DNA of 64,000 nucleotides, taken from the NCBI RefSeq assembly GCF_001957135.1, contig NZ_MPHK01000012.1:62001-126000 (forward strand), written 5' to 3'. Below, piece after piece: positions 1 to 64,000 of this stretch. A model generated the notes under the pieces. That model was not told the origin of the DNA. It searched no databases and saw only the letters and a program-made list of their open reading frames with translations. The DNA comes from Shewanella sp. UCD-KL21. GTDB taxonomy: Bacteria > Pseudomonadota > Gammaproteobacteria > Enterobacterales > Shewanellaceae. Position numbers and translations under genes: made by a program. How positions within the stretch are numbered: position 1 is the first letter of the stretch; every line of letters begins with the position of its first letter.

Positions 1-749
1 CAGGTACTGGCCCAGCAGTGGTATTAATTCATGGCTTATTTGGTAATTTAGACAACCTGAAAAACCTCGCAAATGCACTGGAAGTAAACCATCAAGTTAT
101 CCGGGTCGACTTACCTAACCATGGTTTAAGCGAGCATTGGCAATACTTAGATTATCCACGTCTCGCGCAGGCCTGTGTTGATTTACTAGACAGTTTGAAT
201 CTAACCGAAGCCCATTTTGTTGGCCATTCAATGGGCGGTAAAGTCGCCATGGCTTTAGCGTTATTACATCCTGAAAAAGTCACTAGCTTAGTGGTTGCAG
301 ATATCGCCCCAGTGGCTTATGAACCACGTCATCAAACCGTATTTGCTGGGTTAACATCCTTAACCCTTGATCAATCCACCAGCAGAAAATCAGCATTAGA
401 TCATTTAATCAGCGCTGATATTGATTTAGGCACCGCGCAGTTTTTGCTAAAAAACCTGCAGCGAACCGACAAGGGCTTTGAGTGGAAAATGAATCTTGAC
501 GGTTTAATCGAGAATTATCCGCAAATCATTGCTTGGGATATCGCCGATAAACAATACGATAAGGCCTGTTTCTTTATCCGTGGTGGTGACTCTCAATACG
601 TGCTTGCAGAGCACACCAACGCCATCATGGCGCAGTTTCCCCGTGTCAGTGCTAAAACCATCAATGGTGCAGGTCATTGGTTACACGCCCAAAAACCTGA
701 AATATTTAATCGATTAGTTGCTGAGTTTATCGATAGCAATAGCCACTAA
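1..749 (+). CDS. ybfF: YbfF-like alpha/beta-hydrolase esterase (5' end outside window)
   Basis: An alpha/beta-hydrolase of the YbfF family, which are small cytoplasmic acyl-ester/thioester hydrolases. The reading frame is open to the window edge, and the sequence before VVLIHGLFGN reads in frame as GTGPA, so roughly 15-20 N-terminal residues lie outside. The visible parts are the oxyanion-hole region (HGLFGN), the nucleophile elbow GHSMGG and the C-terminal catalytic histidine in GAGHWLH. It heads the order ybfF / DUF2788 / ybfE / fldA, of which ybfF, ybfE and fldA also cluster in E. coli. The physiological substrate is unknown. Confidence in the family is high, in the substrate low. Confidence 0.88.
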   Translation, partial: GTGPAVVLIHGLFGNLDNLKNLANALEVNHQVIRVDLPNHGLSEHWQYLDYPRLAQACVDLLDSLNLTEAHFVGHSMGGKVAMALALLHPEKVTSLVVADIAPVAYEPRHQTVFAGLTSLTLDQSTSRKSALDHLISADIDLGTAQFLLKNLQRTDKGFEWKMNLDGLIENYPQIIAWDIADKQYDKACFFIRGGDSQYVLAEHTNAIMAQFPRVSAKTINGAGHWLHAQKPEIFNRLVAEFIDSNSH

Positions 750-858
750 TTAAGATGTAAATTTTCATTAATAGAGGCCAACAAATATGGCTCATAGTAT
801 ATCTATGTGATATATTCCCGCCCTCTTTTAGCCTTAAAGCATTACTAAAGGAAAAAAC

Positions 859-1080
859 ATGTTGAATCAGTATATGGATCAAATTGAAACATTAGGTCTA
901 AACTTGTTTTTTGCTTTAATATTTTTCTTTATTGGTATGGCTATTCACGATGTCCTTAAGCAAGGCCAAGTGCCCAAATTTGGACGTTACATCGTATGGT
1001 TAGTATTATTCCTTGGCTGTGCCGGGTTTGTAGCAAAAGGTATTATTCAGATCACCTGGGAAGGTTCAGGGATCGGTTAA
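859..1080 (+). CDS. DUF2788 small inner-membrane protein
   Basis: A 73-residue protein with two hydrophobic segments (about residues 14-31 and 44-62) and a short charged link (HDVLKQGQVPKFGR) between them. Size and pattern match the DUF2788 family, found beside ybfE/fldA in Shewanella and Vibrio. The start has a good ribosome-binding site (AAAGG) just upstream. It ends 8 bp before ybfE, so the two are probably co-transcribed. Function unknown. It is likely an inner-membrane hairpin protein, as there is no cleavable signal or catalytic motif. Confidence 0.8.
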   Translation: MLNQYMDQIETLGLNLFFALIFFFIGMAIHDVLKQGQVPKFGRYIVWLVLFLGCAGFVAKGIIQITWEGSGIG

Positions 1081-1088
1081 ACAGAACG

Positions 1089-1361
1089 ATGGCAAAAGAA
1101 ACAACAGACAGAACCACCATTGACCTGTTTGCTTCAGAGAAGCGTCGTGGACGTCCTAGAAGCAACCCCTTAAGTCGGGAACAACAGTTAAAGGTCAATA
1201 AGCGCAATCAAATACAACGTGATCGCGCTAACGGATTAAAACGAATAGAGTTAAAGGTGTCACAAGTTTTATATGACGCCTTGAACGAACAAGCATTGGC
1301 CAGTAACATCAGCCGTAGCCAGTTAATCGAATTAATCTTGCAACAACAAATCGACAACTGA
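1089..1361 (+). CDS. ybfE: YbfE-like protein (LexA-regulated family)
   Basis: A 90-residue basic protein, colinear with E. coli YbfE along its length: the opening MAKEtTDRTTiDLFA, the RRGRPRSNPLSR block and a ribbon-helix-helix-like C-terminus (ELKVSQVLYDALNEQA...ISRSQLIELIL). E. coli ybfE is described as part of the LexA/SOS regulon. Whether that holds here cannot be read from the sequence, and I saw no clear SOS box. I chose the ATG at 1089 because it matches the family start; a longer in-frame start would run into the DUF2788 gene. Probably a DNA-binding regulator. Confidence 0.85.
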   Translation: MAKETTDRTTIDLFASEKRRGRPRSNPLSREQQLKVNKRNQIQRDRANGLKRIELKVSQVLYDALNEQALASNISRSQLIELILQQQIDN

Positions 1362-1410
1362 ACCGTTTTTTTAAATTCGCAAAGCGAACATGATATTTAA
1401 AGGATAGACA

Positions 1411-1938
1411 ATGGCAACTGTAGGTCTTTTTTTCGGTAGTGACACTGGTAATACCGAGGCTGTAGCCAAAATGATCCAGAAGAAGTTGGGTAAAAAAATG
1501 GTCGATGTCAAAGACATCGCCAAAAGTACCAAAGAGCAAATCGCTGAATTCGATTTGATCTTATTTGGTATTCCAACCTGGTATTACGGTGAAGCACAAT
1601 GCGATTGGGATGACTTTTTCCCTGAGCTTGAACAAGTAGACTTCACTGATAAATTAGTCGCAATCTTTGGCTGTGGTGATCAAGAAGATTACGCTGAGTA
1701 CTTCCTTGACGCGATGGGAATGGTTGGTGATATCGTTTCTGAGCGTGGCGGGATCATTATTGGTCATTGGCCAACTGAAGGTTACGACTTTGAAGCATCA
1801 AAAGGCTTAGTTGACGACAAACACTTTATTGGTTTAGGTATTGATGAAGATCGTCAACCAGAACTGACTGAAGAGCGTGTTGACGCTTGGGTTAAGCAAA
1901 TTTATGAAGAAATGTGCTTAGCTGAATTAGAAGACTAA
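1411..1938 (+). CDS. fldA: Flavodoxin FldA
   Basis: Long-chain flavodoxin, a soluble FMN electron carrier that supplies low-potential electrons to radical-SAM enzymes (such as QueE in this window) and to reductive biosynthesis. It has 175 residues, the usual length. The FMN phosphate loop SDTGNT is at residues 10-15, and the flavin-stacking aromatics are W57 (PTWYYG) and Y94 (GCGDQEDYAEY), at the same positions as in E. coli FldA. The protein is strongly acidic. An AAAGGA ribosome-binding site precedes the ATG. It ends in a clear terminator at 1984-2009. In E. coli fur follows fldA; here earP-efp follows. Confidence 0.97.
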   Translation: MATVGLFFGSDTGNTEAVAKMIQKKLGKKMVDVKDIAKSTKEQIAEFDLILFGIPTWYYGEAQCDWDDFFPELEQVDFTDKLVAIFGCGDQEDYAEYFLDAMGMVGDIVSERGGIIIGHWPTEGYDFEASKGLVDDKHFIGLGIDEDRQPELTEERVDAWVKQIYEEMCLAELED

Positions 1939-1983
1939 TATTGAGTCTCTAACTTTGTTTTTATGATTAACTAAAAACAGTTT

Positions 1984-2009
1984 AAAAAGCGGCCATTGCC
2001 GCTTTTTTT
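1984..2009 (+). terminator. Rho-independent terminator after fldA
   Basis: An AAAGCGGC / GCCGCTTT stem with a CATT loop, running into seven T residues, 46 bp after the fldA stop. Confidence 0.9.
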
Positions 2010-2060
2010 AGCGCTAACATTTGGCACCAAATAGCGAGCTATTGTGTTGAGAGATAAAAA

Positions 2061-3254
2061 GTGAACCAATCAAGCAATCAACATTGGGATATATTCTGCG
2101 CTGTTGTCGATAACTACGGCGACATCGGTGTCACCTGGCGTTTAGCCAAACAGTTGCACGCAGAGTACGGTATTGAAATCAATTTGTGGGTCGATGACTT
2201 ACACAGCTTTTCGCATATTTTACCGCAGTTAAACCCGGCGATAGCCCAGCAATACTTTTATGGTGTTAATATTTTTCAATGGAATAATCCATTAGATATT
2301 GAGTACAAAGCTGGAAGCGTATTGATTGAAGCATTTGCTTGTGAATTACCTTCACAAGTTAAAAGCTGTATTGAAGAGCTCCATAAGCGTAATAAACACC
2401 AGACTTCGACCTCATCACATACTCCACCGCTATGGATAAACCTTGAATACCTTTGCGCAGAAGATTGGGTTGATGGCTGTCACGGTTTGCCTTCAATGCA
2501 ACAAAGTGGCCTTAAAAAGTATTTTTATTTTCCTGGGTTTACAGCAAAAAGTGGTGGATTGATTTGCGAGCAAGACTTATTTAGCCAACGTGATGCTTGG
2601 CAAGCTGATAGCAGCAATAAACTGTCATTGTTTCGCCAATTAGGGTTATCAGGCATTAACGCTGAAGATGTCGTCGTATCAGTATTTAGTTATGAGTCAC
2701 AAGCCCTAGCAAATTTGGTCAAGCTTTGGCGTCAATCAAGCCAAACCCTACATGCGTTAATTCCTATGGGCAAAAGCTTAACCAGCATCATTGATTTATT
2801 GCCAGTGACCATAGATAACATTAAACCAGGTCAGCAATATCAGCTGGAAAATCTTGTTATTCACATTCTGCCAATGACAGATCAAAGCGGCTTTGATCGA
2901 CTGCTTTGGAGCTGTGATATCAACATTGTTCGCGGAGAAGACTCTTTTTTGCGCGCTCAGTGGGCAGCTAGGCCGTTTATTTGGCATATTTACCCACAAG
3001 ATGAAGATTATCACCTAGTAAAACTGCAGGCTTTTGTTAATATCTATACCCACAAACTTGATGATAGACTTGCAAATATCTTCTCGGAAGTGAATTTTGC
3101 ATTCAATCAGCAACGTGTCGATATCAATGAATATTGGCAACAACTTATTTCAGTGCAATTGCCTATGCAGCGTCATGCTGCAGATTGGGCAGTTGATGCG
3201 AAAAATGATGCAGATCTTGCTACACGTCTGGTTCAATTTATTAAAACCAGCTAA
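2061..3254 (+). CDS. earP: EF-P arginine rhamnosyltransferase EarP
   Basis: EarP (DUF2331) is a GT-B glycosyltransferase that moves rhamnose from dTDP-L-rhamnose to Arg32 of elongation factor P. Its N-terminal motif WDIFCAVVDNYGDIGVTWRLAKQL (residues 9-32) holds the two Asp residues of the conserved DNYGD element. The C-terminal domain has the family's RGEDS...AQWAARPFIWHIYPQ region, used in nucleotide-sugar binding. It is 397 residues long and starts with GTG at 2061. The target gene efp follows 46 bp later on the same strand. Confidence is high because of the paired neighbour and the Arg at position 32 of that EF-P. Confidence 0.95.
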   Translation: MNQSSNQHWDIFCAVVDNYGDIGVTWRLAKQLHAEYGIEINLWVDDLHSFSHILPQLNPAIAQQYFYGVNIFQWNNPLDIEYKAGSVLIEAFACELPSQVKSCIEELHKRNKHQTSTSSHTPPLWINLEYLCAEDWVDGCHGLPSMQQSGLKKYFYFPGFTAKSGGLICEQDLFSQRDAWQADSSNKLSLFRQLGLSGINAEDVVVSVFSYESQALANLVKLWRQSSQTLHALIPMGKSLTSIIDLLPVTIDNIKPGQQYQLENLVIHILPMTDQSGFDRLLWSCDINIVRGEDSFLRAQWAARPFIWHIYPQDEDYHLVKLQAFVNIYTHKLDDRLANIFSEVNFAFNQQRVDINEYWQQLISVQLPMQRHAADWAVDAKNDADLATRLVQFIKTS

Positions 3255-3300
3255 GATACTGCGCAATTAAAATTAATACCTAAAATATAGGAATAAAGTA

Positions 3301-3861
3301 ATGAAAACTGCTCATGAACTCCGTCCTGGTAACGTGATCATGTTAGATGGCAGCCCATGGGTTGTTCAGAAAACTGAAACAACTCGCTCTGGTCGTAACG
3401 CTGCAATCGTTAAAATCAAATTAAAGAACGTTCTACAAGACTCTACCACTGAAACCACCTTTAAAGGTGATGACAAAATGGAAGATATCATCCTAGAACG
3501 TTTAGCATGTACTTACTCTTACTACGCAGATCCTATGTATGTATTTATGGATGCTGAGTACAACCAATATGACGTTGAAGCTGACAACTTAGGTGATGCT
3601 TCTGCTTATATCGTTGACGGTATGGAAGAAGAATGTTCAGTCACTTTCTACGAAGGTAAAGCGATTTCTGTTGAATTACCAACTAGCATCGTTCGTGAAG
3701 TAACTTACACTGAGCCTGCTGCTCGTGGTGATACTTCAGGTAAAGTAATGAAGCCAGCAACCATTACTGGTGGTGGTACTGTTACTGTAGCTGAATTCGT
3801 TAAAATCGGTGATAAAATCGAAATTGATACTCGTACTAACGAGTTCAAAAAACGCGTTTAA
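3301..3861 (+). CDS. efp: Elongation factor P (Arg32, rhamnosylated type)
   Basis: EF-P, 186 residues, enters the ribosomal E site and relieves stalling at consecutive prolines. The modification loop reads SGRNAA with Arg at position 32, where EpmA-modified EF-Ps carry Lys34. Arg32 is the hallmark of the EarP-dependent branch, and earP lies directly upstream. The KOW-like N-terminal domain and two OB-like domains are complete. Codon use looks highly biased and regular, as expected for an abundant translation factor. A strong terminator follows at 3912-3936. Confidence 0.98.
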
Positions 3862-3911
3862 TTATCGCTATCATTAGGGAGGCCTTTAACGGGACCACCC
3901 TAAAAGTCTAA

Positions 3912-3936
3912 AAGCCAGCACTTGCTGGCTTTTTTG
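3912..3936 (+). terminator. Rho-independent terminator after efp
   Basis: An AAGCCAGCA / TGCTGGCTT hairpin with a two-to-four-base loop, followed by a T-tract. Confidence 0.9.
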
Positions 3937-4194
3937 TTTTTTTGTATTTATTTTATACACTTAAGTTAGCTTATCTTTAATCAGAGAGTTACACTCAAAA
4001 ACGCCAGCAAGTTAGTGTTTCATCTTGATTACGCTCGCCGATTTAGTCATTTAACCTAATCGCGTGTCGATAATATAAGCCGTGCAGTACAATCCTCTAA
4101 TAAACTGATTAAAATATTCAATTAATCCTTTTCTCACTGCCATTAATTCGTTATTGTTCGGATACTTATGTCGTATTAGTAACTTGAGGCAAGT

Positions 4195-5409
4195 ATGCGC
4201 CCTATTATCAAATCCAATAAACTCGATAGTGTTTGCTATGATATTCGAGGACCTGTTCATAAAGAGGCACGCCGCCTAGAAGATGAAGGTCATAGAATAT
4301 TAAAACTGAATATCGGCAACCCTGCCCCTTTTGGATTTGAAGCCCCTGAAGAAATTGTCCGTGACGTCATTTTAAACTTACCAAGCGCACAAGGTTATTG
4401 TGAATCAAAAGGGTTATTTTCTGCCCGTAAAGCCATTGTGCAGCATTATCAAGCTCAAGGGATCTTTGGTATTGATATCGAAGATGTGTATATCGGTAAC
4501 GGTGCATCTGAGCTTATCTGTATGGCATTACAAGGGCTACTTAATACCGATGATGAAGTACTGATCCCCTCACCTGATTATCCGCTATGGACCGCTGCAG
4601 CCAACCTTGCTGGCGGTAAAGCAGTGCATTATCGCTGCGATGAAGAATCAGACTGGTTTCCGGATCTTGACGATATTAAAAGTAAAATCACCCCGCGCAC
4701 CCGCGGCATTGTGATCATCAACCCCAATAACCCTACAGGTGCGGTATACAGTCGTGAGTTATTGTTAGAGGTGGTTGAACTGTGCCGTCAACATGACATC
4801 ATTTTATTCGCCGACGAAATCTACGATAAAATTCTTTATGATGAAGCTGTGCATGTGCATGCAGCTTCGCTTTCAGATGATATTTTAACAGTGACGTTTA
4901 ATGGCTTATCTAAAGCTTACCGCGCTGCAGGTTTTCGTGTTGGCTGGATGGTGCTCAGTGGCAATTTAAAAGCCGCTAAAAACTATATTGAAGGTTTAGA
5001 CATGTTGGCGTCAATGCGCTTGTGTTCTAACGTACCTAATCAGCATGCGATACAAACCGCTTTAGGTGGCTATCAAAGTATTAACGAGTTAATACTGCCA
5101 AATGGCCGTTTAACCGCCCAAAGAGACGTCTGTTATGACGTGCTTAATTCAATACCCGGTGTTAGCGTTAAAAAACCTAAGGGAGCTTTATATGCCTTCC
5201 CTAAGCTGGACTTAAAGAAATTTAATCTTAGAGACGATGAAAGACTGGTACTGGATTTACTAAAATCTGAAAAAATGCTTTTAGTCCAAGGCACCGCCTT
5301 TAACTGGCCAGAGCCCGATCATCTGCGAGTGGTATTTTTACCCCACAAAGAAGACTTAACTAAGGCGCTCACAGATTTTGGTAACTTTTTAGAGAACTAC
5401 TCACAGTAA
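4195..5409 (+). CDS. alaA: Alanine-synthesising glutamate-pyruvate aminotransferase AlaA
   Basis: Class I PLP-dependent aminotransferase that makes L-alanine from pyruvate with glutamate as amino donor. It aligns end to end with E. coli AlaA, with the same length (404 vs 405) and the same opening (IxKSxKLxxVCYDIRGPVxKEA). Visible motifs are INPNNPTGAVYS (residues 175-186), the ADEIYDKILYD Asp that contacts the PLP nitrogen, and the Schiff-base Lys240 in FNGLSKAYRAAGFRVGW. It is transcribed alone and ends in a hairpin shared with the convergent cls gene. Confidence 0.95.
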   Translation: MRPIIKSNKLDSVCYDIRGPVHKEARRLEDEGHRILKLNIGNPAPFGFEAPEEIVRDVILNLPSAQGYCESKGLFSARKAIVQHYQAQGIFGIDIEDVYIGNGASELICMALQGLLNTDDEVLIPSPDYPLWTAAANLAGGKAVHYRCDEESDWFPDLDDIKSKITPRTRGIVIINPNNPTGAVYSRELLLEVVELCRQHDIILFADEIYDKILYDEAVHVHAASLSDDILTVTFNGLSKAYRAAGFRVGWMVLSGNLKAAKNYIEGLDMLASMRLCSNVPNQHAIQTALGGYQSINELILPNGRLTAQRDVCYDVLNSIPGVSVKKPKGALYAFPKLDLKKFNLRDDERLVLDLLKSEKMLLVQGTAFNWPEPDHLRVVFLPHKEDLTKALTDFGNFLENYSQ

Positions 5410-5433
5410 TAATCAGTAATAGTCACAACAAAC

Positions 5434-5468
5434 ACAGCCACTATAGTTTTTATAGTGGCTGTTTTTAT
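5434..5468. terminator. Terminator between alaA and cls
   Basis: An ACAGCCACTATA / TATAGTGGCTGT stem with a five-base loop and a following T-run on the plus strand. It lies between convergent genes. The run of T is clear for alaA, so use by cls is less certain. Confidence 0.8.
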
Positions 5469-5543
5469 AAGCTGATGACAAGGCGTTATCGATTACGCGA
5501 AACTCTATTGCAAAAAGCGAAACTAAACGGCTAAAGTGAAAGG

Positions 5544-6995
5544 TTAAAGCAAAGGGCTAAACAAATAAAAAACTTGTTCAATTACCCTTTTATACCAAGG
5601 GCGTTCATTCCACTGTGCTAAAGTAAGTTGCTCAGAATCATCAATATAGCTTTGCTGTAACTGCTGTAATTTATAAGCAAACTTAACATCATCAACCGCT
5701 AACGTGAGTTCAAAATTAAGCCACAAGCTACGCATATCCATATTTACCGTACCAATCAAGCAATGTTCATCATCAATTAACACCGACTTAGTGTGCAATA
5801 GACCACCGTTAAACTGATGGACTTTTATACCAGCATTTAACAGTTCTGTGAAAAAGGAACTACTGGCCCATTTGACCATAGTGGAATCATTGCGCCTTGG
5901 GATAATAATATTGACATCAACTCCCCTTAACGCTGCCGTGACTAAGGCCACCAACAAGTATTCACTGGGTACAAAGTAAGGTGTGGTGATAACAATACGT
6001 GTACGGGCTTGATATAAACTTTGTAATAATACTTGATGAATAACATCTTCTGGCATCCCAGGACCAGAGGGAATAACTTGAACTAATGATGATGTATGAG
6101 TCGACTCTGCTGCAGGCGGCTGCTCAGGTAAAAAGCGCTCATTGGTTTCAACTTCCCAGTCCCAGCTGCTTACGGTATTAATCACTGGAACCACAGGTCC
6201 GGTGATCCGCACCATCATATCAATCCACTCTCCGACCTCGCTAGACTGCTTAAAATATTTAGGATCAACTAAGTTCATTGAGCCGGTATAGCCCACGGTA
6301 TTGTCTATAACAACGATTTTACGATGCAAGCGTAGATCCATGCGCCTAAACAGCATACGCAGTGGACTAACAATCAATGCTGGCACCACTTTAATTCCTG
6401 CATCTGTCATTAACTTTGGCCATGATGATTTAAAAAACTGGCGACTGCCGGCGGCATCCAATAGTAATTTAATGGCAACATTACGCTGCCTAGCGGCAAT
6501 CAATGCATTAGCCACTTCATCTGCAAGACCACCGGGATGCCAAATATAAAACTCCATATGAATACAATTTTTAGCCTTATTTATATCGCTAATTATTGAG
6601 TTTAAAATGTCATCGGTAGTATGTTTTAGCACCATTTCATTGGCAGTGAGAGATGGGATCCTTAATTGGGTGTCACACAAATGGCTAATAGGAATAGCAT
6701 AATGACTTTGGCTTTCGGGTTTATGGGCATTATGCTCGTATAACGCTTTAAACCACTCGGCATAGGGTTTATACATGGCTTTTGAACGATTCGAGCGGGT
6801 TTTACCCAAATGCAATTCACCAAATAATAAGTAGGCAAACACCCCAACAAAAGGCAAAAAGTAAATAATCAACAACCAAGAAAATGACACGCCGATACTT
6901 CGACGTTTGATAACGATTCGAATTGCCACCACACCTAAAATAAGCCAATAAAGCACCACACCAACAATGGCAATAATTTGGGTCAATTGATCCAT
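5544..6995 (-). CDS. cls: Cardiolipin synthase (ClsA type)
   Basis: A phospholipase D-superfamily enzyme that condenses two phosphatidylglycerols into cardiolipin at the inner membrane. It has 483 residues, with two N-terminal membrane segments (about 7-27 and 38-58) typical of ClsA. The two HKD motifs are complete: H224-x-K226 in LRLHRKIVVID with GSMN downstream, and H401-x-K403 in LLHTKSVLIDD with GTVNMDMRS. It stands alone and converges on alaA. Confidence 0.92.
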   Translation of the reverse strand: MDQLTQIIAIVGVVLYWLILGVVAIRIVIKRRSIGVSFSWLLIIYFLPFVGVFAYLLFGELHLGKTRSNRSKAMYKPYAEWFKALYEHNAHKPESQSHYAIPISHLCDTQLRIPSLTANEMVLKHTTDDILNSIISDINKAKNCIHMEFYIWHPGGLADEVANALIAARQRNVAIKLLLDAAGSRQFFKSSWPKLMTDAGIKVVPALIVSPLRMLFRRMDLRLHRKIVVIDNTVGYTGSMNLVDPKYFKQSSEVGEWIDMMVRITGPVVPVINTVSSWDWEVETNERFLPEQPPAAESTHTSSLVQVIPSGPGMPEDVIHQVLLQSLYQARTRIVITTPYFVPSEYLLVALVTAALRGVDVNIIIPRRNDSTMVKWASSSFFTELLNAGIKVHQFNGGLLHTKSVLIDDEHCLIGTVNMDMRSLWLNFELTLAVDDVKFAYKLQQLQQSYIDDSEQLTLAQWNERPWYKRVIEQVFYLFSPLL

Positions 6996-7117
6996 AGTTT
7001 TTACAGTATTCCTAGGTGTATTGAAAAGTTAATAGTAAAGTTGATTGTACTCTTTAAACAAGCAAGCATATAGCAAAGCGACACATTCAGCAGCTATCCA
7101 TATACCCCGAGGTAACC

Positions 7118-7960
7118 TTGAGCCTTAACAAATTAAAATATTGGATAATAGCCGTTCTATTGTTTAGCGGCGGATTGTATTTATTTGTAGTGACGAAATT
7201 CAATGGCGAAGCCGAGGTTATGATGAGCGAAGTACAACCCATGTTTGTGTCCCAATGTTTATCCCAAACAGTCAGTAAACCCCTTGATCAACAAGGTCGC
7301 TTGCGTATTGCCGTTTGGAACATTTATAAACAACAAAAGAGAAACTGGCAAAGTGAATTACAGCAAATCACTCAAGGCTCAGATTTGTTACTGCTGCAAG
7401 AAGCCAAACTTAATCGTCGTTTTTCGCAATATTTAACCGATACGCAGCACCATGTGGTAATGGCCAAGGGGTTTAAGCTGCTTAACGTACCAATGGGGGT
7501 GATGAATATTTCATCTCAACCAGCTAATGAAGCCTGTGCCTATCAAACTGCAGAACCTTTAATTCGATTCGCCAAATCGACTCTTGTGGCCACGTACCCA
7601 TTATCTAATGGCCAGCAGTTACTGGTGGTCAATTTACATGGGGTTAATTTCGACTGGCGACTTACTAGTTACGAATCACAACTGAAAAAAGTGCTAAAAA
7701 AAGTCGCCATACATCAGGGGCCGGTTATTTTAGCGGGAGACTTAAATACCTGGCGAGAAGGTAGAATGAGTATCCTAAGGCAACTCACTCATGGCTTGAG
7801 CCTAACAGAAGCTAAATACAAAGCAGATTTTCGTAAACGGGTATTTGGCTTACCCCTAGATCATTTATTTTATCGCGGTTTAACCTTAATAAATGCAGAC
7901 TCTAACGAAACCTCAGCCTCAGATCATAATCCGATCCAAACAGAGTTTATGCTGCAATAA
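7118..7960 (+). CDS. Endonuclease/exonuclease/phosphatase family protein, membrane-anchored
   Basis: A 280-residue protein of the Mg-dependent endonuclease/exonuclease/phosphatase fold. After one N-terminal hydrophobic segment (about residues 9-26) come the hallmark pieces: VWNIYKQ (Asn metal ligand), LLLLQEAKLN (Glu), VNLHGVNF (His), ILAGDLNTW (Asp-x-Asn) and a terminal SASDHNPI (Asp-His). The predicted topology puts the catalytic domain in the periplasm. The start is a TTG at 7118, chosen because GAGG lies 5 bp upstream; no ATG or GTG fits before the membrane segment. The substrate could be a nucleic acid or a phosphoester and cannot be read from sequence. Confidence 0.85.
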   Translation: MSLNKLKYWIIAVLLFSGGLYLFVVTKFNGEAEVMMSEVQPMFVSQCLSQTVSKPLDQQGRLRIAVWNIYKQQKRNWQSELQQITQGSDLLLLQEAKLNRRFSQYLTDTQHHVVMAKGFKLLNVPMGVMNISSQPANEACAYQTAEPLIRFAKSTLVATYPLSNGQQLLVVNLHGVNFDWRLTSYESQLKKVLKKVAIHQGPVILAGDLNTWREGRMSILRQLTHGLSLTEAKYKADFRKRVFGLPLDHLFYRGLTLINADSNETSASDHNPIQTEFMLQ

Positions 7961-7974
7961 CACCCAGAGCCAAA

Positions 7975-8895
7975 TTAAACCACTTTAAAACTAATCAGTT
8001 TGGCTTCTTCAGCAAAAAAGCGATAAAAATCCTCTTGCTGATCTTGCTTGCCCACGAATGCAACCAAGGCTTTTTTGTCGGTGCCTTTTACCAGTTCTCG
8101 TATTTGAGTTAAGCGTTTTACAAAATTTGTCTTTACCGCTTCAGGCCATGCACTGGTTTGAATTTTGACAAAATAGGGTCTGAGGTTTTTATTTTTATTA
8201 TCCACTTTTTGCCACCAGCCAGCGGATAACTTAATCATAATATAGTCGGCTTCAACTTGTGGTTTATCCCATGCTAAGGTGCTGTAAAACACCTTGGTAT
8301 CGTTATTGTCAGTTTGAAAACGAAACTTTTGCTTACCTACAGGGTTAACGATTTTTGTGAAAATCTGCCCATATTGTTGTCCCTGAACCCCTTCAAATGT
8401 AAGTGCCCTGTCACGATCAAACGGAAAATCAAAATACTGATCGACGATGCTTTGAAAAGAGCTGGTGACGTAATTCGCTTTGCGCTTACGACTTACATCT
8501 TTTGCGGTCTTTGACATGGATAAGTGATTAACATCAGCAGCGGCAATTTCGGTATTGCTCACCGCTTTAACTGACTTCGCAGCGGTTAAATTAAACCGAT
8601 TGGGATAGGCTAACGGAAAGCCTTCATCACTACTAAGCCGTGATGTTTTACCTTGCTGCTTAATTTTGCTGCTGGCTTTAGCGTAACAATGCTGCTTATG
8701 TTCCACGTTTTTTGAGGTTTTAAAATAAGGTCGACGTAAGTTAACCGCTTTTTTGTAAGAGCAAGGTATCAGCGCCACCGCGCATTCATCGCACACAAAA
8801 TTCAGTGATTTTACATTGTCGAGTATATAAAGCTCTTCGTTAGTGACTATTCTATCTAATTGCAAACAGTGAGCATCATCCATATTCAATCTCAT
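7975..8895 (-). CDS. Uncharacterised protein with N-terminal Cys/His cluster
   Basis: I do not recognise this 306-residue protein with confidence. Residues 34-71 hold CDEC...C...H-x4-HC, which looks like a small zinc site; the spacing faintly recalls the N-terminal zinc region of CoiA-like proteins. A basic, low-complexity stretch follows (about 75-140). The C-terminal half is well ordered and aromatic-rich (FQSIVDQYFDFPFDRDRALTFEGVQGQQYGQIF; WWQKVDNKNKNLRPYFVKIQTSAW). No signal peptide or membrane segment. An alternative ATG lies at 8883. It is probably a stand-alone gene convergent with the preceding nuclease-fold gene. Confidence 0.75.
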   Translation of the reverse strand: MRLNMDDAHCLQLDRIVTNEELYILDNVKSLNFVCDECAVALIPCSYKKAVNLRRPYFKTSKNVEHKQHCYAKASSKIKQQGKTSRLSSDEGFPLAYPNRFNLTAAKSVKAVSNTEIAAADVNHLSMSKTAKDVSRKRKANYVTSSFQSIVDQYFDFPFDRDRALTFEGVQGQQYGQIFTKIVNPVGKQKFRFQTDNNDTKVFYSTLAWDKPQVEADYIMIKLSAGWWQKVDNKNKNLRPYFVKIQTSAWPEAVKTNFVKRLTQIRELVKGTDKKALVAFVGKQDQQEDFYRFFAEEAKLISFKVV

Positions 8896-9091
8896 TTAAC
8901 TTAACATTTTCTTTCATAATCAAGCTTATCCGTTGTTATGCTAACGTAAATTTAGGCTAATTGTTAATATAAAATACAGTTGTATGGTGCAGTGTAGTTG
9001 ATTACAGTAGACAGATAGCTTTTTAGCCGTTATCCGTATTCATTAAAGACACGGATCTGCTATTCGCCTTAATCCTATTACCGAGGCAATT

Positions 9092-9700
9092 ATGAAACCA
9101 AGCACTTTTATGGCATGGATCACCCGTATGCCATTGCTAGAACGTTGGGCTTTGATGCATTGTTTTCAAAAAGAAAACGTTTCAGAGCATTGTCATCAAG
9201 TGGCTGTGATTGCACACTTATTGGTGGTCATAAAAAATAAACGCTTTGGCGGTAAACTCAATCCAGAAAAAGCCGCCACTATCGCCCTTTACCATGAAGT
9301 GTCAGAAACTAAACTCCAAGATATCAACTCCAATACCAAATATCACAGCCCTGAATTTACCAAAGCCTTTAAAAAGCTTGAAGATCTGGCAGAAAAAGAG
9401 TGCTTAGCCTCGTTACCTGAAGATCTGCGTGAAGAAATGGAGCCACTATTAGTTCAAACCCAAGTTGACCCAGAATACAAAGCTATCGTCAAAGCCGCAG
9501 ATATTTTACAAGCCTATGTAAAAACCATGAATGAGCTACGCTTTAATAATGACGAATTCCAACATGTAAAAGCTAATTTGGATAAAAAGCTTAAGCAAAT
9601 GGAACAAGATTTACCTGAAGTAAAATGTTTTATCGATATTTTCCTCGATAGCTGCACCTCCACATTAGATAAATTGACTGAGAGCGAATTAACTAACTGA
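9092..9700 (+). CDS. yfbR: 5'-deoxynucleotidase YfbR-like HD-domain protein
   Basis: A family of metal-dependent HD hydrolases that dephosphorylate 2'-deoxyribonucleoside 5'-monophosphates. It has 202 residues and aligns without gaps to E. coli YfbR across the active site. H33, H68, D137, R18, W19, E72 and D77 are all present at the same numbers. The exception is position 69, where the Asp of the HD pair is Glu (YHEVSE instead of YHDASE). Whether this Glu still binds metal is unknown. The gene lies 24 bp upstream of dgt on the same strand and is probably co-transcribed with it. Confidence 0.88.
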   Translation: MKPSTFMAWITRMPLLERWALMHCFQKENVSEHCHQVAVIAHLLVVIKNKRFGGKLNPEKAATIALYHEVSETKLQDINSNTKYHSPEFTKAFKKLEDLAEKECLASLPEDLREEMEPLLVQTQVDPEYKAIVKAADILQAYVKTMNELRFNNDEFQHVKANLDKKLKQMEQDLPEVKCFIDIFLDSCTSTLDKLTESELTN

Positions 9701-9724
9701 TGCTCACACAGTAAAGGATGATCA

Positions 9725-11158
9725 ATGTCAGATAATGAAATACACACTAGTGATGTCACTGAAACCGAATTAACCGCCAACAATGACAACCAAATGAACG
9801 CTGATATTGAGCGCAGCACTAAAATAAATCCATGGCATGAACGCCGCCTCGGTGAAGATAAATTACGCCGTAATGATCACCGCAGTCCGTTTCAACGTGA
9901 CAGAGCTAGGATACTCCACTCAGCCGCCTTTCGTCGCCTACAAGCTAAAACTCAGGTACACGGCATTGGCATGAACGATTTTTTTCGCACCCGCTTAACC
10001 CATTCATTAGAAGTATCACAAATTGGCACAGGCATCGCCGCGCAGCTTAAACGTAAATACCCCCACATTGAGCAGCTGCTCGATTCAATGAGTTTAATCG
10101 AGTCACTCTGCTTAGCCCATGATATTGGTCACCCACCTTTTGGTCACGGCGGCGAAGTAGCCTTAAACTATATGATGCGCCATCATGGCGGTTTTGAAGG
10201 TAACGGCCAAACCTTTAGGATTTTAGCCAGACTTGAACCCTATACCGAATACTGGGGCATGAATCTCACCAGACGAACCTTACTTGGAGTGTTAAAGTAT
10301 CCTGCATTGTATAGCCAGTTACATGTTGATTTAGGTCACCCAGAAATAACCAGCCATAGGCAATTAAGACCATCCCAATGGCCGTCGGTAAAAGGGCTTT
10401 TTAATGATGATAAAGATATCTTTGATTGGGTACTTTCAGCGTTAAGTGTTAATGATAGAAACCGCTTTATCAGCATTAAAAACAGCAGCAATCAACACTA
10501 TCCACACCAGCGAACCCAGTATAAATCTTTTGATTGTTCCATCATGGAGTTGGCTGACGATATCGCCTATGCGGTCCATGATTTAGAAGATGCCATCGTC
10601 ATGGGCATAGTCACGCCTTTGCAGTGGCAGCAAGATGTGGCCGATAAATTAAGCCAAAGCAATGACCCATGGCTTAGTCACGAATTTAGCCATATTGTTG
10701 ATAAATTATTTTCCCATCAACATCACTTACGTAAAGATGCCATTGGCACCTTAGTGAATGGTTTTGTCACTGCCATTAATATCGAGCAAGACGACAAATT
10801 TGAAGAAGCCTTATTAAAATACAATGCCCGCCTAGAGCCTGACTTTGCCATCGCGCTGCATACTTTAAAACAATTTGTCTATAAGTACGTTATTCGTAAA
10901 CCTGAAATGCAAATGCTTGAATACAAAGGCCAACAAATTGTGATGGAATTATTTGAAGCCTTTGAGTCTGATCCACAGCGGTTGCTGCCATTAAACACCC
11001 AAGAGCGTTGGTTACATGCCAAGGAGAATAACCTTAATCCGATGCGAGTGATTGCAGATTATATTTCAGGTATGACCGATGAATTTGCCGGTAAATTACA
11101 CCAGCAATTATTTGGCCCTAAGTCTTCTGGCATTTTTGAAATTAGCTTAGAAAGATAA
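9725..11158 (+). CDS. dgt: dGTP triphosphohydrolase-like HD protein
   Basis: Deoxyguanosinetriphosphate triphosphohydrolase family, 477 residues. These enzymes split dNTPs into deoxynucleoside and tripolyphosphate. Visible motifs are an N-terminal [26 protein letters not shown] block, [12 protein letters not shown] (first His), the HD pair in [16 protein letters not shown], and a distal Asp in [17 protein letters not shown]. It follows yfbR by 24 bp, pairing a dNTPase with a dNMP phosphatase. Besides housekeeping control of dNTP pools, dGTPases of this family, including one from Shewanella, have been reported to defend against phage by depleting dNTPs. Confidence 0.93.
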
Positions 11159-11187
11159 CCCTATTAACCTGAATAACGAGTACAGCT

Positions 11188-11233
11188 GTGTTAGTGGCTT
11201 TAGTGAGCGTTAATCATCTAAAGTCACTAACAC
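11188..11233. repeat. Long imperfect hairpin after dgt
   Basis: Arms of 16 bases (11188-11203 and 11218-11233) are complementary except for one G/T pair, around a 14-base loop. There is no T-tract on either side, so it is not a classic terminator. It could be an RNA-stabilising 3' structure of the yfbR-dgt message. Confidence 0.7.
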
Positions 11234-11547
11234 TGTAATAAAGCTTCAATATACTTCCTGCCAAAGCACACTCTGTTAGCTTAAATTTTTATGCTATTAA
11301 TTCAAAGATAAAACACTCTCAGTAAATTAACCGCCTGCTCTGTAACCCTCTTATAATCACTTAACTTAGCGCTTTTTTGTAATTTAATTACCATTAATAG
11401 TGATTTGTGCTGTAGATCACGACATATATACCGCTAAAGGAGTAATTTTATCACGTAGAGACGAATATCTTGATTCAAGGACACAGCTATATCAGCTGCT
11501 GAGAGTGGTTAACTAAAACGCTTTAGTTAACAACTTTTGAGGACGTA
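11234..11547 (+). promoter_or_regulatory. adhE upstream region with CRP/Rex-like site
   Basis: About 310 non-coding bases before adhE. At 11406-11421 the sequence TGTGC-TGTAGA-TCACG fits a CRP-type half-site pair (TGTGA-N6-TCACA) with two mismatches. The slightly wider 11405-11422 also partly fits a Rex operator. A GAGG ribosome-binding site lies just before the adhE ATG. I could not assign the -10/-35 boxes firmly. Confidence 0.45.
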
Positions 11548-14163
11548 ATGATGACTGTCAATAACACCGAACAACTTGACCTACTAATAGAGCGAGTCGC
11601 CAAAGCGCAAAAAGAATTTGCCAATTTCAGCCAAGCACAAGTCGACAAAATATTCAGAGCAGCAGCTCTTGCCGCCACAGATGCTCGTATTAAACTTGCT
11701 AAAATGGCAGCTACTGAAACCAACATGGGGTTATTAGAAGACAAAGTCATTAAAAATCACTTTGCATCTGAATATATATACAACAAATACAAAGACGATA
11801 AAACCTGCGGTATTATCGCTGAAGACATCACCTTTGGCACCATCACCATTGCCGAACCTGTGGGGATAATATGCGGCATAGTGCCCACAACCAACCCAAC
11901 CTCAACGGCCATTTTCAAAGCGCTCATTAGCCTTAAAACCCGTAACGGTATTATATTCTCGCCACATCCAAGAGCTAAGCAATCCACCACGACTGCAGCA
12001 CGCATCGTTTTAGATGCCGCTGTTGCCGCTGGTGCACCAAAAGACATTATCGGTTGGATTGACGAGCCTTCAGTGGCGCTGTCTAACCAACTTATGACTC
12101 ACGGTAACATTAACCTTATCCTCGCAACCGGCGGCCCCGGTATGGTTAAAGCTGCATACTCATCGGGTACACCAGCCATTGGGGTTGGCGCGGGTAATAC
12201 CCCAATCGTGATTGATGAAACCGCTGATATTAAACGCGCAGTAAGCTCAATACTGATGTCAAAAACCTTCGATTACGGCGTCGTGTGCGCCTCAGAGCAA
12301 GCCGTCATCGTAGTAGACAGTATTTATGAGCAAGTTAAACAACGCTTTGAAACCCATGGCGGCTACCTTTTATCAGTTAAAGAAACTGCTGCCATGCAAG
12401 AGGTTATTCTTAAAAATGGCGGGTTAAATGCTGACATCGTTGGTCAAAGTGCCCCAACCATTGCCAACATGGCAGGAATTGATGTCCCAAGCTGGACTAA
12501 GGTATTAATTGGTGAGGTGACTGACATCAATGAAGCTGAAGCCTTTGCCCATGAAAAGTTATCACCACTTTTAGGTATGTACCGCGCCACTGATTTTAAT
12601 GATGCCATGGACAAAGCTGAAGCATTAGTTACCTTAGGCGGCATTGGTCATACCTCGGGGTTATACACTGACCAAGATGGCCAAGTCGAAAGAGTTAAAG
12701 CCTTTGGCTTTAGGATGAAAACTGCGCGGATATTAATAAACACTCCAGCATCACAAGGTGGTATTGGCGATCTATATAACTTTAAATTAGCGCCATCACT
12801 GACATTGGGCTGTGGCTCATGGGGCGGCAACTCAATATCTGAAAACGTTGGCCCAAGTCATTTAATCAATAAGAAAACCGTCGCTAAAAGGGCTGAAAAT
12901 ATGTTGTGGCACAAACTTCCCTCTTCAATTTATTTCCGCCGCGGCAGTTTACCCATTGCATTAGAAGAGCTAGCAACTAAAAAACGCGCCTTAATCGTCA
13001 CCGACAAATTTTTATTTAATGATGGCTACTGCGACGAAACCATTAAAATATTAAAAGCTCAAGGGCTTGAAACAGAAGTATTTTATGAAGTTGAAGCCGA
13101 CCCAACCTTAGCCATTGTTAAACAAGGCGCTAAAGTCGCCCAAAGCTTTAAGCCTGATGTCATCATTGCATTAGGCGGTGGCTCGCCTATGGATGCGGCG
13201 AAAATAATTTGGGTATTGTATGAACATCCTGAGGTTGACTTTGCTGACTTAGCTTTGAGTTTTATGGATATACGCAAACGTATTTATAAGTTCCCTAAAT
13301 TAGGGGTTAAAGCGCAAATGGTAGCAATACCGACCACCTCAGGCACAGGCTCAGAAGTTACCCCGTTTGCCGTGGTTACCGATGAAGTGAGCGGCATGAA
13401 ATACCCTATTGCGGATTATCAACTCACTCCTAACATGGCAATTGTCGACCCCAATTTAGTAATGGATATGCCAAAGTCATTAACCGCTTTTGGTGGCATT
13501 GACGCTGTAACTCACGCATTAGAAGCTTATGTTAGCGTGATGGCAAACGAATTTAGTGATGGTCAGGCCTTACAAGCACTGGAATTATTATGTGAGCATT
13601 TACCAGCAGCTTATGAACTGGGTGCTAAAGCCCCAATAGCCAGAGAAAAAGTCCATAACGGCGCCACTATCGCCGGTATTGCCTTTGCGAATGCTTTTTT
13701 AGGCATTTGCCACTCAATGGCCCATAAGCTCGGCGCTGAGTTTCATTTAGCCCATGGGTTAGCAAACGCATTGTTAATTAGTAATGTAATTCGCTTTAAC
13801 GCCACCGATATGCCGACCAAGCAAGCCTCTTTTAGTCAGTACGACCGCCCAAAAGCCTTATGTCGTTATGCAAAGATTGCTGAAACCCTAAAGCTTGAAG
13901 GTATTGACTCAAATACCACGGATAAAGACAAGGTAGCATTGCTAATAAGTAAAATTGAACAGCTAAAAACCGCAGTTGGTATTCCTGCCTCTATTCAAGA
14001 AGCTGGTGTTAATGAAGCCGATTTCTTAGCAAAATTGGATGAATTAGCCGAGCACGCTTTTGACGACCAATGTACTGGTGCCAATCCGCGCTTCCCGCTC
14101 ATTAGTGAGTTAAAGCAGATATTATTAGATAGCTTTTATGGTAAGGCTTATCAAGATAACTAA
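11548..14163 (+). CDS. adhE: Bifunctional acetaldehyde-CoA/alcohol dehydrogenase AdhE
   Basis: The fermentative enzyme that reduces acetyl-CoA to acetaldehyde and then ethanol, regenerating 2 NAD+. It has 871 residues, normal for the fused protein, which forms spirosomes in E. coli. The N-terminal aldehyde dehydrogenase half (about 1-440) contains the catalytic Cys in FDYGVVCASEQAV and ATGGPGMVKAAYSSG. The C-terminal iron-dependent alcohol dehydrogenase half (about 450-865) has GGGSPMDAAK, IPTTSGTGSEVTPF and the metal-site histidines in CHSMAHKLGAEFHLAHGLANA. ATG codons occur at 11548 and 11551; either could start. It is monocistronic, with its own terminator. Confidence 0.97.
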   Translation: MMTVNNTEQLDLLIERVAKAQKEFANFSQAQVDKIFRAAALAATDARIKLAKMAATETNMGLLEDKVIKNHFASEYIYNKYKDDKTCGIIAEDITFGTITIAEPVGIICGIVPTTNPTSTAIFKALISLKTRNGIIFSPHPRAKQSTTTAARIVLDAAVAAGAPKDIIGWIDEPSVALSNQLMTHGNINLILATGGPGMVKAAYSSGTPAIGVGAGNTPIVIDETADIKRAVSSILMSKTFDYGVVCASEQAVIVVDSIYEQVKQRFETHGGYLLSVKETAAMQEVILKNGGLNADIVGQSAPTIANMAGIDVPSWTKVLIGEVTDINEAEAFAHEKLSPLLGMYRATDFNDAMDKAEALVTLGGIGHTSGLYTDQDGQVERVKAFGFRMKTARILINTPASQGGIGDLYNFKLAPSLTLGCGSWGGNSISENVGPSHLINKKTVAKRAENMLWHKLPSSIYFRRGSLPIALEELATKKRALIVTDKFLFNDGYCDETIKILKAQGLETEVFYEVEADPTLAIVKQGAKVAQSFKPDVIIALGGGSPMDAAKIIWVLYEHPEVDFADLALSFMDIRKRIYKFPKLGVKAQMVAIPTTSGTGSEVTPFAVVTDEVSGMKYPIADYQLTPNMAIVDPNLVMDMPKSLTAFGGIDAVTHALEAYVSVMANEFSDGQALQALELLCEHLPAAYELGAKAPIAREKVHNGATIAGIAFANAFLGICHSMAHKLGAEFHLAHGLANALLISNVIRFNATDMPTKQASFSQYDRPKALCRYAKIAETLKLEGIDSNTTDKDKVALLISKIEQLKTAVGIPASIQEAGVNEADFLAKLDELAEHAFDDQCTGANPRFPLISELKQILLDSFYGKAYQDN

Positions 14164-14173
14164 TTGCTATTTT

Positions 14174-14208
14174 CTACTTACTAGTTGCTACTTGCTACTT
14201 GCTAGTTT
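14174..14208. repeat. Five degenerate 7-bp repeats after adhE
   Basis: Successive units CTACTTA, CTAGTTG, CTACTTG, CTACTTG and CTAGTTT, starting 10 bp after the adhE stop. See also the 7-bp array at 44591-44667. Confidence 0.75.
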
Positions 14209-14282
14209 TCGGCACTAGCTCTGGTACCAGTCTACACAAGCTAGCGTTATAAAAAACTGGCTTGAACAATAGCGATTAATTA

Positions 14283-14334
14283 ACCGCTGATACAATATTG
14301 ATTATTATCAAATGTATCAGCGGTATTTTTATTT
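14283..14334 (+). terminator. Rho-independent terminator after adhE
   Basis: A perfect 12-bp stem (ACCGCTGATACA at 14283-14294 with TGTATCAGCGGT at 14313-14324) followed by ATTTTTATTT. The rest of 14164-14531 shows no other gene or site that I can support. Confidence 0.85.
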
Positions 14335-14531
14335 AATAATTTACTGTTTACCTTTACTTTATTAGTGTCAGTGAGCCATCCAAATGCACATCACGTTGTG
14401 GATATGCTGCCTAAGGTAATTGGCTGTTGTGCAGCAGTAAACACTGTCAATTTTAGCAATTGTTCAACTTGTACTAAGTCCATTATTACCCCTTTTTATC
14501 CTGACTCCCCCTAACTACCTCGCTTGAATTA

Positions 14532-14966
14532 TCAGCCTAAATACACTGCTGACGGATCCACTAAAAACCGTGTTCCTAATGCCTCACGACCAAATAGCAT
14601 TAAATAACTCATGTCTGAGCGATCGGTAAGAGTAATCTCAATCGACCACTTTTGTTGCCCAAGGACTACTGGCGTTTTAATCACGTAACGTTGCTCCACA
14701 GTGCCATTAGATGACTTAATTTTACGGATATCACTAATAGGAGCATGGCAGCTTTTTACAGTATCAACATTATGTGAATCTGGGTGAATATCAAACGAGA
14801 CACAATGCTCGCCATCTATCAGCACCTTTTTAATATTATCTACATGTAAAGACGAGGTTTTAGCCCCAGTGTCTACGCGAACTTGTAACTCGGTAATACC
14901 TAATTTAGGCAGCGCGATATACTCTAAGTTGCCAATAATCGTTTTATTTTTCATATCGAAACTCAT
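14532..14966 (-). CDS. rimB: RimB-type retropepsin-like aspartic protease
   Basis: A 144-residue protein of the family often mislabelled ATP-dependent zinc protease. The sequence shows neither an ATPase nor a zinc motif. It has the aspartic-protease signature VRVDTGAKTSSL (residues 27-38) and a later MLFGREAL turn, like a single retropepsin monomer. In Pseudomonas the homologue RimB is encoded with RimK and affects its modification of ribosomal protein S6. Here it is the last gene of a three-gene operon, and its ATG overlaps the stop of the preceding gene (TAATG). Confidence 0.87.
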   Translation of the reverse strand: MSFDMKNKTIIGNLEYIALPKLGITELQVRVDTGAKTSSLHVDNIKKVLIDGEHCVSFDIHPDSHNVDTVKSCHAPISDIRKIKSSNGTVEQRYVIKTPVVLGQQKWSIEITLTDRSDMSYLMLFGREALGTRFLVDPSAVYLG

Positions 14967-15988
14967 TAATTTACAGTATCTGGTAATAGTTGTTCTTGAA
15001 CATTTTCAATGTGTTCAGCAATTTTTTCATCATTTTCGCTAAAGTAAGCAATATGAAACATGGCTTCACCTTCTTGCACTAACGGTATATTTTGTTTACC
15101 GATTAATATGCCAGAGCGTGATGCGATCACCGAGTCAATCACTTCGCCATAGGGACTACCAATTTCAGCCAAAACTTGCCCTTTAGTAATTTGATCACCT
15201 AAATTGGCAATGTTATGTACAATGCCACTGGCATTGGCACGTACCCACTGACTGCCATTAGCGATAAATGGGGCGCGTTTTTTCTTTGCTTTTGATGATG
15301 ATTTTCTAATCATGCCTAAGTGTTGCAATACATTTAAAATGCCTTTCATGCCGGCGCGTATCGAAAACTCATCAAACCTTAATGCTTCACCTGCTTCATA
15401 CAAGAGGATTTTGGTTTGATTCTTAACTGCTGACTCCCTTAAGGAACCATCCACTAAGTTTGAATTTAAAATCACTGGCACCCCAAACACCTCTGCAAGT
15501 AATTTGGTTTCCTCATCGGCCATATCCGCTCTAATTTGCGGTAAATTAGAGCGGTGTATCGCGCCAGTATGTAAATCTATGCCGTAATCACAATGTCTAA
15601 CGATTTCATTAAGAAAGATATGCGCCACCCGTCCAGCTAATGAACCTTTCGCAGAGCCAGGAAAACAGCGATTTAAATCCCGTCTATCTGGCATATAGCG
15701 GCTTTGATTCACCACCCCATACACATTGACCATAGGTACTGCTATGAGGGTTCCTGAAGTAATCTTAAATTTATTTTGTTTAATTAGCCTTCGTATAATT
15801 TCAATGCCATTTAGCTCATCGCCATGTACCGCCGCGCTGATAAATATTGTCGGCCCCGGCTTTTTTGCACGGATGATATGTACCGGTAAAGACACATCTG
15901 CGTCGGTATATAATTTTGCTACTGGCAGCTCAATTTTACGTTGCTCACCCGCTAAAATGTCAAAATCACCAATGGTTAGCTTATTCAT
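14966..15988 (-). CDS. Succinylglutamate desuccinylase/aspartoacylase-family (M14-like) zinc enzyme
   Basis: About 340 residues of the AstE/ASPA branch of M14 zinc carboxypeptidases. The zinc site is visible as HGDELNG (His and Glu) and IDLHTG (second His). NRCFPG is the substrate Asn-Arg element, and LLYEAGEALRFDE holds the likely catalytic Glu. The C-terminal part (about 240-340) is a beta-rich domain with SRSGILIG. I prefer the ATG at 15988 over the TTG at 16000, because GGGACG lies upstream and MNKLTIGDF looks like a family start. It sits between rimK and rimB with almost no spacing. Its substrate may be a glutamylated product of RimK; that is inference. Confidence 0.87.
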   Translation of the reverse strand: MNKLTIGDFDILAGEQRKIELPVAKLYTDADVSLPVHIIRAKKPGPTIFISAAVHGDELNGIEIIRRLIKQNKFKITSGTLIAVPMVNVYGVVNQSRYMPDRRDLNRCFPGSAKGSLAGRVAHIFLNEIVRHCDYGIDLHTGAIHRSNLPQIRADMADEETKLLAEVFGVPVILNSNLVDGSLRESAVKNQTKILLYEAGEALRFDEFSIRAGMKGILNVLQHLGMIRKSSSKAKKKRAPFIANGSQWVRANASGIVHNIANLGDQITKGQVLAEIGSPYGEVIDSVIASRSGILIGKQNIPLVQEGEAMFHIAYFSENDEKIAEHIENVQEQLLPDTVN

Positions 15989-16000
15989 AATGCGTCCCAA

Positions 16001-16906
16001 TCAGCCTTTACCGCGAGTTTTGTTTTTATGGGGCTTGGCATTCTTTTCTAAAAATTGAAATACCATTGACGCGACATCTTTTCCGGTAGCCGTTTCAATA
16101 CCTTCAAGCCCTGGCGATGAATTAACTTCCATCACCATAGGGCCATTTTGTGAGCGCAGTAAATCAACGCCGCATAAGTTTAGCCCCATAATTTTGGCTG
16201 CATTAATTGCTGTTTCACGCTCTTCTTTAGATAGTTTAACCACTACAGCAGAGCCGCCACGGTGCAAGTTAGAACGAAACTCACCTTCAGCCCCTTGGCG
16301 CTTCATTGCCGCAACAACCTTTCCGCCAACCACTAAACAGCGAATATCGGCGCCGCCAGCTTCTTTAACAAATTCTTGTACCAAAATATTGGCTTTTAAG
16401 CCCATAAAGGCCTCGATAATGGCTTCAGCAGCTTTAGCGGTATCAGCTAACACCACTCCGATACCTTGGGTGCCTTCTAGTAGCTTAATGACAACAGGCG
16501 CACCACCGACGTTTTTTATCAAATCTTTAATATTGTCAGGCTTATTAGCAAAACCGGTACGTGGCAAGCCAATGCCTTTACGTGACAATAATTGCAAAGA
16601 GCGTAATTTATCGCGTGAGCGACTAATGGCGACAGATTCGTTAATATTAAAGGTGCCCATCATTTCAAATTGTCGCGCCACTGCGGTACCGTAAAATGTC
16701 ACCGATGCACCAATGCGCGGGATCACAGCATCATACATCGGAAGCTCTTTACCATCGTAGCGCAAGGTTGGCTTACTGCTGGTAATATCCATGTAGCAAT
16801 GTAATGTATCAATAATATCCACTGTGTGGCCCATAGCTTCACCCGCCTCTTTTAAGCGGCGAGTTGAATATAACTTTGGGTTTCTTGATAGAATCGCAAT
16901 TCTCAT
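16001..16906 (-). CDS. rimK: RimK-type ATP-grasp L-glutamate ligase
   Basis: RimK adds glutamates to the C-terminus of ribosomal protein S6 (RpsF) and can make poly-alpha-glutamate. It has 301 residues, matching E. coli RimK (300): [18 protein letters not shown] start, [11 protein letters not shown], the ATP-grasp Lys in [15 protein letters not shown], and the metal-binding end [14 protein letters not shown]. First gene of the operon rimK / M14-like enzyme / rimB, with a 12-bp gap to the second gene (taking its ATG start). Divergent from the LysR-type gene at 17046, which may regulate it. Confidence 0.95.
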
Positions 16907-17045
16907 AATATGTCCTGATTATGTTTCTTTTATTGTACAAAGGTGCTGTAATTCGCTGAGTGTATGAGTATCTATCTCATAAATATAACGTTATTTTTTG
17001 ATGTGTTTAATCAAAAATTTTAATCACAGCTTTTAAAGGATGTTG

Positions 17046-17894
17046 ATGAAAGTAGAATTATTAAAAACATTTTTAGAGGTTAGCCGTACGCTACATTTTA
17101 GAGTCGCTGCCGAAAATTTGTTTATCACCCAGTCTGCTGTCAGTGCCAGAATCAAGCTTTTAGAAGAGGATTTAGGGGTGTTACTGTTTGATCGCAGTAA
17201 GAAACACCTCAAATTAACCCCTGAGGGTAACCGCTTAATTAAGCATGCCAATGAGCTGTTATTGATGTGGCAAAAGGCCAAGCAAGATGTGGGTATTGCT
17301 GAGGGTGATAACCATCAACTGGCCATCGGTTCTATCATGTCTATATGGGATATCGTCCTTCAAGGCTGGCTAACCAAAATTCACCTAAATATTGAAGGTA
17401 TGAGCCTATTAACCAATACTCTTTCACCGGTTGAATTAAGAAAAAGCTTGTTAAGTCGCGTTATTGATGTGGCCTTTTTATTCGAGCCGCCTTATGTAGA
17501 AGACCTAGTAATAACTAAGGTTGCGACTGTGCCCTTATACCTTGTTAGCACTGAATCAAATAGCGCCAAACAAAACTCGACATTAGAAAACTACATTATG
17601 GTGGACTATGGTGAGTCGATTAACAGTCAATATCGACGCAGTTTTCAAGACTCACCGCCAGCAAAACACTCGATGAACCAACCAAGGATTGCTCTTAATT
17701 TTTTATTGGATGTCGGTGGCTGCGCCTACCTGCCAAGACAAATGGCGTTTGAATATATTGAAAGCAATAGACTTTTTATCGTAGACGATGCGCCGGTTTT
17801 TTCTCGAGAAATCTATGCAGTGTATTTAGAAAAAGGTCATAAAGTGGATATCATTGAACAAACGCTGCAGTTATTTCCCTATTTAAAAACATAA
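17046..17894 (+). CDS. LysR-type regulator, HdfR-like
   Basis: The N-terminal winged HTH (about residues 1-60: ELLKTFLEVSRTLHFRVAAENLFITQSAVSARIKLLEEDLGVLLFDR) is very close to E. coli HdfR, and an effector-binding domain follows. HdfR represses flhDC in E. coli. The target here is unknown, and divergence from rimK (139 bp) makes that operon a candidate. I chose the ATG at 17046 because AAAGGA sits at proper spacing; an ATG at 17040 overlaps that site. LysR proteins usually bind T-N11-A sites in the divergent region. Confidence 0.88.
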   Translation: MKVELLKTFLEVSRTLHFRVAAENLFITQSAVSARIKLLEEDLGVLLFDRSKKHLKLTPEGNRLIKHANELLLMWQKAKQDVGIAEGDNHQLAIGSIMSIWDIVLQGWLTKIHLNIEGMSLLTNTLSPVELRKSLLSRVIDVAFLFEPPYVEDLVITKVATVPLYLVSTESNSAKQNSTLENYIMVDYGESINSQYRRSFQDSPPAKHSMNQPRIALNFLLDVGGCAYLPRQMAFEYIESNRLFIVDDAPVFSREIYAVYLEKGHKVDIIEQTLQLFPYLKT

Positions 17895-17919
17895 AGCGAA
17901 TAGACAAGTAGCATTAGTA

Positions 17920-18010
17920 AGACGTTACTTGAGTTAGACGCCACTTAAATTAGGCGCTACTTATATTAGAAGCCACTTGAATTAGACGTTACTTAAATTA
18001 GACGCGATTT
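17920..18010. repeat. 16-bp tandem repeat, about 5.6 units
   Basis: Units begin at 17920, 17936, 17952, 17968 and 17984, with a partial one at 18000. Consensus is about AGACGYTACTTRAATT. The array lies between the LysR gene and the Tat-signal gene. Confidence 0.85.
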
Positions 18011-18045
18011 TAGTCTGCAACTCACAGAGCCCATCAAGGATAACC

Positions 18046-18642
18046 ATGGATAGAAGATCGTTTTTAACAGCCTTGGTAAAAGGCGGTGCCGTGGTTGGCG
18101 CTGGCGCCACGATTGCTGGAACAGCAACTTGGTTTAGCATCAGCCCTGCACCAAAGCCTTTGACTATAGATAATGTATTATCTCAAATAGCGCAATTGCT
18201 GGCTGCTGCCGTCATTGACAGCAAGCCAGAGCAAGCAGCAAAGGATACTTTAAGCACAACATCTGTAGATTGGGATTTAAACCAAATTTTTACGCATTGC
18301 GCCCAAAGTGTTGAGTACTCTATGACAGGTTATCCGCAACACAAAGCTGAGGCTTTTAAACACACTATTGGCGCTAGCGCTTTTGCTTTATTCAGTGCGA
18401 AAGGCAAGATGATTCATAACCTCGCTGAATTGATACCTGGTGCACCTTTAATTTCAAAGCAGGCAGATTATTTGCTGGCCCTTAAAAGGTTGCAACAATC
18501 GCTAGTAGACTTTCAGCAATACACAGGGCAATTACAGCCCCACTTTGCTTATGGCAAGCTTAGTAAACATGAATACGCCTTAGCCCACGTGATGCACTTT
18601 AATAATCATATGCAGCAAATCCAACTGCGCAGGTTAAGCTGA
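18046..18642 (+). CDS. DUF1569 protein with Tat signal
   Basis: A 198-residue protein whose first 33 residues form a twin-arginine signal (MDRRSFLTALVKGG, then a hydrophobic segment), so it is probably exported folded. The mature part has the DUF1569 pattern: WDLNQIFTHCAQSVEYSMTGYP, MIHNLAELIPGAP, and a late HVMHFNNHMQQI with histidines. DUF1569 is related to the DinB/YfiT four-helix metal-binding fold. Catalytic role unknown. AAGGATAACC precedes the ATG. Confidence 0.8.
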   Translation: MDRRSFLTALVKGGAVVGAGATIAGTATWFSISPAPKPLTIDNVLSQIAQLLAAAVIDSKPEQAAKDTLSTTSVDWDLNQIFTHCAQSVEYSMTGYPQHKAEAFKHTIGASAFALFSAKGKMIHNLAELIPGAPLISKQADYLLALKRLQQSLVDFQQYTGQLQPHFAYGKLSKHEYALAHVMHFNNHMQQIQLRRLS

Positions 18643-18672
18643 AGCTATATAGGGTCAATAACAGCAGTTATT

Positions 18673-19785
18673 TTAACAATTGTTAGGAACTTGGTCCTTT
18701 ACCAGACCTTTAGTTAATTCACCAATAAGCGCATCAGGTTTATCGACTCCAATATACACAATCTCAATTCCTTTAATGGGCTCAACTAAGGTTAGTTTGA
18801 CATTAGGTGTACCTGAAAAATTAAAGCGCTTTACCGTTTCTGCTCGTCGTATGGCTAATTTGTTGGGCTCAACCGTTTTAATATTACTTAAATCAATGCT
18901 AAAACAATTAAATACCCCATAACGAATATGTAATTTATTCTGAATACCGCTGCTTGCTTCTGAGCCTGAATCTAAATCCACTAAGCCAAGCTTAGCTTGA
19001 GTGTTTGGCTCGAAATCATTAACTATTGAGGCTGCACAAGTCTCGATTGTGATTGGTCTGCGTGACATAGCGCGATATTCAGCAATAAAGAATACCAAAC
19101 TCATCAAAGTTAATGCCGTTACCACATTGGCGCTGAAGCCTGAAAACATAAAATGAACCAGTAAATGCATCAGCGGGATTTCAAACACTATCATCATTAT
19201 AAATCCTAGCGCGTTAGACTGATTACCGTCTTTATGATGATAACTAAAATGTGAATCGCCTTGGTATGTTGACTGTGTGATTAAATGACCACACAAAAAG
19301 AAACTCCACACTCTGGCTTCAAATATCATAATATCGGCAACCCAGTTATTACCAAATACAGTACAAATGGGCTGCTTAATGGCAAGATCAGGATCAACCG
19401 CTGATTTGAGCGCTGCTTTTATGGCAAATATCACGCAGGCTATCGAAAATAGCTCGATTGACACAAATACTGTCAGTAACAGGTAACGAACCTGAGTTAA
19501 ATAAGGCCATAATATTTGTTGCTCAGTGGGAATAATAAAACTGCCAAGCAGTATTAGAATTGCAAAATAACTTAGCGCCTTAACCAGTGCTAACTTGGCC
19601 GATTTGACACACAAGAAACAAATTATTGGTAAAGTGATAGCAGCGTCAATGAGTAACAACCAATCGAATTTAGCAGCGCCATAATCATTAAGCCACATAT
19701 CGTGTTGATAAAATAAAACCCAACTAAATGCTAAAGCTAGCAGACTGAGAACAGGGATTTTGGAAGTTATTGGCCTTGTTTGCAT
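18673..19785 (-). CDS. Unknown polytopic membrane protein with soluble C-terminus
   Basis: I do not recognise the family with certainty. The first about 240 of 370 residues contain seven or so hydrophobic segments (for example 10-24, 42-58, 68-83, 98-123, 158-172, 193-214 and 217-232). The last about 110 residues are soluble and beta-rich (LHIRYGVFNCFSIDLSNIKTVEP...VKLTLVEPIKGIEIVYIGVDKPDALIGEL), which resembles a bacterial PH-like domain by pattern only. An AAGGAGT ribosome-binding site precedes the ATG. It follows the methyltransferase gene by 21 bp, so the two are probably an operon. Confidence 0.75.
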   Translation of the reverse strand: MQTRPITSKIPVLSLLALAFSWVLFYQHDMWLNDYGAAKFDWLLLIDAAITLPIICFLCVKSAKLALVKALSYFAILILLGSFIIPTEQQILWPYLTQVRYLLLTVFVSIELFSIACVIFAIKAALKSAVDPDLAIKQPICTVFGNNWVADIMIFEARVWSFFLCGHLITQSTYQGDSHFSYHHKDGNQSNALGFIMMIVFEIPLMHLLVHFMFSGFSANVVTALTLMSLVFFIAEYRAMSRRPITIETCAASIVNDFEPNTQAKLGLVDLDSGSEASSGIQNKLHIRYGVFNCFSIDLSNIKTVEPNKLAIRRAETVKRFNFSGTPNVKLTLVEPIKGIEIVYIGVDKPDALIGELTKGLVKDQVPNNC

Positions 19786-19806
19786 GTTATCACTCCTTGA
19801 TTAACG

Positions 19807-20499
19807 CTATTTTTTCCTAGCAAAAATAAATCTATCAGTGGCCATCTTCTGACCATCGACGATATGATCTTCTGTAAAGCTATCAACAATTTCAAAATCA
19901 TATTGGCTCAGCAAGGACGTTATAAATGCAGGCTGATAAAAATACATATGTAATTTGTCACCCTCAGCAGACTCCTGCACACAGGATTGACTGTAGTCAC
20001 CTTGCATAAAACCGATATAGACTAACGCTTGTGGTGTCGAAACCTTAGCTAAAGACTCAATAAAAGGCGCGATATCGCTTTTTGCTAAATAAGGTAGACA
20101 AAATGAGCACAGCAGTACATTAAATTTATTCTTTGTTGCCGCAATTTGGCGGATATCGTTAACCTCAAATGTCGCTGCAGGATTGTACTCTCGAGCAAGG
20201 GTTATCATCGCTGCAGATAAGTCCACTCCGGTTATATTGATAGAGACGTTTAATTGCCCAGATAAAACCTGTTGCAGATATAAACTAGCATTACCGGGCC
20301 CGCAACCAATATCGAACATGGCAATAGCCGCTTCAGTTTTATAGGTTAATTGAGACCTAGGCTCTGAGGTGAATTCAGTCAGTATTAAGCCAGCAAACTT
20401 ATCAAGGCTGTGAGCATATAAAGCGCAATCCATATATTTTTGCTGATATTTATCAGCAGTTTTATCAAATACGCTTACCGTTTGCTGGTACTTATCCAT
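19807..20499 (-). CDS. SAM-dependent methyltransferase
   Basis: Class I (Rossmann) methyltransferase of 230 residues. The SAM-binding motif I is AIAMFDIGCGPGNASLYL (about residues 60-77), the acidic motif is ITGVDLSAAM, and motif III is VLLCSFCLPYLAKSD. The substrate is unknown. The downstream membrane-protein gene begins 21 bp away, so both may act on one envelope-related target; that is inference. Confidence 0.85.
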   Translation of the reverse strand: MDKYQQTVSVFDKTADKYQQKYMDCALYAHSLDKFAGLILTEFTSEPRSQLTYKTEAAIAMFDIGCGPGNASLYLQQVLSGQLNVSINITGVDLSAAMITLAREYNPAATFEVNDIRQIAATKNKFNVLLCSFCLPYLAKSDIAPFIESLAKVSTPQALVYIGFMQGDYSQSCVQESAEGDKLHMYFYQPAFITSLLSQYDFEIVDSFTEDHIVDGQKMATDRFIFARKK

Positions 20500-20584
20500 C
20501 TAAAAAGTGTCCATTTTACTAATGCCAATTCACCAGTATTAATTTATACACTATAAAATTGATGATCGGTCTTATTTTAAAAAC

Positions 20585-20611
20585 AAAAAAGCCACTCGAA
20601 AGTGGCTTTTT
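20585..20611 (-). terminator. Terminator after eda
   Basis: An AAAAAGCCACT / AGTGGCTTTTT hairpin with a CGAA tetraloop, 25 bp beyond the eda stop. Its symmetry suggests it works in both directions. Confidence 0.88.
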
Positions 20612-20635
20612 ATGATCGCTGATTAAACGCTCGAG

Positions 20636-21277
20636 TTATAAAGCACCGATGGCATCTTTACATAGCTGAGTAATACGACCCCAATCTTCTTGTTCCATAG
20701 CATCAGTAGGCGCAATCCAGCTGCCACCAATACAATCAACATTGGCTAATGCTAAGTAGTTTTTATAACTTGTCGGCGTAATGCCGCCTGTTGGACAAAA
20801 ACGAATATTCGCCAATGGACCAGAGAAAGCTTTCAGTGCATTAACGCCGCCAGACGCTTCTGCTGGGAAGAATTTAAAATGGGTGTAACCCAACTCCATC
20901 CCCGCCATGACTTCAGAAATACTCGCAACACCTGGAATTAACGGCACCTTGCCACGCTTAGCGGCTTTAAGCAGATCAACCGTCGCACCAGGGGTGATAA
21001 TAAATTGTGAACCCGCATCTACAGCTTGCTGCAGTTGTAATTCATTTAAAATCGTACCTGCACCCACTAACGCATCAGGGACTTCTTTGGCAATTAATGC
21101 AATGGCTTCTAAAGCACATTCTGTGCGTAAAGTGACTTCTAAAACACTGATGCCGCCCGCTACTAATGCTTTCGCTAACGGAACCGCATGCTCGATTTTA
21201 TTGATCACCATGACAGGAACGATCGGGCTGCGTTTAAAAATATCTTGTGGCTGTAGCGTCCAGTTATTCTCAAGCAT
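20636..21277 (-). CDS. eda: KDPG aldolase (Entner-Doudoroff)
   Basis: 2-Keto-3-deoxy-6-phosphogluconate aldolase: KDPG to pyruvate and glyceraldehyde 3-phosphate. It has 213 residues, with Schiff-base Lys135 in FKFFPAE, the general acid/base Glu47 in VLEVTLRT, and phosphate-binding CPTGGI and GGSW motifs. Last gene of the operon zwf-pgl-edd-eda; the gap to edd is 19 bp. Confidence 0.97.
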   Translation of the reverse strand: MLENNWTLQPQDIFKRSPIVPVMVINKIEHAVPLAKALVAGGISVLEVTLRTECALEAIALIAKEVPDALVGAGTILNELQLQQAVDAGSQFIITPGATVDLLKAAKRGKVPLIPGVASISEVMAGMELGYTHFKFFPAEASGGVNALKAFSGPLANIRFCPTGGITPTSYKNYLALANVDCIGGSWIAPTDAMEQEDWGRITQLCKDAIGAL

Positions 21278-21296
21278 TCGAGTATCTTCCTTTTAA

Positions 21297-23123
21297 TTAA
21301 TAAATTTCGTCAATGGCACTGGTACTACGAGCGCCTGTTTCTGGACTGCTTAAACTATTTCGTAAAGCACCAAATAATTCACGGCCCATGCCATAACTTG
21401 AGTGATGTAGATCTACTTTCCCTGCCACACGTGCAGTTAAAGTGACTTCATCCACCAGTAAACTTAGCTCGCCTGTATCAGCATTGACGCGAATCATGTC
21501 GCCATCTTCGACCTTTGCAATAAGGCCGCCATCTAATGCTTCTGGCGTTAAGTGAATCGCTGCAGGCACTTTGCCTGACGCACCCGACATACGACCATCA
21601 GTAACAAGCGCTACTTTAAAGCCCTTATCTTGTAAGGTACCTAAATATGGCGTGAGTTTATGTAACTCTGGCATACCGTTAGCTTTCGGGCCTTGGCCTT
21701 TTACCACCACAACACAATCTCGGTCTAAACCACCGGCTTGGAAAATAGCATCGAGCTTGTTTTGGTCGTCAATAACAACCGCTGGGCCTTCAACAACTCG
21801 GTTACCCGCAGGTACGGCGGAGACTTTAATCACTGAACGACCAAGGTTGCCTTTAAGTAATTTTAGACCGCCGTTATTTTGAAAAGGCGTGTCGATGTGA
21901 GTTAACACTTCTTTGTCTAAACTTTCTGTTGGCCCATCAACCCAAGTTAACTTGCCATCAAGAATGCGCGGCTCTTGGGTATATTTACGTAACCCAAAGC
22001 CCGCTACAGTGTTAACATCTTCATGGATAAGCCCTGCATCTAGTAATTCTTTGACTAAAAATGCCATACCGCCTGCGGCGTGGAAATGGTTAATATCAGC
22101 ATGTCCATTTGGATAAACCTTGGCCATTAACGGTACGCAATCAGATAAATCTGAAAAATCATCCCAGTTAACAATGATGCCAGCAGCGCGCGCGGCTGCA
22201 ACAATGTGCATAGTCAGGTTGGTAGAGCCACCTGTAGCAAGAATACCGACGATGCCATTAACCACGGATTTTTCGTTAACAATCTCACCGATTGGGGTGT
22301 ATTGGGTGCCCATTTCAGTTAAGCGGCACACTTGTTTAGCTGCCATTGCAGTTAATTCATCACGTAATGGATCATCAGGATTCACAAATGAAGAACCCGG
22401 TAACTGTAACCCCATCATTTCAAGCATTAACTGATTAGAGTTAGCAGTACCGTAGAAAGTACAAGTACCGGCACTGTGATAAGAACTTGACTCAGCTTCT
22501 AACAATGCCGCTCTATCAACTTTGCCTTGAGCAAATTGTTGACGTACGCGGGCTTTTTCTTTGTTTGGAATACCAGATTTCATTGGGCCTGCTGGCACAA
22601 ACATCATAGGTAAATGACCAAAACTTAACGCGCCAATCAATAAACCCGGAACAATCTTGTCGCAAATACCTAATAATAAGGCGCCGTCAAACATGTTGTG
22701 AGATAACCCCACCGCCGTTGACATTGCAATCACTTCACGACTCAGTAAGCTAAGCTCCATGCCAGGTTGACCTTGGGTCACACCGTCACACATTGCCGGC
22801 ACACCCGCAGCAACTTGAGCAACACTGCCGACTTCTTGGCAGGCTTTTTTAATGAAGTTTGGGTAATCTTCATATGGCTGATGGGCAGATAACATGTCGT
22901 TAAATGCCGTCACAATACCGATATTCGCTTTGGTTAATTGACGTAAAGAATCTTTATCATCTGGCTTACAAGCCGCAAAACCATGGGCTAAGTTGCCACA
23001 GCTTAATGCACTACGATGTACGCCTTTGGCGCGAGCATCATTTAATGCTGCAAGATATTTTTTACGAGAATCTTGGCTGCGAGCGATAATTCGATCGGTA
23101 ACAGCTTGAACTACTGAGTGCAT
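21297..23123 (-). CDS. edd: 6-Phosphogluconate dehydratase
   Basis: Removes water from 6-phosphogluconate to give KDPG. It is an iron-sulfur enzyme of the IlvD/Edd family with 608 residues. Visible elements are [33 protein letters not shown] and [21 protein letters not shown], which carry the cluster cysteines, and [18 protein letters not shown] near the C-terminus. The gap to pgl is 11 bp. In Shewanella this operon is the main route for hexose and gluconate breakdown. Confidence 0.97.
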
Positions 23124-23134
23124 GGTTAACTCCT

Positions 23135-23833
23135 TTACGCGCTATAAAACACATCAACGGGCGTTTTACGCTGCGCTAATACGGCTCTAATTGGCATTGC
23201 ATTCACATCGTCGCTTTCCAAAGCTTGGCGATATACGGATAGTTTTGACTCACCTACTAAATGCAGATAAATCTGGCGACTGTTTAAAATGGCACCTTTG
23301 GATAAGGTAATACGTGCATGTGGCGCAGTCGTTGGATTAACAGCTGCGCAAAGTAAATCAGTCGTAAAAGCGTTTTCTAATTCTTTACTGCAAGGGAACC
23401 ACGAACAAGTGTGGCCATCTGTACCCATACCTAAAACCACAACATCAAATGGTTTAGGGAAATTCGCCAGAGATTCAATGGTCATGTCGCAACCCTTTTC
23501 AGGGCTATCAAACATGTTTTTTAATCCACGGAACTTGGCACTTGCGGCGCGATTTTGTAATAAATGCGCTCTTACTAAGCGCTCGTTAGAATCTGCAGCT
23601 TCTGCATCTACCCAACGTTCATCGGCAAGCGTGATATAAACATCACTCCAGTCGATCGCTTTATTGCTTAGTAATTGAAATAATTTAAGCGGTGTTGAGC
23701 CACCAGAAACAACTAGGCTTGCTTTGCCACGGCTATCTACCGCATCTTGTAATTGACTGGCAATTTTGTCTGCCAATTTAGCTTCAAGAGCCGCTGGGGT
23801 TTCAAATGCTTTAAATACTGATTCTTTAATCAT
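23135..23833 (-). CDS. pgl: 6-Phosphogluconolactonase
   Basis: Hydrolyses 6-phosphogluconolactone to 6-phosphogluconate. It has 232 residues of the NagB/Pgl (DevB) type: [31 protein letters not shown] and [16 protein letters not shown]. It lies 9 bp after zwf and 11 bp before edd, in the reaction order of the pathway. Confidence 0.95.
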
Positions 23834-23842
23834 AATATTTCC

Positions 23843-25315
23843 TTACTCGTCCCAAGAACGACCGTCTTTAGTGATTAAAGCTACCGAAGCCACAGGGCCC
23901 CATGTACCTGCTGGATAAGGCTTAGGCTTCTCGCCGCCATTTTCCCAAGAGTTGATGATGCCATCGACCCAAGTCCAGGCTTGCTCAACTTCATCACGGC
24001 GCACGAACAATGCTTGATTGCCTAACATGGCTTCAAGTAACAAACGTTCGTATGCATCGGCAATGCGTTCGTTTTTAAAGGTGTCGGTGAAACTTAAATC
24101 AAGTTTGGTGGTTTGAATGCGCTGCTTTTCTTCCAAGCCAGGCACTTTATTCATCATTTGAATTTCAACACCTTCATGGGGTTGCAAACGAATAGTCAGC
24201 TTGTTTGGTGGTAAGTTACGCATGGTGTCGCGATATAAATTATGTGGCGGGTTTTTGAAGTAAACCACAATCTCACTGCTCTTAAATGGCATACGCTTAC
24301 CGCTACGTAAGTAGAACGGTACGCCAGCCCAGCGCCAGTTATCAATATCAACGCGAAGCGCTACAAAGGTTTCAGTGTTGGATTTAACATTAGCACCCTC
24401 TTCTTCAAGATAACCAGGAACAGGTGAGCCTTTTAAATAACCACTAGAATATTGACCACGAACCGTGTTTTCAAACACGTTGTTTGGGGTAATAGGACGT
24501 AATGACTTAAGTACTTTTACTTTTTCATCACGAATGCTATCAGCATCTAAATTTACCGGCGGGTCCATTGCCACAAGCGTCAGCACTTGCAATAAATGGT
24601 TTTGGATCATATCGCGCATTTGACCGGCAGTATCAAAGTATCCCCAACGACCTTCAATACCGACTTCTTCAGCTACGGTGATTTGTACATGATCAATGGT
24701 GCGGTTATCCCACTTAGAAGCAAACAATGAGTTAGCAAAGCGCAGTGCAATAAGGTTTTGAACCGTTTCTTTACCTAAATAGTGGTCAATTCGGTAAACT
24801 TGATTTTCATTGAAGAATTCAGAAACTTTGTCGTTAATGACTTTAGATGACGCAAGACAAGTGCCGATGGGCTTTTCTAGCACGATGCGGGTGTCGGAAT
24901 GGATAAGGTTTTGTTCGTTAAGACAACGACATATTTCACCAAAGATAGACGGAGGCGTGGCGAAATAACTGACCATGACACGTTTAGTTGGTTCTAATAG
25001 ACCATGGAATGCTTTGTAGCCTTCAGAATCTGTAAAATTAGTACCAATATAATGACAACGAGCGATAAAGCGTGCAAGGGTCTCTTCACATAGCTCGTCT
25101 TTGACAAAAGTGTTTAATGCTTTATTGACAAGCTCAATGAACTCTTCTTGAGTAAAGGCGTCTTTAGCGACACCAATAACTTTCGTGTCTTTATCTAATA
25201 GATTCGCTTTATCAAGCTGATAGAGAGAAGGTAACAATTTACGGCGAGCTAAATCGCCTTTGGTGCCAAAAAGTACAAAATCGCAAGCCTTGGCGCCTAG
25301 TGATGAGTTACTCAT
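23843..25315 (-). CDS. zwf: Glucose-6-phosphate 1-dehydrogenase
   Basis: Oxidises glucose 6-phosphate to the lactone with NADP+/NAD+. It has 490 residues, the full length. The N-terminal dinucleotide fold reads FVLFGTKGDLARRKLLPSL, and the active site is RIDHYLGKETVQNL, with the catalytic His and substrate Lys. First gene of the operon zwf-pgl-edd-eda, reading away from hexR. A HexR-like palindrome lies about 75 bp upstream (25391-25408). Confidence 0.97.
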   Translation of the reverse strand: MSNSSLGAKACDFVLFGTKGDLARRKLLPSLYQLDKANLLDKDTKVIGVAKDAFTQEEFIELVNKALNTFVKDELCEETLARFIARCHYIGTNFTDSEGYKAFHGLLEPTKRVMVSYFATPPSIFGEICRCLNEQNLIHSDTRIVLEKPIGTCLASSKVINDKVSEFFNENQVYRIDHYLGKETVQNLIALRFANSLFASKWDNRTIDHVQITVAEEVGIEGRWGYFDTAGQMRDMIQNHLLQVLTLVAMDPPVNLDADSIRDEKVKVLKSLRPITPNNVFENTVRGQYSSGYLKGSPVPGYLEEEGANVKSNTETFVALRVDIDNWRWAGVPFYLRSGKRMPFKSSEIVVYFKNPPHNLYRDTMRNLPPNKLTIRLQPHEGVEIQMMNKVPGLEEKQRIQTTKLDLSFTDTFKNERIADAYERLLLEAMLGNQALFVRRDEVEQAWTWVDGIINSWENGGEKPKPYPAGTWGPVASVALITKDGRSWDE

Positions 25316-25390
25316 TGCTTAAAATACTCCTTTATTATGCGTGTTCACAGGCAAACCATTTTTAGCTGCCAGTGAATAAAAGCACACTTT

Positions 25391-25408
25391 TGTTGTAATA
25401 TAACAACA
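25391..25408. promoter_or_regulatory. HexR-like palindrome near zwf promoter
   Basis: TGTTGTAATATAACAACA is a near-perfect inverted repeat (arms TGTTGT / ACAACA). It contains the TGTAAT half of the Shewanella HexR motif (TGTAATTAAATTACA) as remembered, but its other half is degenerate. Confidence 0.5.
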
Positions 25409-25595
25409 GAATTAAATTAGTGCATCAAAATTTTACAATTATTGGTATATGTTACATCTAGCCTTTTTCACATAAAACCTGATAGTATTTTGGTTGTTAA
25501 ATTACTTTACTATCATAGATTAGTTACAAAAAATAAAAATAAACGGCTTATAATCGTTTCCAGAGGTATGAAAATTACTTCATTTCCTCCTAAAT

Positions 25596-25619
25596 TGTAA
25601 TTTATGATATAAAATTACA
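25596..25619. promoter_or_regulatory. Inverted repeat upstream of hexR (candidate HexR operator)
   Basis: Perfect 8-bp arms TGTAATTT (25596-25603) and AAATTACA (25612-25619) around 8 AT-rich bases, 26 bp before the hexR ATG. The arms match the HexR half-site but are more widely spaced than the 15-bp consensus. The rest of 25316-25645 is AT-rich and includes a possible -10 (TATAAT near 25550). Confidence 0.5.
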
Positions 25620-25645
25620 TCATCCATTTTAGCGGACAATTACTT

Positions 25646-26500
25646 ATGAATACCCTTGAGAAAGTCCAAAAAAGCCTTACACAATTTAGTAAGTCAGAGC
25701 GAAAAGTTGCAGAAGTTATTCTGTCCTCTCCGCAAACTGCGATTCACTCTAGTATTGCTACGCTTGCCAAAATGGCTGACGTTAGCGAACCCACTGTAAA
25801 TCGTTTTTGTCGCAGACTTGATACTAAGGGCTTCCCTGATTTTAAGTTACATTTGGCCCAAAGTCTTGCTAACGGTACACCTTATGTAAGCCGCCATGTT
25901 GAAGAAGATGATTCTCCTGAATCCTATACAACAAAAATCTTTGAATCTTCAATGGCATCCCTTGATACAGCCCGTCAAAGCCTTGATGTGGTTGCAGTCA
26001 ATAAAGCCGTAGATATTTTAACGCAAGCTAAAACAATATCGTTTTTTGGCCTGGGAGCATCCTCATCGGTTGCTCACGATGCGCAAAATAAGTTCTTTCG
26101 CTTTAACGTTCCGGTCATTTGTTTTGATGATGTATTAATGCAACGTATGAGCTGTATTGGCTGCGATGAAGGTGATGTCGTTGTACTTATATCCCACACT
26201 GGTCGTACTAAATCATTAATTGAAATAGCCCGAATTGCCCGTGAAAATGGCGCTGCGGTGATTGGTATTACTGCTCGTAACTCGCCACTGTCTCACGAAT
26301 GTACCCTGCCTGTTACCATGGAAGTCCCAGAAGATACTGACATGTACTTACCTATGGCTTCACGTTTAGCACAGCTGGTTACTATTGATGTGTTAGCCAC
26401 AGGCTTTACCTTAAGAAGAGGCCCGCGTTTTCGCGATAATCTAAAACGGGTAAAAGAAGTATTGAAAGAATCTCGGGTAAATAAAGATCTTACCATCTAA
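25646..26500 (+). CDS. hexR: HexR, RpiR-family regulator of central carbon metabolism
   Basis: A 284-residue RpiR-type regulator. The N-terminal HTH (about residues 1-77, SIATLAKMADVSEPTVNRFCRRLDTKGFPDFKLHLA) is followed by a SIS sugar-phosphate domain (about 120-255, ISFFGLGASSSVAHDAQNKFFR, VVVLISHTGRTKSLIEIA). In Shewanella and Pseudomonas, HexR binds KDPG and controls Entner-Doudoroff and glycolytic genes. Its position, divergent from zwf and just before pykA, supports the name. A strong terminator follows. Confidence 0.96.
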   Translation: MNTLEKVQKSLTQFSKSERKVAEVILSSPQTAIHSSIATLAKMADVSEPTVNRFCRRLDTKGFPDFKLHLAQSLANGTPYVSRHVEEDDSPESYTTKIFESSMASLDTARQSLDVVAVNKAVDILTQAKTISFFGLGASSSVAHDAQNKFFRFNVPVICFDDVLMQRMSCIGCDEGDVVVLISHTGRTKSLIEIARIARENGAAVIGITARNSPLSHECTLPVTMEVPEDTDMYLPMASRLAQLVTIDVLATGFTLRRGPRFRDNLKRVKEVLKESRVNKDLTI

Positions 26501-26525
26501 TTATTACTGAATAATTACCTGTCCG

Positions 26526-26563
26526 AAAGGCCGAACAGTATTGACTGTTCGGCCTTTTTTTAT
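26526..26563 (+). terminator. Rho-independent terminator after hexR
   Basis: A perfect 14-bp stem (AAAGGCCGAACAGT with ACTGTTCGGCCTTT), four-base loop and a T-tract. Confidence 0.93.
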
Positions 26564-26707
26564 TGAATTTACTCGACTCGGTCACAAATATATATATCAA
26601 AAACGATCTTTTTGTTCGTAACTTTCCTACAAAAGTCGAAAATCTCTGTTAATATAAACCCATATTTAGTACCGAATTCTTTTTCTTTTAAATTAACGGA
26701 GTATCTT

Positions 26708-28147
26708 ATGTTCCGCAGAACTAAAATCGTTACGACACTTGGACCTGCAACCGACCGCGATGACAACCTACGTAAAATCATTGCCGCTGGTGCAAATGTT
26801 GTACGTCTTAACTTCTCACACGGTTCACCAGAAGATCATCTTAAACGTGCTACTGACGCTCGCAATATTGCTAAAGAGTTAGGTGTTCACGTCGCTGTAT
26901 TAGGTGATTTGCAAGGCCCTAAAATTCGTGTATCTACCTTTAAAGATAACAAAAAAATTCAGTTAAATTTGGGTGATACTTTCATTTTAGATGCAGATCT
27001 TGCTAAAGGTGAAGGTGACGAGAAACAAGTTGGTATCGATTATAAAGAATTACCAAATGACGTTGTCATTGGTGACATCCTTATGCTTGATGACGGCCGT
27101 GTTCAGCTTAAAGTTGAATCTGTTGAAGGTCGTAAAGTTTTCACTAGTGTTACTGTTGCGGGTCCTTTATCTAATAATAAAGGTATCAACAAAAAAGGCG
27201 GCGGATTAACAGCCCCTGCACTAACTGAAAAAGACAAAGCAGATATTTTAACTGCTGCGCAAATTCAGGTTGATTACTTAGCCGTTTCTTTCCCACGTAC
27301 TGGCGCTGATTTAGATTTAGCACGTAAACTTGCTGAAGATGCGGGCAGTTTTGCACTTATCGTATCAAAAGTAGAACGTGCAGAAGCTGTTGGTACTGAT
27401 GAAGCAATGGATGATGTCATTAAAGCATCTGACGCAGTAATGGTTGCCCGTGGTGACTTAGGTGTTGAAATTGGCGATGCTGCATTAGTTGCAGTACAAA
27501 AGAAACTAATCCGTCGTTCACGTCAATTGAACAAAGTTGTTATTACTGCAACTCAAATGATGGAATCAATGATTTCAAGCCCAATGCCAACTCGTGCTGA
27601 AGTTATGGACGTGGCGAACGCAGTATTAGATGGTACTGACGCAGTGATGCTTTCAGCTGAAACGGCTGCCGGTGATTTCCCTGAAGAAACAGTGTTAGCA
27701 ATGAGCAATGTTTGTAAAGGCGCAGAGCAACATCCTTCGGTTATGTCTTCTAAGCATAGAATGAATGAAACATTCGATTCTATTGAAGAGACTATCGCGC
27801 TTTCAACTATGTATGCTGCGAACCATTTAAAAGGCGTTAAAGCTATCATCAGCTTGACCGAATCAGGCGAAACCACCAAGTTAATGTCGCGCATCAGCTC
27901 TTCATTACCAATTTTCGCACTGTCTCGTCATCAAAAGACGCTAGCTAAATTGGCTTTATTCCGTGGCGTTATGCCAGTTCAGTTTGATTCTACAGCCTAC
28001 CCTGCTGATGCATTAGCATCAGAAGCGTTAAAAGCGGTTGCTGCAGCTGGTTACCTTAAATCAGGTGACATGGTGCTAATGACCAAAGGCGATGCAATGG
28101 AAACTGTTGGCGGCACTAACACTTGTAAAGTACTTGTTGTTGCTTAA
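26708..28147 (+). CDS. pykA: Pyruvate kinase (PykA type)
   Basis: PEP + ADP to pyruvate + ATP. It has 479 residues and aligns to E. coli PykA (480) rather than Pyk[49 protein letters not shown] and [39 protein letters not shown] chose the ATG at 26708 (GGAG upstream); the open frame extends further 5' without similarity. It has its own promoter region after the hexR terminator. Confidence 0.97.
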
Positions 28148-28175
28148 TATGTGTTAATTGCTTCAAATAGCTAAT

Positions 28176-28206
28176 AAAAAACCACCTGATTAGGTGGTTT
28201 TTTTAT
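28176..28206 (+). terminator. Rho-independent terminator after pykA
   Basis: An AAAAACCACCT / AGGTGGTTTTT hairpin with a short loop and a T-run, about 30 bp after the stop. Confidence 0.9.
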
Positions 28207-28357
28207 GTGCTAAATATGTGTGTTTTGATTTAGAAAATTGTGTGTCGTCAATATTTCAGGCTAACAGTACCCCAAGGCTTAAACATTAGTTACTTGTTTA
28301 ACATTCAAACCTCAGGCAACGCTAGACCGTTACAATAAAACGTCAGTTAACTTTCGA

Positions 28358-30634
28358 TTATAGGCTTTCAAAGTCATTGACATGAATTGCGGCTAAGCGC
28401 TTTTCATTGGCATCAAGTAGCTGTTCAAACTCTGCTTGATTAATCACTTCATTGGCTAAAGCTTGGTTAAACAAGTCAAGCATTGGCTGTTTCGCATCAA
28501 GAGTACCAGCTTTTTGGGCTTTCTTGAGGCGAGAGTACAAACCTTTACAAGCATATTTAGCTGTAAATGCTTGCTCAACTTCAGCAATGCCGCTGCTATC
28601 TCCGTCAAAATCAGCACATAAGAAAGTTAACCTATCTCTTGCTGGCGAAGGCTGCATGAAACCATCTGCTAAGGTCGTTGCTTGCTTGTCAGTTGGCGCA
28701 TTAAAGTGATTACCTAATGGGAATATGATCACTCTAAGCAATACGCTAACAAACTTATTGGGGAAGTTACGAACAGCCTCTTCCAATGCTTTAGCGGCAA
28801 GATGTAACCTTTCTGTCATGACATAATGCACAGCCGGTAAATCATCTTGTTGACGGCCATTATCTTCAAACAGCTTTAAGGTTGCTGATGCTAGGTATAA
28901 TTGACTTAGCACATCGCCCATACGTGCTGAGATCATCTCTTTACGTTTTAAATCACCGCCCATGACCAACATCGCTAAATCAGTCATTATCGCTAAAGCT
29001 GCCGAGATACGGCTCATATCACGGTAATACTGCTGAGTGGTACCACTCACTGGCGATGAATTGGTTTTACTTGCTGTTAATGCATTAAAGAAAGCCATCA
29101 CACCATTTCGAATAGCATAAGTCATATGGCCCATTAATAATGAATCGAAACGGTTAATGGCAGCTTTTTGATCTTCCATCGCCGCAGTTTCCATTTCAGC
29201 CAATACATAAGGATGACAACGTGTTGCCCCTTGACCAAAAATCATCAGCGAGCGGGTTAAAATATTCGCGCCTTCCACGGTGATCGAAATTGGGCTAGCC
29301 ATATAAGCGTGACCCAAATAGTTTTTCGACCCTAACTGAATACCTTTACCAGACTGAATATCCATCGCATCTTCTACCACATCACGGCCTAATTCAGTCA
29401 TGTGATATTTAGCAATCGCGGTAACTACTGATGGCTTAACTTTTAAATCAATACCGGTGGTAGTTAAACATCTCGCCGCTTCTAATTGATAAGTGTTAGC
29501 GATAATACGCGCTAGCGCTTCTTGTACACCTTCAAACTTACCAATTGGCATACCGAACTGCTGTCTTACATAACTATAAGCCGTTGTGGTTTTAGTGGCC
29601 ATATGACCCGATGCAGTTGCCAATGCTGGCAATGAAATACCACGGCCGGCAGATAAACACTCAACTAGCATTCTCCAGCCTTTACCCGCAAACTGAGGGC
29701 CGCCAATAATCCAATCCAGTGGAATGAATACATCTTCACCACTTGTGGTGCCGTTCATAAAGGCCATCATTAATGGATTATGACGACGACCGATTTCAAC
29801 ACCTGGATGATCAGTTGGAATTAACGCACAGGTAATACCAAGATTAACCGTATCACCTAATAAGCCGTCAGGATCACGCATTTGAAACGCAAGACCAAGC
29901 ACAGTAGCTACAGGTGCCAAGGTAATGTAGCGTTTATCCCAAGTAAGGCTTAGCCCTAATGTATCTTCGCCATTAAACTCGCGGCGACACACAATACCAG
30001 TATCAGGTATTGCACCAGCGTCTGATCCCGCCTCTGGGCCAGTTAACGCAAAACACGGTAACTCATCGCCATTAGCTAACGCAGGTAACCAACGCTGTTT
30101 TTGCTCTTCAGTACCATAATGAGTTAATAACTCACCTGGGCCTAAAGAGTTAGGAACCATAACCGTAACGGCCGCACTAATGCTGCGAGAGGCGATTTTA
30201 CTGACAATGGTTGAGTTGGCGTAGGCAGAAAACTCGCGACCACCAAATTTGGTTGGAATAATTAACGCAAAAAAACCTTCTTTTTTGAAGTAATCCCATA
30301 ACTCAGGTGGTAAGTCTTTGCGGTTGTGAACAATGTCATAATCATCAATCATACTGAGCGCTGTTTGCACTTGGTTATTGATAAAGTCTTGTTCAGCTGC
30401 TGTTAATTGGGGTTTACCGTAATTGTGAAGCGTGTTCCAGTTTGGGTTACCGCCAAACAATTCACCTTCCCACCACACATCACCAGCTTCCATCGCCTCT
30501 TTTTCAGTACTAGATAATGGCGGAAGTACTTTCTTAAAAAACGAAAAAACCGGACGGGTGATAAATCGCATTCTTAAATTACGCACACCAAATAACACAG
30601 CAAGTGCTATTAAAACCAGTATAACGACAGTCAT
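28358..30634 (-). CDS. fadE: Acyl-CoA dehydrogenase FadE
   Basis: First step of fatty-acid beta-oxidation (acyl-CoA to trans-2-enoyl-CoA, FAD-dependent). It has 758 residues, close to but shorter than E. coli FadE (814). One N-terminal membrane segment (2-18) suggests inner-membrane attachment. The acyl-CoA dehydrogenase core is visible as CFALTGPEAGSDAGAIPDTG, FGMPIGKFEGVQEALARI and SITVEGANILTRSLMIFGQGATRCHPY. A C-terminal FadE-specific domain follows. It is 12 bp after psrA, so it lies in the same operon. Confidence 0.95.
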   Translation of the reverse strand: MTVVILVLIALAVLFGVRNLRMRFITRPVFSFFKKVLPPLSSTEKEAMEAGDVWWEGELFGGNPNWNTLHNYGKPQLTAAEQDFINNQVQTALSMIDDYDIVHNRKDLPPELWDYFKKEGFFALIIPTKFGGREFSAYANSTIVSKIASRSISAAVTVMVPNSLGPGELLTHYGTEEQKQRWLPALANGDELPCFALTGPEAGSDAGAIPDTGIVCRREFNGEDTLGLSLTWDKRYITLAPVATVLGLAFQMRDPDGLLGDTVNLGITCALIPTDHPGVEIGRRHNPLMMAFMNGTTSGEDVFIPLDWIIGGPQFAGKGWRMLVECLSAGRGISLPALATASGHMATKTTTAYSYVRQQFGMPIGKFEGVQEALARIIANTYQLEAARCLTTTGIDLKVKPSVVTAIAKYHMTELGRDVVEDAMDIQSGKGIQLGSKNYLGHAYMASPISITVEGANILTRSLMIFGQGATRCHPYVLAEMETAAMEDQKAAINRFDSLLMGHMTYAIRNGVMAFFNALTASKTNSSPVSGTTQQYYRDMSRISAALAIMTDLAMLVMGGDLKRKEMISARMGDVLSQLYLASATLKLFEDNGRQQDDLPAVHYVMTERLHLAAKALEEAVRNFPNKFVSVLLRVIIFPLGNHFNAPTDKQATTLADGFMQPSPARDRLTFLCADFDGDSSGIAEVEQAFTAKYACKGLYSRLKKAQKAGTLDAKQPMLDLFNQALANEVINQAEFEQLLDANEKRLAAIHVNDFESL

Positions 30635-30646
30635 GTTAATCCCTTA

Positions 30647-31288
30647 TTACTTTGCTAAAATTGGCACTGAAACGCCTGCGGCCATATATGGAATCACCTT
30701 GCGAATGATTGCTTCAGTATCATTATGTTCACCATAATCTGCTTCTGCGATTTCGTTAAGCGCATCAGCTGAAGCCATGGTGAATACAATGGTCCCTAAG
30801 GTAAAGTGTAGTCGCCAAAACATTTCTGCAGGCGGAATATGCGGCGCACTTTCTGATACCGCTTTAACGAAAACTTTTAAATAATCACCATAATGCGTGG
30901 TGATAAACCACCTTAAATGGCCCTGACTTTCGATATAACCACGACCTAACAATTGCAGAAATATCGTTGTTCCACCCTGCCTTACTTGGTTTAATTCCAA
31001 TAATGGATTAATTAGAGATGAAAATATCTCATTCAAATTGGCTAGTTGTGGATTTTTAAATAATCTATCTATTTCAGCAGCTGCGCTTGGCATGAACACA
31101 TCTAAATAGCGTGCTAATACGGCTCTAATCAGCTCTTTCTTTGAACCAAAATGATAATTAACTGAAGCTAAATTAACTTCGGCTTTACTAGTAATTAGAC
31201 GTAAAGATGTTTCTGAAAAGCCCCTCTCAGCGAAAAGTTTTTCAGCAGCATCTAATATTCTTGTTTTTGTATCTGTTCTGCCTGCCAT
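30647..31288 (-). CDS. psrA: PsrA-like TetR-family fatty-acid regulator
   Basis: A TetR repressor of about 213 residues with N-terminal HTH (TKTRILDAAEKLFAERGFSETSLRLITSKAEVNLASVNYHFGSKKELI). In Shewanella the TetR protein encoded with fadE is PsrA, which senses acyl-CoA and controls fad genes. I prefer the ATG at 31288 (MAGRTDTKTR) to a TTG at 31300. A palindromic AAACGAGTGTTT element lies 19-30 bp upstream. The assignment rests on the operon with fadE and on family resemblance. Confidence 0.85.
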   Translation of the reverse strand: MAGRTDTKTRILDAAEKLFAERGFSETSLRLITSKAEVNLASVNYHFGSKKELIRAVLARYLDVFMPSAAAEIDRLFKNPQLANLNEIFSSLINPLLELNQVRQGGTTIFLQLLGRGYIESQGHLRWFITTHYGDYLKVFVKAVSESAPHIPPAEMFWRLHFTLGTIVFTMASADALNEIAEADYGEHNDTEAIIRKVIPYMAAGVSVPILAK

Positions 31289-31303
31289 TCCATGACCCAA
31301 ATC

Positions 31304-31324
31304 AATTAAAACACTCGTTTAAAT
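31304..31324. promoter_or_regulatory. Candidate PsrA operator
   Basis: On the minus strand the element reads ATTTAAACGAGTGTTTTAAT, an AAAC-N4-GTTT palindrome with AT-rich flanks just upstream of psrA. This resembles the PsrA box known in gammaproteobacteria and fits autoregulation. Confidence 0.5.
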
Positions 31325-31481
31325 TAAACATTGAGCGCACAGTTGTCAATCTAATTTCTTGCAGCCATTACATCTCAACACAATAGCACCAACCCTTTGC
31401 GTACCAAGTTGCAACTAAAATGCAATATTTAAGTTAATTATGTAAACTGTCGTCGAAAATAAAAATAAGGAAACCTGTAAG

Positions 31482-33365
31482 ATGAAGTTCACTTTTAAAC
31501 AACCGTCTACAATCGCTGTTGTTATTTCAATGGCGCTTGGCCTTTCAGCCTGCCAACAAATGGATGAAGAAATTAATTTAACCACCACAAATCCTCTGCC
31601 ACCAGCTAGCCAATCAACTGAAAAAACAACCAAAATTGATAGCGCTTCAGCAATCGCATTCATTAATGATGCTGAAGCACAGTTGGCCAAACTCTCTGTG
31701 GAAGGTGCTCGCACCGAATGGGTTTATAGCAATTTTATTACTGAAGATACTGCTGCGCTTTCTGCTGCTATTAGTGAAAAAATGACTTCGATGTCAGTTG
31801 GCTTTGCCACTGAAGCGGCTAAATATGCCAAGGTCGAATTAGATCCTGTTAACGCTCGCAAGTTACATATTTTACGCAGTAGCTTGGTATTACCTGCGCC
31901 ATTAGATCCTGCTAAAAACGCTGAGCTTGCACAAATTAGCTCAGAACTGAATGGCTTATACGGTAAAGGGAAATACTGTTTTGCCGATGGTCGCTGCTTA
32001 ACCCAGCCAGAATTGTCAAATTTGATGGCTGAATCTCAAGATCCTGCACTGTTATTGGAAGCGTGGCAAGGATGGCGTGAAATAGCCAAACCAATGCGTC
32101 CATTATTTAAACGTGAAGTTGAGTTGGCCAATGAAGGCGCGCAAGATCTAGGCTTTAGCGATTTATCAGAACTTTGGCGTAGTCAATATGATATGGAGCC
32201 TGAAGCGTTTTCAGCTGAATTAGACCGTCTTTGGGGTGATATCAAACCTTTATATGATTCACTGCATTGTTATGTCCGTGGCGAACTAAATCAGCAATAT
32301 GGTGACGAGGTAGCGCCAGACAATGGCCCTATTCCTGCGCATCTATTGGGTAATATGTGGGCTCAACAATGGGGAACCATTTACAACACTGTCGCCCCTG
32401 ATGATGCAGATCCTGGCTACAATGTTACCGAGCTTTTAGCGGCCAATAACTATGATGAAATTAAAATGGTTGAGCAAGCTGAAGGGTTTTTCTCATCATT
32501 AGGCTTTGAAGCGCTACCAGAAACATTTTGGACTCGCTCATTATTTGTGCAGCCTAAAGATCGCGATGTCGTTTGTCATGCTTCAGCTTGGGATCTAGAT
32601 AACGAAGACGATATTCGCATTAAAATGTGTATTCAAAAAACCGCCGAAGACTTTACCGTTATTCATCATGAATTAGGTCACAACTATTATCAGCGCGCTT
32701 ATAAAAACCAACCTCACCTGTTTAAAGGTTCTGCAAACGACGGTTTCCATGAAGCCATTGGTGACACGATTGCGCTATCAATTACGCCAAGTTACCTCAA
32801 ACAAATCGGCCTATTAGATGAAGTACCTGATGAATCAAAAGACATCGGACTGTTACTGCGTCAAGCCCTTGATAAAATTGCCTTCATGCCATTTGGCTTG
32901 ATGATCGATCAATGGCGCTGGAAAGTATTTAATGGCGAAATTAGCCCAGATCAATACAACCAAGCTTGGTGGGATTTACGTGAAAAATACCAAGGCGTTA
33001 AAGCGCCGATAGCACGTAGTGAAGCAGACTTTGACCCAGGTGCTAAATATCACGTCCCAGGCAATGTTCCTTACACACGCTACTTTTTAGCCCACGTACT
33101 TCAATTCCAGTTCCATAAAGCATTATGTGAAATCGCTGGTAATGAAGGCCCAGTGCACCGTTGTAGTATTTATGGCAATAAAGACGCCGGAGATAAGCTT
33201 AATCAAATGCTTGAGTCAGGTTTAAGTCAGCCGTGGCCTGAAGCGTTAAATATCGTCACTGGCACTAAAAACATGGATGCTAAAGCGGTACTTGATTATT
33301 TTGCGCCATTACAAGTGTGGTTAGATAAGCAAAATAGCCAACAAAACCGTCAATGCGGTTGGTAA
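31482..33365 (+). CDS. M2-family (ACE-like) metallopeptidase lipoprotein
   Basis: A peptidyl-dipeptidase of the angiotensin-converting-enzyme family, 627 residues. It has a lipoprotein signal (lipobox LSAC, Cys24), so it is anchored to the envelope and faces the periplasm or outside. The zinc motif is HHELGHNYYQ with the third ligand Glu in NDGFHEAIGDT, both standard for M2. The C-terminal part has IARSEADFDPGAKYHVPGNVPYTRYFLAHVLQFQFHKALC, another M2 signature. Probably degrades oligopeptides. A hairpin terminator follows. Confidence 0.93.
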   Translation: MKFTFKQPSTIAVVISMALGLSACQQMDEEINLTTTNPLPPASQSTEKTTKIDSASAIAFINDAEAQLAKLSVEGARTEWVYSNFITEDTAALSAAISEKMTSMSVGFATEAAKYAKVELDPVNARKLHILRSSLVLPAPLDPAKNAELAQISSELNGLYGKGKYCFADGRCLTQPELSNLMAESQDPALLLEAWQGWREIAKPMRPLFKREVELANEGAQDLGFSDLSELWRSQYDMEPEAFSAELDRLWGDIKPLYDSLHCYVRGELNQQYGDEVAPDNGPIPAHLLGNMWAQQWGTIYNTVAPDDADPGYNVTELLAANNYDEIKMVEQAEGFFSSLGFEALPETFWTRSLFVQPKDRDVVCHASAWDLDNEDDIRIKMCIQKTAEDFTVIHHELGHNYYQRAYKNQPHLFKGSANDGFHEAIGDTIALSITPSYLKQIGLLDEVPDESKDIGLLLRQALDKIAFMPFGLMIDQWRWKVFNGEISPDQYNQAWWDLREKYQGVKAPIARSEADFDPGAKYHVPGNVPYTRYFLAHVLQFQFHKALCEIAGNEGPVHRCSIYGNKDAGDKLNQMLESGLSQPWPEALNIVTGTKNMDAKAVLDYFAPLQVWLDKQNSQQNRQCGW

Positions 33366-33405
33366 CTTATCGCTAGCTGTTTTAAATGAACGGCCAATAA
33401 CAAAT

Positions 33406-33440
33406 AGGCCCACTGACTGTTTTAGTGAGTGGGCCTTGTT
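33406..33440 (+). terminator. Terminator after the M2 peptidase gene
   Basis: An AGGCCCACT (33406-33414) / AGTGGGCCT (33428-33436) stem followed by TGTTAT. The T-tract is weak. Confidence 0.65.
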
Positions 33441-33478
33441 ATAAGGGTAATCACGCTAAGTGATGCCGCTAATGTAGA

Positions 33479-34069
33479 CTACCTAAAACCGCTGCCTTTA
33501 CGATTGGTTTCACTTGCTTCAATTCGTTGCTGAGCGGATTTTACCAGCATAACAAATACTGCACCGGTGCCACCCTCAGCGCGAGTTGCTGAATGATAGG
33601 CTTGCACTTCGTCTAACTGCATTAACCATTGGCACACCGCTGATTTCATTAATCCTGGGTATGGCTTACTTTTAAAGCCTTTACCGTGAATTACCAAAAT
33701 ATTACGCTCACCACGATGATGTGCTTTGATAATCGCCTCGATAAGGTATTCCCGCGCTTGAACTAAGCGATAAGCATGTAAATCAACCACTGTTTGATAT
33801 TTATATTTACCAAGCCGTAGATGACTAAACACTTCATCTTGAACGCCATCAAGCTTGTAACTCACCATGTCTTCTGGTTTAACCGCGCTAATCATCATCG
33901 GATCTATAGTAAGTTTACTAATGTACTCATTCTGCGCTGCAGCAGCTCGCCTTGCTAATTGCGCTTCTGTTGCGATGTCGGAATCGAAGCTAAAAATACT
34001 ATCATTGGCCTTAATGGGTTTTACCCCGGCCATTTCTGCTAAAAACAGTGCGCTGTCATCGTTATTCAT
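33479..34069 (-). CDS. Smr-domain protein (SmrA/YdaL-like)
   Basis: A 196-residue protein with a C-terminal Smr domain (about 105-180). VVDLHAYRLVQAREYLIEAI carries the DLH motif, and NILVIHGKGFKSK carries the HGKG motif. The Smr domain of YdaL has nicking nuclease activity. The N-terminal part (1-100) is the extension common to Smr proteins of gammaproteobacteria. No MutS core is present. The exact substrate is unknown. Confidence 0.88.
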   Translation of the reverse strand: MNNDDSALFLAEMAGVKPIKANDSIFSFDSDIATEAQLARRAAAAQNEYISKLTIDPMMISAVKPEDMVSYKLDGVQDEVFSHLRLGKYKYQTVVDLHAYRLVQAREYLIEAIIKAHHRGERNILVIHGKGFKSKPYPGLMKSAVCQWLMQLDEVQAYHSATRAEGGTGAVFVMLVKSAQQRIEASETNRKGSGFR

Positions 34070-34186
34070 TATTAGTTCCTACACACTTTGTAAAGATTAT
34101 CCACTTTAGTATCACTACCGAATAATTTATAGTGTTGCCATTGTCGTAATGACTATTGTTAGAATCACTAAGAGCAAAATAATTGC

Positions 34187-34804
34187 ATGCCTCATTATAA
34201 AATATTTTTTATTGCCTGCTTATCATTAATCAGTTTTTTCAACCAAGCTGTAACTTTGACAGATAACGAAATCATAAACCAAAACTATAAAACTTTTGCG
34301 TCAGGCTTTGAAAATTTAGATATCAGTATCATAGAGACCATGTATACCGATGATGCGGTGTACCTTTCTGAAACACCAAATCAAGGTATCATTACCGGTA
34401 AGCCACAAATAGTTGAACTTTATCAGCATTTTTTTGAAAAAATTGCTAAAAGAGAAGCCCGTATTGAAGTCGATTTTCGAGTCATCAATAGAAAGCTAAC
34501 TAACGATAGTGCCACTGACGTTGGCTTTTATTTGGTTCGATTCCACCCTAAAAAAGAAACAGGCGATCAAATAAGTGTATTCTCGGGGAAATTTGTTTTT
34601 GTGTCACAAAAAGACGCTAACAATCAATGGCAGTTTATTGTTGATTCAAACACCAAAATGAACCCTGAGCTTTACTATTCGGCTAAACCCATTTCTAACT
34701 TATATTATGGTCGCCAATTTAATACTGAAGCTAAATCAAAATCAGTTGAAAATGAAGTTGAAGTGGGTTCTGTACCCGTTGAAGCAGAACATCGAATTCC
34801 ATAG
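34187..34804 (+). CDS. Secreted NTF2-like (DUF4440/SnoaL-type) protein
   Basis: A 205-residue protein with an N-terminal signal (about 1-21, YKIFFIACLSLISFFNQA) and an NTF2-like cone domain: YKTFASGFENLDISIIETMYTDDAVYLSETPNQGIITGKPQIVELYQHFF, then beta strands up to WQFIVDSNTKMNPE. This fold serves many enzymes and binding proteins and no catalytic residues can be named. The last about 35 residues are charged and probably disordered. The ribosome-binding site is weak. Confidence 0.78.
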   Translation: MPHYKIFFIACLSLISFFNQAVTLTDNEIINQNYKTFASGFENLDISIIETMYTDDAVYLSETPNQGIITGKPQIVELYQHFFEKIAKREARIEVDFRVINRKLTNDSATDVGFYLVRFHPKKETGDQISVFSGKFVFVSQKDANNQWQFIVDSNTKMNPELYYSAKPISNLYYGRQFNTEAKSKSVENEVEVGSVPVEAEHRIP

Positions 34805-34932
34805 CAATTGTTAAAGCCACTAGTTTAAAACTCTTATTAACCAGTTTAATCATCAGTGCTTTAAGCCATTAAAGATAAGCCTTCAACGCTTTATCGCCAA
34901 TTTTTACTCATTGCATTTAAAAGACAGCTACT

Positions 34933-35415
34933 ATGACTACTAAAATACATTGTCCCTGCGGCAGTGATTCTACTTATGAAGATTGTTGTAAGCCATACCA
35001 CAGTAACACTCAGGTTGCAGCCACAGCTGAGATCCTGATGCGCTCGCGTTATTGCGCCTTTGTGTTACAACACTATCCTTATTTAATCGACACTCATCAC
35101 GCTAACTACCGCGGCGGCCTATCTATTAATGATTTGTCTCAAGGGGCTGAGCTTACTCGATGGCTGGGATTAGAGGTGGTTAATTTTGCGCCGCAAGATG
35201 AGCTCGCCACGGCAACTGTGACCTTTAAAGCTTGGTTTTATCATGACGGTGAAATCGATGCGATCTATGAAAAATCTCAATTTGTTCGAGAAGGCGCTAA
35301 GTGGTTTTACACTACTGGTGAGCAATTTAACGCGGATTTACCTAAGCGAAATGACCCATGTATCTGCCATAGTGGTAAAAAATTTAAAGCCTGCTGCATG
35401 AAGTTAACAGGCTAA
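34933..35415 (+). CDS. YchJ-family protein with two SEC-C motifs
   Basis: A 160-residue protein with zinc-binding SEC-C motifs at both ends: CPCGSDSTYEDCCKPYH (residues 6-22) and CICHSGKKFKACC (about 143-155). Between them is an NTF2-like YchJ domain (AEILMRSRYCAFVLQHYPYLIDTHH). It matches E. coli YchJ in size and plan. Function unknown; SEC-C motifs bind zinc and often ribosomes or SecB. It converges on the GGDEF-EAL gene. Confidence 0.9.
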   Translation: MTTKIHCPCGSDSTYEDCCKPYHSNTQVAATAEILMRSRYCAFVLQHYPYLIDTHHANYRGGLSINDLSQGAELTRWLGLEVVNFAPQDELATATVTFKAWFYHDGEIDAIYEKSQFVREGAKWFYTTGEQFNADLPKRNDPCICHSGKKFKACCMKLTG

Positions 35416-35433
35416 CACGCCATCAAATAACAA

Positions 35434-35460
35434 AAGTCGTGCTAATGCACGACTTCATTT
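35434..35460. terminator. Bidirectional terminator between ychJ-like and GGDEF-EAL genes
   Basis: An AAGTCGTGC / GCACGACTT stem with a TAAT loop. It includes the stop codon and last codons of the minus-strand gene. Confidence 0.8.
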
Positions 35461-37616
35461 TGTTCAAAGATAAACTGTGAAAATTCGTTTTCTCTTATGG
35501 CTGGGCTGTATAAATAACCCTGTGCGTGATGGCAACAGCTATCTTCAAGGAACAGCTCTTGCTCCTTGGTTTCAACCCCTTCTGCTGTTAGGGATATATT
35601 TAACGCCTTGGCCATCGCTATAATGGCGCTGACAATTTCACGGCTCTGATGACTGGTGGTTAAATCGGCAATAAATGAGCGATCGATTTTTAACTTAGTA
35701 ATTGGAAACTGCTTTAAATAACGCATAGAGCTGTAACCTGTACCAAAATCATCGATGGCTAAGCCAACACCTAAATCGGCTAATTCTTGGCAAAGACGGG
35801 TTGCATGGCGAATATCTCCCATTAGCTCAGTTTCAGTAATTTCTAAAATTAAGCTTTGTGGTTTAATCCGGTAGCGAGTTACTAAGCTCCAAACTTGCTC
35901 AAATAAATTGCCACTGAAAAATTGCCTTGCGGCAACATTAACATGCATGACGATATCAACATTTTTATGCTGCCATAAGTTAAGCTGCTTACAGGCCGCT
36001 TCCAATACCCATTCGCCAATGACAGTGATCATGCCGGTTTGTTCAGCGATATCAATAAATGCACCCGGATAAAGCACACCTTTTTTAGGGTGATGCCAGC
36101 GGATTAATGCTTCTGCGCCAATAAATTTATGATTTTTTAAATCCATCAGTGGCTGGTAATACAGTTCAAACTGCCTGTTACGTACCGCAGTTTGTAAATC
36201 TCGCTCTATTTCAGCGTTATTTTTAAAGGTTGCTAATAAGTCATCATTAAAGACTTGGTAATTCAGTGATGGCTTCTTTTTCGCGTATTGCAGAGCAATA
36301 TCAGCACAGGATAATGGTGAAAACTGATCTGCAACCGCAGCAATATCAACAATGGCTAGCGCCGCTTTGGGGTCAACTTTTTCACGACCAATAACCGAGG
36401 TGACCAGTAATTGTTGATATAACTTATTAATATTGCTCTCGAGTAATTCAGCATCAATTTGCGGTAAAATCATTGCAAATTCGTCACTTCCGACGCGCGC
36501 TACATCAATAGCATCATGGCTGTTAGCAAAATGTTTTAATCGTCGAGCAACTTCGGATAACAAGGCATCGCCTTGCTCATGCCCATTGGTATCGTTAAAC
36601 CGCTTAAAGCCCATTAAGTCGATAAGGAGCAACGTGCCTTGTGAAAGCCTTTCTAACTGCTGTGTAAAATGAAGCCGATTACTAAGGCCGGTGAGACTGC
36701 AATTCCAAGCGAGGTGTTCAAGCTGCTCTTTGCTTTTACGCTGGGCAGTAACATCAAGGCATGACACTAAGGCGTAATAGTTACCTTGCTCAGTGACAAA
36801 GCGGTTGGCTTGATACTGCACCCAGTATTTCGAACCATCAAGACGAATTAGCTCACTTTCACCTTCTACCACATTACCATTGATTAACGCTTGGGTCATT
36901 TCATCAGCAAGCTCTCGTTTGCCACGAAAAAAGTCTAAGGTGATTAATTGATTATCTTGAACAATATCGCGACTTAGGCCAGTCATTTTTTCATGAGCTG
37001 GATTTACATATTCAATAATTTGGCTTTTAAGATTAATAAGCATCAATACATGCTTAGCTTGCTCAGTGGCACTATGAAATAGTGTTATTCGCTCATCTTT
37101 GTCATAGGCATAGCGAGTGGCAAGGGTTAAAGCCAATTGATCGGCAAATTGACAAGCAAATTGTATTTGATCGCTTGTTAGCTTTATCGGCTGTGCAAAC
37201 TCAATGCACAATAGCCCTTCTATATGACCATTAATACGGATGGCGACATCTAAATTCGCATGAACATTGGCTTGCTTATAATAGCCACTTAAGCCCTGTA
37301 AACGGGTATCAGTTTGAGAGCTGTCACTTACAATATGGCGGTAACGGCGTATATCATCAAAATAGGCATCTGCAACCAGATTATCGTTGCGGTGTTGAAA
37401 AATTAATTGTTTTAGGCTGTCATCAGCTGACAGGCAAGCAATGATTTCTTGCTTTAGTGACTTGTTACGTAATGAAATAACTGAAACGCTACTAGCATTA
37501 AAAAACTTTAGCAGCAATTTACAGACTAACTCTGAGGTCTGTTTAAAGTCGCCTTGTTCTTTGGCGACAGAGTTTACAATTAACTCTAATAAATGTTGTT
37601 GCTCAGTTTGCTTCAT
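35442..37616 (-). CDS. GAF-PAS-GGDEF-EAL cyclic-di-GMP protein
   Basis: About 724 residues, domains in order: an N-terminal GAF-like sensor (to about 180); PAS (about 180-300, MLINLKSQIIEYVNPAHEKMTGLSRD); GGDEF (about 305-465); EAL (about 475-715). The GGDEF signature reads RVGSDEFAMILP, so the second Gly is Ser. The EAL domain looks intact: GAEALIRWHHP, ITETELMGD, DDFGTGYSSMRYLKQFPITKLKIDRSFI and AEGVET. It is likely a c-di-GMP phosphodiesterase with a regulatory or weak cyclase domain. No membrane segments are seen. I chose the ATG at 37616; an upstream in-frame start adds 40 residues of unlikely sequence. Confidence 0.9.
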   Translation of the reverse strand: MKQTEQQHLLELIVNSVAKEQGDFKQTSELVCKLLLKFFNASSVSVISLRNKSLKQEIIACLSADDSLKQLIFQHRNDNLVADAYFDDIRRYRHIVSDSSQTDTRLQGLSGYYKQANVHANLDVAIRINGHIEGLLCIEFAQPIKLTSDQIQFACQFADQLALTLATRYAYDKDERITLFHSATEQAKHVLMLINLKSQIIEYVNPAHEKMTGLSRDIVQDNQLITLDFFRGKRELADEMTQALINGNVVEGESELIRLDGSKYWVQYQANRFVTEQGNYYALVSCLDVTAQRKSKEQLEHLAWNCSLTGLSNRLHFTQQLERLSQGTLLLIDLMGFKRFNDTNGHEQGDALLSEVARRLKHFANSHDAIDVARVGSDEFAMILPQIDAELLESNINKLYQQLLVTSVIGREKVDPKAALAIVDIAAVADQFSPLSCADIALQYAKKKPSLNYQVFNDDLLATFKNNAEIERDLQTAVRNRQFELYYQPLMDLKNHKFIGAEALIRWHHPKKGVLYPGAFIDIAEQTGMITVIGEWVLEAACKQLNLWQHKNVDIVMHVNVAARQFFSGNLFEQVWSLVTRYRIKPQSLILEITETELMGDIRHATRLCQELADLGVGLAIDDFGTGYSSMRYLKQFPITKLKIDRSFIADLTTSHQSREIVSAIIAMAKALNISLTAEGVETKEQELFLEDSCCHHAQGYLYSPAIRENEFSQFIFEQNEVVH

Positions 37617-37868
37617 TATTATTCCCAAAGGACAACTTAACAGTCGGGTAAACCTCTTTCTGTGGAGGTTTTTACTACTTAAAATAACGGAACTTAGCCG
37701 TTTATAACACTCTAAAAATATGAAGGAGTGTTGCAAAAAAAGATATTTACAAAAATATTATTATCAAAATCCTGATATTGAATTTTACTCAACATCAATA
37801 ATTGAAGGTTACACTTCCTATTTTAAAACAGCAAGTTGTAACCTTCAAAACCTCATAGAAAAGACTAA

Positions 37869-38165
37869 TTAAAGGCCGTTTTCTAATTGGAAAATCATTT
37901 TTTCTACTGTAACGTCAAATTCAAAAGTAATCACCGCATCTTGCTCGGATACTTGCTGCTCAACTTTGACATTGCTAAAACGTTCTTTGGCTTTGTTAAC
38001 TAAGTCATCTGCAATTTGCTGAAAGTTTTCACCATCAACCTGCAAGATAAGTTGTGTATCTTCTTCTTCGATAACAGCACCGATATCGACAAAGCTGCCA
38101 CAATCATTACAGTTGTCACTGACTTGTACTTCTTGCTTAGTAATCGTTTTTATCACTTTTATCAC
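37869..38165 (-). CDS. DUF406 (YfcZ/YiiS family) small protein
   Basis: A 98-residue protein whose C-terminal pattern (DLVNKAKERFSNVKVEQQV...ITFEFDVTVEKMIFQLENGL) matches E. coli YfcZ/YiiS. The N-terminus has NCNDCGSFVDIGAVI, a CxxC-type element in the same place as the Cys-rich motif of YfcZ. Function unknown. Predicted cytoplasmic. Confidence 0.82.
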   Translation of the reverse strand: MIKVIKTITKQEVQVSDNCNDCGSFVDIGAVIEEEDTQLILQVDGENFQQIADDLVNKAKERFSNVKVEQQVSEQDAVITFEFDVTVEKMIFQLENGL

Positions 38166-38333
38166 CTATCAATACACATTAAAACGTCAGCATAGCCCAA
38201 AAACTGAAAAAAAATCTTTATATGCCTCACAATATTACCAATCAGTAATACACGTTATGGGGCTGTCTAAGCTGCAGGCATTAAACACGCATTAGCGACT
38301 AACTTAAGTTACGGGGTAATCACTGCCACAGCA

Positions 38334-38401
38334 TTTACTAAGCACTGGCATTTACTAAGCACTGGCATTAACTAGGCACCAGCATTAACTAAGCAACAGC
38401 A
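38334..38401. repeat. 17-bp tandem repeat, four units, overlapping a stop codon
   Basis: Units start at 38334, 38351, 38368 and 38385. Consensus is about TTTACTAAGCACTGGCA; the first two are identical and the last two diverged. The last unit contains the TAG stop (38389-38391) and final codons of the minus-strand gene. Confidence 0.88.
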
Positions 38402-38892
38402 TAAAGTTGTGATGCTAGGGTTTCGCTCATCTTTCTTTGTATGGTTAATTGCTCAAGAAATTCATTTTGTGCTAATGCTGATGTGTCTGGGGCTAATTGT
38501 TGGTGCTTAAGTTTGGTCAGCAGATCACAATTAGCTAGGGTGATTTGTAAATCTTCATCATATCTCCCCCGCGTGACGACGGCTTCAGGTTTCAACGCCT
38601 GCTGTAAATGAAATTGGCTTAAACCGCTTTCATAAAATTCAGCGGCATGATTAATCGCCTGTTGCTGAGATATATCGCACACTAATACTTGGGGTTTAGG
38701 AATATCTAACTGTTTATATAATTTTTCATCTATTGATAAGTTTTTATCGACTTGAAATTGCGCCATATCGCAAGCGTCATGAGACAACATAGAAAGGAGT
38801 AGCGCGAACTCGCCTCTTCTATGGTGTTCTACTGCATCATTAAGGCGATTGCCTAATTGCAGTTCATTGACTAATGGCGACTCAATTTGCAT
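38389..38892 (-). CDS. VC2046/SO_2500-family protein
   Basis: A 167-residue helical protein that fits the family named VC2046/SO_2500, found in Vibrio and Shewanella (NELQLGNRLNDAVEHHRRGEFALLLSMLSHDACDMAQF). The name is recalled from annotation and also agrees with the gene order here. No catalytic motif, signal or membrane segment is seen. The last three residues (AVA) are encoded by the terminal unit of a 17-bp tandem repeat. Confidence 0.72.
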   Translation of the reverse strand: MQIESPLVNELQLGNRLNDAVEHHRRGEFALLLSMLSHDACDMAQFQVDKNLSIDEKLYKQLDIPKPQVLVCDISQQQAINHAAEFYESGLSQFHLQQALKPEAVVTRGRYDEDLQITLANCDLLTKLKHQQLAPDTSALAQNEFLEQLTIQRKMSETLASQLYAVA

Positions 38893-38971
38893 ATATTTAC
38901 ATCAAATTTATCAAGGTTGATATTTTATCGACCACTTAAACAAATACTTGAGCATTATTTTCGATTTTTCC

Positions 38972-39009
38972 TTTACTTATATTTAATTCGTGACTACTAT
39001 TGCCGCCGC
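38972..39009 (+). promoter_or_regulatory. Stable-RNA promoter for the tRNA-Tyr array
   Basis: -35 TTTACT (38972-38977), 17-bp spacer, -10 TACTAT (38995-39000), then a GC-rich discriminator GCCGCCGC before the first tRNA. The GC-rich discriminator is typical of stringently controlled tRNA/rRNA promoters. Confidence 0.65.
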
Positions 39010-39015
39010 AATTGA

Positions 39016-39100
39016 GGAGGGGTTCCCGAGTGGCCAAAGGGATCAGACTGTAAATCTGACGGCTCAGCCTTCGAAGGTTCGAATCCTTCTCCCTCCACCA
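39016..39100 (+). tRNA. tRNA-Tyr (GTA), copy 1
   Basis: 85 nt with encoded CCA. Class II tRNA with a long variable arm. Anticodon GTA in GACTGTAAATC, T-arm GGTTCGAATCC, and a 7-bp acceptor pair GGAGGGG / CTCCCTCC region. Closely matches E. coli tRNA-Tyr. Confidence 0.97.
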
Positions 39101-39129
39101 TTTGCACAATGATAAATATACCGTTTCGT

Positions 39130-39214
39130 GGAGGGGTTCCCGAGTGGCCAAAGGGATCAGACTGTAAATCTGACGGCTCAGCCTTCGAAGGTTCGAATCC
39201 TTCTCCCTCCACCA
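39130..39214 (+). tRNA. tRNA-Tyr (GTA), copy 2
   Basis: Identical in sequence to copy 1 across all 85 nt. It lies 29 bp after copy 1. Confidence 0.97.
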
Positions 39215-39310
39215 TTTATCGGTTTATGGTTCATTAAAAATCTATTTTATGTGGCCAACATAAATTAGAGGTAACACAAGTAAAAAGTAATAGCGTTAAT
39301 GAAAATATGT

Positions 39311-39395
39311 GGAGGGGTTCCCGAGTGGCCAAAGGGATCAGACTGTAAATCTGACGGCTCAGCCTTCGAAGGTTCGAATCCTTCTCCCTCCACCA
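39311..39395 (+). tRNA. tRNA-Tyr (GTA), copy 3
   Basis: Identical 85-nt gene. It is preceded by a spacer that ends GAAAATATGT, as copy 4 is. Confidence 0.97.
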
Positions 39396-39528
39396 TTCAT
39401 TAGCAAAAATATTTAAAATTGATTTTATTTATGTGGCCAACATGGTTAAAATTGATTGCAAATATTTAAAAATATAGATGTAACGTTATACCCAGTTAGA
39501 CCGACGTAAAAAGTAAAAGAAAATATGT

Positions 39529-39613
39529 GGAGGGGTTCCCGAGTGGCCAAAGGGATCAGACTGTAAATCTGACGGCTCAGCCTTCGAAGGTTCGAATCCT
39601 TCTCCCTCCACCA
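39529..39613 (+). tRNA. tRNA-Tyr (GTA), copy 4
   Basis: Identical 85-nt gene. The spacers before copies 3 and 4 share ATGTGGCCAACAT and the end GAAAATATGT, which points to tandem duplication of a tRNA-plus-spacer unit. No clear terminator follows in 39614-39903; that AT-rich stretch holds nothing else I can name. Confidence 0.97.
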
Positions 39614-39903
39614 TTTCTTTTAGTTACTTTAGTTTACTCAAATCATTTCATTTAAATCAGTTCATTTCAATTAGCTCAATATCAATTCGCACAAGTTGCA
39701 CTTCATTTTTATCGTCATTAATTTCCTTAGTTTTAAATTCAGTTTAAGTTTCACAGCCTTATCCTACACAATTATCCATATCGAATATTACTTGGCTATC
39801 CTGCGTCAAAATGTAACCTTGTTGATAAAACATTAGAATTTAACTTCCTGATCTTGTTATTTATCTTTAAGATAATCTGATTACAGCAAACTTAGGATGT
39901 CAG

Positions 39904-40971
39904 ATGTCTAAACAATGGGTTAATCAAGCCATAGCTAAAATTGAAGCTGATTTTCAGCGCAGCGCCGATACACATTTAATTAAGTTAGAGCTTCCACAAC
40001 TAACTGGCATCGACATTTATCTTAAAGATGAAAGCACCCATCCTACAGGCAGTTTAAAACACCGATTAGCCCGCTCTTTGTTTTTGTATGCGATTTCAAA
40101 TGGGTGGGTTAATGAAAATACCACCATCATAGAATCATCATCTGGCAGTACTGCAGTATCTGAAGCATATTTTTCTCGTTTACTTGGGCTACCTTTTATT
40201 GCGGTAATGCCAGCCACCACCGCGAAAAAGAAAATCCAACAAATTGAGTTTTATGGTGGTCGTTGTCATTTTGTAGACAAAACTGATCAAATCTATGCAG
40301 AGTCTCAGCGCTTAGCGGCGCAACTCAATGGCCATTATATGGATCAATTTACCTATGCGGAGCGTGCCACCGATTGGCGCGGCAATAACAATATTGCTGA
40401 TTCTATCTTTAATCAGATGCAAAAAGAGCCGCACCCAATTCCTGCATGGATTGTGATGAGCCCAGGCACTGGCGGTACCTCAGCGACCATTGGCCGCTAC
40501 CTAAATTATCAACAACTTGATACTAAACTGTGCGTGGTAGACCCTGAAAACTCGGTATTCTATGACTACTATATAAATGGTGATGCCAGTATTACCAGCG
40601 ATAAAGGCAGTAACATTGAAGGCATTGGTCGCCCACGGGTTGAACCGTCTTTTATCGCAGGTGTCGTGGATGAAATGAAAAAAGTCCCTGATGCAGCATC
40701 CATTGCGACCATGAACTGGTTAGCACAGCTTATTGGCCGTAAAGTGGGGCCATCAACAGGGACTAATTTATATGGCGTGTTGCAGTTAGCCTGTCAGATG
40801 AAACTAAAAGGCGAAACAGGCTCGTTAGTGACCTTGCTGTGTGATTCGGGTGAGCGCTATTTAGATACTTATTATAATAATGAGTGGATTAACAACAATA
40901 TCGGCTGTACTGAACAATATGACCTAGAGTTGCAGCATTTTAATAGCAGTGGTTGTTTGGGGAAGTTATAA
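39904..40971 (+). CDS. PLP-dependent cysteine synthase-family enzyme (possible L-cysteine desulfhydrase)
   Basis: A 355-residue fold-type II PLP enzyme. The PLP Lys is in [15 protein letters not shown], the cofactor phosphate loop is [15 protein letters not shown], and the substrate loop reads [12 protein letters not shown]. The plan resembles Cds1-type cysteine desulfhydrases annotated as PLP-dependent cysteine synthase family proteins, rather than CysK/CysM. Expected chemistry is beta-elimination or replacement on cysteine or O-acetylserine, so direction of flux is uncertain. It stands alone and ends in a strong hairpin. Confidence 0.85.
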
Positions 40972-41022
40972 AAATTTAGCCGTGACTAGCTAAAAAAACT
41001 AGCCATAAAATCAGTTATAAAA

Positions 41023-41060
41023 AAAAGCCCCGCCCAATTGACATTAGGCGGGGTTATTTT
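41023..41060. terminator. Terminator between the PLP enzyme gene and queE
   Basis: A CCCCGCC (41028-41034) / GGCGGGG (41047-41053) stem flanked by A-rich and T-rich tracts. It can serve both convergent genes. Confidence 0.85.
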
Positions 41061-41072
41061 TCAATATCTTAG

Positions 41073-41741
41073 TTAATCGATATCTAAATATTTATGGGTC
41101 TGAATTGATAAGCGCCAATTACGGCTTATACAGGTTTTCATGGCAAGTTCAGTTGCCCGCGGCTTTTGACTAATAGGCTGTAAACAAATGGTTTTATTGG
41201 TTACATCAATATCAGTTAATAACTCATCAAGTTCATCAATATGATTTTGAGTGGCGATGGGATGCTTAATTTCATTAGCACGCACTAGCGCCGTCGTTAG
41301 GACTTTATAACCGCCTTTCATATTTACTTTGGGTGACACGGTAACCCACACTTGCTCATGACAATGAATCTCGAAAGTGCCACTGGTTTCAATCTGCACA
41401 CTGTTGCCAGCTTCAATCAACTGGCTGGTCAACTCACTTAAGTCATATAAACATGGCTCGCCACCAGTAATGACAATATGTTTTGCAGTAAAACCTTTTT
41501 CTGTAAATGCTGCTAATAATGAACTGGCATCATGATTTGCCCAGCGTCCAATGGTGCCATCCACTGCAATCACTTGTTGTTGAGAAACCTTGTTTGCTTC
41601 TAATACATCCCAAGTCTGTTTGGTATCACACCAAGCACAGCCTACAGGACAACCTTGCAAACGAACAAAAATTGCAGGAACGCCGGTAAAGGTGCCCTCA
41701 CCTTGGATGGTTTCAAAAACTTCATTAACTGGATATTTCAT
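41073..41741 (-). CDS. queE: 7-Carboxy-7-deazaguanine synthase QueE
   Basis: Radical-SAM enzyme that makes 7-carboxy-7-deazaguanine from carboxytetrahydropterin in queuosine synthesis. It has 222 residues and matches E. coli QueE end to end: INEMFQTLQGEG-like start, the cluster motif RLQGCPVGCAWCDTK (residues 28-42), VITGGEPCLYDL, VTVSPKVNMKGGY and the NWRLSIQTHKYLDID end. Divergent from queC, the next enzyme in the pathway. Flavodoxin (fldA, also in this window) is a likely reductant for such enzymes. Confidence 0.96.
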   Translation of the reverse strand: MKYPVNEVFETIQGEGTFTGVPAIFVRLQGCPVGCAWCDTKQTWDVLEANKVSQQQVIAVDGTIGRWANHDASSLLAAFTEKGFTAKHIVITGGEPCLYDLSELTSQLIEAGNSVQIETSGTFEIHCHEQVWVTVSPKVNMKGGYKVLTTALVRANEIKHPIATQNHIDELDELLTDIDVTNKTICLQPISQKPRATELAMKTCISRNWRLSIQTHKYLDID

Positions 41742-42086
41742 TTAGCTGCCTTATTCTCAGTAAGGGCGCATTTATAGTGTATTTTTACTGTAGCTGCAAC
41801 CATTAACGGCCATGATCATGACTGCTTAGTAGCTTAGCTGCCAGCTTATTGCATATGACTGCTGCTAGCTGATTATAATTTAGTCTTTTAATTGCCGCTT
41901 TTACACAAAGGCCACTGGTAGAAAAAGCTCACAAAAAACTCTGCTAAACAATATTCAAATAACCATGAAAGTTATTGTTAATGTCGTTATAATTTAGCGC
42001 TTAATCAACTGCTTCAATTAATTAACGGTTTCAATGAGCTTACTCTAGGAACATGTTGATATATTTATATTTTAATGGTGAAAAAA

Positions 42087-42779
42087 ATGTCTAAAGCAAT
42101 TGTCGTATTTAGCGGCGGTCAGGACTCTACAACCTGCCTTATTCAAGCAATGTCTCAATATGACGAAGTACATGCTATCACCTTTGATTATGGCCAGCGC
42201 CACCGTGAAGAAATTGAAATTGCCCAATCACTTGCTAAAGAATTAAACATAGCCAGCCATAAAGTGATGGATGTGGGTTTACTCAATGAGCTTGCGGTAT
42301 CAGCACTTACCCGAGATTCAATTCCGGTATCCCATGAGATCATGAACAATGGACTGCCCAATACCTTTGTTCCTGGCCGCAATATTCTCTTTTTAACCTT
42401 AGCGGGCATTTATGCTTATCAGCTTGGTTGTGATGCGATTATCACCGGTGTGTGTGAGACTGATTTTTCTGGTTATCCCGATTGTCGTGATGAATTTATT
42501 AAGTCGATGCAGCAATCATTAGCCTTAGGTATGGATAAACCCTTGCAAATTGTTACGCCATTAATGTGGCTTAATAAAGCAGAAACGTGGGCGCTCGCTG
42601 ATAAATACCAAGCATTAACCTTAGTCAGAAATGAAACCCTCACTTGCTACAACGGTATTAAAGGCAGTGGCTGCGGTGATTGCCCAGCGTGTACCCTGCG
42701 TCAACGTGGTTTAGATGATTATTTAGCTAATGCTGACACGGTAATGGCAGAACTAAATCATAAAATGGCGAAGGCTTAA
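42087..42779 (+). CDS. queC: 7-Cyano-7-deazaguanine synthase QueC
   Basis: ATP-dependent conversion of 7-carboxy-7-deazaguanine to preQ0. It has about 230 residues: the PP-loop [44 protein letters not shown], and the zinc site [20 protein letters not shown] prefer the ATG at 42087 ([11 protein letters not shown]), which matches the family start, over an ATG at 42075. The 345-bp queE-queC region carries a possible TATAAT (41988-41993) but no recognisable preQ1 riboswitch. Confidence 0.96.
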
Positions 42780-42793
42780 AATAGGTTTACGAC

Positions 42794-43435
42794 ATGGCAA
42801 CCAAGCAGACTCAAATTGGCGTATATGTTTTTGCAATTATGGTGAGCGTTATTTGCGCTGCATTATTTGCCTTAAATTTAATGCCGATTGGCCAAATTGA
42901 TATCGATAATTTGCTGGCTTATCGTTATGAGTTAATTACTCAAGGTGAATGGTGGCGCTTACTCAGCGGCAATATGCTCCATACTAACTTGTGGCATTTA
43001 CTGATGAACCTCGCCGGTTTTTGGGTGATTTTGTTTTTACATGAAGTGCATTACAAACAGCATAGCGTTAAACTCGCAGGCTTATTTTTGAGTTTGGCAA
43101 TGCTTGAAGGGCTCGGCTTATATTGGTTTTACCCTGAGCTTAAAGGTTATGTGGGGCTTAGCGGGCTATTACACGGCCTTTTCACCGTTGGCGCTTTGCT
43201 TGATATCCGCAAAGGCTTTAAATCAGGCTATTTGTTATTGTTAGGGGTCATCATCAAAGTCGGTTATGAAACCTATTTTGGCGCCAGTGACAGCGTCAGT
43301 GAGCTGATCAATGCTAGGGTCGCCACCGAGTCTCACTTAATTGGCGTTGTTAGTGGTTTGCTGTGCGGTTTAATTTGGTTGCCGTTGAGTGGTTATTTTA
43401 AGCGCGCTCAAACACTGTCAACAAGCCACAATTAA
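42794..43435 (+). CDS. rrtA: Rhombosortase (GlyGly-CTERM processing protease)
   Basis: A 213-residue rhomboid-superfamily intramembrane serine protease with about six membrane segments. The catalytic Ser is in GYVGLSGLLHGLF, and the His in the last helix is in ATESHLIGVVSGLL. An upstream WWRLLSGNMLHTNLWHLLMN is typical of rhomboids. The compact size fits rhombosortase, which processes exported proteins with a GlyGly-CTERM tail. No such tail is obvious among the proteins of this window, so its substrates lie elsewhere. It follows queC by 14 bp, and its 3' end overlaps the convergent GNAT gene by 4 bp. Confidence 0.85.
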   Translation: MATKQTQIGVYVFAIMVSVICAALFALNLMPIGQIDIDNLLAYRYELITQGEWWRLLSGNMLHTNLWHLLMNLAGFWVILFLHEVHYKQHSVKLAGLFLSLAMLEGLGLYWFYPELKGYVGLSGLLHGLFTVGALLDIRKGFKSGYLLLLGVIIKVGYETYFGASDSVSELINARVATESHLIGVVSGLLCGLIWLPLSGYFKRAQTLSTSHN

Positions 43436-43887
43436 GCATCATTTTGCGCTTGCTGATATATATTGGGTCGCCAAATTTGCATTAATATTTCTGGGTTATC
43501 TACCGGCAAAAAACCATACTGAGCATAAAGGCCATGAGCATCTTTTGTGGCCAACATCATTCTCCTTAATCCTTGCACATCAGGGTGACTTATAACCGTT
43601 TCGATAAGTAACTTACTTAAACCAAGCCCGCGGTGCGGCTTAGTAATAAAAACATCGGCCAGATAGGCGAATGTGGCTCTATCTGTGATAAGGCGGGCAA
43701 ACCCCACTTGCTCGCCTTGGTTAGTAAAGACCCCAAAACATAAAGAATGCTCAATGGCCTTAGCTAATACCGTTTTGGGCATGCCTTTAGCCCAATAGCT
43801 TTGTGAGATAAAACCGTGAATAACACTCAGATCTAATTGATGTTTATCCGTAGAAATAACATAACCCTTGCTGCCTAACTGCTGCAT
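43432..43887 (-). CDS. GNAT-family N-acetyltransferase
   Basis: A 151-residue GNAT protein. The acetyl-CoA-binding region is YLADVFITKPHRGLGLSKLLIETVI, where RGLGLS is the pyrophosphate loop. It ends with LYAQYGFLPVDNPEILMQIWRPN, a common GNAT C-terminus. The substrate is unknown. It overlaps the end of rrtA tail to tail. Confidence 0.87.
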   Translation of the reverse strand: MQQLGSKGYVISTDKHQLDLSVIHGFISQSYWAKGMPKTVLAKAIEHSLCFGVFTNQGEQVGFARLITDRATFAYLADVFITKPHRGLGLSKLLIETVISHPDVQGLRRMMLATKDAHGLYAQYGFLPVDNPEILMQIWRPNIYQQAQNDA

Positions 43888-43949
43888 TTACGCCCCTTAA
43901 CTAAGATTTATTCAGTTTAAGTAACACACATCGCTGCCCAAGCTTATGT

Positions 43950-44549
43950 TTAACCCAACACTTGCTTAGTATATTGATATAACTGCTGAGCACCTAAGTC
44001 TGTTGATTGTGCCAAACCCGCTAATACGCCAAGTTGATCAGCCTCTGAGCGATGTTGGCCTAACTTGAACTTCCCTTCTATGCAAGTAATGGAAATTTTA
44101 AAACCCACAATGGCTTTAGCCAATTTATCGCGGTAATCATTCGGGATAAAACCACCATGTTGTAATAACTCAGGCTCATATTTAGCTATGGTGTCCGTTA
44201 AATGCAAGATGGTTTCATCGTTATCAGTTAGCTCAAAAGTGCCGGTAACATGCACCGCTGCATAATTCCACGTGGGTACGGCAGGAAAGCCGTCATACCA
44301 AGTGGGTGATATATACCCATGAGGTCCAGAAAAAACTGCCAGCACCGTTTGAAAATTCAACGTTTCCCAATGACTATTGGCTTTTGCCATATGACCATAT
44401 AACGTGTGATTACCATCAGCATCTGTTTTAAGGATCAATGGCAGATGAGAGGCTTGTAAATCGCTTGAACTAAGCAGCGCAAAGCCAAACTCTTGTATAA
44501 AATCTAATGCCTCATTAGGCTGCATTTGTAATTTTTTAGCTAGGTACAT
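43950..44549 (-). CDS. PaiB-like FMN-binding protein
   Basis: About 199 residues of the PaiB family, described as FMN-binding negative transcriptional regulators with a split-barrel fold. Visible pieces are LPLILKTDADGNHTLYGHMAKANSHW, AVFSGPHGYISPTWYDGFPAVPTWNYAAVHVTG and GFKISITCIEGKFKLGQHRSEAD, all standard for the family. I prefer the ATG at 44549 because AAGGAT lies at good spacing; 44555 overlaps it. The role here is unknown, as the PaiA acetyltransferase partner is not recognised, although a GNAT gene lies downstream. Confidence 0.85.
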   Translation of the reverse strand: MYLAKKLQMQPNEALDFIQEFGFALLSSSDLQASHLPLILKTDADGNHTLYGHMAKANSHWETLNFQTVLAVFSGPHGYISPTWYDGFPAVPTWNYAAVHVTGTFELTDNDETILHLTDTIAKYEPELLQHGGFIPNDYRDKLAKAIVGFKISITCIEGKFKLGQHRSEADQLGVLAGLAQSTDLGAQQLYQYTKQVLG

Positions 44550-44590
44550 GATCATCCTTAATATGCTGGTGTAACTTTTGAGTGCAAGTG

Positions 44591-44667
44591 CTGAAAGCTA
44601 AGTGCTAAGTGCTAATAGTTAATAGCTAATAGCTAATAGCTAAGTGCTAAGTGCTAAGTGCTAAGAG
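44591..44667. repeat. Heptanucleotide tandem array, 11 units
   Basis: Contiguous 7-bp units: CTGAAAG, CTAAGTG x2, CTAATAG, TTAATAG, CTAATAG x2, CTAAGTG x3, CTAAGAG. It lies in the 148-bp gap between the Nudix and PaiB-like genes, both on the minus strand. Confidence 0.92.
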
Positions 44668-44703
44668 CAAGCGCTAGTCGTGGTGCATGTCTAAATAAAC
44701 GCA

Positions 44704-45153
44704 TTATTTCGTTGCAAGAAACAGCTGTAACCTTTGCTGTAATGGCGCTATCCCATCAGGATGAGTCAAATAGTCAGCTATGGTCATCAATTGCCAGTAT
44801 TGGCCTTCTGAGCCAAAGTTAATCGCATCAAGTTCAGTTTGAGTGATATAAGCAACAAAAAAATATGAATCGCCATTTGCCGTTTGATTGATCCCTCGCT
44901 GTTTATATATCAAACGCTCTATTGGCAGCGCAATAGCAAATTCTTCATCTAGCTCTCTAAGCACACACTCTTGGGCTGACTCATTGCCTTCGCGGCCACC
45001 ACCGGGAAAGTCCCATTGATTTGCAAATGGAATACTGGCTATATCATCCCGTAAATACACTACTATTTTATCTTCAAAAATAAGGGCCAACTTGCAACCA
45101 GTGAATGATTCAGTATCTGTTTGCTTAGTTAACCCTTGTTGATTAGCTAGCAT
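44704..45153 (-). CDS. Nudix hydrolase
   Basis: A 149-residue Nudix protein with a complete catalytic box, GGGREGNESAQECVLRELDEEF (about residues 51-72), fitting GX5EX7REUXEEXGU except in the last positions. It hydrolyses a nucleoside diphosphate linked to some other group; the substrate is unknown. Predicted cytoplasmic. Confidence 0.88.
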   Translation of the reverse strand: MLANQQGLTKQTDTESFTGCKLALIFEDKIVVYLRDDIASIPFANQWDFPGGGREGNESAQECVLRELDEEFAIALPIERLIYKQRGINQTANGDSYFFVAYITQTELDAINFGSEGQYWQLMTIADYLTHPDGIAPLQQRLQLFLATK

Positions 45154-45276
45154 AATTTGTCAGCGACTCCACAGTTGATTTAGTTTTTACTATCCCATAA
45201 AAAAACCAGTGGTGATACTGACAATGATTCAGTCTCAACACTGGTTTAATGCTAACCGGCCTAATAAACTTATGCC

Positions 45277-46656
45277 CTAAGCAATAACAATAAACCCAAT
45301 AAAGGTAATGCTTGCGGCAATAAGTGTATAAGGTAATTGCGTTACCGCATGGCTAACTAAATTACAGCCTGCACCTTGGGCCGCGAGTACAGTGGAGTCA
45401 CTGTAAAAGCATGCTTGGCTACCAAAGGATGATGCTGAAAGCAGCGCGCCAATCACTAATGGCATATCTGCGCCAACAGCTTGGGCTAACGGCATAACAA
45501 TAGGGATTGAAACCGCAAAAATGCCCCAGCTTGAACCTGTAGCAAATGCTAACACCGCCATTGCGACAAATACCACTGCTGGTAACATTTGCGCGGTCAT
45601 ATAAGGGCTTAAGCTTTCAATCACAAATTGTGGCAGCAATAATTTATCGCAAACATCTTTAAATATAAATGCAGCAATTACAGTACCAATAGCAGGTAAC
45701 ATGCTTTTAAAGCCATCAATCATTTGCTCCATCATATCGGAGAATGGCATTAATTTTTGCACCGCATAATAAGGAATGGTGATCAGCATTGTTGCTAACA
45801 ACCCAAGCCAGACATCAATATCAAAGTACACGGTAAAACCAACCAGTAAGATGATGGGCACTAAAAAATTATGTAACTTGCCTTGTTCATCTGCGGCGCT
45901 GAAATTGTCTTCAATGGCCTTAACCCCATAGTCATCACTGGTATGGGTTTCTACAGACTCATCCACAGGAATACCAATACCTTGCTTAGCTTTTAGCTGG
46001 GCTTTTTTCATCGGCCCAATGAGTGGGATAACTCCTAAAATAACCAATGGCACCATGATCACTGCCACCCAAGCATAAAGCATATAAGGAATTGCTTGCA
46101 TATATACCGCAATGCCCTGCCCGGATTCTGCAATGCCATTGTCCACTAATAAACCGCCGAAAAAGACAGCCCAAGTTGATAACGGCACCAGTACACAAAT
46201 AGGCGCCGCGGTTGAGTCAACCACATAGGCGAGCATTTCACGGGAGATTTTATATTTATCGGTGACGCGCTTCATGGTCTCACCCACAGTAAGCGCATTA
46301 AGATAATCATCGATAAAGATGGCCACACCCAATACAAAGGTCATCATTAATGACGATTTTGGCCCTTTCGCCACCCGTAAGGCTTTTTTACCAAAGGCAA
46401 AAGCGCCGCCGGTCCTGACTAATAACGCGATCAAGGCACCAAAAGTGCCGCACACTAATATAAGCCAACCTATGGTTTCATCTGCCATCACACTGAGTGA
46501 TATTTCTGAAAAGTTATTCAATGCTTCTGCTGGATCTAGCATCAATAAACCCACAACTGCGCCTATCACTAAGGCGAGGATCGGTCTTCTTAATAAAATC
46601 GCTAAAATTATAACAACCAAAGGCGGGATCAAACTGATCGCAGATGGCTCTGTCAT
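45277..46656 (-). CDS. NhaC-family Na+/H+ antiporter-like transporter
   Basis: A polytopic transporter of about 459 residues with 11-12 hydrophobic segments, including the family region GVAIFIDDYLNALTVGETMKRVTDKYKISREMLAYVVDSTAAPICVLVPLSTWAVFFGG. The Asp residues in FIDDYLN and VDSTAAP suit cation translocation. The C-terminal FATGSSWGIFAVSIPIVMPLA is also typical. I take the ATG at 46656; a GTG at 46659 is equally in frame. It probably exports sodium in exchange for protons. Confidence 0.85.
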   Translation of the reverse strand: MTEPSAISLIPPLVVIILAILLRRPILALVIGAVVGLLMLDPAEALNNFSEISLSVMADETIGWLILVCGTFGALIALLVRTGGAFAFGKKALRVAKGPKSSLMMTFVLGVAIFIDDYLNALTVGETMKRVTDKYKISREMLAYVVDSTAAPICVLVPLSTWAVFFGGLLVDNGIAESGQGIAVYMQAIPYMLYAWVAVIMVPLVILGVIPLIGPMKKAQLKAKQGIGIPVDESVETHTSDDYGVKAIEDNFSAADEQGKLHNFLVPIILLVGFTVYFDIDVWLGLLATMLITIPYYAVQKLMPFSDMMEQMIDGFKSMLPAIGTVIAAFIFKDVCDKLLLPQFVIESLSPYMTAQMLPAVVFVAMAVLAFATGSSWGIFAVSIPIVMPLAQAVGADMPLVIGALLSASSFGSQACFYSDSTVLAAQGAGCNLVSHAVTQLPYTLIAASITFIGFIVIA

Positions 46657-46885
46657 CACGGTTTTCCTTGAAAAAAGAGAGATTAATAATGAACAAGAAA
46701 ATAATGTCGAATTGTATTTTAGTCAACAAAAACTAAACACAATATTGAAATAAATGAGGATTTATTAAAAAACAACTCGCGGAATATAAATTCACTGCGA
46801 CCGAATAAACAGTCACAGTGTTCACGACAATGACTAATCATAGCTTAGTCATTATTAGTTTTTACGGTGATATTAGCTACACCAT

Positions 46886-46923
46886 TAGCAGCACGAGTAC
46901 TATCTAGCAGCACGAGTACTATC
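46886..46923. repeat. Direct 19-bp duplication
   Basis: TAGCAGCACGAGTACTATC occurs twice in perfect tandem, 19 bp beyond the stop of the hydratase-family gene. Confidence 0.85.
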
Positions 46924-46941
46924 AACACTTTTTAACAAATA

Positions 46942-47730
46942 CTAGTAATTTGAAAAGCTCACCTCAAACTCACCTAAATTTTCATAGGACACAGATAAAG
47001 GTGCATCCATAGCAACTTTTACCACCCCGCAATAAGAACCGGTAATAATGAATTCACCCGCTTTGAGATCAATACCTAGCTCAGAAAGATAGTTAACCAA
47101 CCAATATAAGGGCTTTTGGGGTAAATCGCAGGGATGAACTCCGTCATATTCGGTCTTCACAGCGGATTGAGTAACTGAAATGGCGATACTGCTAGCGTGA
47201 TAAGCTAAGGCTTTATCAATTTCAGGGCCAATAAATAACCCTTGATTGCTTAAGCCGTCTGCTAAGCGCTCATAATGACTGGCTTTATAACCAGGACTAA
47301 ATCTTGGCTGAATGAGTTCAAGCGCCATATGAGTTTTACCGATGGCGGCATCGATTTCAGCTTCGCTATAGCGTTTGCCGCTGGGTAAATTACTTTTTAA
47401 TAAAAATGCGATTTCAGGTTCAATTAAAGCCTGCTCATTAACTGCTTTTATCTGACATTCAGAACGTGTTGTAACAACTTGCCCCAATAAAGGCGCCGCT
47501 ATGATACTGCCGTCTTCTCGAGGAGTGAGACATTTCCAGCCAAATGGTGACTTGTCATGTAGGTCGATCATTACCTGCTGAACAGTCTGGGCTTCTGCCA
47601 ATGTTTTTGGCAAGTGTAACGGGTTAAATTCTGACTGCGGCAGCTTTACATTGCGCTGTGCTAATAAATGCTCGGCTATCAGTTTAAAATTGAATGCTGT
47701 TTGAGGTACTGATTGAGAATTAATAACCAC
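46942..47730 (-). CDS. 2-Keto-4-pentenoate hydratase/FAH-family enzyme
   Basis: A 262-residue protein of the MhpD/HpcG branch of the fumarylacetoacetate hydrolase superfamily. Visible parts are SPFGWKCLTPREDGSIIAAPLLG, IEPEIAFLLKSNLP (metal-binding Glu pair), MALELIQPRF, and the LKAGEFIITGSYCGVVKVA end. In catabolic operons such enzymes hydrate 2-hydroxypenta-2,4-dienoate. No aromatic-degradation neighbours are seen here, so the substrate is open. An SMP-30-like pseudogene lies upstream. Confidence 0.83.
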   Translation of the reverse strand: MVINSQSVPQTAFNFKLIAEHLLAQRNVKLPQSEFNPLHLPKTLAEAQTVQQVMIDLHDKSPFGWKCLTPREDGSIIAAPLLGQVVTTRSECQIKAVNEQALIEPEIAFLLKSNLPSGKRYSEAEIDAAIGKTHMALELIQPRFSPGYKASHYERLADGLSNQGLFIGPEIDKALAYHASSIAISVTQSAVKTEYDGVHPCDLPQKPLYWLVNYLSELGIDLKAGEFIITGSYCGVVKVAMDAPLSVSYENLGEFEVSFSNY

Positions 47731-47786
47731 ACTAAAACCTTATGTCATGTTGTTTAAAAGGTAAATTCTATGCCTACGAATATCGG

Positions 47787-48267
47787 CTAGCTATCGTATA
47801 TTAGCAGGCAAAACGGACGGACAATACATGCCTGGCAAGTTATTATTTGGTCCAGTTCGCACACGCCATTTGAAATAGACAAGTTAGAGATAAGTTTTCT
47901 TAATGCGCCTTTGTAATAACGATAAAATGCATCTTCACCGGCTTTGGCATCGGTGTTCATGGTGCTGATCCAAAGCCACCCAAGGATTTGCGCGGCCATC
48001 ATTACTACGATTAGTGTTTAACTCATGCTCAACATGCACGATAAAACTTTTTTCTAGGTTAATAAGATTGAATCGATATAAACCTGTACGCGTTGCCAGC
48101 AATAACTTCAACTCATCAATCCAACCTAGCACAGTGACTATTTCATCCATTTTGTATTCAAATGATGCTGTATCATTTCTGCCACTAAAGAAATGATTAG
48201 TATAATCAACCCAATATAATGTGTTACCTAGCGGCTGCCATAATGTAGGGCTTAATCCTTCAAGCAA
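47787..48267 (-). pseudogene. Broken SMP-30/gluconolactonase-family gene
   Basis: Two overlapping frames together give one SMP-30-type beta-propeller fragment. The first frame reads LWQPLGNTLYWVDYTNHFFSG...LEKSFIVHVEHELNTNRSNDGRANP (metal-binding Asn-Asp). The next frame continues GWLWISTMNTDAKAGEDAFYRYYKGALRKLISNLSISNGV. The break lies near 47965-47975 and would need one extra base removed or two added. Homology fades after SISNGV, so about half of a normal lactonase is missing. It sits beside a hydratase-family gene, and both may be remnants of one sugar-acid pathway. Confidence 0.75.
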
Positions 48268-48433
48268 GATTTATTCAGCGCGTTATAGCTTGATAAAATA
48301 TTATAGCCTCTGCAAATGTTCATCTATAATTTTTATAAATAGTTTTTATCAAAAGCATGTAGCAATAAATAAAGCTGGCAGCGAGTCTTGTTGTTAACTC
48401 AATAACACCCTTTCACATACCAATGGAACTAAC

Positions 48434-50170
48434 ATGGATATCAATAGCTACTTACTACCCGCTATAATCGCCTTAAGTATTATCACTGTCAGCAGCGTTT
48501 TCTTTTCCCGCATAGGTGTTGGTACCATTGTTGGTTTTATTGTCGCCGGCATTATTTTAGGCCCTAACACTCCTGGGCCCATTGCTACCACCAATATCGA
48601 AACCTTACAAAGTATTGCGGATTTTGGGGTGGTGTTATTTTTATTTACCCTAGGCTTAGAGATGAAGCCACAACAACTATGGAGCATGAAAAAAACCATT
48701 CTTGTTCAAGGCTTTGGGCAAGTTATATTAACTGCCGTCATATTTTCAGCTATTGGTACTTTTATCGGATTAGCTTGGGAAGTTGGCTTTGTTATTGGCA
48801 TCATTTTTTCACAATCGTCTACTGCTGTCGTCATGTCATTACTACAAGAGAGAAAACAACTAAGTACCCCTCACGGTAACAACATATTTGCTAATCTCAT
48901 GGCTCAAGATATTAGTGTGGTGCCTATAATGGCTTTAATCCCAATCTTAGCTCATCAACATAGTGCTAATGAGCACTCAGCCCTAGACACCGCCATGATG
49001 GTCATAAGCTTAATGGTTTGTGTGTTTATACTCGCGCGTTACATTTTACCTTTTTGCCTTAAAGTCAGTATATCTAGTCGTAATAAATCAGCTTTTTCGT
49101 TAAGTTTATTTGTAGTAATTTTACTCACCCTTTGGTTATCTAGCGTCGCAGGCGTATCGCAAACATTAGGTGCATTTATATTAGGTATGTTGTTATCGAC
49201 ATCTGATTTCAGATTGATGCTTGAAGAAGTGGTATCCCCCTTAAAGCAAGCATTAATGGCGTTGTTTTTCCTGTCAGTAGGTATGGCTATTAATCCCGCT
49301 GTTTTTTTCAGCGACTTTGGCAGTATTCTATTCTGGTTGGCCGCTGCAGTCATAGTCAAAACATCAGTATTTATTCTGTTAGCTTTTGTTGATGGTAAAG
49401 GCTTATCTGTCAGTATTAAAACAGGTTTTAACTTAAGCCAGGTGGGAGAACTTGCTTTTGTATTATTGGGGATCGCGACAGCAGCGGGAATACTTGATAG
49501 CCATAATGCTGCCGTAGGCTTTATTATTATCAGTATCAGTATGATCATGACACCCTTAATGAATAAACAAGGAGACTGGATAGTTAAAAAATATTTAGCA
49601 GGTAAAGATGGCCCTGATGAGCATGTTTTTCCTAATAAATTAGTAATATTAGGTTTAGATGAAGTGGGTCGATTAATTGCGTTATTAGCCGATCGTTCAG
49701 GTATTCCTTACGCCGCATACGATATTGATTATGAATGCGTACAAAAGGCAAAAAAAATCGGGTTAAACGCCCATTTTGGTGACATTCTAAATAGCGGTAT
49801 CCAACAAAAATCCCAATTAAAAACGGCGGATGCAGCATTTATTTCTGTCACTAGCTCAGACAGACTTAAACGCATTGCATTAATGTTATCTCATTATAAT
49901 AATCTAGATATTTATGCTCGAGCAAACTCGCGCACAGATGAGTTCCACTTGAGAGAACAAGGGGTTCAATATGCGAGCTCAATATATATTGAAAGTACCT
50001 TTTTACGAGGCAGTGAATTATTACGTAATTTTGGTGTATCAGAAAAAGACACCATGTCATTAATCGATAAGCTTAAACAGGAAATATTTGAGCAGGATTA
50101 TCATCAGTTTGAGCAACAAAAGTTAAGTACAGATGATACTGATTCAAGCCAAAGTAAATCAAAAATCTAA
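48434..50170 (+). CDS. CPA2-family cation:proton antiporter with TrkA-N domain (Kef-like)
   Basis: A 578-residue protein with about 12 hydrophobic segments (residues 1-385) and a cytoplasmic TrkA-N/KTN nucleotide-binding domain (about 398-530). The transport part has FLFTLGLEMKPQQLWSMKK, IIFSQSSTAVVMSLLQER, and AFILGMLLS with FFLSVGMAINP. In the KTN domain the usual GxGxxG is GLDEVG (49652-49669), so the second Gly is Asp. It likely moves K+ or Na+ against H+. Whether NAD(H) still gates it is uncertain. Confidence 0.88.
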   Translation: MDINSYLLPAIIALSIITVSSVFFSRIGVGTIVGFIVAGIILGPNTPGPIATTNIETLQSIADFGVVLFLFTLGLEMKPQQLWSMKKTILVQGFGQVILTAVIFSAIGTFIGLAWEVGFVIGIIFSQSSTAVVMSLLQERKQLSTPHGNNIFANLMAQDISVVPIMALIPILAHQHSANEHSALDTAMMVISLMVCVFILARYILPFCLKVSISSRNKSAFSLSLFVVILLTLWLSSVAGVSQTLGAFILGMLLSTSDFRLMLEEVVSPLKQALMALFFLSVGMAINPAVFFSDFGSILFWLAAAVIVKTSVFILLAFVDGKGLSVSIKTGFNLSQVGELAFVLLGIATAAGILDSHNAAVGFIIISISMIMTPLMNKQGDWIVKKYLAGKDGPDEHVFPNKLVILGLDEVGRLIALLADRSGIPYAAYDIDYECVQKAKKIGLNAHFGDILNSGIQQKSQLKTADAAFISVTSSDRLKRIALMLSHYNNLDIYARANSRTDEFHLREQGVQYASSIYIESTFLRGSELLRNFGVSEKDTMSLIDKLKQEIFEQDYHQFEQQKLSTDDTDSSQSKSKI

Positions 50171-50294
50171 TCAAAATAAGCGCCAAGTTAACGATGCGCA
50201 ACACAGCGAAACAAAACCGTTGGTGTTAGTTTCAGGGCGATTTATAATAGCCCACTGGTGATATGACCATAAAAAACCGCCTAAAGGAACAAAC

Positions 50295-50768
50295 ATGTCT
50301 GAACTGACACTTGATAAGACCGATTTGCACATTTTAAAGTTACTGCAGGCATCGGGTAAGTTATCAAATCAAGACTTAGCTGAACAAGTGGGCTTGTCAC
50401 CTTCGCCTTGCTCAAGGCGAGTCAAAGCATTAGAAGATGCTGGTTATATTAGCGGTTATGCCACCCTATTAAATGCAGATCACTTTAAGCTAGCATTAAC
50501 CGTGTATATTCAAGTGCGATTAGAAAAACACAGTGCTGCCATTTTAGAGGCATTTGAAGCAGATATTGCCTTATATGATGAAGTGCAAGAATGCAGCTTA
50601 ATTACTGGCAGTGAAGCTGATTACCACTTAAAGGTGTTGGTCACTGATATGCAACAATATAAGGTGTTTTTATTAGATAAGTTAACCACCAATCCTCATA
50701 TTGCAGGTGTTAATTCTAGTTTTGTCTTAAAAAAAGTAAAAAGTAGCACTGCTATCCCCTTAGCCTAG
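50295..50768 (+). CDS. Lrp/AsnC-family transcriptional regulator
   Basis: A 157-residue regulator with an N-terminal HTH (LDKTDLHILKLLQASGKLSNQDLAEQVGLSPSPCSRRVKALEDAGYISGY) and a C-terminal RAM ligand-binding domain (VQECSLITGSEADYHLKVLVTDMQQY). Its amino-acid ligand and targets are unknown. The NSS-family transporter gene 411 bp downstream on the same strand is a candidate target. AAAGGAAC precedes the ATG. Confidence 0.92.
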   Translation: MSELTLDKTDLHILKLLQASGKLSNQDLAEQVGLSPSPCSRRVKALEDAGYISGYATLLNADHFKLALTVYIQVRLEKHSAAILEAFEADIALYDEVQECSLITGSEADYHLKVLVTDMQQYKVFLLDKLTTNPHIAGVNSSFVLKKVKSSTAIPLA

Positions 50769-50788
50769 CGCTAGGAAAAAACAAGTAG

Positions 50789-50823
50789 TAAACACTAAGC
50801 AATAAACACTAAGCAATAAACAC
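50789..50823. repeat. 14-bp tandem repeat, 2.5 units
   Basis: TAAACACTAAGCAA at 50789-50802 and 50803-50816, then a partial TAAACAC. It lies 20 bp after the Lrp gene stop. Confidence 0.85.
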
Positions 50824-50840
50824 AAACTAATAATAGACAC

Positions 50841-50871
50841 AAAGCCTTCACTGTCTTTGAAAGGCTTTTAT
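50841..50871 (+). terminator. Probable terminator after the Lrp gene
   Basis: AAAGCCTT pairs with AAGGCTTT across a 12-base loop, followed by TATT. The remaining bases to 51179 hold no gene; they should contain the promoter of the transporter gene, but I cannot place it. Confidence 0.55.
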
Positions 50872-51179
50872 TCACTTCTGTTCAGCAGCCATAAACCGAA
50901 CGTCATTGCACACTAAAGCATCATTGGCTGCGGCAGATCACTTTCTGGAAAATTAACTCGACTAATATTTAATTGCGCAGATACAGAAACTCGCTTGCTG
51001 CAAAACAACTTTATATCACCCCAAGAGACTTAAGCGCAACAAATGACCAAAAAAAACTCCATAAACCCACATTATAAACCACCCAAAAGCTTTAGCGCGC
51101 AATATGTTTTTATTGCTTATCAGATCCAAGACATTACTATGCGCGCTCTTAAATTATTAGCGTCTATAGAGTTAAACAC

Positions 51180-52538
51180 ATGAGCGTAAAATCATCTGGC
51201 CAATTTAGTTCTCGTATTGGTTTCATCATGGCCGCAGCAGGATCTGCTGTTGGTGTTGGTAACATCTGGGGATTCCCTACACAAGCTGCAACCCATGGCG
51301 GCGGTGCATTTTTACTTGTCTATGCCGTATTAATATTGCTGCTGGGCTTTCCTATGTTGATGGCAGAGTTAATGGTAGGCCGTCATGGACAGACTAATCC
51401 AGCTGATGCCATGGCGAAACTAGCGAATAAGCCCTTAACCAAACAGATAGCCAAAAGTATCGGGCTTATTTCCATTATCACTGCCACGCTTATCTGTACT
51501 TTCTACAGCATTTTATCAGGCTGGTTTGTCAGTTTTGCCCTAGCACCAGTGGCACAAATGGCGAATCAAGCTGAGCTGGCAGCTTGGTTAATGGATTTTT
51601 CTATCAGTAGAAACTTAGTCTTTACCCTATTGTTTATCACATTGGTGATATTGGTGATCCGCCAAGGGGTACAGCAAGGAATTGAGCGTTGGTCAAAACG
51701 ATTGATGCCACTGTTACTCGTCATGTTAGTCGCTGGCGCTATCTATATTTTAACCCAGCCAGGGGCAATGCAAGGGTTGTCAGTATTATTTGTGCCTGAT
51801 TTTTCAAGAGTATTAGACACAGATGTGTTAATGGGCGCATTAGGACAAACCTTTTTCTCACTGTCTGTGGGTACTGGCGCCATGATGGTATACGGTGCAT
51901 ACCTTAATAAACAAGAAAACATAGGTAAACTAACCGCATACGTTACCTTAATGGACACCAGCGTCGCATTGCTAGCCGCGTTAATGATTATTCCAGCCAT
52001 GTATGTGGCTCAGCACAATGGCGTACATATTTTCGCAGATGATGGCAGTTTACTAAACTCAGACACCTTAGTGTTTAGTGTATTACCGGCGCTGTTTGAT
52101 TCCTTAGGTGGGATCAGCCAATATCTATTAGCAATCGTGTTTTTTTCATTAATGACCATTGCCGGTTTAACCTCGGCGATGTCAATTGTTGAAGTACCCA
52201 CCAGCTATTTAGTCGAAAAAACAGCCTTAACACGTAACAGTGCCAGCTTAGTAGTCGGCGCGTCTATCGCCTCTGTTGCTAGCATGATTGTGTTTAATTT
52301 TAATGAGTTATTTGGTTTAATCATTACCATAACGACAGAACGAGCACAGCCATTAATTGCCTTGGGTATTGCGATATATTTAGGCTGGGTTTGGCATAGG
52401 AATTCGTTACTAGCAGCAATTTCACAGCAACAAGGCGTTGATAAAAATAGCTTCTTTTGGCGTATGTGGCCTGTTTATGTGAAGTTTGTTTGCCCGTTAT
52501 TGATATGCGTTATTATTGTGCAACTGTTTTTTAATTAA
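51180..52538 (+). CDS. NSS-family sodium-dependent transporter
   Basis: A 452-residue neurotransmitter:sodium symporter-family (LeuT-type) protein with about 11-12 membrane segments. The first helix has the signature SSRIGFIMAAAGSAVGVGNIWGFPTQAATHGGGAFLLVY, whose unwound region binds Na+ and substrate. FFSLSVGTGAMMVYGAYL (helix 6) is also characteristic. These carriers bring in amino acids or similar solutes with Na+. The substrate cannot be assigned. Confidence 0.92.
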   Translation: MSVKSSGQFSSRIGFIMAAAGSAVGVGNIWGFPTQAATHGGGAFLLVYAVLILLLGFPMLMAELMVGRHGQTNPADAMAKLANKPLTKQIAKSIGLISIITATLICTFYSILSGWFVSFALAPVAQMANQAELAAWLMDFSISRNLVFTLLFITLVILVIRQGVQQGIERWSKRLMPLLLVMLVAGAIYILTQPGAMQGLSVLFVPDFSRVLDTDVLMGALGQTFFSLSVGTGAMMVYGAYLNKQENIGKLTAYVTLMDTSVALLAALMIIPAMYVAQHNGVHIFADDGSLLNSDTLVFSVLPALFDSLGGISQYLLAIVFFSLMTIAGLTSAMSIVEVPTSYLVEKTALTRNSASLVVGASIASVASMIVFNFNELFGLIITITTERAQPLIALGIAIYLGWVWHRNSLLAAISQQQGVDKNSFFWRMWPVYVKFVCPLLICVIIVQLFFN

Positions 52539-52575
52539 CACTAATCGTTAATTAAAAAACAACTTAGGTAAAGAT

Positions 52576-52620
52576 AACAAGAGAAGCGTTATCTATTAAT
52601 AGCTCTTCTCTTGTTGTTAG
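52576..52620. terminator. Terminator between convergent transporter genes
   Basis: An AACAAGAGAAG (52576-52586) / CTTCTCTTGTT (52605-52615) stem with an 18-base loop. The T-rich end is weak. Confidence 0.65.
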
Positions 52621-52622
52621 CA

Positions 52623-53819
52623 TTATTTATCAGCACGCTGACTAATCCACTTGGCTAAAGGCTGCGCTGTCATGCCATGGGCAATCAAGCTAATAAATAC
52701 CGTACAAATTACCGTCATTGCCATAAAGTCGCCCCCGGGCAGGCCTCTATCAAGCATAATAATAACAAACACAATCGAGGCTAGGCCTCGTGGTCCAAAC
52801 CAGCCGAGAAATAACCGCGATGGCACATTGCCACCTTGCTTACCCAACACCAAAAATATCGGTAACATGCGCACCAGAGTTAAACTCAACAATGCATACA
52901 GCAACATAGACCAAGTAAATTGCTCAAACGCATTGCCGATAACCAAAGCCCCGAACAGTAACCAGGTCAGTAGCGCCATTATTTCGCCAATGCCTTCGGT
53001 TGGTAATAACAATTTATGTTTATGCTCTTGGCATAAATAGCCAAATAACAAGCCGCCAGAAAATGCCGCAATATAACCACTGCCACCTAACTCTTGCGCA
53101 ATAGCAAAGCTCGACAGCGCCAAACTTAACACAAGGTTTTGGCTCCAAATATCGGTAATCCAGCCTTTTTTATGACATGCCTTAATTAAACTGGCGCCAA
53201 TAAACGACACGCTCAAACCAACTAGCAGCCCAATGCCTAACTCTTCAACCAAAAAGTGTACTGCTAATTCTGATACCTCACCCTCAGCAACGCTACCTGC
53301 TGCTAATGCCAGAAAAACAAATAAGATCGGTACACAAATACCATCATTCAAACCACTTTCAATGTTTAAACCTTCTCGTAAACGCCCCGGCACAATTGGG
53401 CTTGAAACCACCGCTTTACCTAGCGCAGCATCAGTTGCTGCTAACATGGTGGCTAACGCTGCGATTTCAAAGACACCAAGATTAGGAAATAATACCAAGC
53501 CGGCCAAAAAGCCTAATAAAATTGCCCCCGGCAAACCATAAAGTAACATTCTGGTTGGGATATTAATGTGCTTGCGCAGTACAGCTAAATTGGCGTTGGA
53601 TGCATCACAAAATAACACTATGGCTAAGGTAATATCAGCAAACACCCGAATGCCAAGACCATCAAGATCACTACCCAGCCAATTTAAAGCAGATGGCCCC
53701 AGCACAAAACCCACCACCACAAACACCATAGGGCCAGAAATCATCGAGCGTTCAAATCGTCCTGCGACCAAGCTGTAACATAAAGTAAAAACTGCCAATA
53801 TGGCTAACTCTGAATACAT
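52623..53819 (-). CDS. CPA1-type Na+(K+)/H+ antiporter
   Basis: A 398-residue polytopic protein with about 12 hydrophobic segments and no cytoplasmic tail. It has the CPA1-like core: ATDAALGKAVVSSPIVPGRLREGLNIESGLNDGICVPILFVFLAL (Asp in the NDG transport motif), and LGWFGPRGLASIVFVIIMLDRGLPGG near the end. It probably handles Na+ or K+ homeostasis. Convergent with the NSS transporter gene. Confidence 0.87.
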   Translation of the reverse strand: MYSELAILAVFTLCYSLVAGRFERSMISGPMVFVVVGFVLGPSALNWLGSDLDGLGIRVFADITLAIVLFCDASNANLAVLRKHINIPTRMLLYGLPGAILLGFLAGLVLFPNLGVFEIAALATMLAATDAALGKAVVSSPIVPGRLREGLNIESGLNDGICVPILFVFLALAAGSVAEGEVSELAVHFLVEELGIGLLVGLSVSFIGASLIKACHKKGWITDIWSQNLVLSLALSSFAIAQELGGSGYIAAFSGGLLFGYLCQEHKHKLLLPTEGIGEIMALLTWLLFGALVIGNAFEQFTWSMLLYALLSLTLVRMLPIFLVLGKQGGNVPSRLFLGWFGPRGLASIVFVIIMLDRGLPGGDFMAMTVICTVFISLIAHGMTAQPLAKWISQRADK

Positions 53820-54054
53820 TTATCAACCTCCCTATGGTGACCTGATGCCAGATTATTTATTAAACAATCTATAAAGTTAACTTACAGGGATGAGCATTCA
53901 TAGCAAAGCTTATTTTACTCATGGCTAATTCTTTGATTGAAGCGATAAAAGCAACATGCGCGCGGAGTTAAGTGGCGATCTTCTGTAAGCACATTTTTGT
54001 AACAACAAAATCATCGATAAATTTTGTAGCCCTATTAAGTGCTAATTTTAGTTG

Positions 54055-54654
54055 TTAGGCTTTTTCTACCACAAGATAGGCGTGGATCTCAGGGGATTGG
54101 TCAAATTCTACATGCCTGATAATACAACCAAGCTCAAAAAATAATTGTAAAAAACCATTGGTACCCAGTGATGAATAGTAAACTTCTGGCCCCATAAAAT
54201 TATCAGTGTGCTCGTCTGCTTGTTCAGTAGCGCCAAATGAAAATATAAACACCCCGCCTACATTTAAGCTTTCTACAATTTTAGTAATCACGTTTCGTTG
54301 CTCTTTCAAGGGGACATGCCAAATACTGTCCCATGCCGTTATAAAATCGTATTTTTCAGGCAAGTCACATTGACAGATATCGCCTTGGATAAAATGAATC
54401 TCAGGTTGGCGTTTACGAGCTATATTGAGCATTTCAGTTGAAATATCTAGACCTGAAGGGCTAAAACCTTCAGTTGCAAGTAACGCTATCAATCGCCCAG
54501 TGCAGCCGCAGCCAATGTCCAAAGCATTGCCACGATGGTTAGCAAAGCTTATTGCCTTCTTGTGCTGCAAAATACCATTACTCATATCGAATTTTTCACT
54601 ATCCCACAAATGAACAATGTGATTGTAGGCTTTGCCGATATCTACTGGTTTCAT
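54055..54654 (-). CDS. Class I SAM-dependent methyltransferase
   Basis: A methyltransferase of about 199 residues: ANHRGNALDIGCGCTGRLIALLATEGF (motif I), SGLDISTEMLNIARKRQPEIHFIQGDI and DFITAWDSIWHVPLKEQRNVI. I chose the ATG at 54654 (MKPVDIGKAYNHIVHLWDS) because AAGGACA lies just upstream; the longer frame begins with a Cys-rich stretch unlike any methyltransferase start. The substrate is unknown. Divergent from the rsgA-like gene. Confidence 0.85.
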   Translation of the reverse strand: MKPVDIGKAYNHIVHLWDSEKFDMSNGILQHKKAISFANHRGNALDIGCGCTGRLIALLATEGFSPSGLDISTEMLNIARKRQPEIHFIQGDICQCDLPEKYDFITAWDSIWHVPLKEQRNVITKIVESLNVGGVFIFSFGATEQADEHTDNFMGPEVYYSSLGTNGFLQLFFELGCIIRHVEFDQSPEIHAYLVVEKA

Positions 54655-54888
54655 AAAGTGTCCTTTGTTAGGCAACGAACTGGTAATATAACCAGCCATG
54701 ATTACAATTGGCAGCCATAAAAGGCAGCAGTGATGACAAAAGCTCCTTAATGGCAGAGTTTTGTTTAATATCACAGCCAATTTAACTGCTAATATTTACT
54801 AAGAATTTCATTTCCTGTTTCAAAAGTAATTGAGCTAAAGGCTTGTATCAGAACTTTTGCGCGAAAAACAGGTTTTCAAGGCAAAACT

Positions 54889-55941
54889 ATGAATACACTT
54901 CCGTCTTTATCCCAACTGGGCTGGCGCCCTTTCTTTCAGCAACAACTCACTCTCGATGAGTTAACTGACTTCAACATTGGGCGGGTGATTGAACAGCATC
55001 GCAGCGGTGTTGTGGTGTTATCAGAGCATGGTCAATGCAGCCTAAATCAATCGTTTTCACAAGATGCTGAACGTTTATGTGTCGGTAACTGGGTTTTATT
55101 TAATACCGATAATCAACTACATAGGTTGCTAGACAGACAATCCTTATTTCAACGTAAAGCCCCTGGCAGTAAAGTCGAAACACAATTAATTTCAGCTAAT
55201 GTTGATAGTGTGTTTATTGTATGTTCGTTGAATCAGGATTTTAATCTTAGCCGAATAGAGCGCTATTTATCTTTAGCTAAAGAAGCTCAGGTTGAGCCTG
55301 TTATCATTTTAACCAAAGCAGATCTTTGTCAAGATTTAGATGATAAGTTGGCCCAAGTACAAAAGCTTGATCCTTTCATGATGGTGCATGCCATTAATAC
55401 ATTAGACCAGCAGCAATTGTCAGTACTCGAAACATACTGTAAGCAGGGAAACACCATTGCCCTACTCGGTTCGTCGGGTGTAGGTAAATCAACGCTAGTT
55501 AATGGACTCATGGGCTTTGAAGCACAATTAACCCGTGATATACGTGAAGATGACAGTAAAGGCCGTCATACCACCACCTCCAGAGCATTAAAAATGTTGC
55601 CGCAAGGCGGCTTAATACTCGACACTCCAGGTATGCGCGAGTTACAACTTGGCGCTTGCGAGCAAGGTGTAAATGAAACCTTCAGTGAAATTACTGATTT
55701 AGCCCAGCAGTGTCGATTTGCAGATTGTAGTCATGACCAAGAACCAGGCTGTGCGGTTCGTTTAGCTATTGAATCAGGGGAAATAACTGCTCGGCGCTAT
55801 GCTAGTTATCAAAAACTTATGCGTGAACAAGCGTTAAATGGTGCCACCTTAGCGGAAAAAAGGGCTAAAGATAAAGCCTTTGGTAAAATGATCAATTCAG
55901 TTCAATCTGAATCACGTCATCTTAAAAAAGGCACTTTTTAA
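54889..55941 (+). CDS. rsgA: RsgA-family circularly permuted GTPase (paralogue type)
   Basis: A 350-residue GTPase of the RsgA/YjeQ family, which helps mature the 30S subunit. The order is OB-fold (about 25-95), then permuted G motifs G4 (ILTKADLC), G1 (LLGSSGVGKSTLVNGL) and G3 (DTPGMREL), then the zinc finger CRFADCSHDQEPGC. The G4 motif is TKAD rather than NKxD. It lacks the basic N-terminal tail of E. coli RsgA and begins LSQLGWRPFFQQQL, as the Bacillus-like branch does, so this may be a second paralogue, not the orn-linked one. Confidence 0.87.
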   Translation: MNTLPSLSQLGWRPFFQQQLTLDELTDFNIGRVIEQHRSGVVVLSEHGQCSLNQSFSQDAERLCVGNWVLFNTDNQLHRLLDRQSLFQRKAPGSKVETQLISANVDSVFIVCSLNQDFNLSRIERYLSLAKEAQVEPVIILTKADLCQDLDDKLAQVQKLDPFMMVHAINTLDQQQLSVLETYCKQGNTIALLGSSGVGKSTLVNGLMGFEAQLTRDIREDDSKGRHTTTSRALKMLPQGGLILDTPGMRELQLGACEQGVNETFSEITDLAQQCRFADCSHDQEPGCAVRLAIESGEITARRYASYQKLMREQALNGATLAEKRAKDKAFGKMINSVQSESRHLKKGTF

Positions 55942-55945
55942 ACCA

Positions 55946-56689
55946 TTAAAAGTAGCGAATACTGGCTTTAAATTGATCAAATATGATTTGAGCATTAGCC
56001 GATGGGTCATCATGAGTAAGCTTGTCTAGTTCATCCTTAGGCACATCAATCATATTAAAAGTGAATATAATTGGCTCATTCACCGAAATAAGGCATCGAT
56101 TGCGAGTGATTTTTTCCGCCCAAGCCGCTTTAAACAAAAACTGAGAGGTATATTCGATTGAGTCACAGTGACTTATTTTAAACTCTTTAGCTATGCTGAG
56201 GATCTTGTATTGCTTTAAGCCTTTTTTATATAAGGCTTCAAACCCTTTGACTAACCCATGCAGGCTTTCACCTTTTTGATAAGTAAAAGGTTCGGCATAC
56301 ACACTGATGGAAGGCCCCATAGTGCGGTTATATTGAGCATTGATTTGCGACATCACAACAATCGGCTCTTCACCATTAATAAGATTTTTAGTAAAGCGGC
56401 TTTGTGAAAGCGCTTGTGAAGATGACGATGCAGTAAACGGCTTTAATGACATAAAGTGCCAACCGGCAGGTTTAGTAAAAGACACCCCCAGAGAATGGTT
56501 AGTGTACTCGCCTTTATCGTTAACCGTAGTATGATTAACCGCCCCAACAGCCTTGTTATCAGCGCTTTCAGTGGGGGTAATTGAGCCTTCAGACGGTTTA
56601 AATGAGCCATCAGCGGGATTACTTGCGCCATCAGCCGGATGATATAAGTGCCCATATAGCTCAATAAAACTTGGCTTATCTTTTGCCAT
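55946..56689 (-). CDS. Unknown protein with N-terminal heptapeptide repeats
   Basis: I do not recognise the 247-residue protein. It starts MAKDKPSFIELYGHLYH and is then followed by four 7-residue repeats (residues 18-45: PADGASN, PADGSFK, PSEGSIT, PTESADN). From about 60 on it is an ordered domain (HSLGVSFTKPAGWHFMSLKPF...ISVYAEPFTYQKGESLHGLVKGFEALYKKGLKQYKIL...RNRCLISVNEPIIFTFNMID), reminiscent of PsbP/Mog1-like folds by pattern only. No signal peptide. Convergent with the rsgA-like gene, only 4 bp apart. Confidence 0.75.
   Translation of the reverse strand: MAKDKPSFIELYGHLYHPADGASNPADGSFKPSEGSITPTESADNKAVGAVNHTTVNDKGEYTNHSLGVSFTKPAGWHFMSLKPFTASSSSQALSQSRFTKNLINGEEPIVVMSQINAQYNRTMGPSISVYAEPFTYQKGESLHGLVKGFEALYKKGLKQYKILSIAKEFKISHCDSIEYTSQFLFKAAWAEKITRNRCLISVNEPIIFTFNMIDVPKDELDKLTHDDPSANAQIIFDQFKASIRYF
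56555..56638 (-). repeat. In-frame 21-bp tandem repeat, four units
   Basis: Encodes the heptapeptides PADGASN / PADGSFK / PSEGSIT / PTESADN in the gene at 55946-56689. Array length can change in steps of 7 residues without breaking the frame. Confidence 0.75.
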
Positions 56690-57053
56690 TATTACCTGCC
56701 TTTGCTTAATCTAACAGTGCTGAAACGTCCATAGCGGAAAATCAGACGAAGCTTTTACCACAACGCTTCATTACCAAGTTTAGAGCCAGTTGCTAGATTA
56801 GCCATAATTTAATCGTTCAACTTTGGGTTTGTTGTGAAATATTAAACAGTAGACTGTAAACGCCGCTACTTACTCATGCAGTATTCAATTAAACCCGCTT
56901 ACCTAGGCAGCTAACTGATGTTATGACCATTTAATGTTACATAAAATTGTCATTTGTACTGCATCTGGTAATTTAGAACTCCTAAACAATAAACCTAATA
57001 CCCAAAAAGGCCGTATCAACACGACTCTTCAGCTTATTAAAGGACTAAATTTA

Positions 57054-59105
57054 GTGAATATAATCAATAAAAGCATTGGCATATTGTTAATTGCCCCTTT
57101 TGCGTCATTCATGGTGTTTGCCCAAAACTCTGACTCAAGCTTGCAATTAGAAGATGTTTTCAATCTGCAATATGCATCAGGCCTTACCATCAACAAGGAT
57201 GGCGATGAGGTGTTTTTTGTTCGTAATTATATGGACATTCAAACCGACAAAAAACTGGGTAATATTTGGAAGGTCGATAAAAATAAAACACTCACTCCAG
57301 TGACCAGTGGACTGCATGTCGATTACTCGCCAACACTGTCACCAGATAATACCAAGTTAGCCTATATTTCTACTGCCAGTGGCGCACCACAAATCCATAT
57401 GAAATGGCTAGAAACAGGAGACGCTGCCAAAATCAGTCACTTTGCGCATTCGCCAGCTAACTTATCTTGGTCACCAAATGGTAAGCAACTAGCTTTTACC
57501 CGCTTTGTGGAAACTAAACCTAAATCCGTGGTGTCTTTACCCGGCAAACCCCAAGGCGCAAAGTGGGCCAAACCAGCTGTGTATATCGATGACATGTATT
57601 ACCGCTTTGATGGCGCAGGCTTTAGTAAGCCCGGAAATAGCCACATATTTGTGATGTCAGCAGATGGCGGCGCCGCAAGGCAGTTAACCTCAGGTGATTA
57701 TGATCATAATGGCCAAATAAGTTGGAGTCAGGACGGTAAGCAACTGTTTTACTCAAGTAATAAGCGCGCAGAAAGTGACTTAGAATGGACTGACAATAAT
57801 CTGTACCGTTTAGATCTCAATACCAAGCAAGTGACTCAGCTAACTGATAGAGTCGGCCCAGATATCAGCCCAATGGTATCGCCAAATGGTAAATATATTG
57901 CTTATTTAGGCGCAGATCAAAACCATAAAAATTACGAAAATACTGAGCTGTACATCATGAATATTGATGGTTCAGGTAAACGTTCATTAACCGCCAATTT
58001 AGACCGTTCGATTAACAGCATAAAATGGGCTGATAACAGTAAAGCAGTTTACTTTAATTACCATGACCGTGGCGAAACCTATGTGGCCTATCAGCCCCTT
58101 AACGGCAATCGCAAGGTGGTTGCTGAAAATCTTGGTGGATTAGCATTTGGCCGCCCATATACCGGTAGCCAATTTGATGTAGCTGCAGATGGCACCATTG
58201 CATTCACCTATTCAAATCCACAACGCCCTGCTGATGTCGCCATTACTAAAAAAGGCAAAACTAAGCAGTTAACCAGCCTTAGCGATAGCGCTCTTAATTA
58301 CAAAACCTTGGCTACCATTAAAGAGCTCAATGTTAAATCTTCATTTGACCAGCGCGATATTCAAGCATGGGTTGCTTACCCACCGGGTTATGAAGCAGGG
58401 AAAAAAGCCGGTAAAACATTCCCATTAATCTTAGAAATCCACGGTGGTCCTGTCACCAATTACGGCCCGCACTTTTCAGCTGAAATACAACTTATGGCGG
58501 CGAGCGGTTACGTGGTGGTATACGCTAATCCCCGTGGTAGTGACAGTTACGGTAAAGAGTTTGCTCAAACAATCCATAATAACTACCCAAGCCAAGATTA
58601 TGATGACTTAATGTCGGTGGTTGATGGCGTTATCGCACAAGATGCGATTAATGAAGATGCGTTATTTGTAACGGGCGGCTCTGATGGCGGCGTACTCACA
58701 GCCTGGATTGTGGGGCACACTGACAGATTTAAAGCTGCAGTGGTCGCAAAACCAGTGATAAATTGGTATAGCTTTGTACTGACAACTGACATCTACCCTT
58801 TTGTGATTAAAAACTGGTTTGAGAAAATGCCGTGGGAAGACAGCGCCCATTACATGAAGTTATCACCCATCAGTTATGTGGGTAATGTCAGCACCCCAAC
58901 AATGCTATTAACCGGTGAAGCAGATCAACGTACACCTATTGCTGAAACTGAGCAATTTTATCAAGCGCTTAAATTACGTAATATTGATACTGCTATGGTG
59001 CGAATTCCTGATGTGCCCCATGGCATTTATAAAAGACCCAGTAATTTGATGTCGAAAGTGGCCCATATATTGTGGTGGTTTGAAAAGTATCAAACTGAAA
59101 AGTAA
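57054..59105 (+). CDS. S9-family prolyl oligopeptidase, secreted
   Basis: A serine peptidase of about 683 residues. The GTG at 57054 is the best start: AAGGAC lies 8 bp upstream, and it opens a signal peptide (NIINKSIGILLIAPFASFMVFA, cut before QNSD). A WD40-like beta-propeller follows (about 40-420; DNTKLAYISTASGAPQIHMK, QLTSGDYDHNGQISWSQDGKQLFYSS). The C-terminal alpha/beta-hydrolase has the nucleophile in VTGGSDGGVLTAW (GGSDGG, where many S9 enzymes have GGSYGG), Asp in TGEADQRTPI and His in VPHGIYK. The upstream region 56690-57053 holds no other gene I can support. Confidence 0.92.
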   Translation: MNIINKSIGILLIAPFASFMVFAQNSDSSLQLEDVFNLQYASGLTINKDGDEVFFVRNYMDIQTDKKLGNIWKVDKNKTLTPVTSGLHVDYSPTLSPDNTKLAYISTASGAPQIHMKWLETGDAAKISHFAHSPANLSWSPNGKQLAFTRFVETKPKSVVSLPGKPQGAKWAKPAVYIDDMYYRFDGAGFSKPGNSHIFVMSADGGAARQLTSGDYDHNGQISWSQDGKQLFYSSNKRAESDLEWTDNNLYRLDLNTKQVTQLTDRVGPDISPMVSPNGKYIAYLGADQNHKNYENTELYIMNIDGSGKRSLTANLDRSINSIKWADNSKAVYFNYHDRGETYVAYQPLNGNRKVVAENLGGLAFGRPYTGSQFDVAADGTIAFTYSNPQRPADVAITKKGKTKQLTSLSDSALNYKTLATIKELNVKSSFDQRDIQAWVAYPPGYEAGKKAGKTFPLILEIHGGPVTNYGPHFSAEIQLMAASGYVVVYANPRGSDSYGKEFAQTIHNNYPSQDYDDLMSVVDGVIAQDAINEDALFVTGGSDGGVLTAWIVGHTDRFKAAVVAKPVINWYSFVLTTDIYPFVIKNWFEKMPWEDSAHYMKLSPISYVGNVSTPTMLLTGEADQRTPIAETEQFYQALKLRNIDTAMVRIPDVPHGIYKRPSNLMSKVAHILWWFEKYQTEK

Positions 59106-59148
59106 ATTAATAAAGCAACCAAAATGTAGATAATCACTGCAACACGAT

Positions 59149-59190
59149 AAAGCCAGCATATTTTACAGCTCAATATGCTGGCTTTTTATT
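59149..59190 (+). terminator. Rho-independent terminator after the S9 peptidase gene
   Basis: An AAGCCAGCATATT / AATATGCTGGCTT stem with a 9-base loop and TTTATTTAT. Confidence 0.9.
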
Positions 59191-59367
59191 TATATACCAG
59201 AGCGATAACCTTCCATAAACGCATTCCTTAGCCTAGTTCACCTTATCTAAATGATTTCTGTTGATCGAATAAACCACTTCAGCCGTATCTTCAGTGCAAC
59301 TTTCTATAGTTTGGCTATATTTGAGCAGTAATAAACTATGCCAATTCTCATATGATAAGGAATACAG

Positions 59368-59865
59368 ATGACATATCCACGTACATTTAGTCATATCGGG
59401 ATCTCAGTCCCCGATCTCGACGCCGCAGTAAAATTTTATACCGAAACATTAGGTTGGTACCTGATTATGGCGCCCACTGAAATTAAAGAGGATAACTCCG
59501 CAATTGGTGAAATGTGTACCGATGTATTTGGTCGCGGTTGGGAGCACTTTCGCATTGCTCACCTATCAACAGGCGACAGAGTTGGAGTGGAAATTTTTGA
59601 GTTTAAAAATCAGCAAAATCCACAAGATAACTTTGAGTATTGGAAAACCGGTGTGTTCCATTTCTGTGTTCAAGATCCTGATGTTGAAGGGCTTGCACAA
59701 AAAATTGTTGCAGCAGGTGGTAAAAAGCGTATGGCAAAACCACGTTTTTATTACCCGGGTGAAAAGCCATATCGGATGATATACATGGAAGATCCGTTCG
59801 GCAATATCCTTGAAATATACTCACATAGCTATGAGCTAACCTACTCAGATGGCGCTTATAAATAA
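59368..59865 (+). CDS. VOC-family protein (glyoxalase-like)
   Basis: A 165-residue vicinal-oxygen-chelate protein made of two beta-alpha-beta modules. Likely metal ligands are His in FSHIGISVPDLDAAVKFYTETLGW, His in GVFHFCVQDPDVEGL, and Glu in IYMEDPFGNILEIYSHSYE. It resembles lactoylglutathione lyase-like enzymes, but the substrate is unknown. Cytoplasmic. Confidence 0.87.
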   Translation: MTYPRTFSHIGISVPDLDAAVKFYTETLGWYLIMAPTEIKEDNSAIGEMCTDVFGRGWEHFRIAHLSTGDRVGVEIFEFKNQQNPQDNFEYWKTGVFHFCVQDPDVEGLAQKIVAAGGKKRMAKPRFYYPGEKPYRMIYMEDPFGNILEIYSHSYELTYSDGAYK

Positions 59866-59952
59866 CGACGTTCCATCGGTATTAGGACGTATTATCGCCT
59901 ACAATCATCAACCAATTTTGATAATACAAAAATGCCCCATTTGCATAGCTGT

Positions 59953-60015
59953 AATAAGGAACTTTTAATAAAGAACTTTAATAAGAAACCTTTAATAAGA
60001 AACCTTTAATAAAAG
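59953..60015. repeat. 14-bp tandem repeat, about 4.5 units
   Basis: Units AATAAGGAACTTTT, AATAAAGAACTTT, AATAAGAAACCTTT x2 and a partial AATAAAAG. It lies between the VOC gene and the Kelch gene. Confidence 0.85.
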
Positions 60016-60076
60016 TAGCCATAATGGGGCATGCTTGATGCCATCGACCAACAGATAAAATTGGCATACGCTAAAG

Positions 60077-61018
60077 CTACAATTTAAAGGCTTGTATATC
60101 ATTCAAAAATGGACCATTTTTGCCAGTAGTACCGCCAATCACATAAGTTGTATTGCCTAATGTGGTTGCTGCATTATGTCTACTGGCTTGATAACCAATA
60201 TCAATCTTCTGCCATTGCTCACTGACAAAATCGTATGCGTAAGTTAACGTTAAATTGTCATAACTGCCAAATACAAACATTTTTTGGTTAACCACTGACA
60301 TTGAGTGAGCACTCATGGCTTCAGGTAAATCGGGTAATGTCTGCCAGTGTTTTAATTGCGGATCATACTTTTCAAAAGTAGTTAATGAGGTTTTATTATC
60401 ATAGCCACCCACCACATAGATATAACCATTATGAACCACTGCTCTGGTTTCTTTTGCCGTTGGCATATTGGTCGCTCTAACCCAGCGTTGTGTCTCAACA
60501 TTTAGCACCGCAACTAGGCCAGTCGGTGTTAATTGACCATTTTTAGGGTATGAACCACCAAAAACATAAATATTTCCATTATATAACACTGCACTATTAC
60601 GTCTTGTAGGCGCTGGTAGTGGTTCGGCAAAGCTAACTTGATGAGTCACGGTATTAAACACTTCTACTCGGTGTTCATATCTAGATTTTTGGTTCTCAAT
60701 ACTGATACCACCAATAATATAAATAGAGTCTTTGCCATCCCAAACCGCAGAAAAATACCTTCTTGGAATGAGTTTATTTGCTAAAACCTGCTTTTTACCT
60801 GATAGAGGTTCAATGATTTCAATTTCGGAAAGAAAACCTGTACCGTCATCCCCCGCCAATACATAGATGTTTTGACCATCATTTACGGCAGCATGACCAA
60901 ATCGAGCACTAGATAAAGTGACGGGTTCAGCTTGAAAAAATGCTTTAGTACTACAACCGCTTAGCATGCTCAAAACAAGCACAATTAGGAGTGAAAAATT
61001 AATTTGCAGATGTTTCAT
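60077..61018 (-). CDS. Kelch-repeat lipoprotein
   Basis: A 313-residue lipoprotein (signal MKHLQINFSLLIVLVLSMLSGC, lipobox LSGC). About six Kelch repeats follow, each with a GG pair and spaced Tyr/Trp: NIYVLAGDDGTG, SIYIIGGISIE, NIYVFGGSYPK, YIYVVGGYDNK, KMFVFGSYDN, TYVIGGTTGK. It should form a beta-propeller facing the periplasm or outside. NanM sialic-acid mutarotase is a Kelch protein, and a sialate O-acetylesterase-like gene lies nearby, but sequence pattern alone does not show that activity. Confidence 0.85.
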   Translation of the reverse strand: MKHLQINFSLLIVLVLSMLSGCSTKAFFQAEPVTLSSARFGHAAVNDGQNIYVLAGDDGTGFLSEIEIIEPLSGKKQVLANKLIPRRYFSAVWDGKDSIYIIGGISIENQKSRYEHRVEVFNTVTHQVSFAEPLPAPTRRNSAVLYNGNIYVFGGSYPKNGQLTPTGLVAVLNVETQRWVRATNMPTAKETRAVVHNGYIYVVGGYDNKTSLTTFEKYDPQLKHWQTLPDLPEAMSAHSMSVVNQKMFVFGSYDNLTLTYAYDFVSEQWQKIDIGYQASRHNAATTLGNTTYVIGGTTGKNGPFLNDIQAFKL

Positions 61019-61204
61019 GTATTTAGTCCATTAAATTATGAAGTCCGCAGACTATTAGATCGGCTATAGTCAGTCAATAATTTTCATACATCTCATAAAA
61101 CCACAATATAGATTCACAGCTCGTTATGCCTCACGGTGAAACATAAAAAGATACGCTAAATCCGCGCAAAAAAACCAAATATTGGCTGGAAGTAGAAAAC
61201 AGGG

Positions 61205-62053
61205 TTAATTAATAACTTGCCAGTCTTTGACTTTAGGGGACATAAAGCCGGATTGATAAAATGCGCTATTAATAGTGCCATCTGCACGCAACTGTTTTAG
61301 ACCTTTTTGCAAAGCCTGATATATCTTTTCAGCATCAGCGGCTTTTTTAGAGATCACAAAATGACGTGAATTATCCATGTTTATTTTAATGTTAGGCACT
61401 GGTATTAGTGTTATTCCCTCAATTTCGATAGCAAAATTTTCTTCTGAAGAAAACTCACTCAAAACAAAGTCAGCACGACCTTTACTTACCATCTTAAACA
61501 TCAAATTTTGCGTAGCTACGCTATAAGCGGTAATACCAATTTGTTGTAATACCGCCCAATCTTCATACCAATTTTCTGAAGATGCACAAACAAATTCTTT
61601 TAGCTCAGCAGATGTTTTAACCTGCATTATCTCTGTGTTATTGGCTAATGCATAGATCCCAAGCTCAACAGTACCGGCGTCGAAAATGGGATTACTGACA
61701 AAAAATAACGCTTCATTTATTTCATTGCGCCATACGGTTTCTGCAGGCATGAGCACATTGCCACTTTTTGCTTCGACTAAAGCACGGCTGTAATTGGGTA
61801 CTTGTTGCAGTTGGATTTCAGGGCTGATACCACCAAGTTGTAAGGCTTTGCATAGTAATGCCAATTCAACTTCACCCCTGTGGGTATTCATTTGAGAAAA
61901 GTCGCTAATGTCAGAACAATTAATATTTCTATCCCACTTAAAATACAAATCATAAATGATCTTATTCGCAGCTACAGGGATTTCTTGAGCAAAAATTTGC
62001 CCGCTATTAAAGCTAATTAGCAAGCAGATAACCCAAATATAAACTAGTCGCAT
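61205..62053 (-). CDS. Periplasmic solute-binding protein (SBP_bac_3-like)
   Basis: A 282-residue protein with a signal peptide (about 1-22, LVYIWVICLLISFNSGQIFA). The mature part follows the bilobed type-3 solute-binding fold: ALLCKALQLGGISPEIQLQQVPNYSRALVEAKSGNVLMPAETVW, then a second lobe and LKQLRADGTINSAFYQSGF at the end. No transporter genes are near, so it may be an orphan sensor-like or scavenging protein. The ligand is unknown. Confidence 0.83.
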   Translation of the reverse strand: MRLVYIWVICLLISFNSGQIFAQEIPVAANKIIYDLYFKWDRNINCSDISDFSQMNTHRGEVELALLCKALQLGGISPEIQLQQVPNYSRALVEAKSGNVLMPAETVWRNEINEALFFVSNPIFDAGTVELGIYALANNTEIMQVKTSAELKEFVCASSENWYEDWAVLQQIGITAYSVATQNLMFKMVSKGRADFVLSEFSSEENFAIEIEGITLIPVPNIKINMDNSRHFVISKKAADAEKIYQALQKGLKQLRADGTINSAFYQSGFMSPKVKDWQVIN

Positions 62054-62382
62054 ACATTGACCTCAATCCATTGATTTATGCGTGTTTGCTTTTTCTTACT
62101 CAGTTATTTAATAGTAAGTTCGCTTAATGGCAGTCATTTAATACTTAAGCACAAAAAATAAAAGCAAATCATACGTTAATACAATGTAGTTCATAAGCCG
62201 GGATAGGTACAAACCCGTGGCGATATAAACTGCAATAATCAAATATAGTGCTTATTCATTATTACAATTTTACTACCTTGAGGTTAATGTGAACTAAGGC
62301 TCTACGCCCTTTTATAAGGCGTAAACCTCAGCTACAAATGATATCTCGCATGCCAGAGTGACTCACCAAGGATGCTAGCCAC
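62054..62382. other. Intergenic region before the esterase gene
   Basis: A 329-bp AT-rich divergent region. It contains a small hairpin (TACGCC / GGCGTA around 62307-62328). I see no gene, and no promoter that I can place firmly. Confidence 0.5.
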
Positions 62383-64000
62383 TTGAAGAAATTAATCTGT
62401 TCGTTATTTTTAATACCCTACATATTTCCCCTATGGTCTAAAGAATTATCAGTTGCTGGTATATTCACTGACCAGCTGATCCTGCAACGCGATCAAGTTA
62501 ATCGCATTTGGGGACAAGGCATAGCTAATCAAAAAGTGATTATTAGCTTTAATGGTATTCAAACAGTGGAGAGAATTGACAAAAATGGTCAATGGCAAAC
62601 CAGCTTAGCTGCAATGCCAGCAGGAGGACCTTATCAATTAGTAATCGAATCGAATAACAAGACTATCTCATTATCGGATGTATTAATTGGTGATGTTTGG
62701 CTTGCGTCAGGTCAATCTAATATGGAGTGGAAACTTAACTGGAAAGTAGATAATTGGCAGGCTGAAATTAAAGATAGCCACTACCCTAACATTCGATTTG
62801 TACAGCTAGAAACAGCGGTAAAAATTAGCCCTCAAAATAAGATCATCACTAAGGGCTGGCAAGTGGCTAACCCAAGCACAGTTGGCAACTTTTCTGCGGT
62901 AGCCTGGTTTTTTGCTAAACGGAATCATCTCGATAAAGGTGTCCCTGTGGGGATCATTGAAAGTAATGTCGGCGGCTCGCCGGCTGAAGCCTGGACGCCG
63001 ACACAAGCTTTACTGGCATTAAAGGGTTATCGAAACGATGCGTTAGAGATTATTAATAATCTCGAGGCAAGAGAATTACGGCTCCAGATCCATAAAAAGA
63101 ACAAAACGAAAAAGCGCCAACTTATAAACAGTAATGATGCTATTAACAGCTTGGCTGTTCATAAACTTGAATTTGATGATTCGCTTTGGCAGCAAGTGAC
63201 TATCCCATTGACCACACCACTGACTGACATAGTGTGGTTAAGAAAAACAATAACGCTTGCCACAGCTCCTATTCAAGCACAATTATCCTTTGGTGAGTTA
63301 AATCAACTGGCCAAAGTGTTTGTTAATGGCCAACTTGTTGAAAATAAAGGCTGGGATGATAAAAATAAAATAATCACTTTGCCAAAAAACCTATTACAAC
63401 AAGGTAAAAATACTATTGCTATAAGAGTGTTAAACAGCTGGAACAACAAGGTCAATGTAGGCAGAGCCGGTAAAGTTTGGTTATCAGTCAATGACAAAAA
63501 AATAAATCTACAGGGGCAATGGCGTATGTCAAATACCCTTGAAGCTAAAATACCCAAGGTTGAGCCAATCACGCATTGGCCTTCAGTCCTTTATAACGCA
63601 ATGATCCATCCGCTCACTCGGTTTACGATTAAGGGCGTTATTTGGTATCAAGGGGAAAGCAATGTAAGTCACGCTAAAGAGTACAAGCAGCTGTTTACCG
63701 CCATGATCCAAAGCTGGCGTAAACAGTGGGCTATTGGTGATTTTCCATTTATTTATGTGCAACTGGCTAGTTGGTTACCACAAAAAAACGACCAACTGAA
63801 AGTAACTTAGCCTTATTACGCGAAGCGCAAACTCAAGCATTAACCATGCCTAATACCGCCATGGCAGTGACCATTGACATTGGTGACTCTAAAGATATTC
63901 ACCCTCGTAATAAGCAAGAAGTAGCACGTCGACTATGGTTAGCGGCTCAAAAACCTGGCTATAACAATATCATTAGTTTTTCAGGCCCAAAACTTGCCTC
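62383..64000 (+). CDS. Sialate O-acetylesterase-like SGNH hydrolase, frameshifted and cut by window end
   Basis: An enzyme of the 9-O-acetylesterase (SIAE/NanS-like) family that removes acetyl groups from sialic acids or related sugars. The start is TTG at 62383 (AAGGA upstream), with a signal peptide (KKLICSLFLIPYIFPLWS). SGNH blocks are DVWLASGQSNMEWKL (Ser), IIESNVGGSPAEAWTP and VIWYQGESNVSHAKEY. The frame ends at a TAG at 63808-63810. Homology continues without loss in the -1 frame (ESNLALLREAQTQALTMPNTAMAVTIDIGD, then DIHPRNKQEVARRL) to the window edge. The shift maps to an A7 tract at 63782-63788. It could be an authentic pseudogene, slippage or a sequencing error. Confidence 0.85.

Follow-up and report, generated by a model that had tools for sequence, protein, structure and literature searches.

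The window (a 64,000 nt stretch of the genome of Shewanella sp. UCD-KL21) carries on its minus strand a single tight operon, consisting of rimK, a gene for a protein with the AstE/aspartoacylase fold (here M14) and a retropepsin-like rimB. Among M14-fold proteins, M14 falls in the AstE/DoeB/CphZ branch of zinc amidohydrolases, and it is a constant companion of the RimK glutamate ligase, not a chance neighbour. This protein is best read as acting on glutamyl chains; as to the reaction itself, we infer by analogy that M14 would finish glutamyl-chain breakdown after RimB, much as CphZ does for cyanophycin, a proposal to which we give an even chance. The features of the region are:

14351..14471, minus strand: MscS-type mechanosensitive channel gene, reduced to a remnant (tblastn with the L005 protein, a relative from another locus, and blastn)
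14532..14966, minus strand: rimB, retropepsin-like aspartic endopeptidase (144 aa, PF05618)
14966..15988, minus strand: M14-fold zinc amidohydrolase of the AstE/DoeB/CphZ type, proposed glutamyl-chain finisher (start ATG)
16001..16906, minus strand: rimK, alpha-L-glutamate ligase (ATP-grasp), the writer (301 aa)
17040..17894, plus strand: divergent LysR-family regulator, HdfR-like (PF00126 and PF03466)

An earlier note on this DNA had described a tight rimK/M14/rimB operon beside a divergent LysR gene, and both descriptions were confirmed along with their coordinates. The rimK stop is 12 bp from the M14 ATG, the M14 stop and the rimB start overlap by one base (TAATG), and the LysR gene lies 133 bp from rimK. 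In 42 of 53 loci rimK is likewise preceded by a divergent relative of this gene, a candidate regulator of the set. The rimK product scores above the equivalog cut-off of the NCBIfam S6--L-glutamate ligase model (NF007764, 445.8 bits; cut-off 331), also matches PF18030 and PF08443, and is the sole RimK_N match in the source genome. M14 belongs to PF24827 (137.7 bits; gathering cut-off 25). The rimB product belongs to PF05618 (113.1 bits; cut-off 27) and has the DTG catalytic motif, which is kept in all 52 RimB matches at related loci; its score with the RimB model NF052261 (120.9 bits) is under the equivalog cut-off of 200, although this is still the top scorer among four RimB/RloA models. The regulator is a LysR-family protein that falls below the cut-off of the HdfR model (177.3 bits; cut-off 240). 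Promoter and terminator prediction was uninformative (5 promoter-like sites versus 8.7 expected, 0 terminators). Inverted repeats are present within 14100–14560.

Directly after rimB is the mscS remnant, which the earlier note had missed; about 730 bp are deleted from its interior (blastn). Its two pieces, found by tblastn with the L005 protein, correspond to residues 1–23 (14471–14403) and 264–283 (14410–14351). In relatives, mscS is downstream of rimB in 28 of 52 cassette loci, where it is near full-length and lies 19–192 bp past rimB, and it also follows rimB on a Vibrio plasmid. It is not directly after rimB in the other 24 loci, in eight of which (all Psychromonas) it is found 3.4–4 kb upstream of rimK. 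A relative of M14 was found in 40 plasmid records.

The neighbourhood survey that the earlier note had called for found the gene order rimK–M14–rimB in 48 of the 61 related loci, one of the 48 being near a contig end; two others (L059 and L061) have M14 but no RimK relative in the stretch examined. A class-wide sample of 274 genomes yielded 81 rim-type M14 genes in 79 genomes, rim-type being a score of at least 350 bits, a threshold chosen after inspection of the list. RimK is present in 79/79 of these genomes, compared with 123/274 overall, and in 73 of the 81 cases M14 adjoins RimK (within 3 kb, same strand). Lowering the threshold to 340 bits gives 80/81 genomes with RimK, and G216 (347 bits, transporter-linked) is the one that lacks it; the 350-bit threshold omits G029 (343 bits, also transporter-linked, with RimK in the genome) and three fragmentary M14 genes adjoining RimK (G024, G027 and G042). 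The counts leave out four weak or fragmentary M14 rows, RimK_N matches above about 4e-17 and five RloC rows below the cut-off; class-wide arrangements with RimB, taken from Zn_protease matches, are 'at least' values. Within the genus, RimK occurs in 37/37 genomes with M14, and M14 in 0/11 genomes without RimK. The genomes counted share ancestry and are not independent. Because both gene order and M14/RimK adjacency are conserved over the related loci and the class, a chance neighbourhood is excluded. The case for rimK, M14 and rimB as a functional unit is supported.

Rim-type M14 is missing from 44 of the 123 RimK genomes, and 47 of the 123 have no M14 adjacent to RimK; glutamate tails must therefore be manageable without M14, which counts against a finishing role. 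M14 lies away from RimK in 14 of the 37 genus genomes. Four of the 37, all with RimK, lack any PF05618 protein, and RimB products can therefore not be the sole substrate of M14; for the genus, the idea that M14 is tied to RimB instead of RimK was rejected on the same grounds. Where RimB and RimK are fused, M14 is found in 0/9 genomes of the genus, and across the class there are at least six such fusions (recognised by equal open-frame lengths), none with M14 within 3 kb.

In an alignment of 70 rim-type sequences, biased to high-scoring relatives, the zinc ligands H54, E57 and H139 and the catalytic E197 are present in 70/70 (numbering begins at N2, so 1 is added for ATG-start numbering; catalytic roles are assigned from the known family). 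Eight further residues (R96, R101, R106, R145, R152, R183, N147 and Q150) are each kept in 68–70 of the 70, and in 14/14 members of a sister clade associated with the rlo system. DoeB (6twl) has other residues at 145, 147, 150, 152 and 183 when the alignment is read by eye. An arginine-rich active site common to both clades suits an acidic substrate. The active-site loop 88–111 of the predicted structure has pLDDT below 50. Fold matches to that structure include 3cdx, DoeB (Z 25.3), CphZ (8eip_A, Z 22.5, rmsd 3.8 over 295 aligned residues, a fold common to most of the chain) and, well under the AstE-branch matches, CCP5 (8v3p_A, Z 13.0, rmsd 3.4, 202 aligned); CCP enzymes are absent from the nine M14 sequence matches at E 0.01. 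The nearest sequence models are DoeB, aspartoacylase and AstE, and all the equivalog cut-offs are missed widely (DoeB TIGR02994, 101.1 bits against 402.7; AstE succinylglutamate desuccinylase TIGR03242, 29.4 bits against 305.65).

The sister clade (14 genes, SH-aLRT 100) accompanies a paralogue of the rim system, the periplasmic rloABC. Its label came originally from neighbourhood and score, and the tree then agreed. RloC is found in all 14 of its genomes versus 46/274 overall, seven of the 14 cases have a collinear rloA-rloB-rloC-M14 arrangement, and 11 of the 14 genomes carry RimK as well. A hydrophobic, leader-like N-terminal stretch occurs in 13/14 of these proteins versus 0/70 of the rim type; if it acts in export, it would place this M14 in the same compartment as RloA. 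Counting against a finishing role, just 8 of the 46 RloC loci have an M14 within 3 kb, and the rlo operon of the source genome itself has none. A third clade has a transporter-like neighbour gene at eight loci (MFS by Pfam at L122, the one tested). Its members have lost the zinc ligand H139 in 8/8 cases, for which reason it was rejected as the same enzyme; N105, R145 and R152 also differ.

In haloarchaea, a RimK-retropepsin fusion, with a domain order opposite to that of the RimB-RimK fusion, adjoins a related M14 in three of the 11 records, and in a fourth if a distant relative is counted; its domains were assigned by Pfam in two and otherwise by tblastn cover of at least 80%, one place per record. 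M14 beside the fusion is thus not a rule in this group, and two of the first four regions had no fusion near M14, which again counts against a finishing role. Two of the haloarchaeal M14 relatives adjoin a bile acid:sodium symporter.

RimK is published as adding alpha-linked glutamate chains to a protein C-terminus, or making free poly-Glu, and the retropepsin RimB is the eraser of poly-Glu on ribosomal protein S6 (PMC11957791). Pseudomonas RimB requires a run of 5–6 Glu (PMC11957791), and RloA cleaves 8 or 10 Glu, whereas runs of 6 or fewer are left uncut (PMC12239564). With a need for about 5–8 Glu, these enzymes should leave short stubs and oligo-Glu behind. In the proposed scheme RimK would make the alpha-linked chains, RimB would cleave solely at runs of about five or more glutamates, and M14 would trim C-terminal glutamates off the short stubs and/or split the freed oligo-Glu to free glutamate; the modification would become fully reversible and the amino acid would be recovered. 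The scheme assumes a Pseudomonas-like specificity for the window RimB, a protein that misses the RimB equivalog cut-off. Against it, DoeB and AstE, the best-matching curated families, deacylate N-acyl amino acids, not peptides.

Several known systems resemble this arrangement in part. The Pseudomonas operons rimABK/rimBK (PMC4741518, PMC7343187, PMC11957791) likewise combine RimK with the retropepsin RimB, whereas the window has the order K-M14-B with LysR; none of the three texts contains the words desuccinylase, aspartoacylase, carboxypeptidase or mechanosensitive. The rloABC system of Pseudomonas aeruginosa (PMC12239564) resembles the window in pairing a retropepsin with an ATP-grasp glutamate-ligase-like protein, and some of its relatives in other families add the sister M14; it differs in that its retropepsin is secreted and it has an inactive transglutaminase membrane protein. 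Desuccinylase and carboxypeptidase are unmentioned in PMC12239564. DoeB/EutE, the N-acetyl-diaminobutyrate deacetylase (6twl, 6twm), is the best curated model with a close fold and, in the alignment, identical zinc and catalytic residues; it lacks R145, R152 and R183. The cyanophycin cycle (CphA, CphB, CphZ; PDB 8ein, 8eip) is like the proposal in that the AstE-fold hydrolase CphZ ends polymer breakdown, although CphZ has 13% identity to M14 and the polymer is Asp-Arg. CphZ splits the dipeptide left over from a polymer made by an ATP-grasp enzyme. The synthetase CphA is that ATP-grasp enzyme, and the CphZ work reportedly appeared in PNAS in 2023. A 2009 account of amidoligase neighbourhoods by Iyer et al. 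is said to link peptide ligases to several peptidase folds, and may include the M14–RimK pair. The pairing was not found in a literature search, judged on the listings, nor by term searches within PMC11957791, PMC10092738, PMC4741518, PMC7343187, PMC12239564, PMC10797017 and PMC10308900. RimK as writer and Pseudomonas RimB as eraser are already published; the M14–RimK linkage and the common arginine-rich active site are added here.

The earlier note had cast M14 as a possible eraser of RimK tails on S6, paralleling the tubulin glutamylase and deglutamylase pair. The functional unit and the tracking of RimK by M14 hold, but the published eraser is RimB, and since RimB already removes S6 poly-Glu (PMC11957791), no eraser is wanting that M14 would have to provide. 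The parallel with the tubulin deglutamylases (CCP5; 8v3o, 8v3p), in which a glutamate eraser opposes a glutamate ligase, extends no further than a common M14 fold, and CCP is far more distant in fold than DoeB or CphZ. The S6 of the source genome does terminate in Glu (...AEETAE), but a C-terminal Glu is no commoner with RimK and M14 (21/40; 76 such genomes in total, 49 of them with a listed S6 position, from which the source genome and 8 others were not counted) than with RimK only (12/19, all those listed) or without RimK (11/20, every fourth of 77 listed that had neither a strong RimK nor an M14 of at least 340 bits). S6 was therefore dropped as a linked substrate, and that M14 itself deglutamylates S6, as a bacterial counterpart of the CCP enzymes, is very improbable. 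Action on a small metabolite, such as an N-acyl amino acid or a dipeptide of another kind, with M14 co-regulated with RimK and no glutamyl chain involved, would fit the nearest sequence models and the symporter and transporter-like neighbours; we consider it unlikely, as M14 falls so far short of those models, two M14 clades each follow their own glutamate-ligase-like enzyme, and the transporter-linked clade, having lost H139, says little of active enzymes.

Poly-alpha-Glu could alternatively be an osmotic glutamate buffer, polymerised by RimK and depolymerised by RimB and M14, with MscS handling pressure and the ribosome secondary. The chemistry of M14 would be the same as in the finishing role; the purpose would differ. 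In the marine Photobacterium damselae, rimK is up 52-fold at 1% versus 3% NaCl (PMC10308900), which gives weight to osmotic readings and takes it from S6 deglutamylation. Such a buffer is also in keeping with the frequent position of mscS after rimB, an rlo system that responds to osmotic stress (PMC12239564), free poly-Glu synthesis stimulated by RimB (PMC11957791) and an S6 terminus unlinked to M14. On the other hand, mscS is elsewhere in nearly half of the cassette loci and broken in the window, the searched text of PMC10308900 does not name the neighbours of the Photobacterium rimK (its place in a cassette is putative), and a poly-Glu store in these organisms is hypothetical; we think the buffer quite unlikely. 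A broader and still doubtful idea is that ligase, retropepsin and M14 form a general reversible poly-alpha-Glu module (cytosolic rim, periplasmic rlo, fused in haloarchaea), whose main job might be a cyanophycin-like osmotic glutamate store, induced by low salt and coupled to MscS in marine bacteria, with S6 as one client.

RimK polyglutamylation is among the few bacterial protein polyglutamylations known. M14 accompanies RimK in every rim-type genome examined and turns up again beside the secreted paralogous system and in part of the haloarchaea. This makes it a concrete candidate for a missing enzyme in studies of how tails are removed to completion and of what they do outside Pseudomonas. 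An osmotic role becomes testable through the mscS link and through the rise of rimK at low salt in a single marine species. If M14 does finish the breakdown of glutamyl chains, then oligo-Glu and tail stubs would accumulate without it, a prediction made sharp by the inability of the characterised retropepsins to cut short Glu runs.

The coordinates bore out the proposal of the earlier note that rimK, an M14-fold hydrolase gene (M14) and rimB form a tight operon; rimK and M14 are separated by 12 bp, and M14 and rimB overlap by one base. The features in this part of the window are:

16001–16906, minus strand, rimK (glutamate ligase)
14966–15988, minus strand, M14-fold AstE/aspartoacylase-type gene
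14532–14966, minus strand, rimB (retropepsin)
17040–17894, divergent from rimK, LysR gene
14351–14471, minus strand, mscS remnant, with both gene ends left and about 730 bp gone compared with the related locus L005; near full-length in relatives

The genome carries one RimK_N gene, four matches to PF24827 (only the window M14 adjoins rimK) and five to PF05618, spread over four genes. A 292 aa protein of this genome (L070, 1429–2307) has two tandem PF05618 (retropepsin-like) matches, and similar frames occur elsewhere in the genus. The window RimB falls below the RimB equivalog cut-off, so its specificity is assumed.

Among loci found through M14 similarity alone, the order rimK-M14-rimB was present in 48 of 61, and a divergent LysR gene in 42 of 53. 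The earlier note had called for a survey of how often the three genes co-occur. An even draw of 274 gammaproteobacterial genomes, searched with RimK_N, the M14 profile and PF05618, gave 131 strong RimK_N matches in 123 genomes, and in 76 of these 123 an M14 gene lay within 3 kb of RimK on the same strand. With RimB taken from among the matches listed, the arrangements in the 76 were rimB-rimK-M14 (at least 54), rimK-M14-rimB (at least eight), M14-rimB-rimK (at least one) and rimK-M14 (13). When rim-type M14 was defined by a score of at least 350 bits (81 genes in 79 genomes), RimK was found in all 79 genomes and adjacent to 73 of the 81 genes (hypergeometric P for co-occurrence ~3e-37, a value that ignores shared ancestry); at 340 bits, RimK was present in 80 of 81 M14 genomes. 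Across 60 genomes of the genus, all 37 with rim-type M14 had RimK, and none of the 11 without RimK had this type, one of them (G330) carrying the transporter-linked type. Any PF05618 protein was entirely absent from four of the 37, which argues that M14 follows the ligase and not the protease. The linkage has limits: of the 123 RimK genomes, 47 have no M14 next to RimK and 44 have no rim-type M14 anywhere, none of nine genus genomes with a RimB-RimK fusion has the rim-type M14, and M14 lies apart from RimK in 14 of the 37 (e.g., L207 and L212). The trio also occurs in named records of Phaeobacter (an alphaproteobacterium), Acaryochloris (a cyanobacterium) and Salinivibrio.

A gene for an MscS-type mechanosensitive channel follows rimB by 19–192 bp on the same strand in 28 of 52 related loci (those that contain rimB and 1.1 kb or more of sequence past it), and in eight more, all Psychromonas, it lies 3.4–4 kb upstream of rimK. 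The channels of L228 and L209 belong to PF00924. This position in relatives, together with the remnant in the window, indicates that the full cassette is LysR/rimK-M14-rimB-mscS, and all of its genes are present on a plasmid of Vibrio nigripulchritudo (L228) that was typed as conjugative.

The window RimK and M14 are 92–93% and 86–90% identical, respectively, to two Leucothrix copies (L007, L062), consistent with transfer of the cassette. A more diverged M14 (370–411 bits) is found in 25 of the 60 genus genomes, beside rimB-rimK in 11; a DUF2461 gene adjoins this set in L205, and a fumarylacetoacetate-hydrolase-family gene lies farther along in L211. Genes of these same two kinds flank an orphan rimB on contig C2 of the window's genome (L068, 1489–1917), at a place that resembles the genus's own rim locus and from which rimK and M14 are missing. 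The orphan shares 72–78% identity with the rimB genes native to L205 and L211, and 39% with the rimB of the cassette. Because it matches these genes at a native-like site, the genome has probably lost its native rimK and M14 and acquired the window cassette horizontally as a replacement.

M14 matches of about 220–280 bits pointed to a second setting, the rlo system. The order rloA-rloB-rloC-M14 occurs in seven loci, with one more divergent and one with M14 about 7 kb away. The ATP-grasp genes of L103 and L106 pass TIGR02291, and L103 has a membrane protein with PF14400 and PF14402 and a PF05618 protease; in the remaining loci, rloA and rloC were assigned from class-wide searches and rloB from position and length. 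RloC was present in 14 of 14 genomes with rlo-type M14, compared with 46 of 274 overall (P ~2e-12, again ignoring shared ancestry). Seen from rlo the link is looser, with M14 within 3 kb in just 8 of 46 RloC loci. The 14 rlo-type genes form a single clade (SH-aLRT 100). Their products are extended at the N-terminus, and the extension includes a strongly hydrophobic stretch in 13 of 14 compared with 0 of 70 rim-type proteins, a feature that would direct their export to RloA's place of action. The extensions are long. The window's genome has an rlo-type locus too (L067, G000:C1:222407), with an RloA-like protein, a 7TM-type protein and RloC, without rlo-type M14.

In haloarchaea, a RimK domain is followed by a retropepsin domain in one protein, the reverse of the order in bacterial RimBK. 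This fusion adjoins a related M14 in three of 11 records (four counting a distant M14), and was absent near two other haloarchaeal M14 genes whose neighbourhoods were viewed. The fusions head to head with M14 are:

L227, 2446–3795, domains confirmed by Pfam
L232, 2446–3831, domains confirmed by Pfam
L235, 2983–4305

Aligned M14 proteins of the rim type (70) and of the rlo type (14) have the same zinc ligands, H54, E57 and H139, and the same catalytic glutamate, E197 (alignment numbering, from N2); they also share R96, R101, R106, R145, R152, R183, N147 and Q150 (68–70 of 70 and 14 of 14). The full set is kept in the M14 of the alphaproteobacterium, of the cyanobacterium and of two plasmids from the vibrio group; four haloarchaeal proteins keep R96, R106, R145, R152 and R183, differ at 100–101, and differ in part at 102, 147 and 150. 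DoeB (6twl), in an alignment judged by eye, has other residues at 145, 147, 150, 152 and 183. R183 may be the counterpart of the aspartoacylase arginine that binds the side-chain carboxylate, and the predicted arginine-rich pocket suits an acidic substrate. An AlphaFold model (mean pLDDT 78.4; loop 88–111 below 50) matched 3cdx (Z 26.1), DoeB (25.3) and CphZ (22.5); its matches to carboxypeptidases and CCP5 (13.0) were weaker. H139 is lost in all eight transporter-linked relatives (L115, L116, L119–L122, L208, L221), whose transporter-like neighbour is MFS by Pfam in L122; these are likely inactive enzymes or binding proteins.

RimK is reported to add glutamates to S6 and to make free poly-alpha-glutamate, a synthesis stimulated by RimB, a retropepsin that takes the tail off and needs about 5–6 contiguous glutamates (PMC11957791). 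RloA is described as cleaving 8 or 10 glutamates and not six or fewer (PMC12239564). As both need longer runs, they should leave stubs and short peptides. M14 would take C-terminal glutamates off these, which would complete the removal of the tail and return its glutamate to the cell. The nearest parallel is CphZ, an enzyme that cleaves the dipeptide remaining from cyanophycin degradation (PMC12661447; PDB titles). The suggestion in the earlier note that M14 is the eraser thus survives only in the form of a proposed finisher of what the retropepsins leave, the published tail eraser being RimB. S6, the substrate it had in mind, ends in ...AEETAE in the window's genome, and in the genome comparison S6 C-termini did not track M14 presence, which speaks against it as the M14-linked substrate.

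The rim and rlo operons themselves are already known. The literature searched held no mention of the M14 partner, its occurrence in both rim and rlo, or the haloarchaeal form, nor of the mscS link ('mechanosensitive' sought within individual paper texts). An osmotic phenotype is reported for rlo (PMC12239564), and Photobacterium damselae rimK rises 52-fold at 1% compared with 3% NaCl, RimK being among the top 20 genes listed by the authors of that study (PMC10308900). With mscS in the cassette, these reports point to a possible role in salt or pressure responses; polymerisation of glutamate would reduce its osmotic effect, and the position of mscS after rimB makes an osmotic link of the whole cassette possible.
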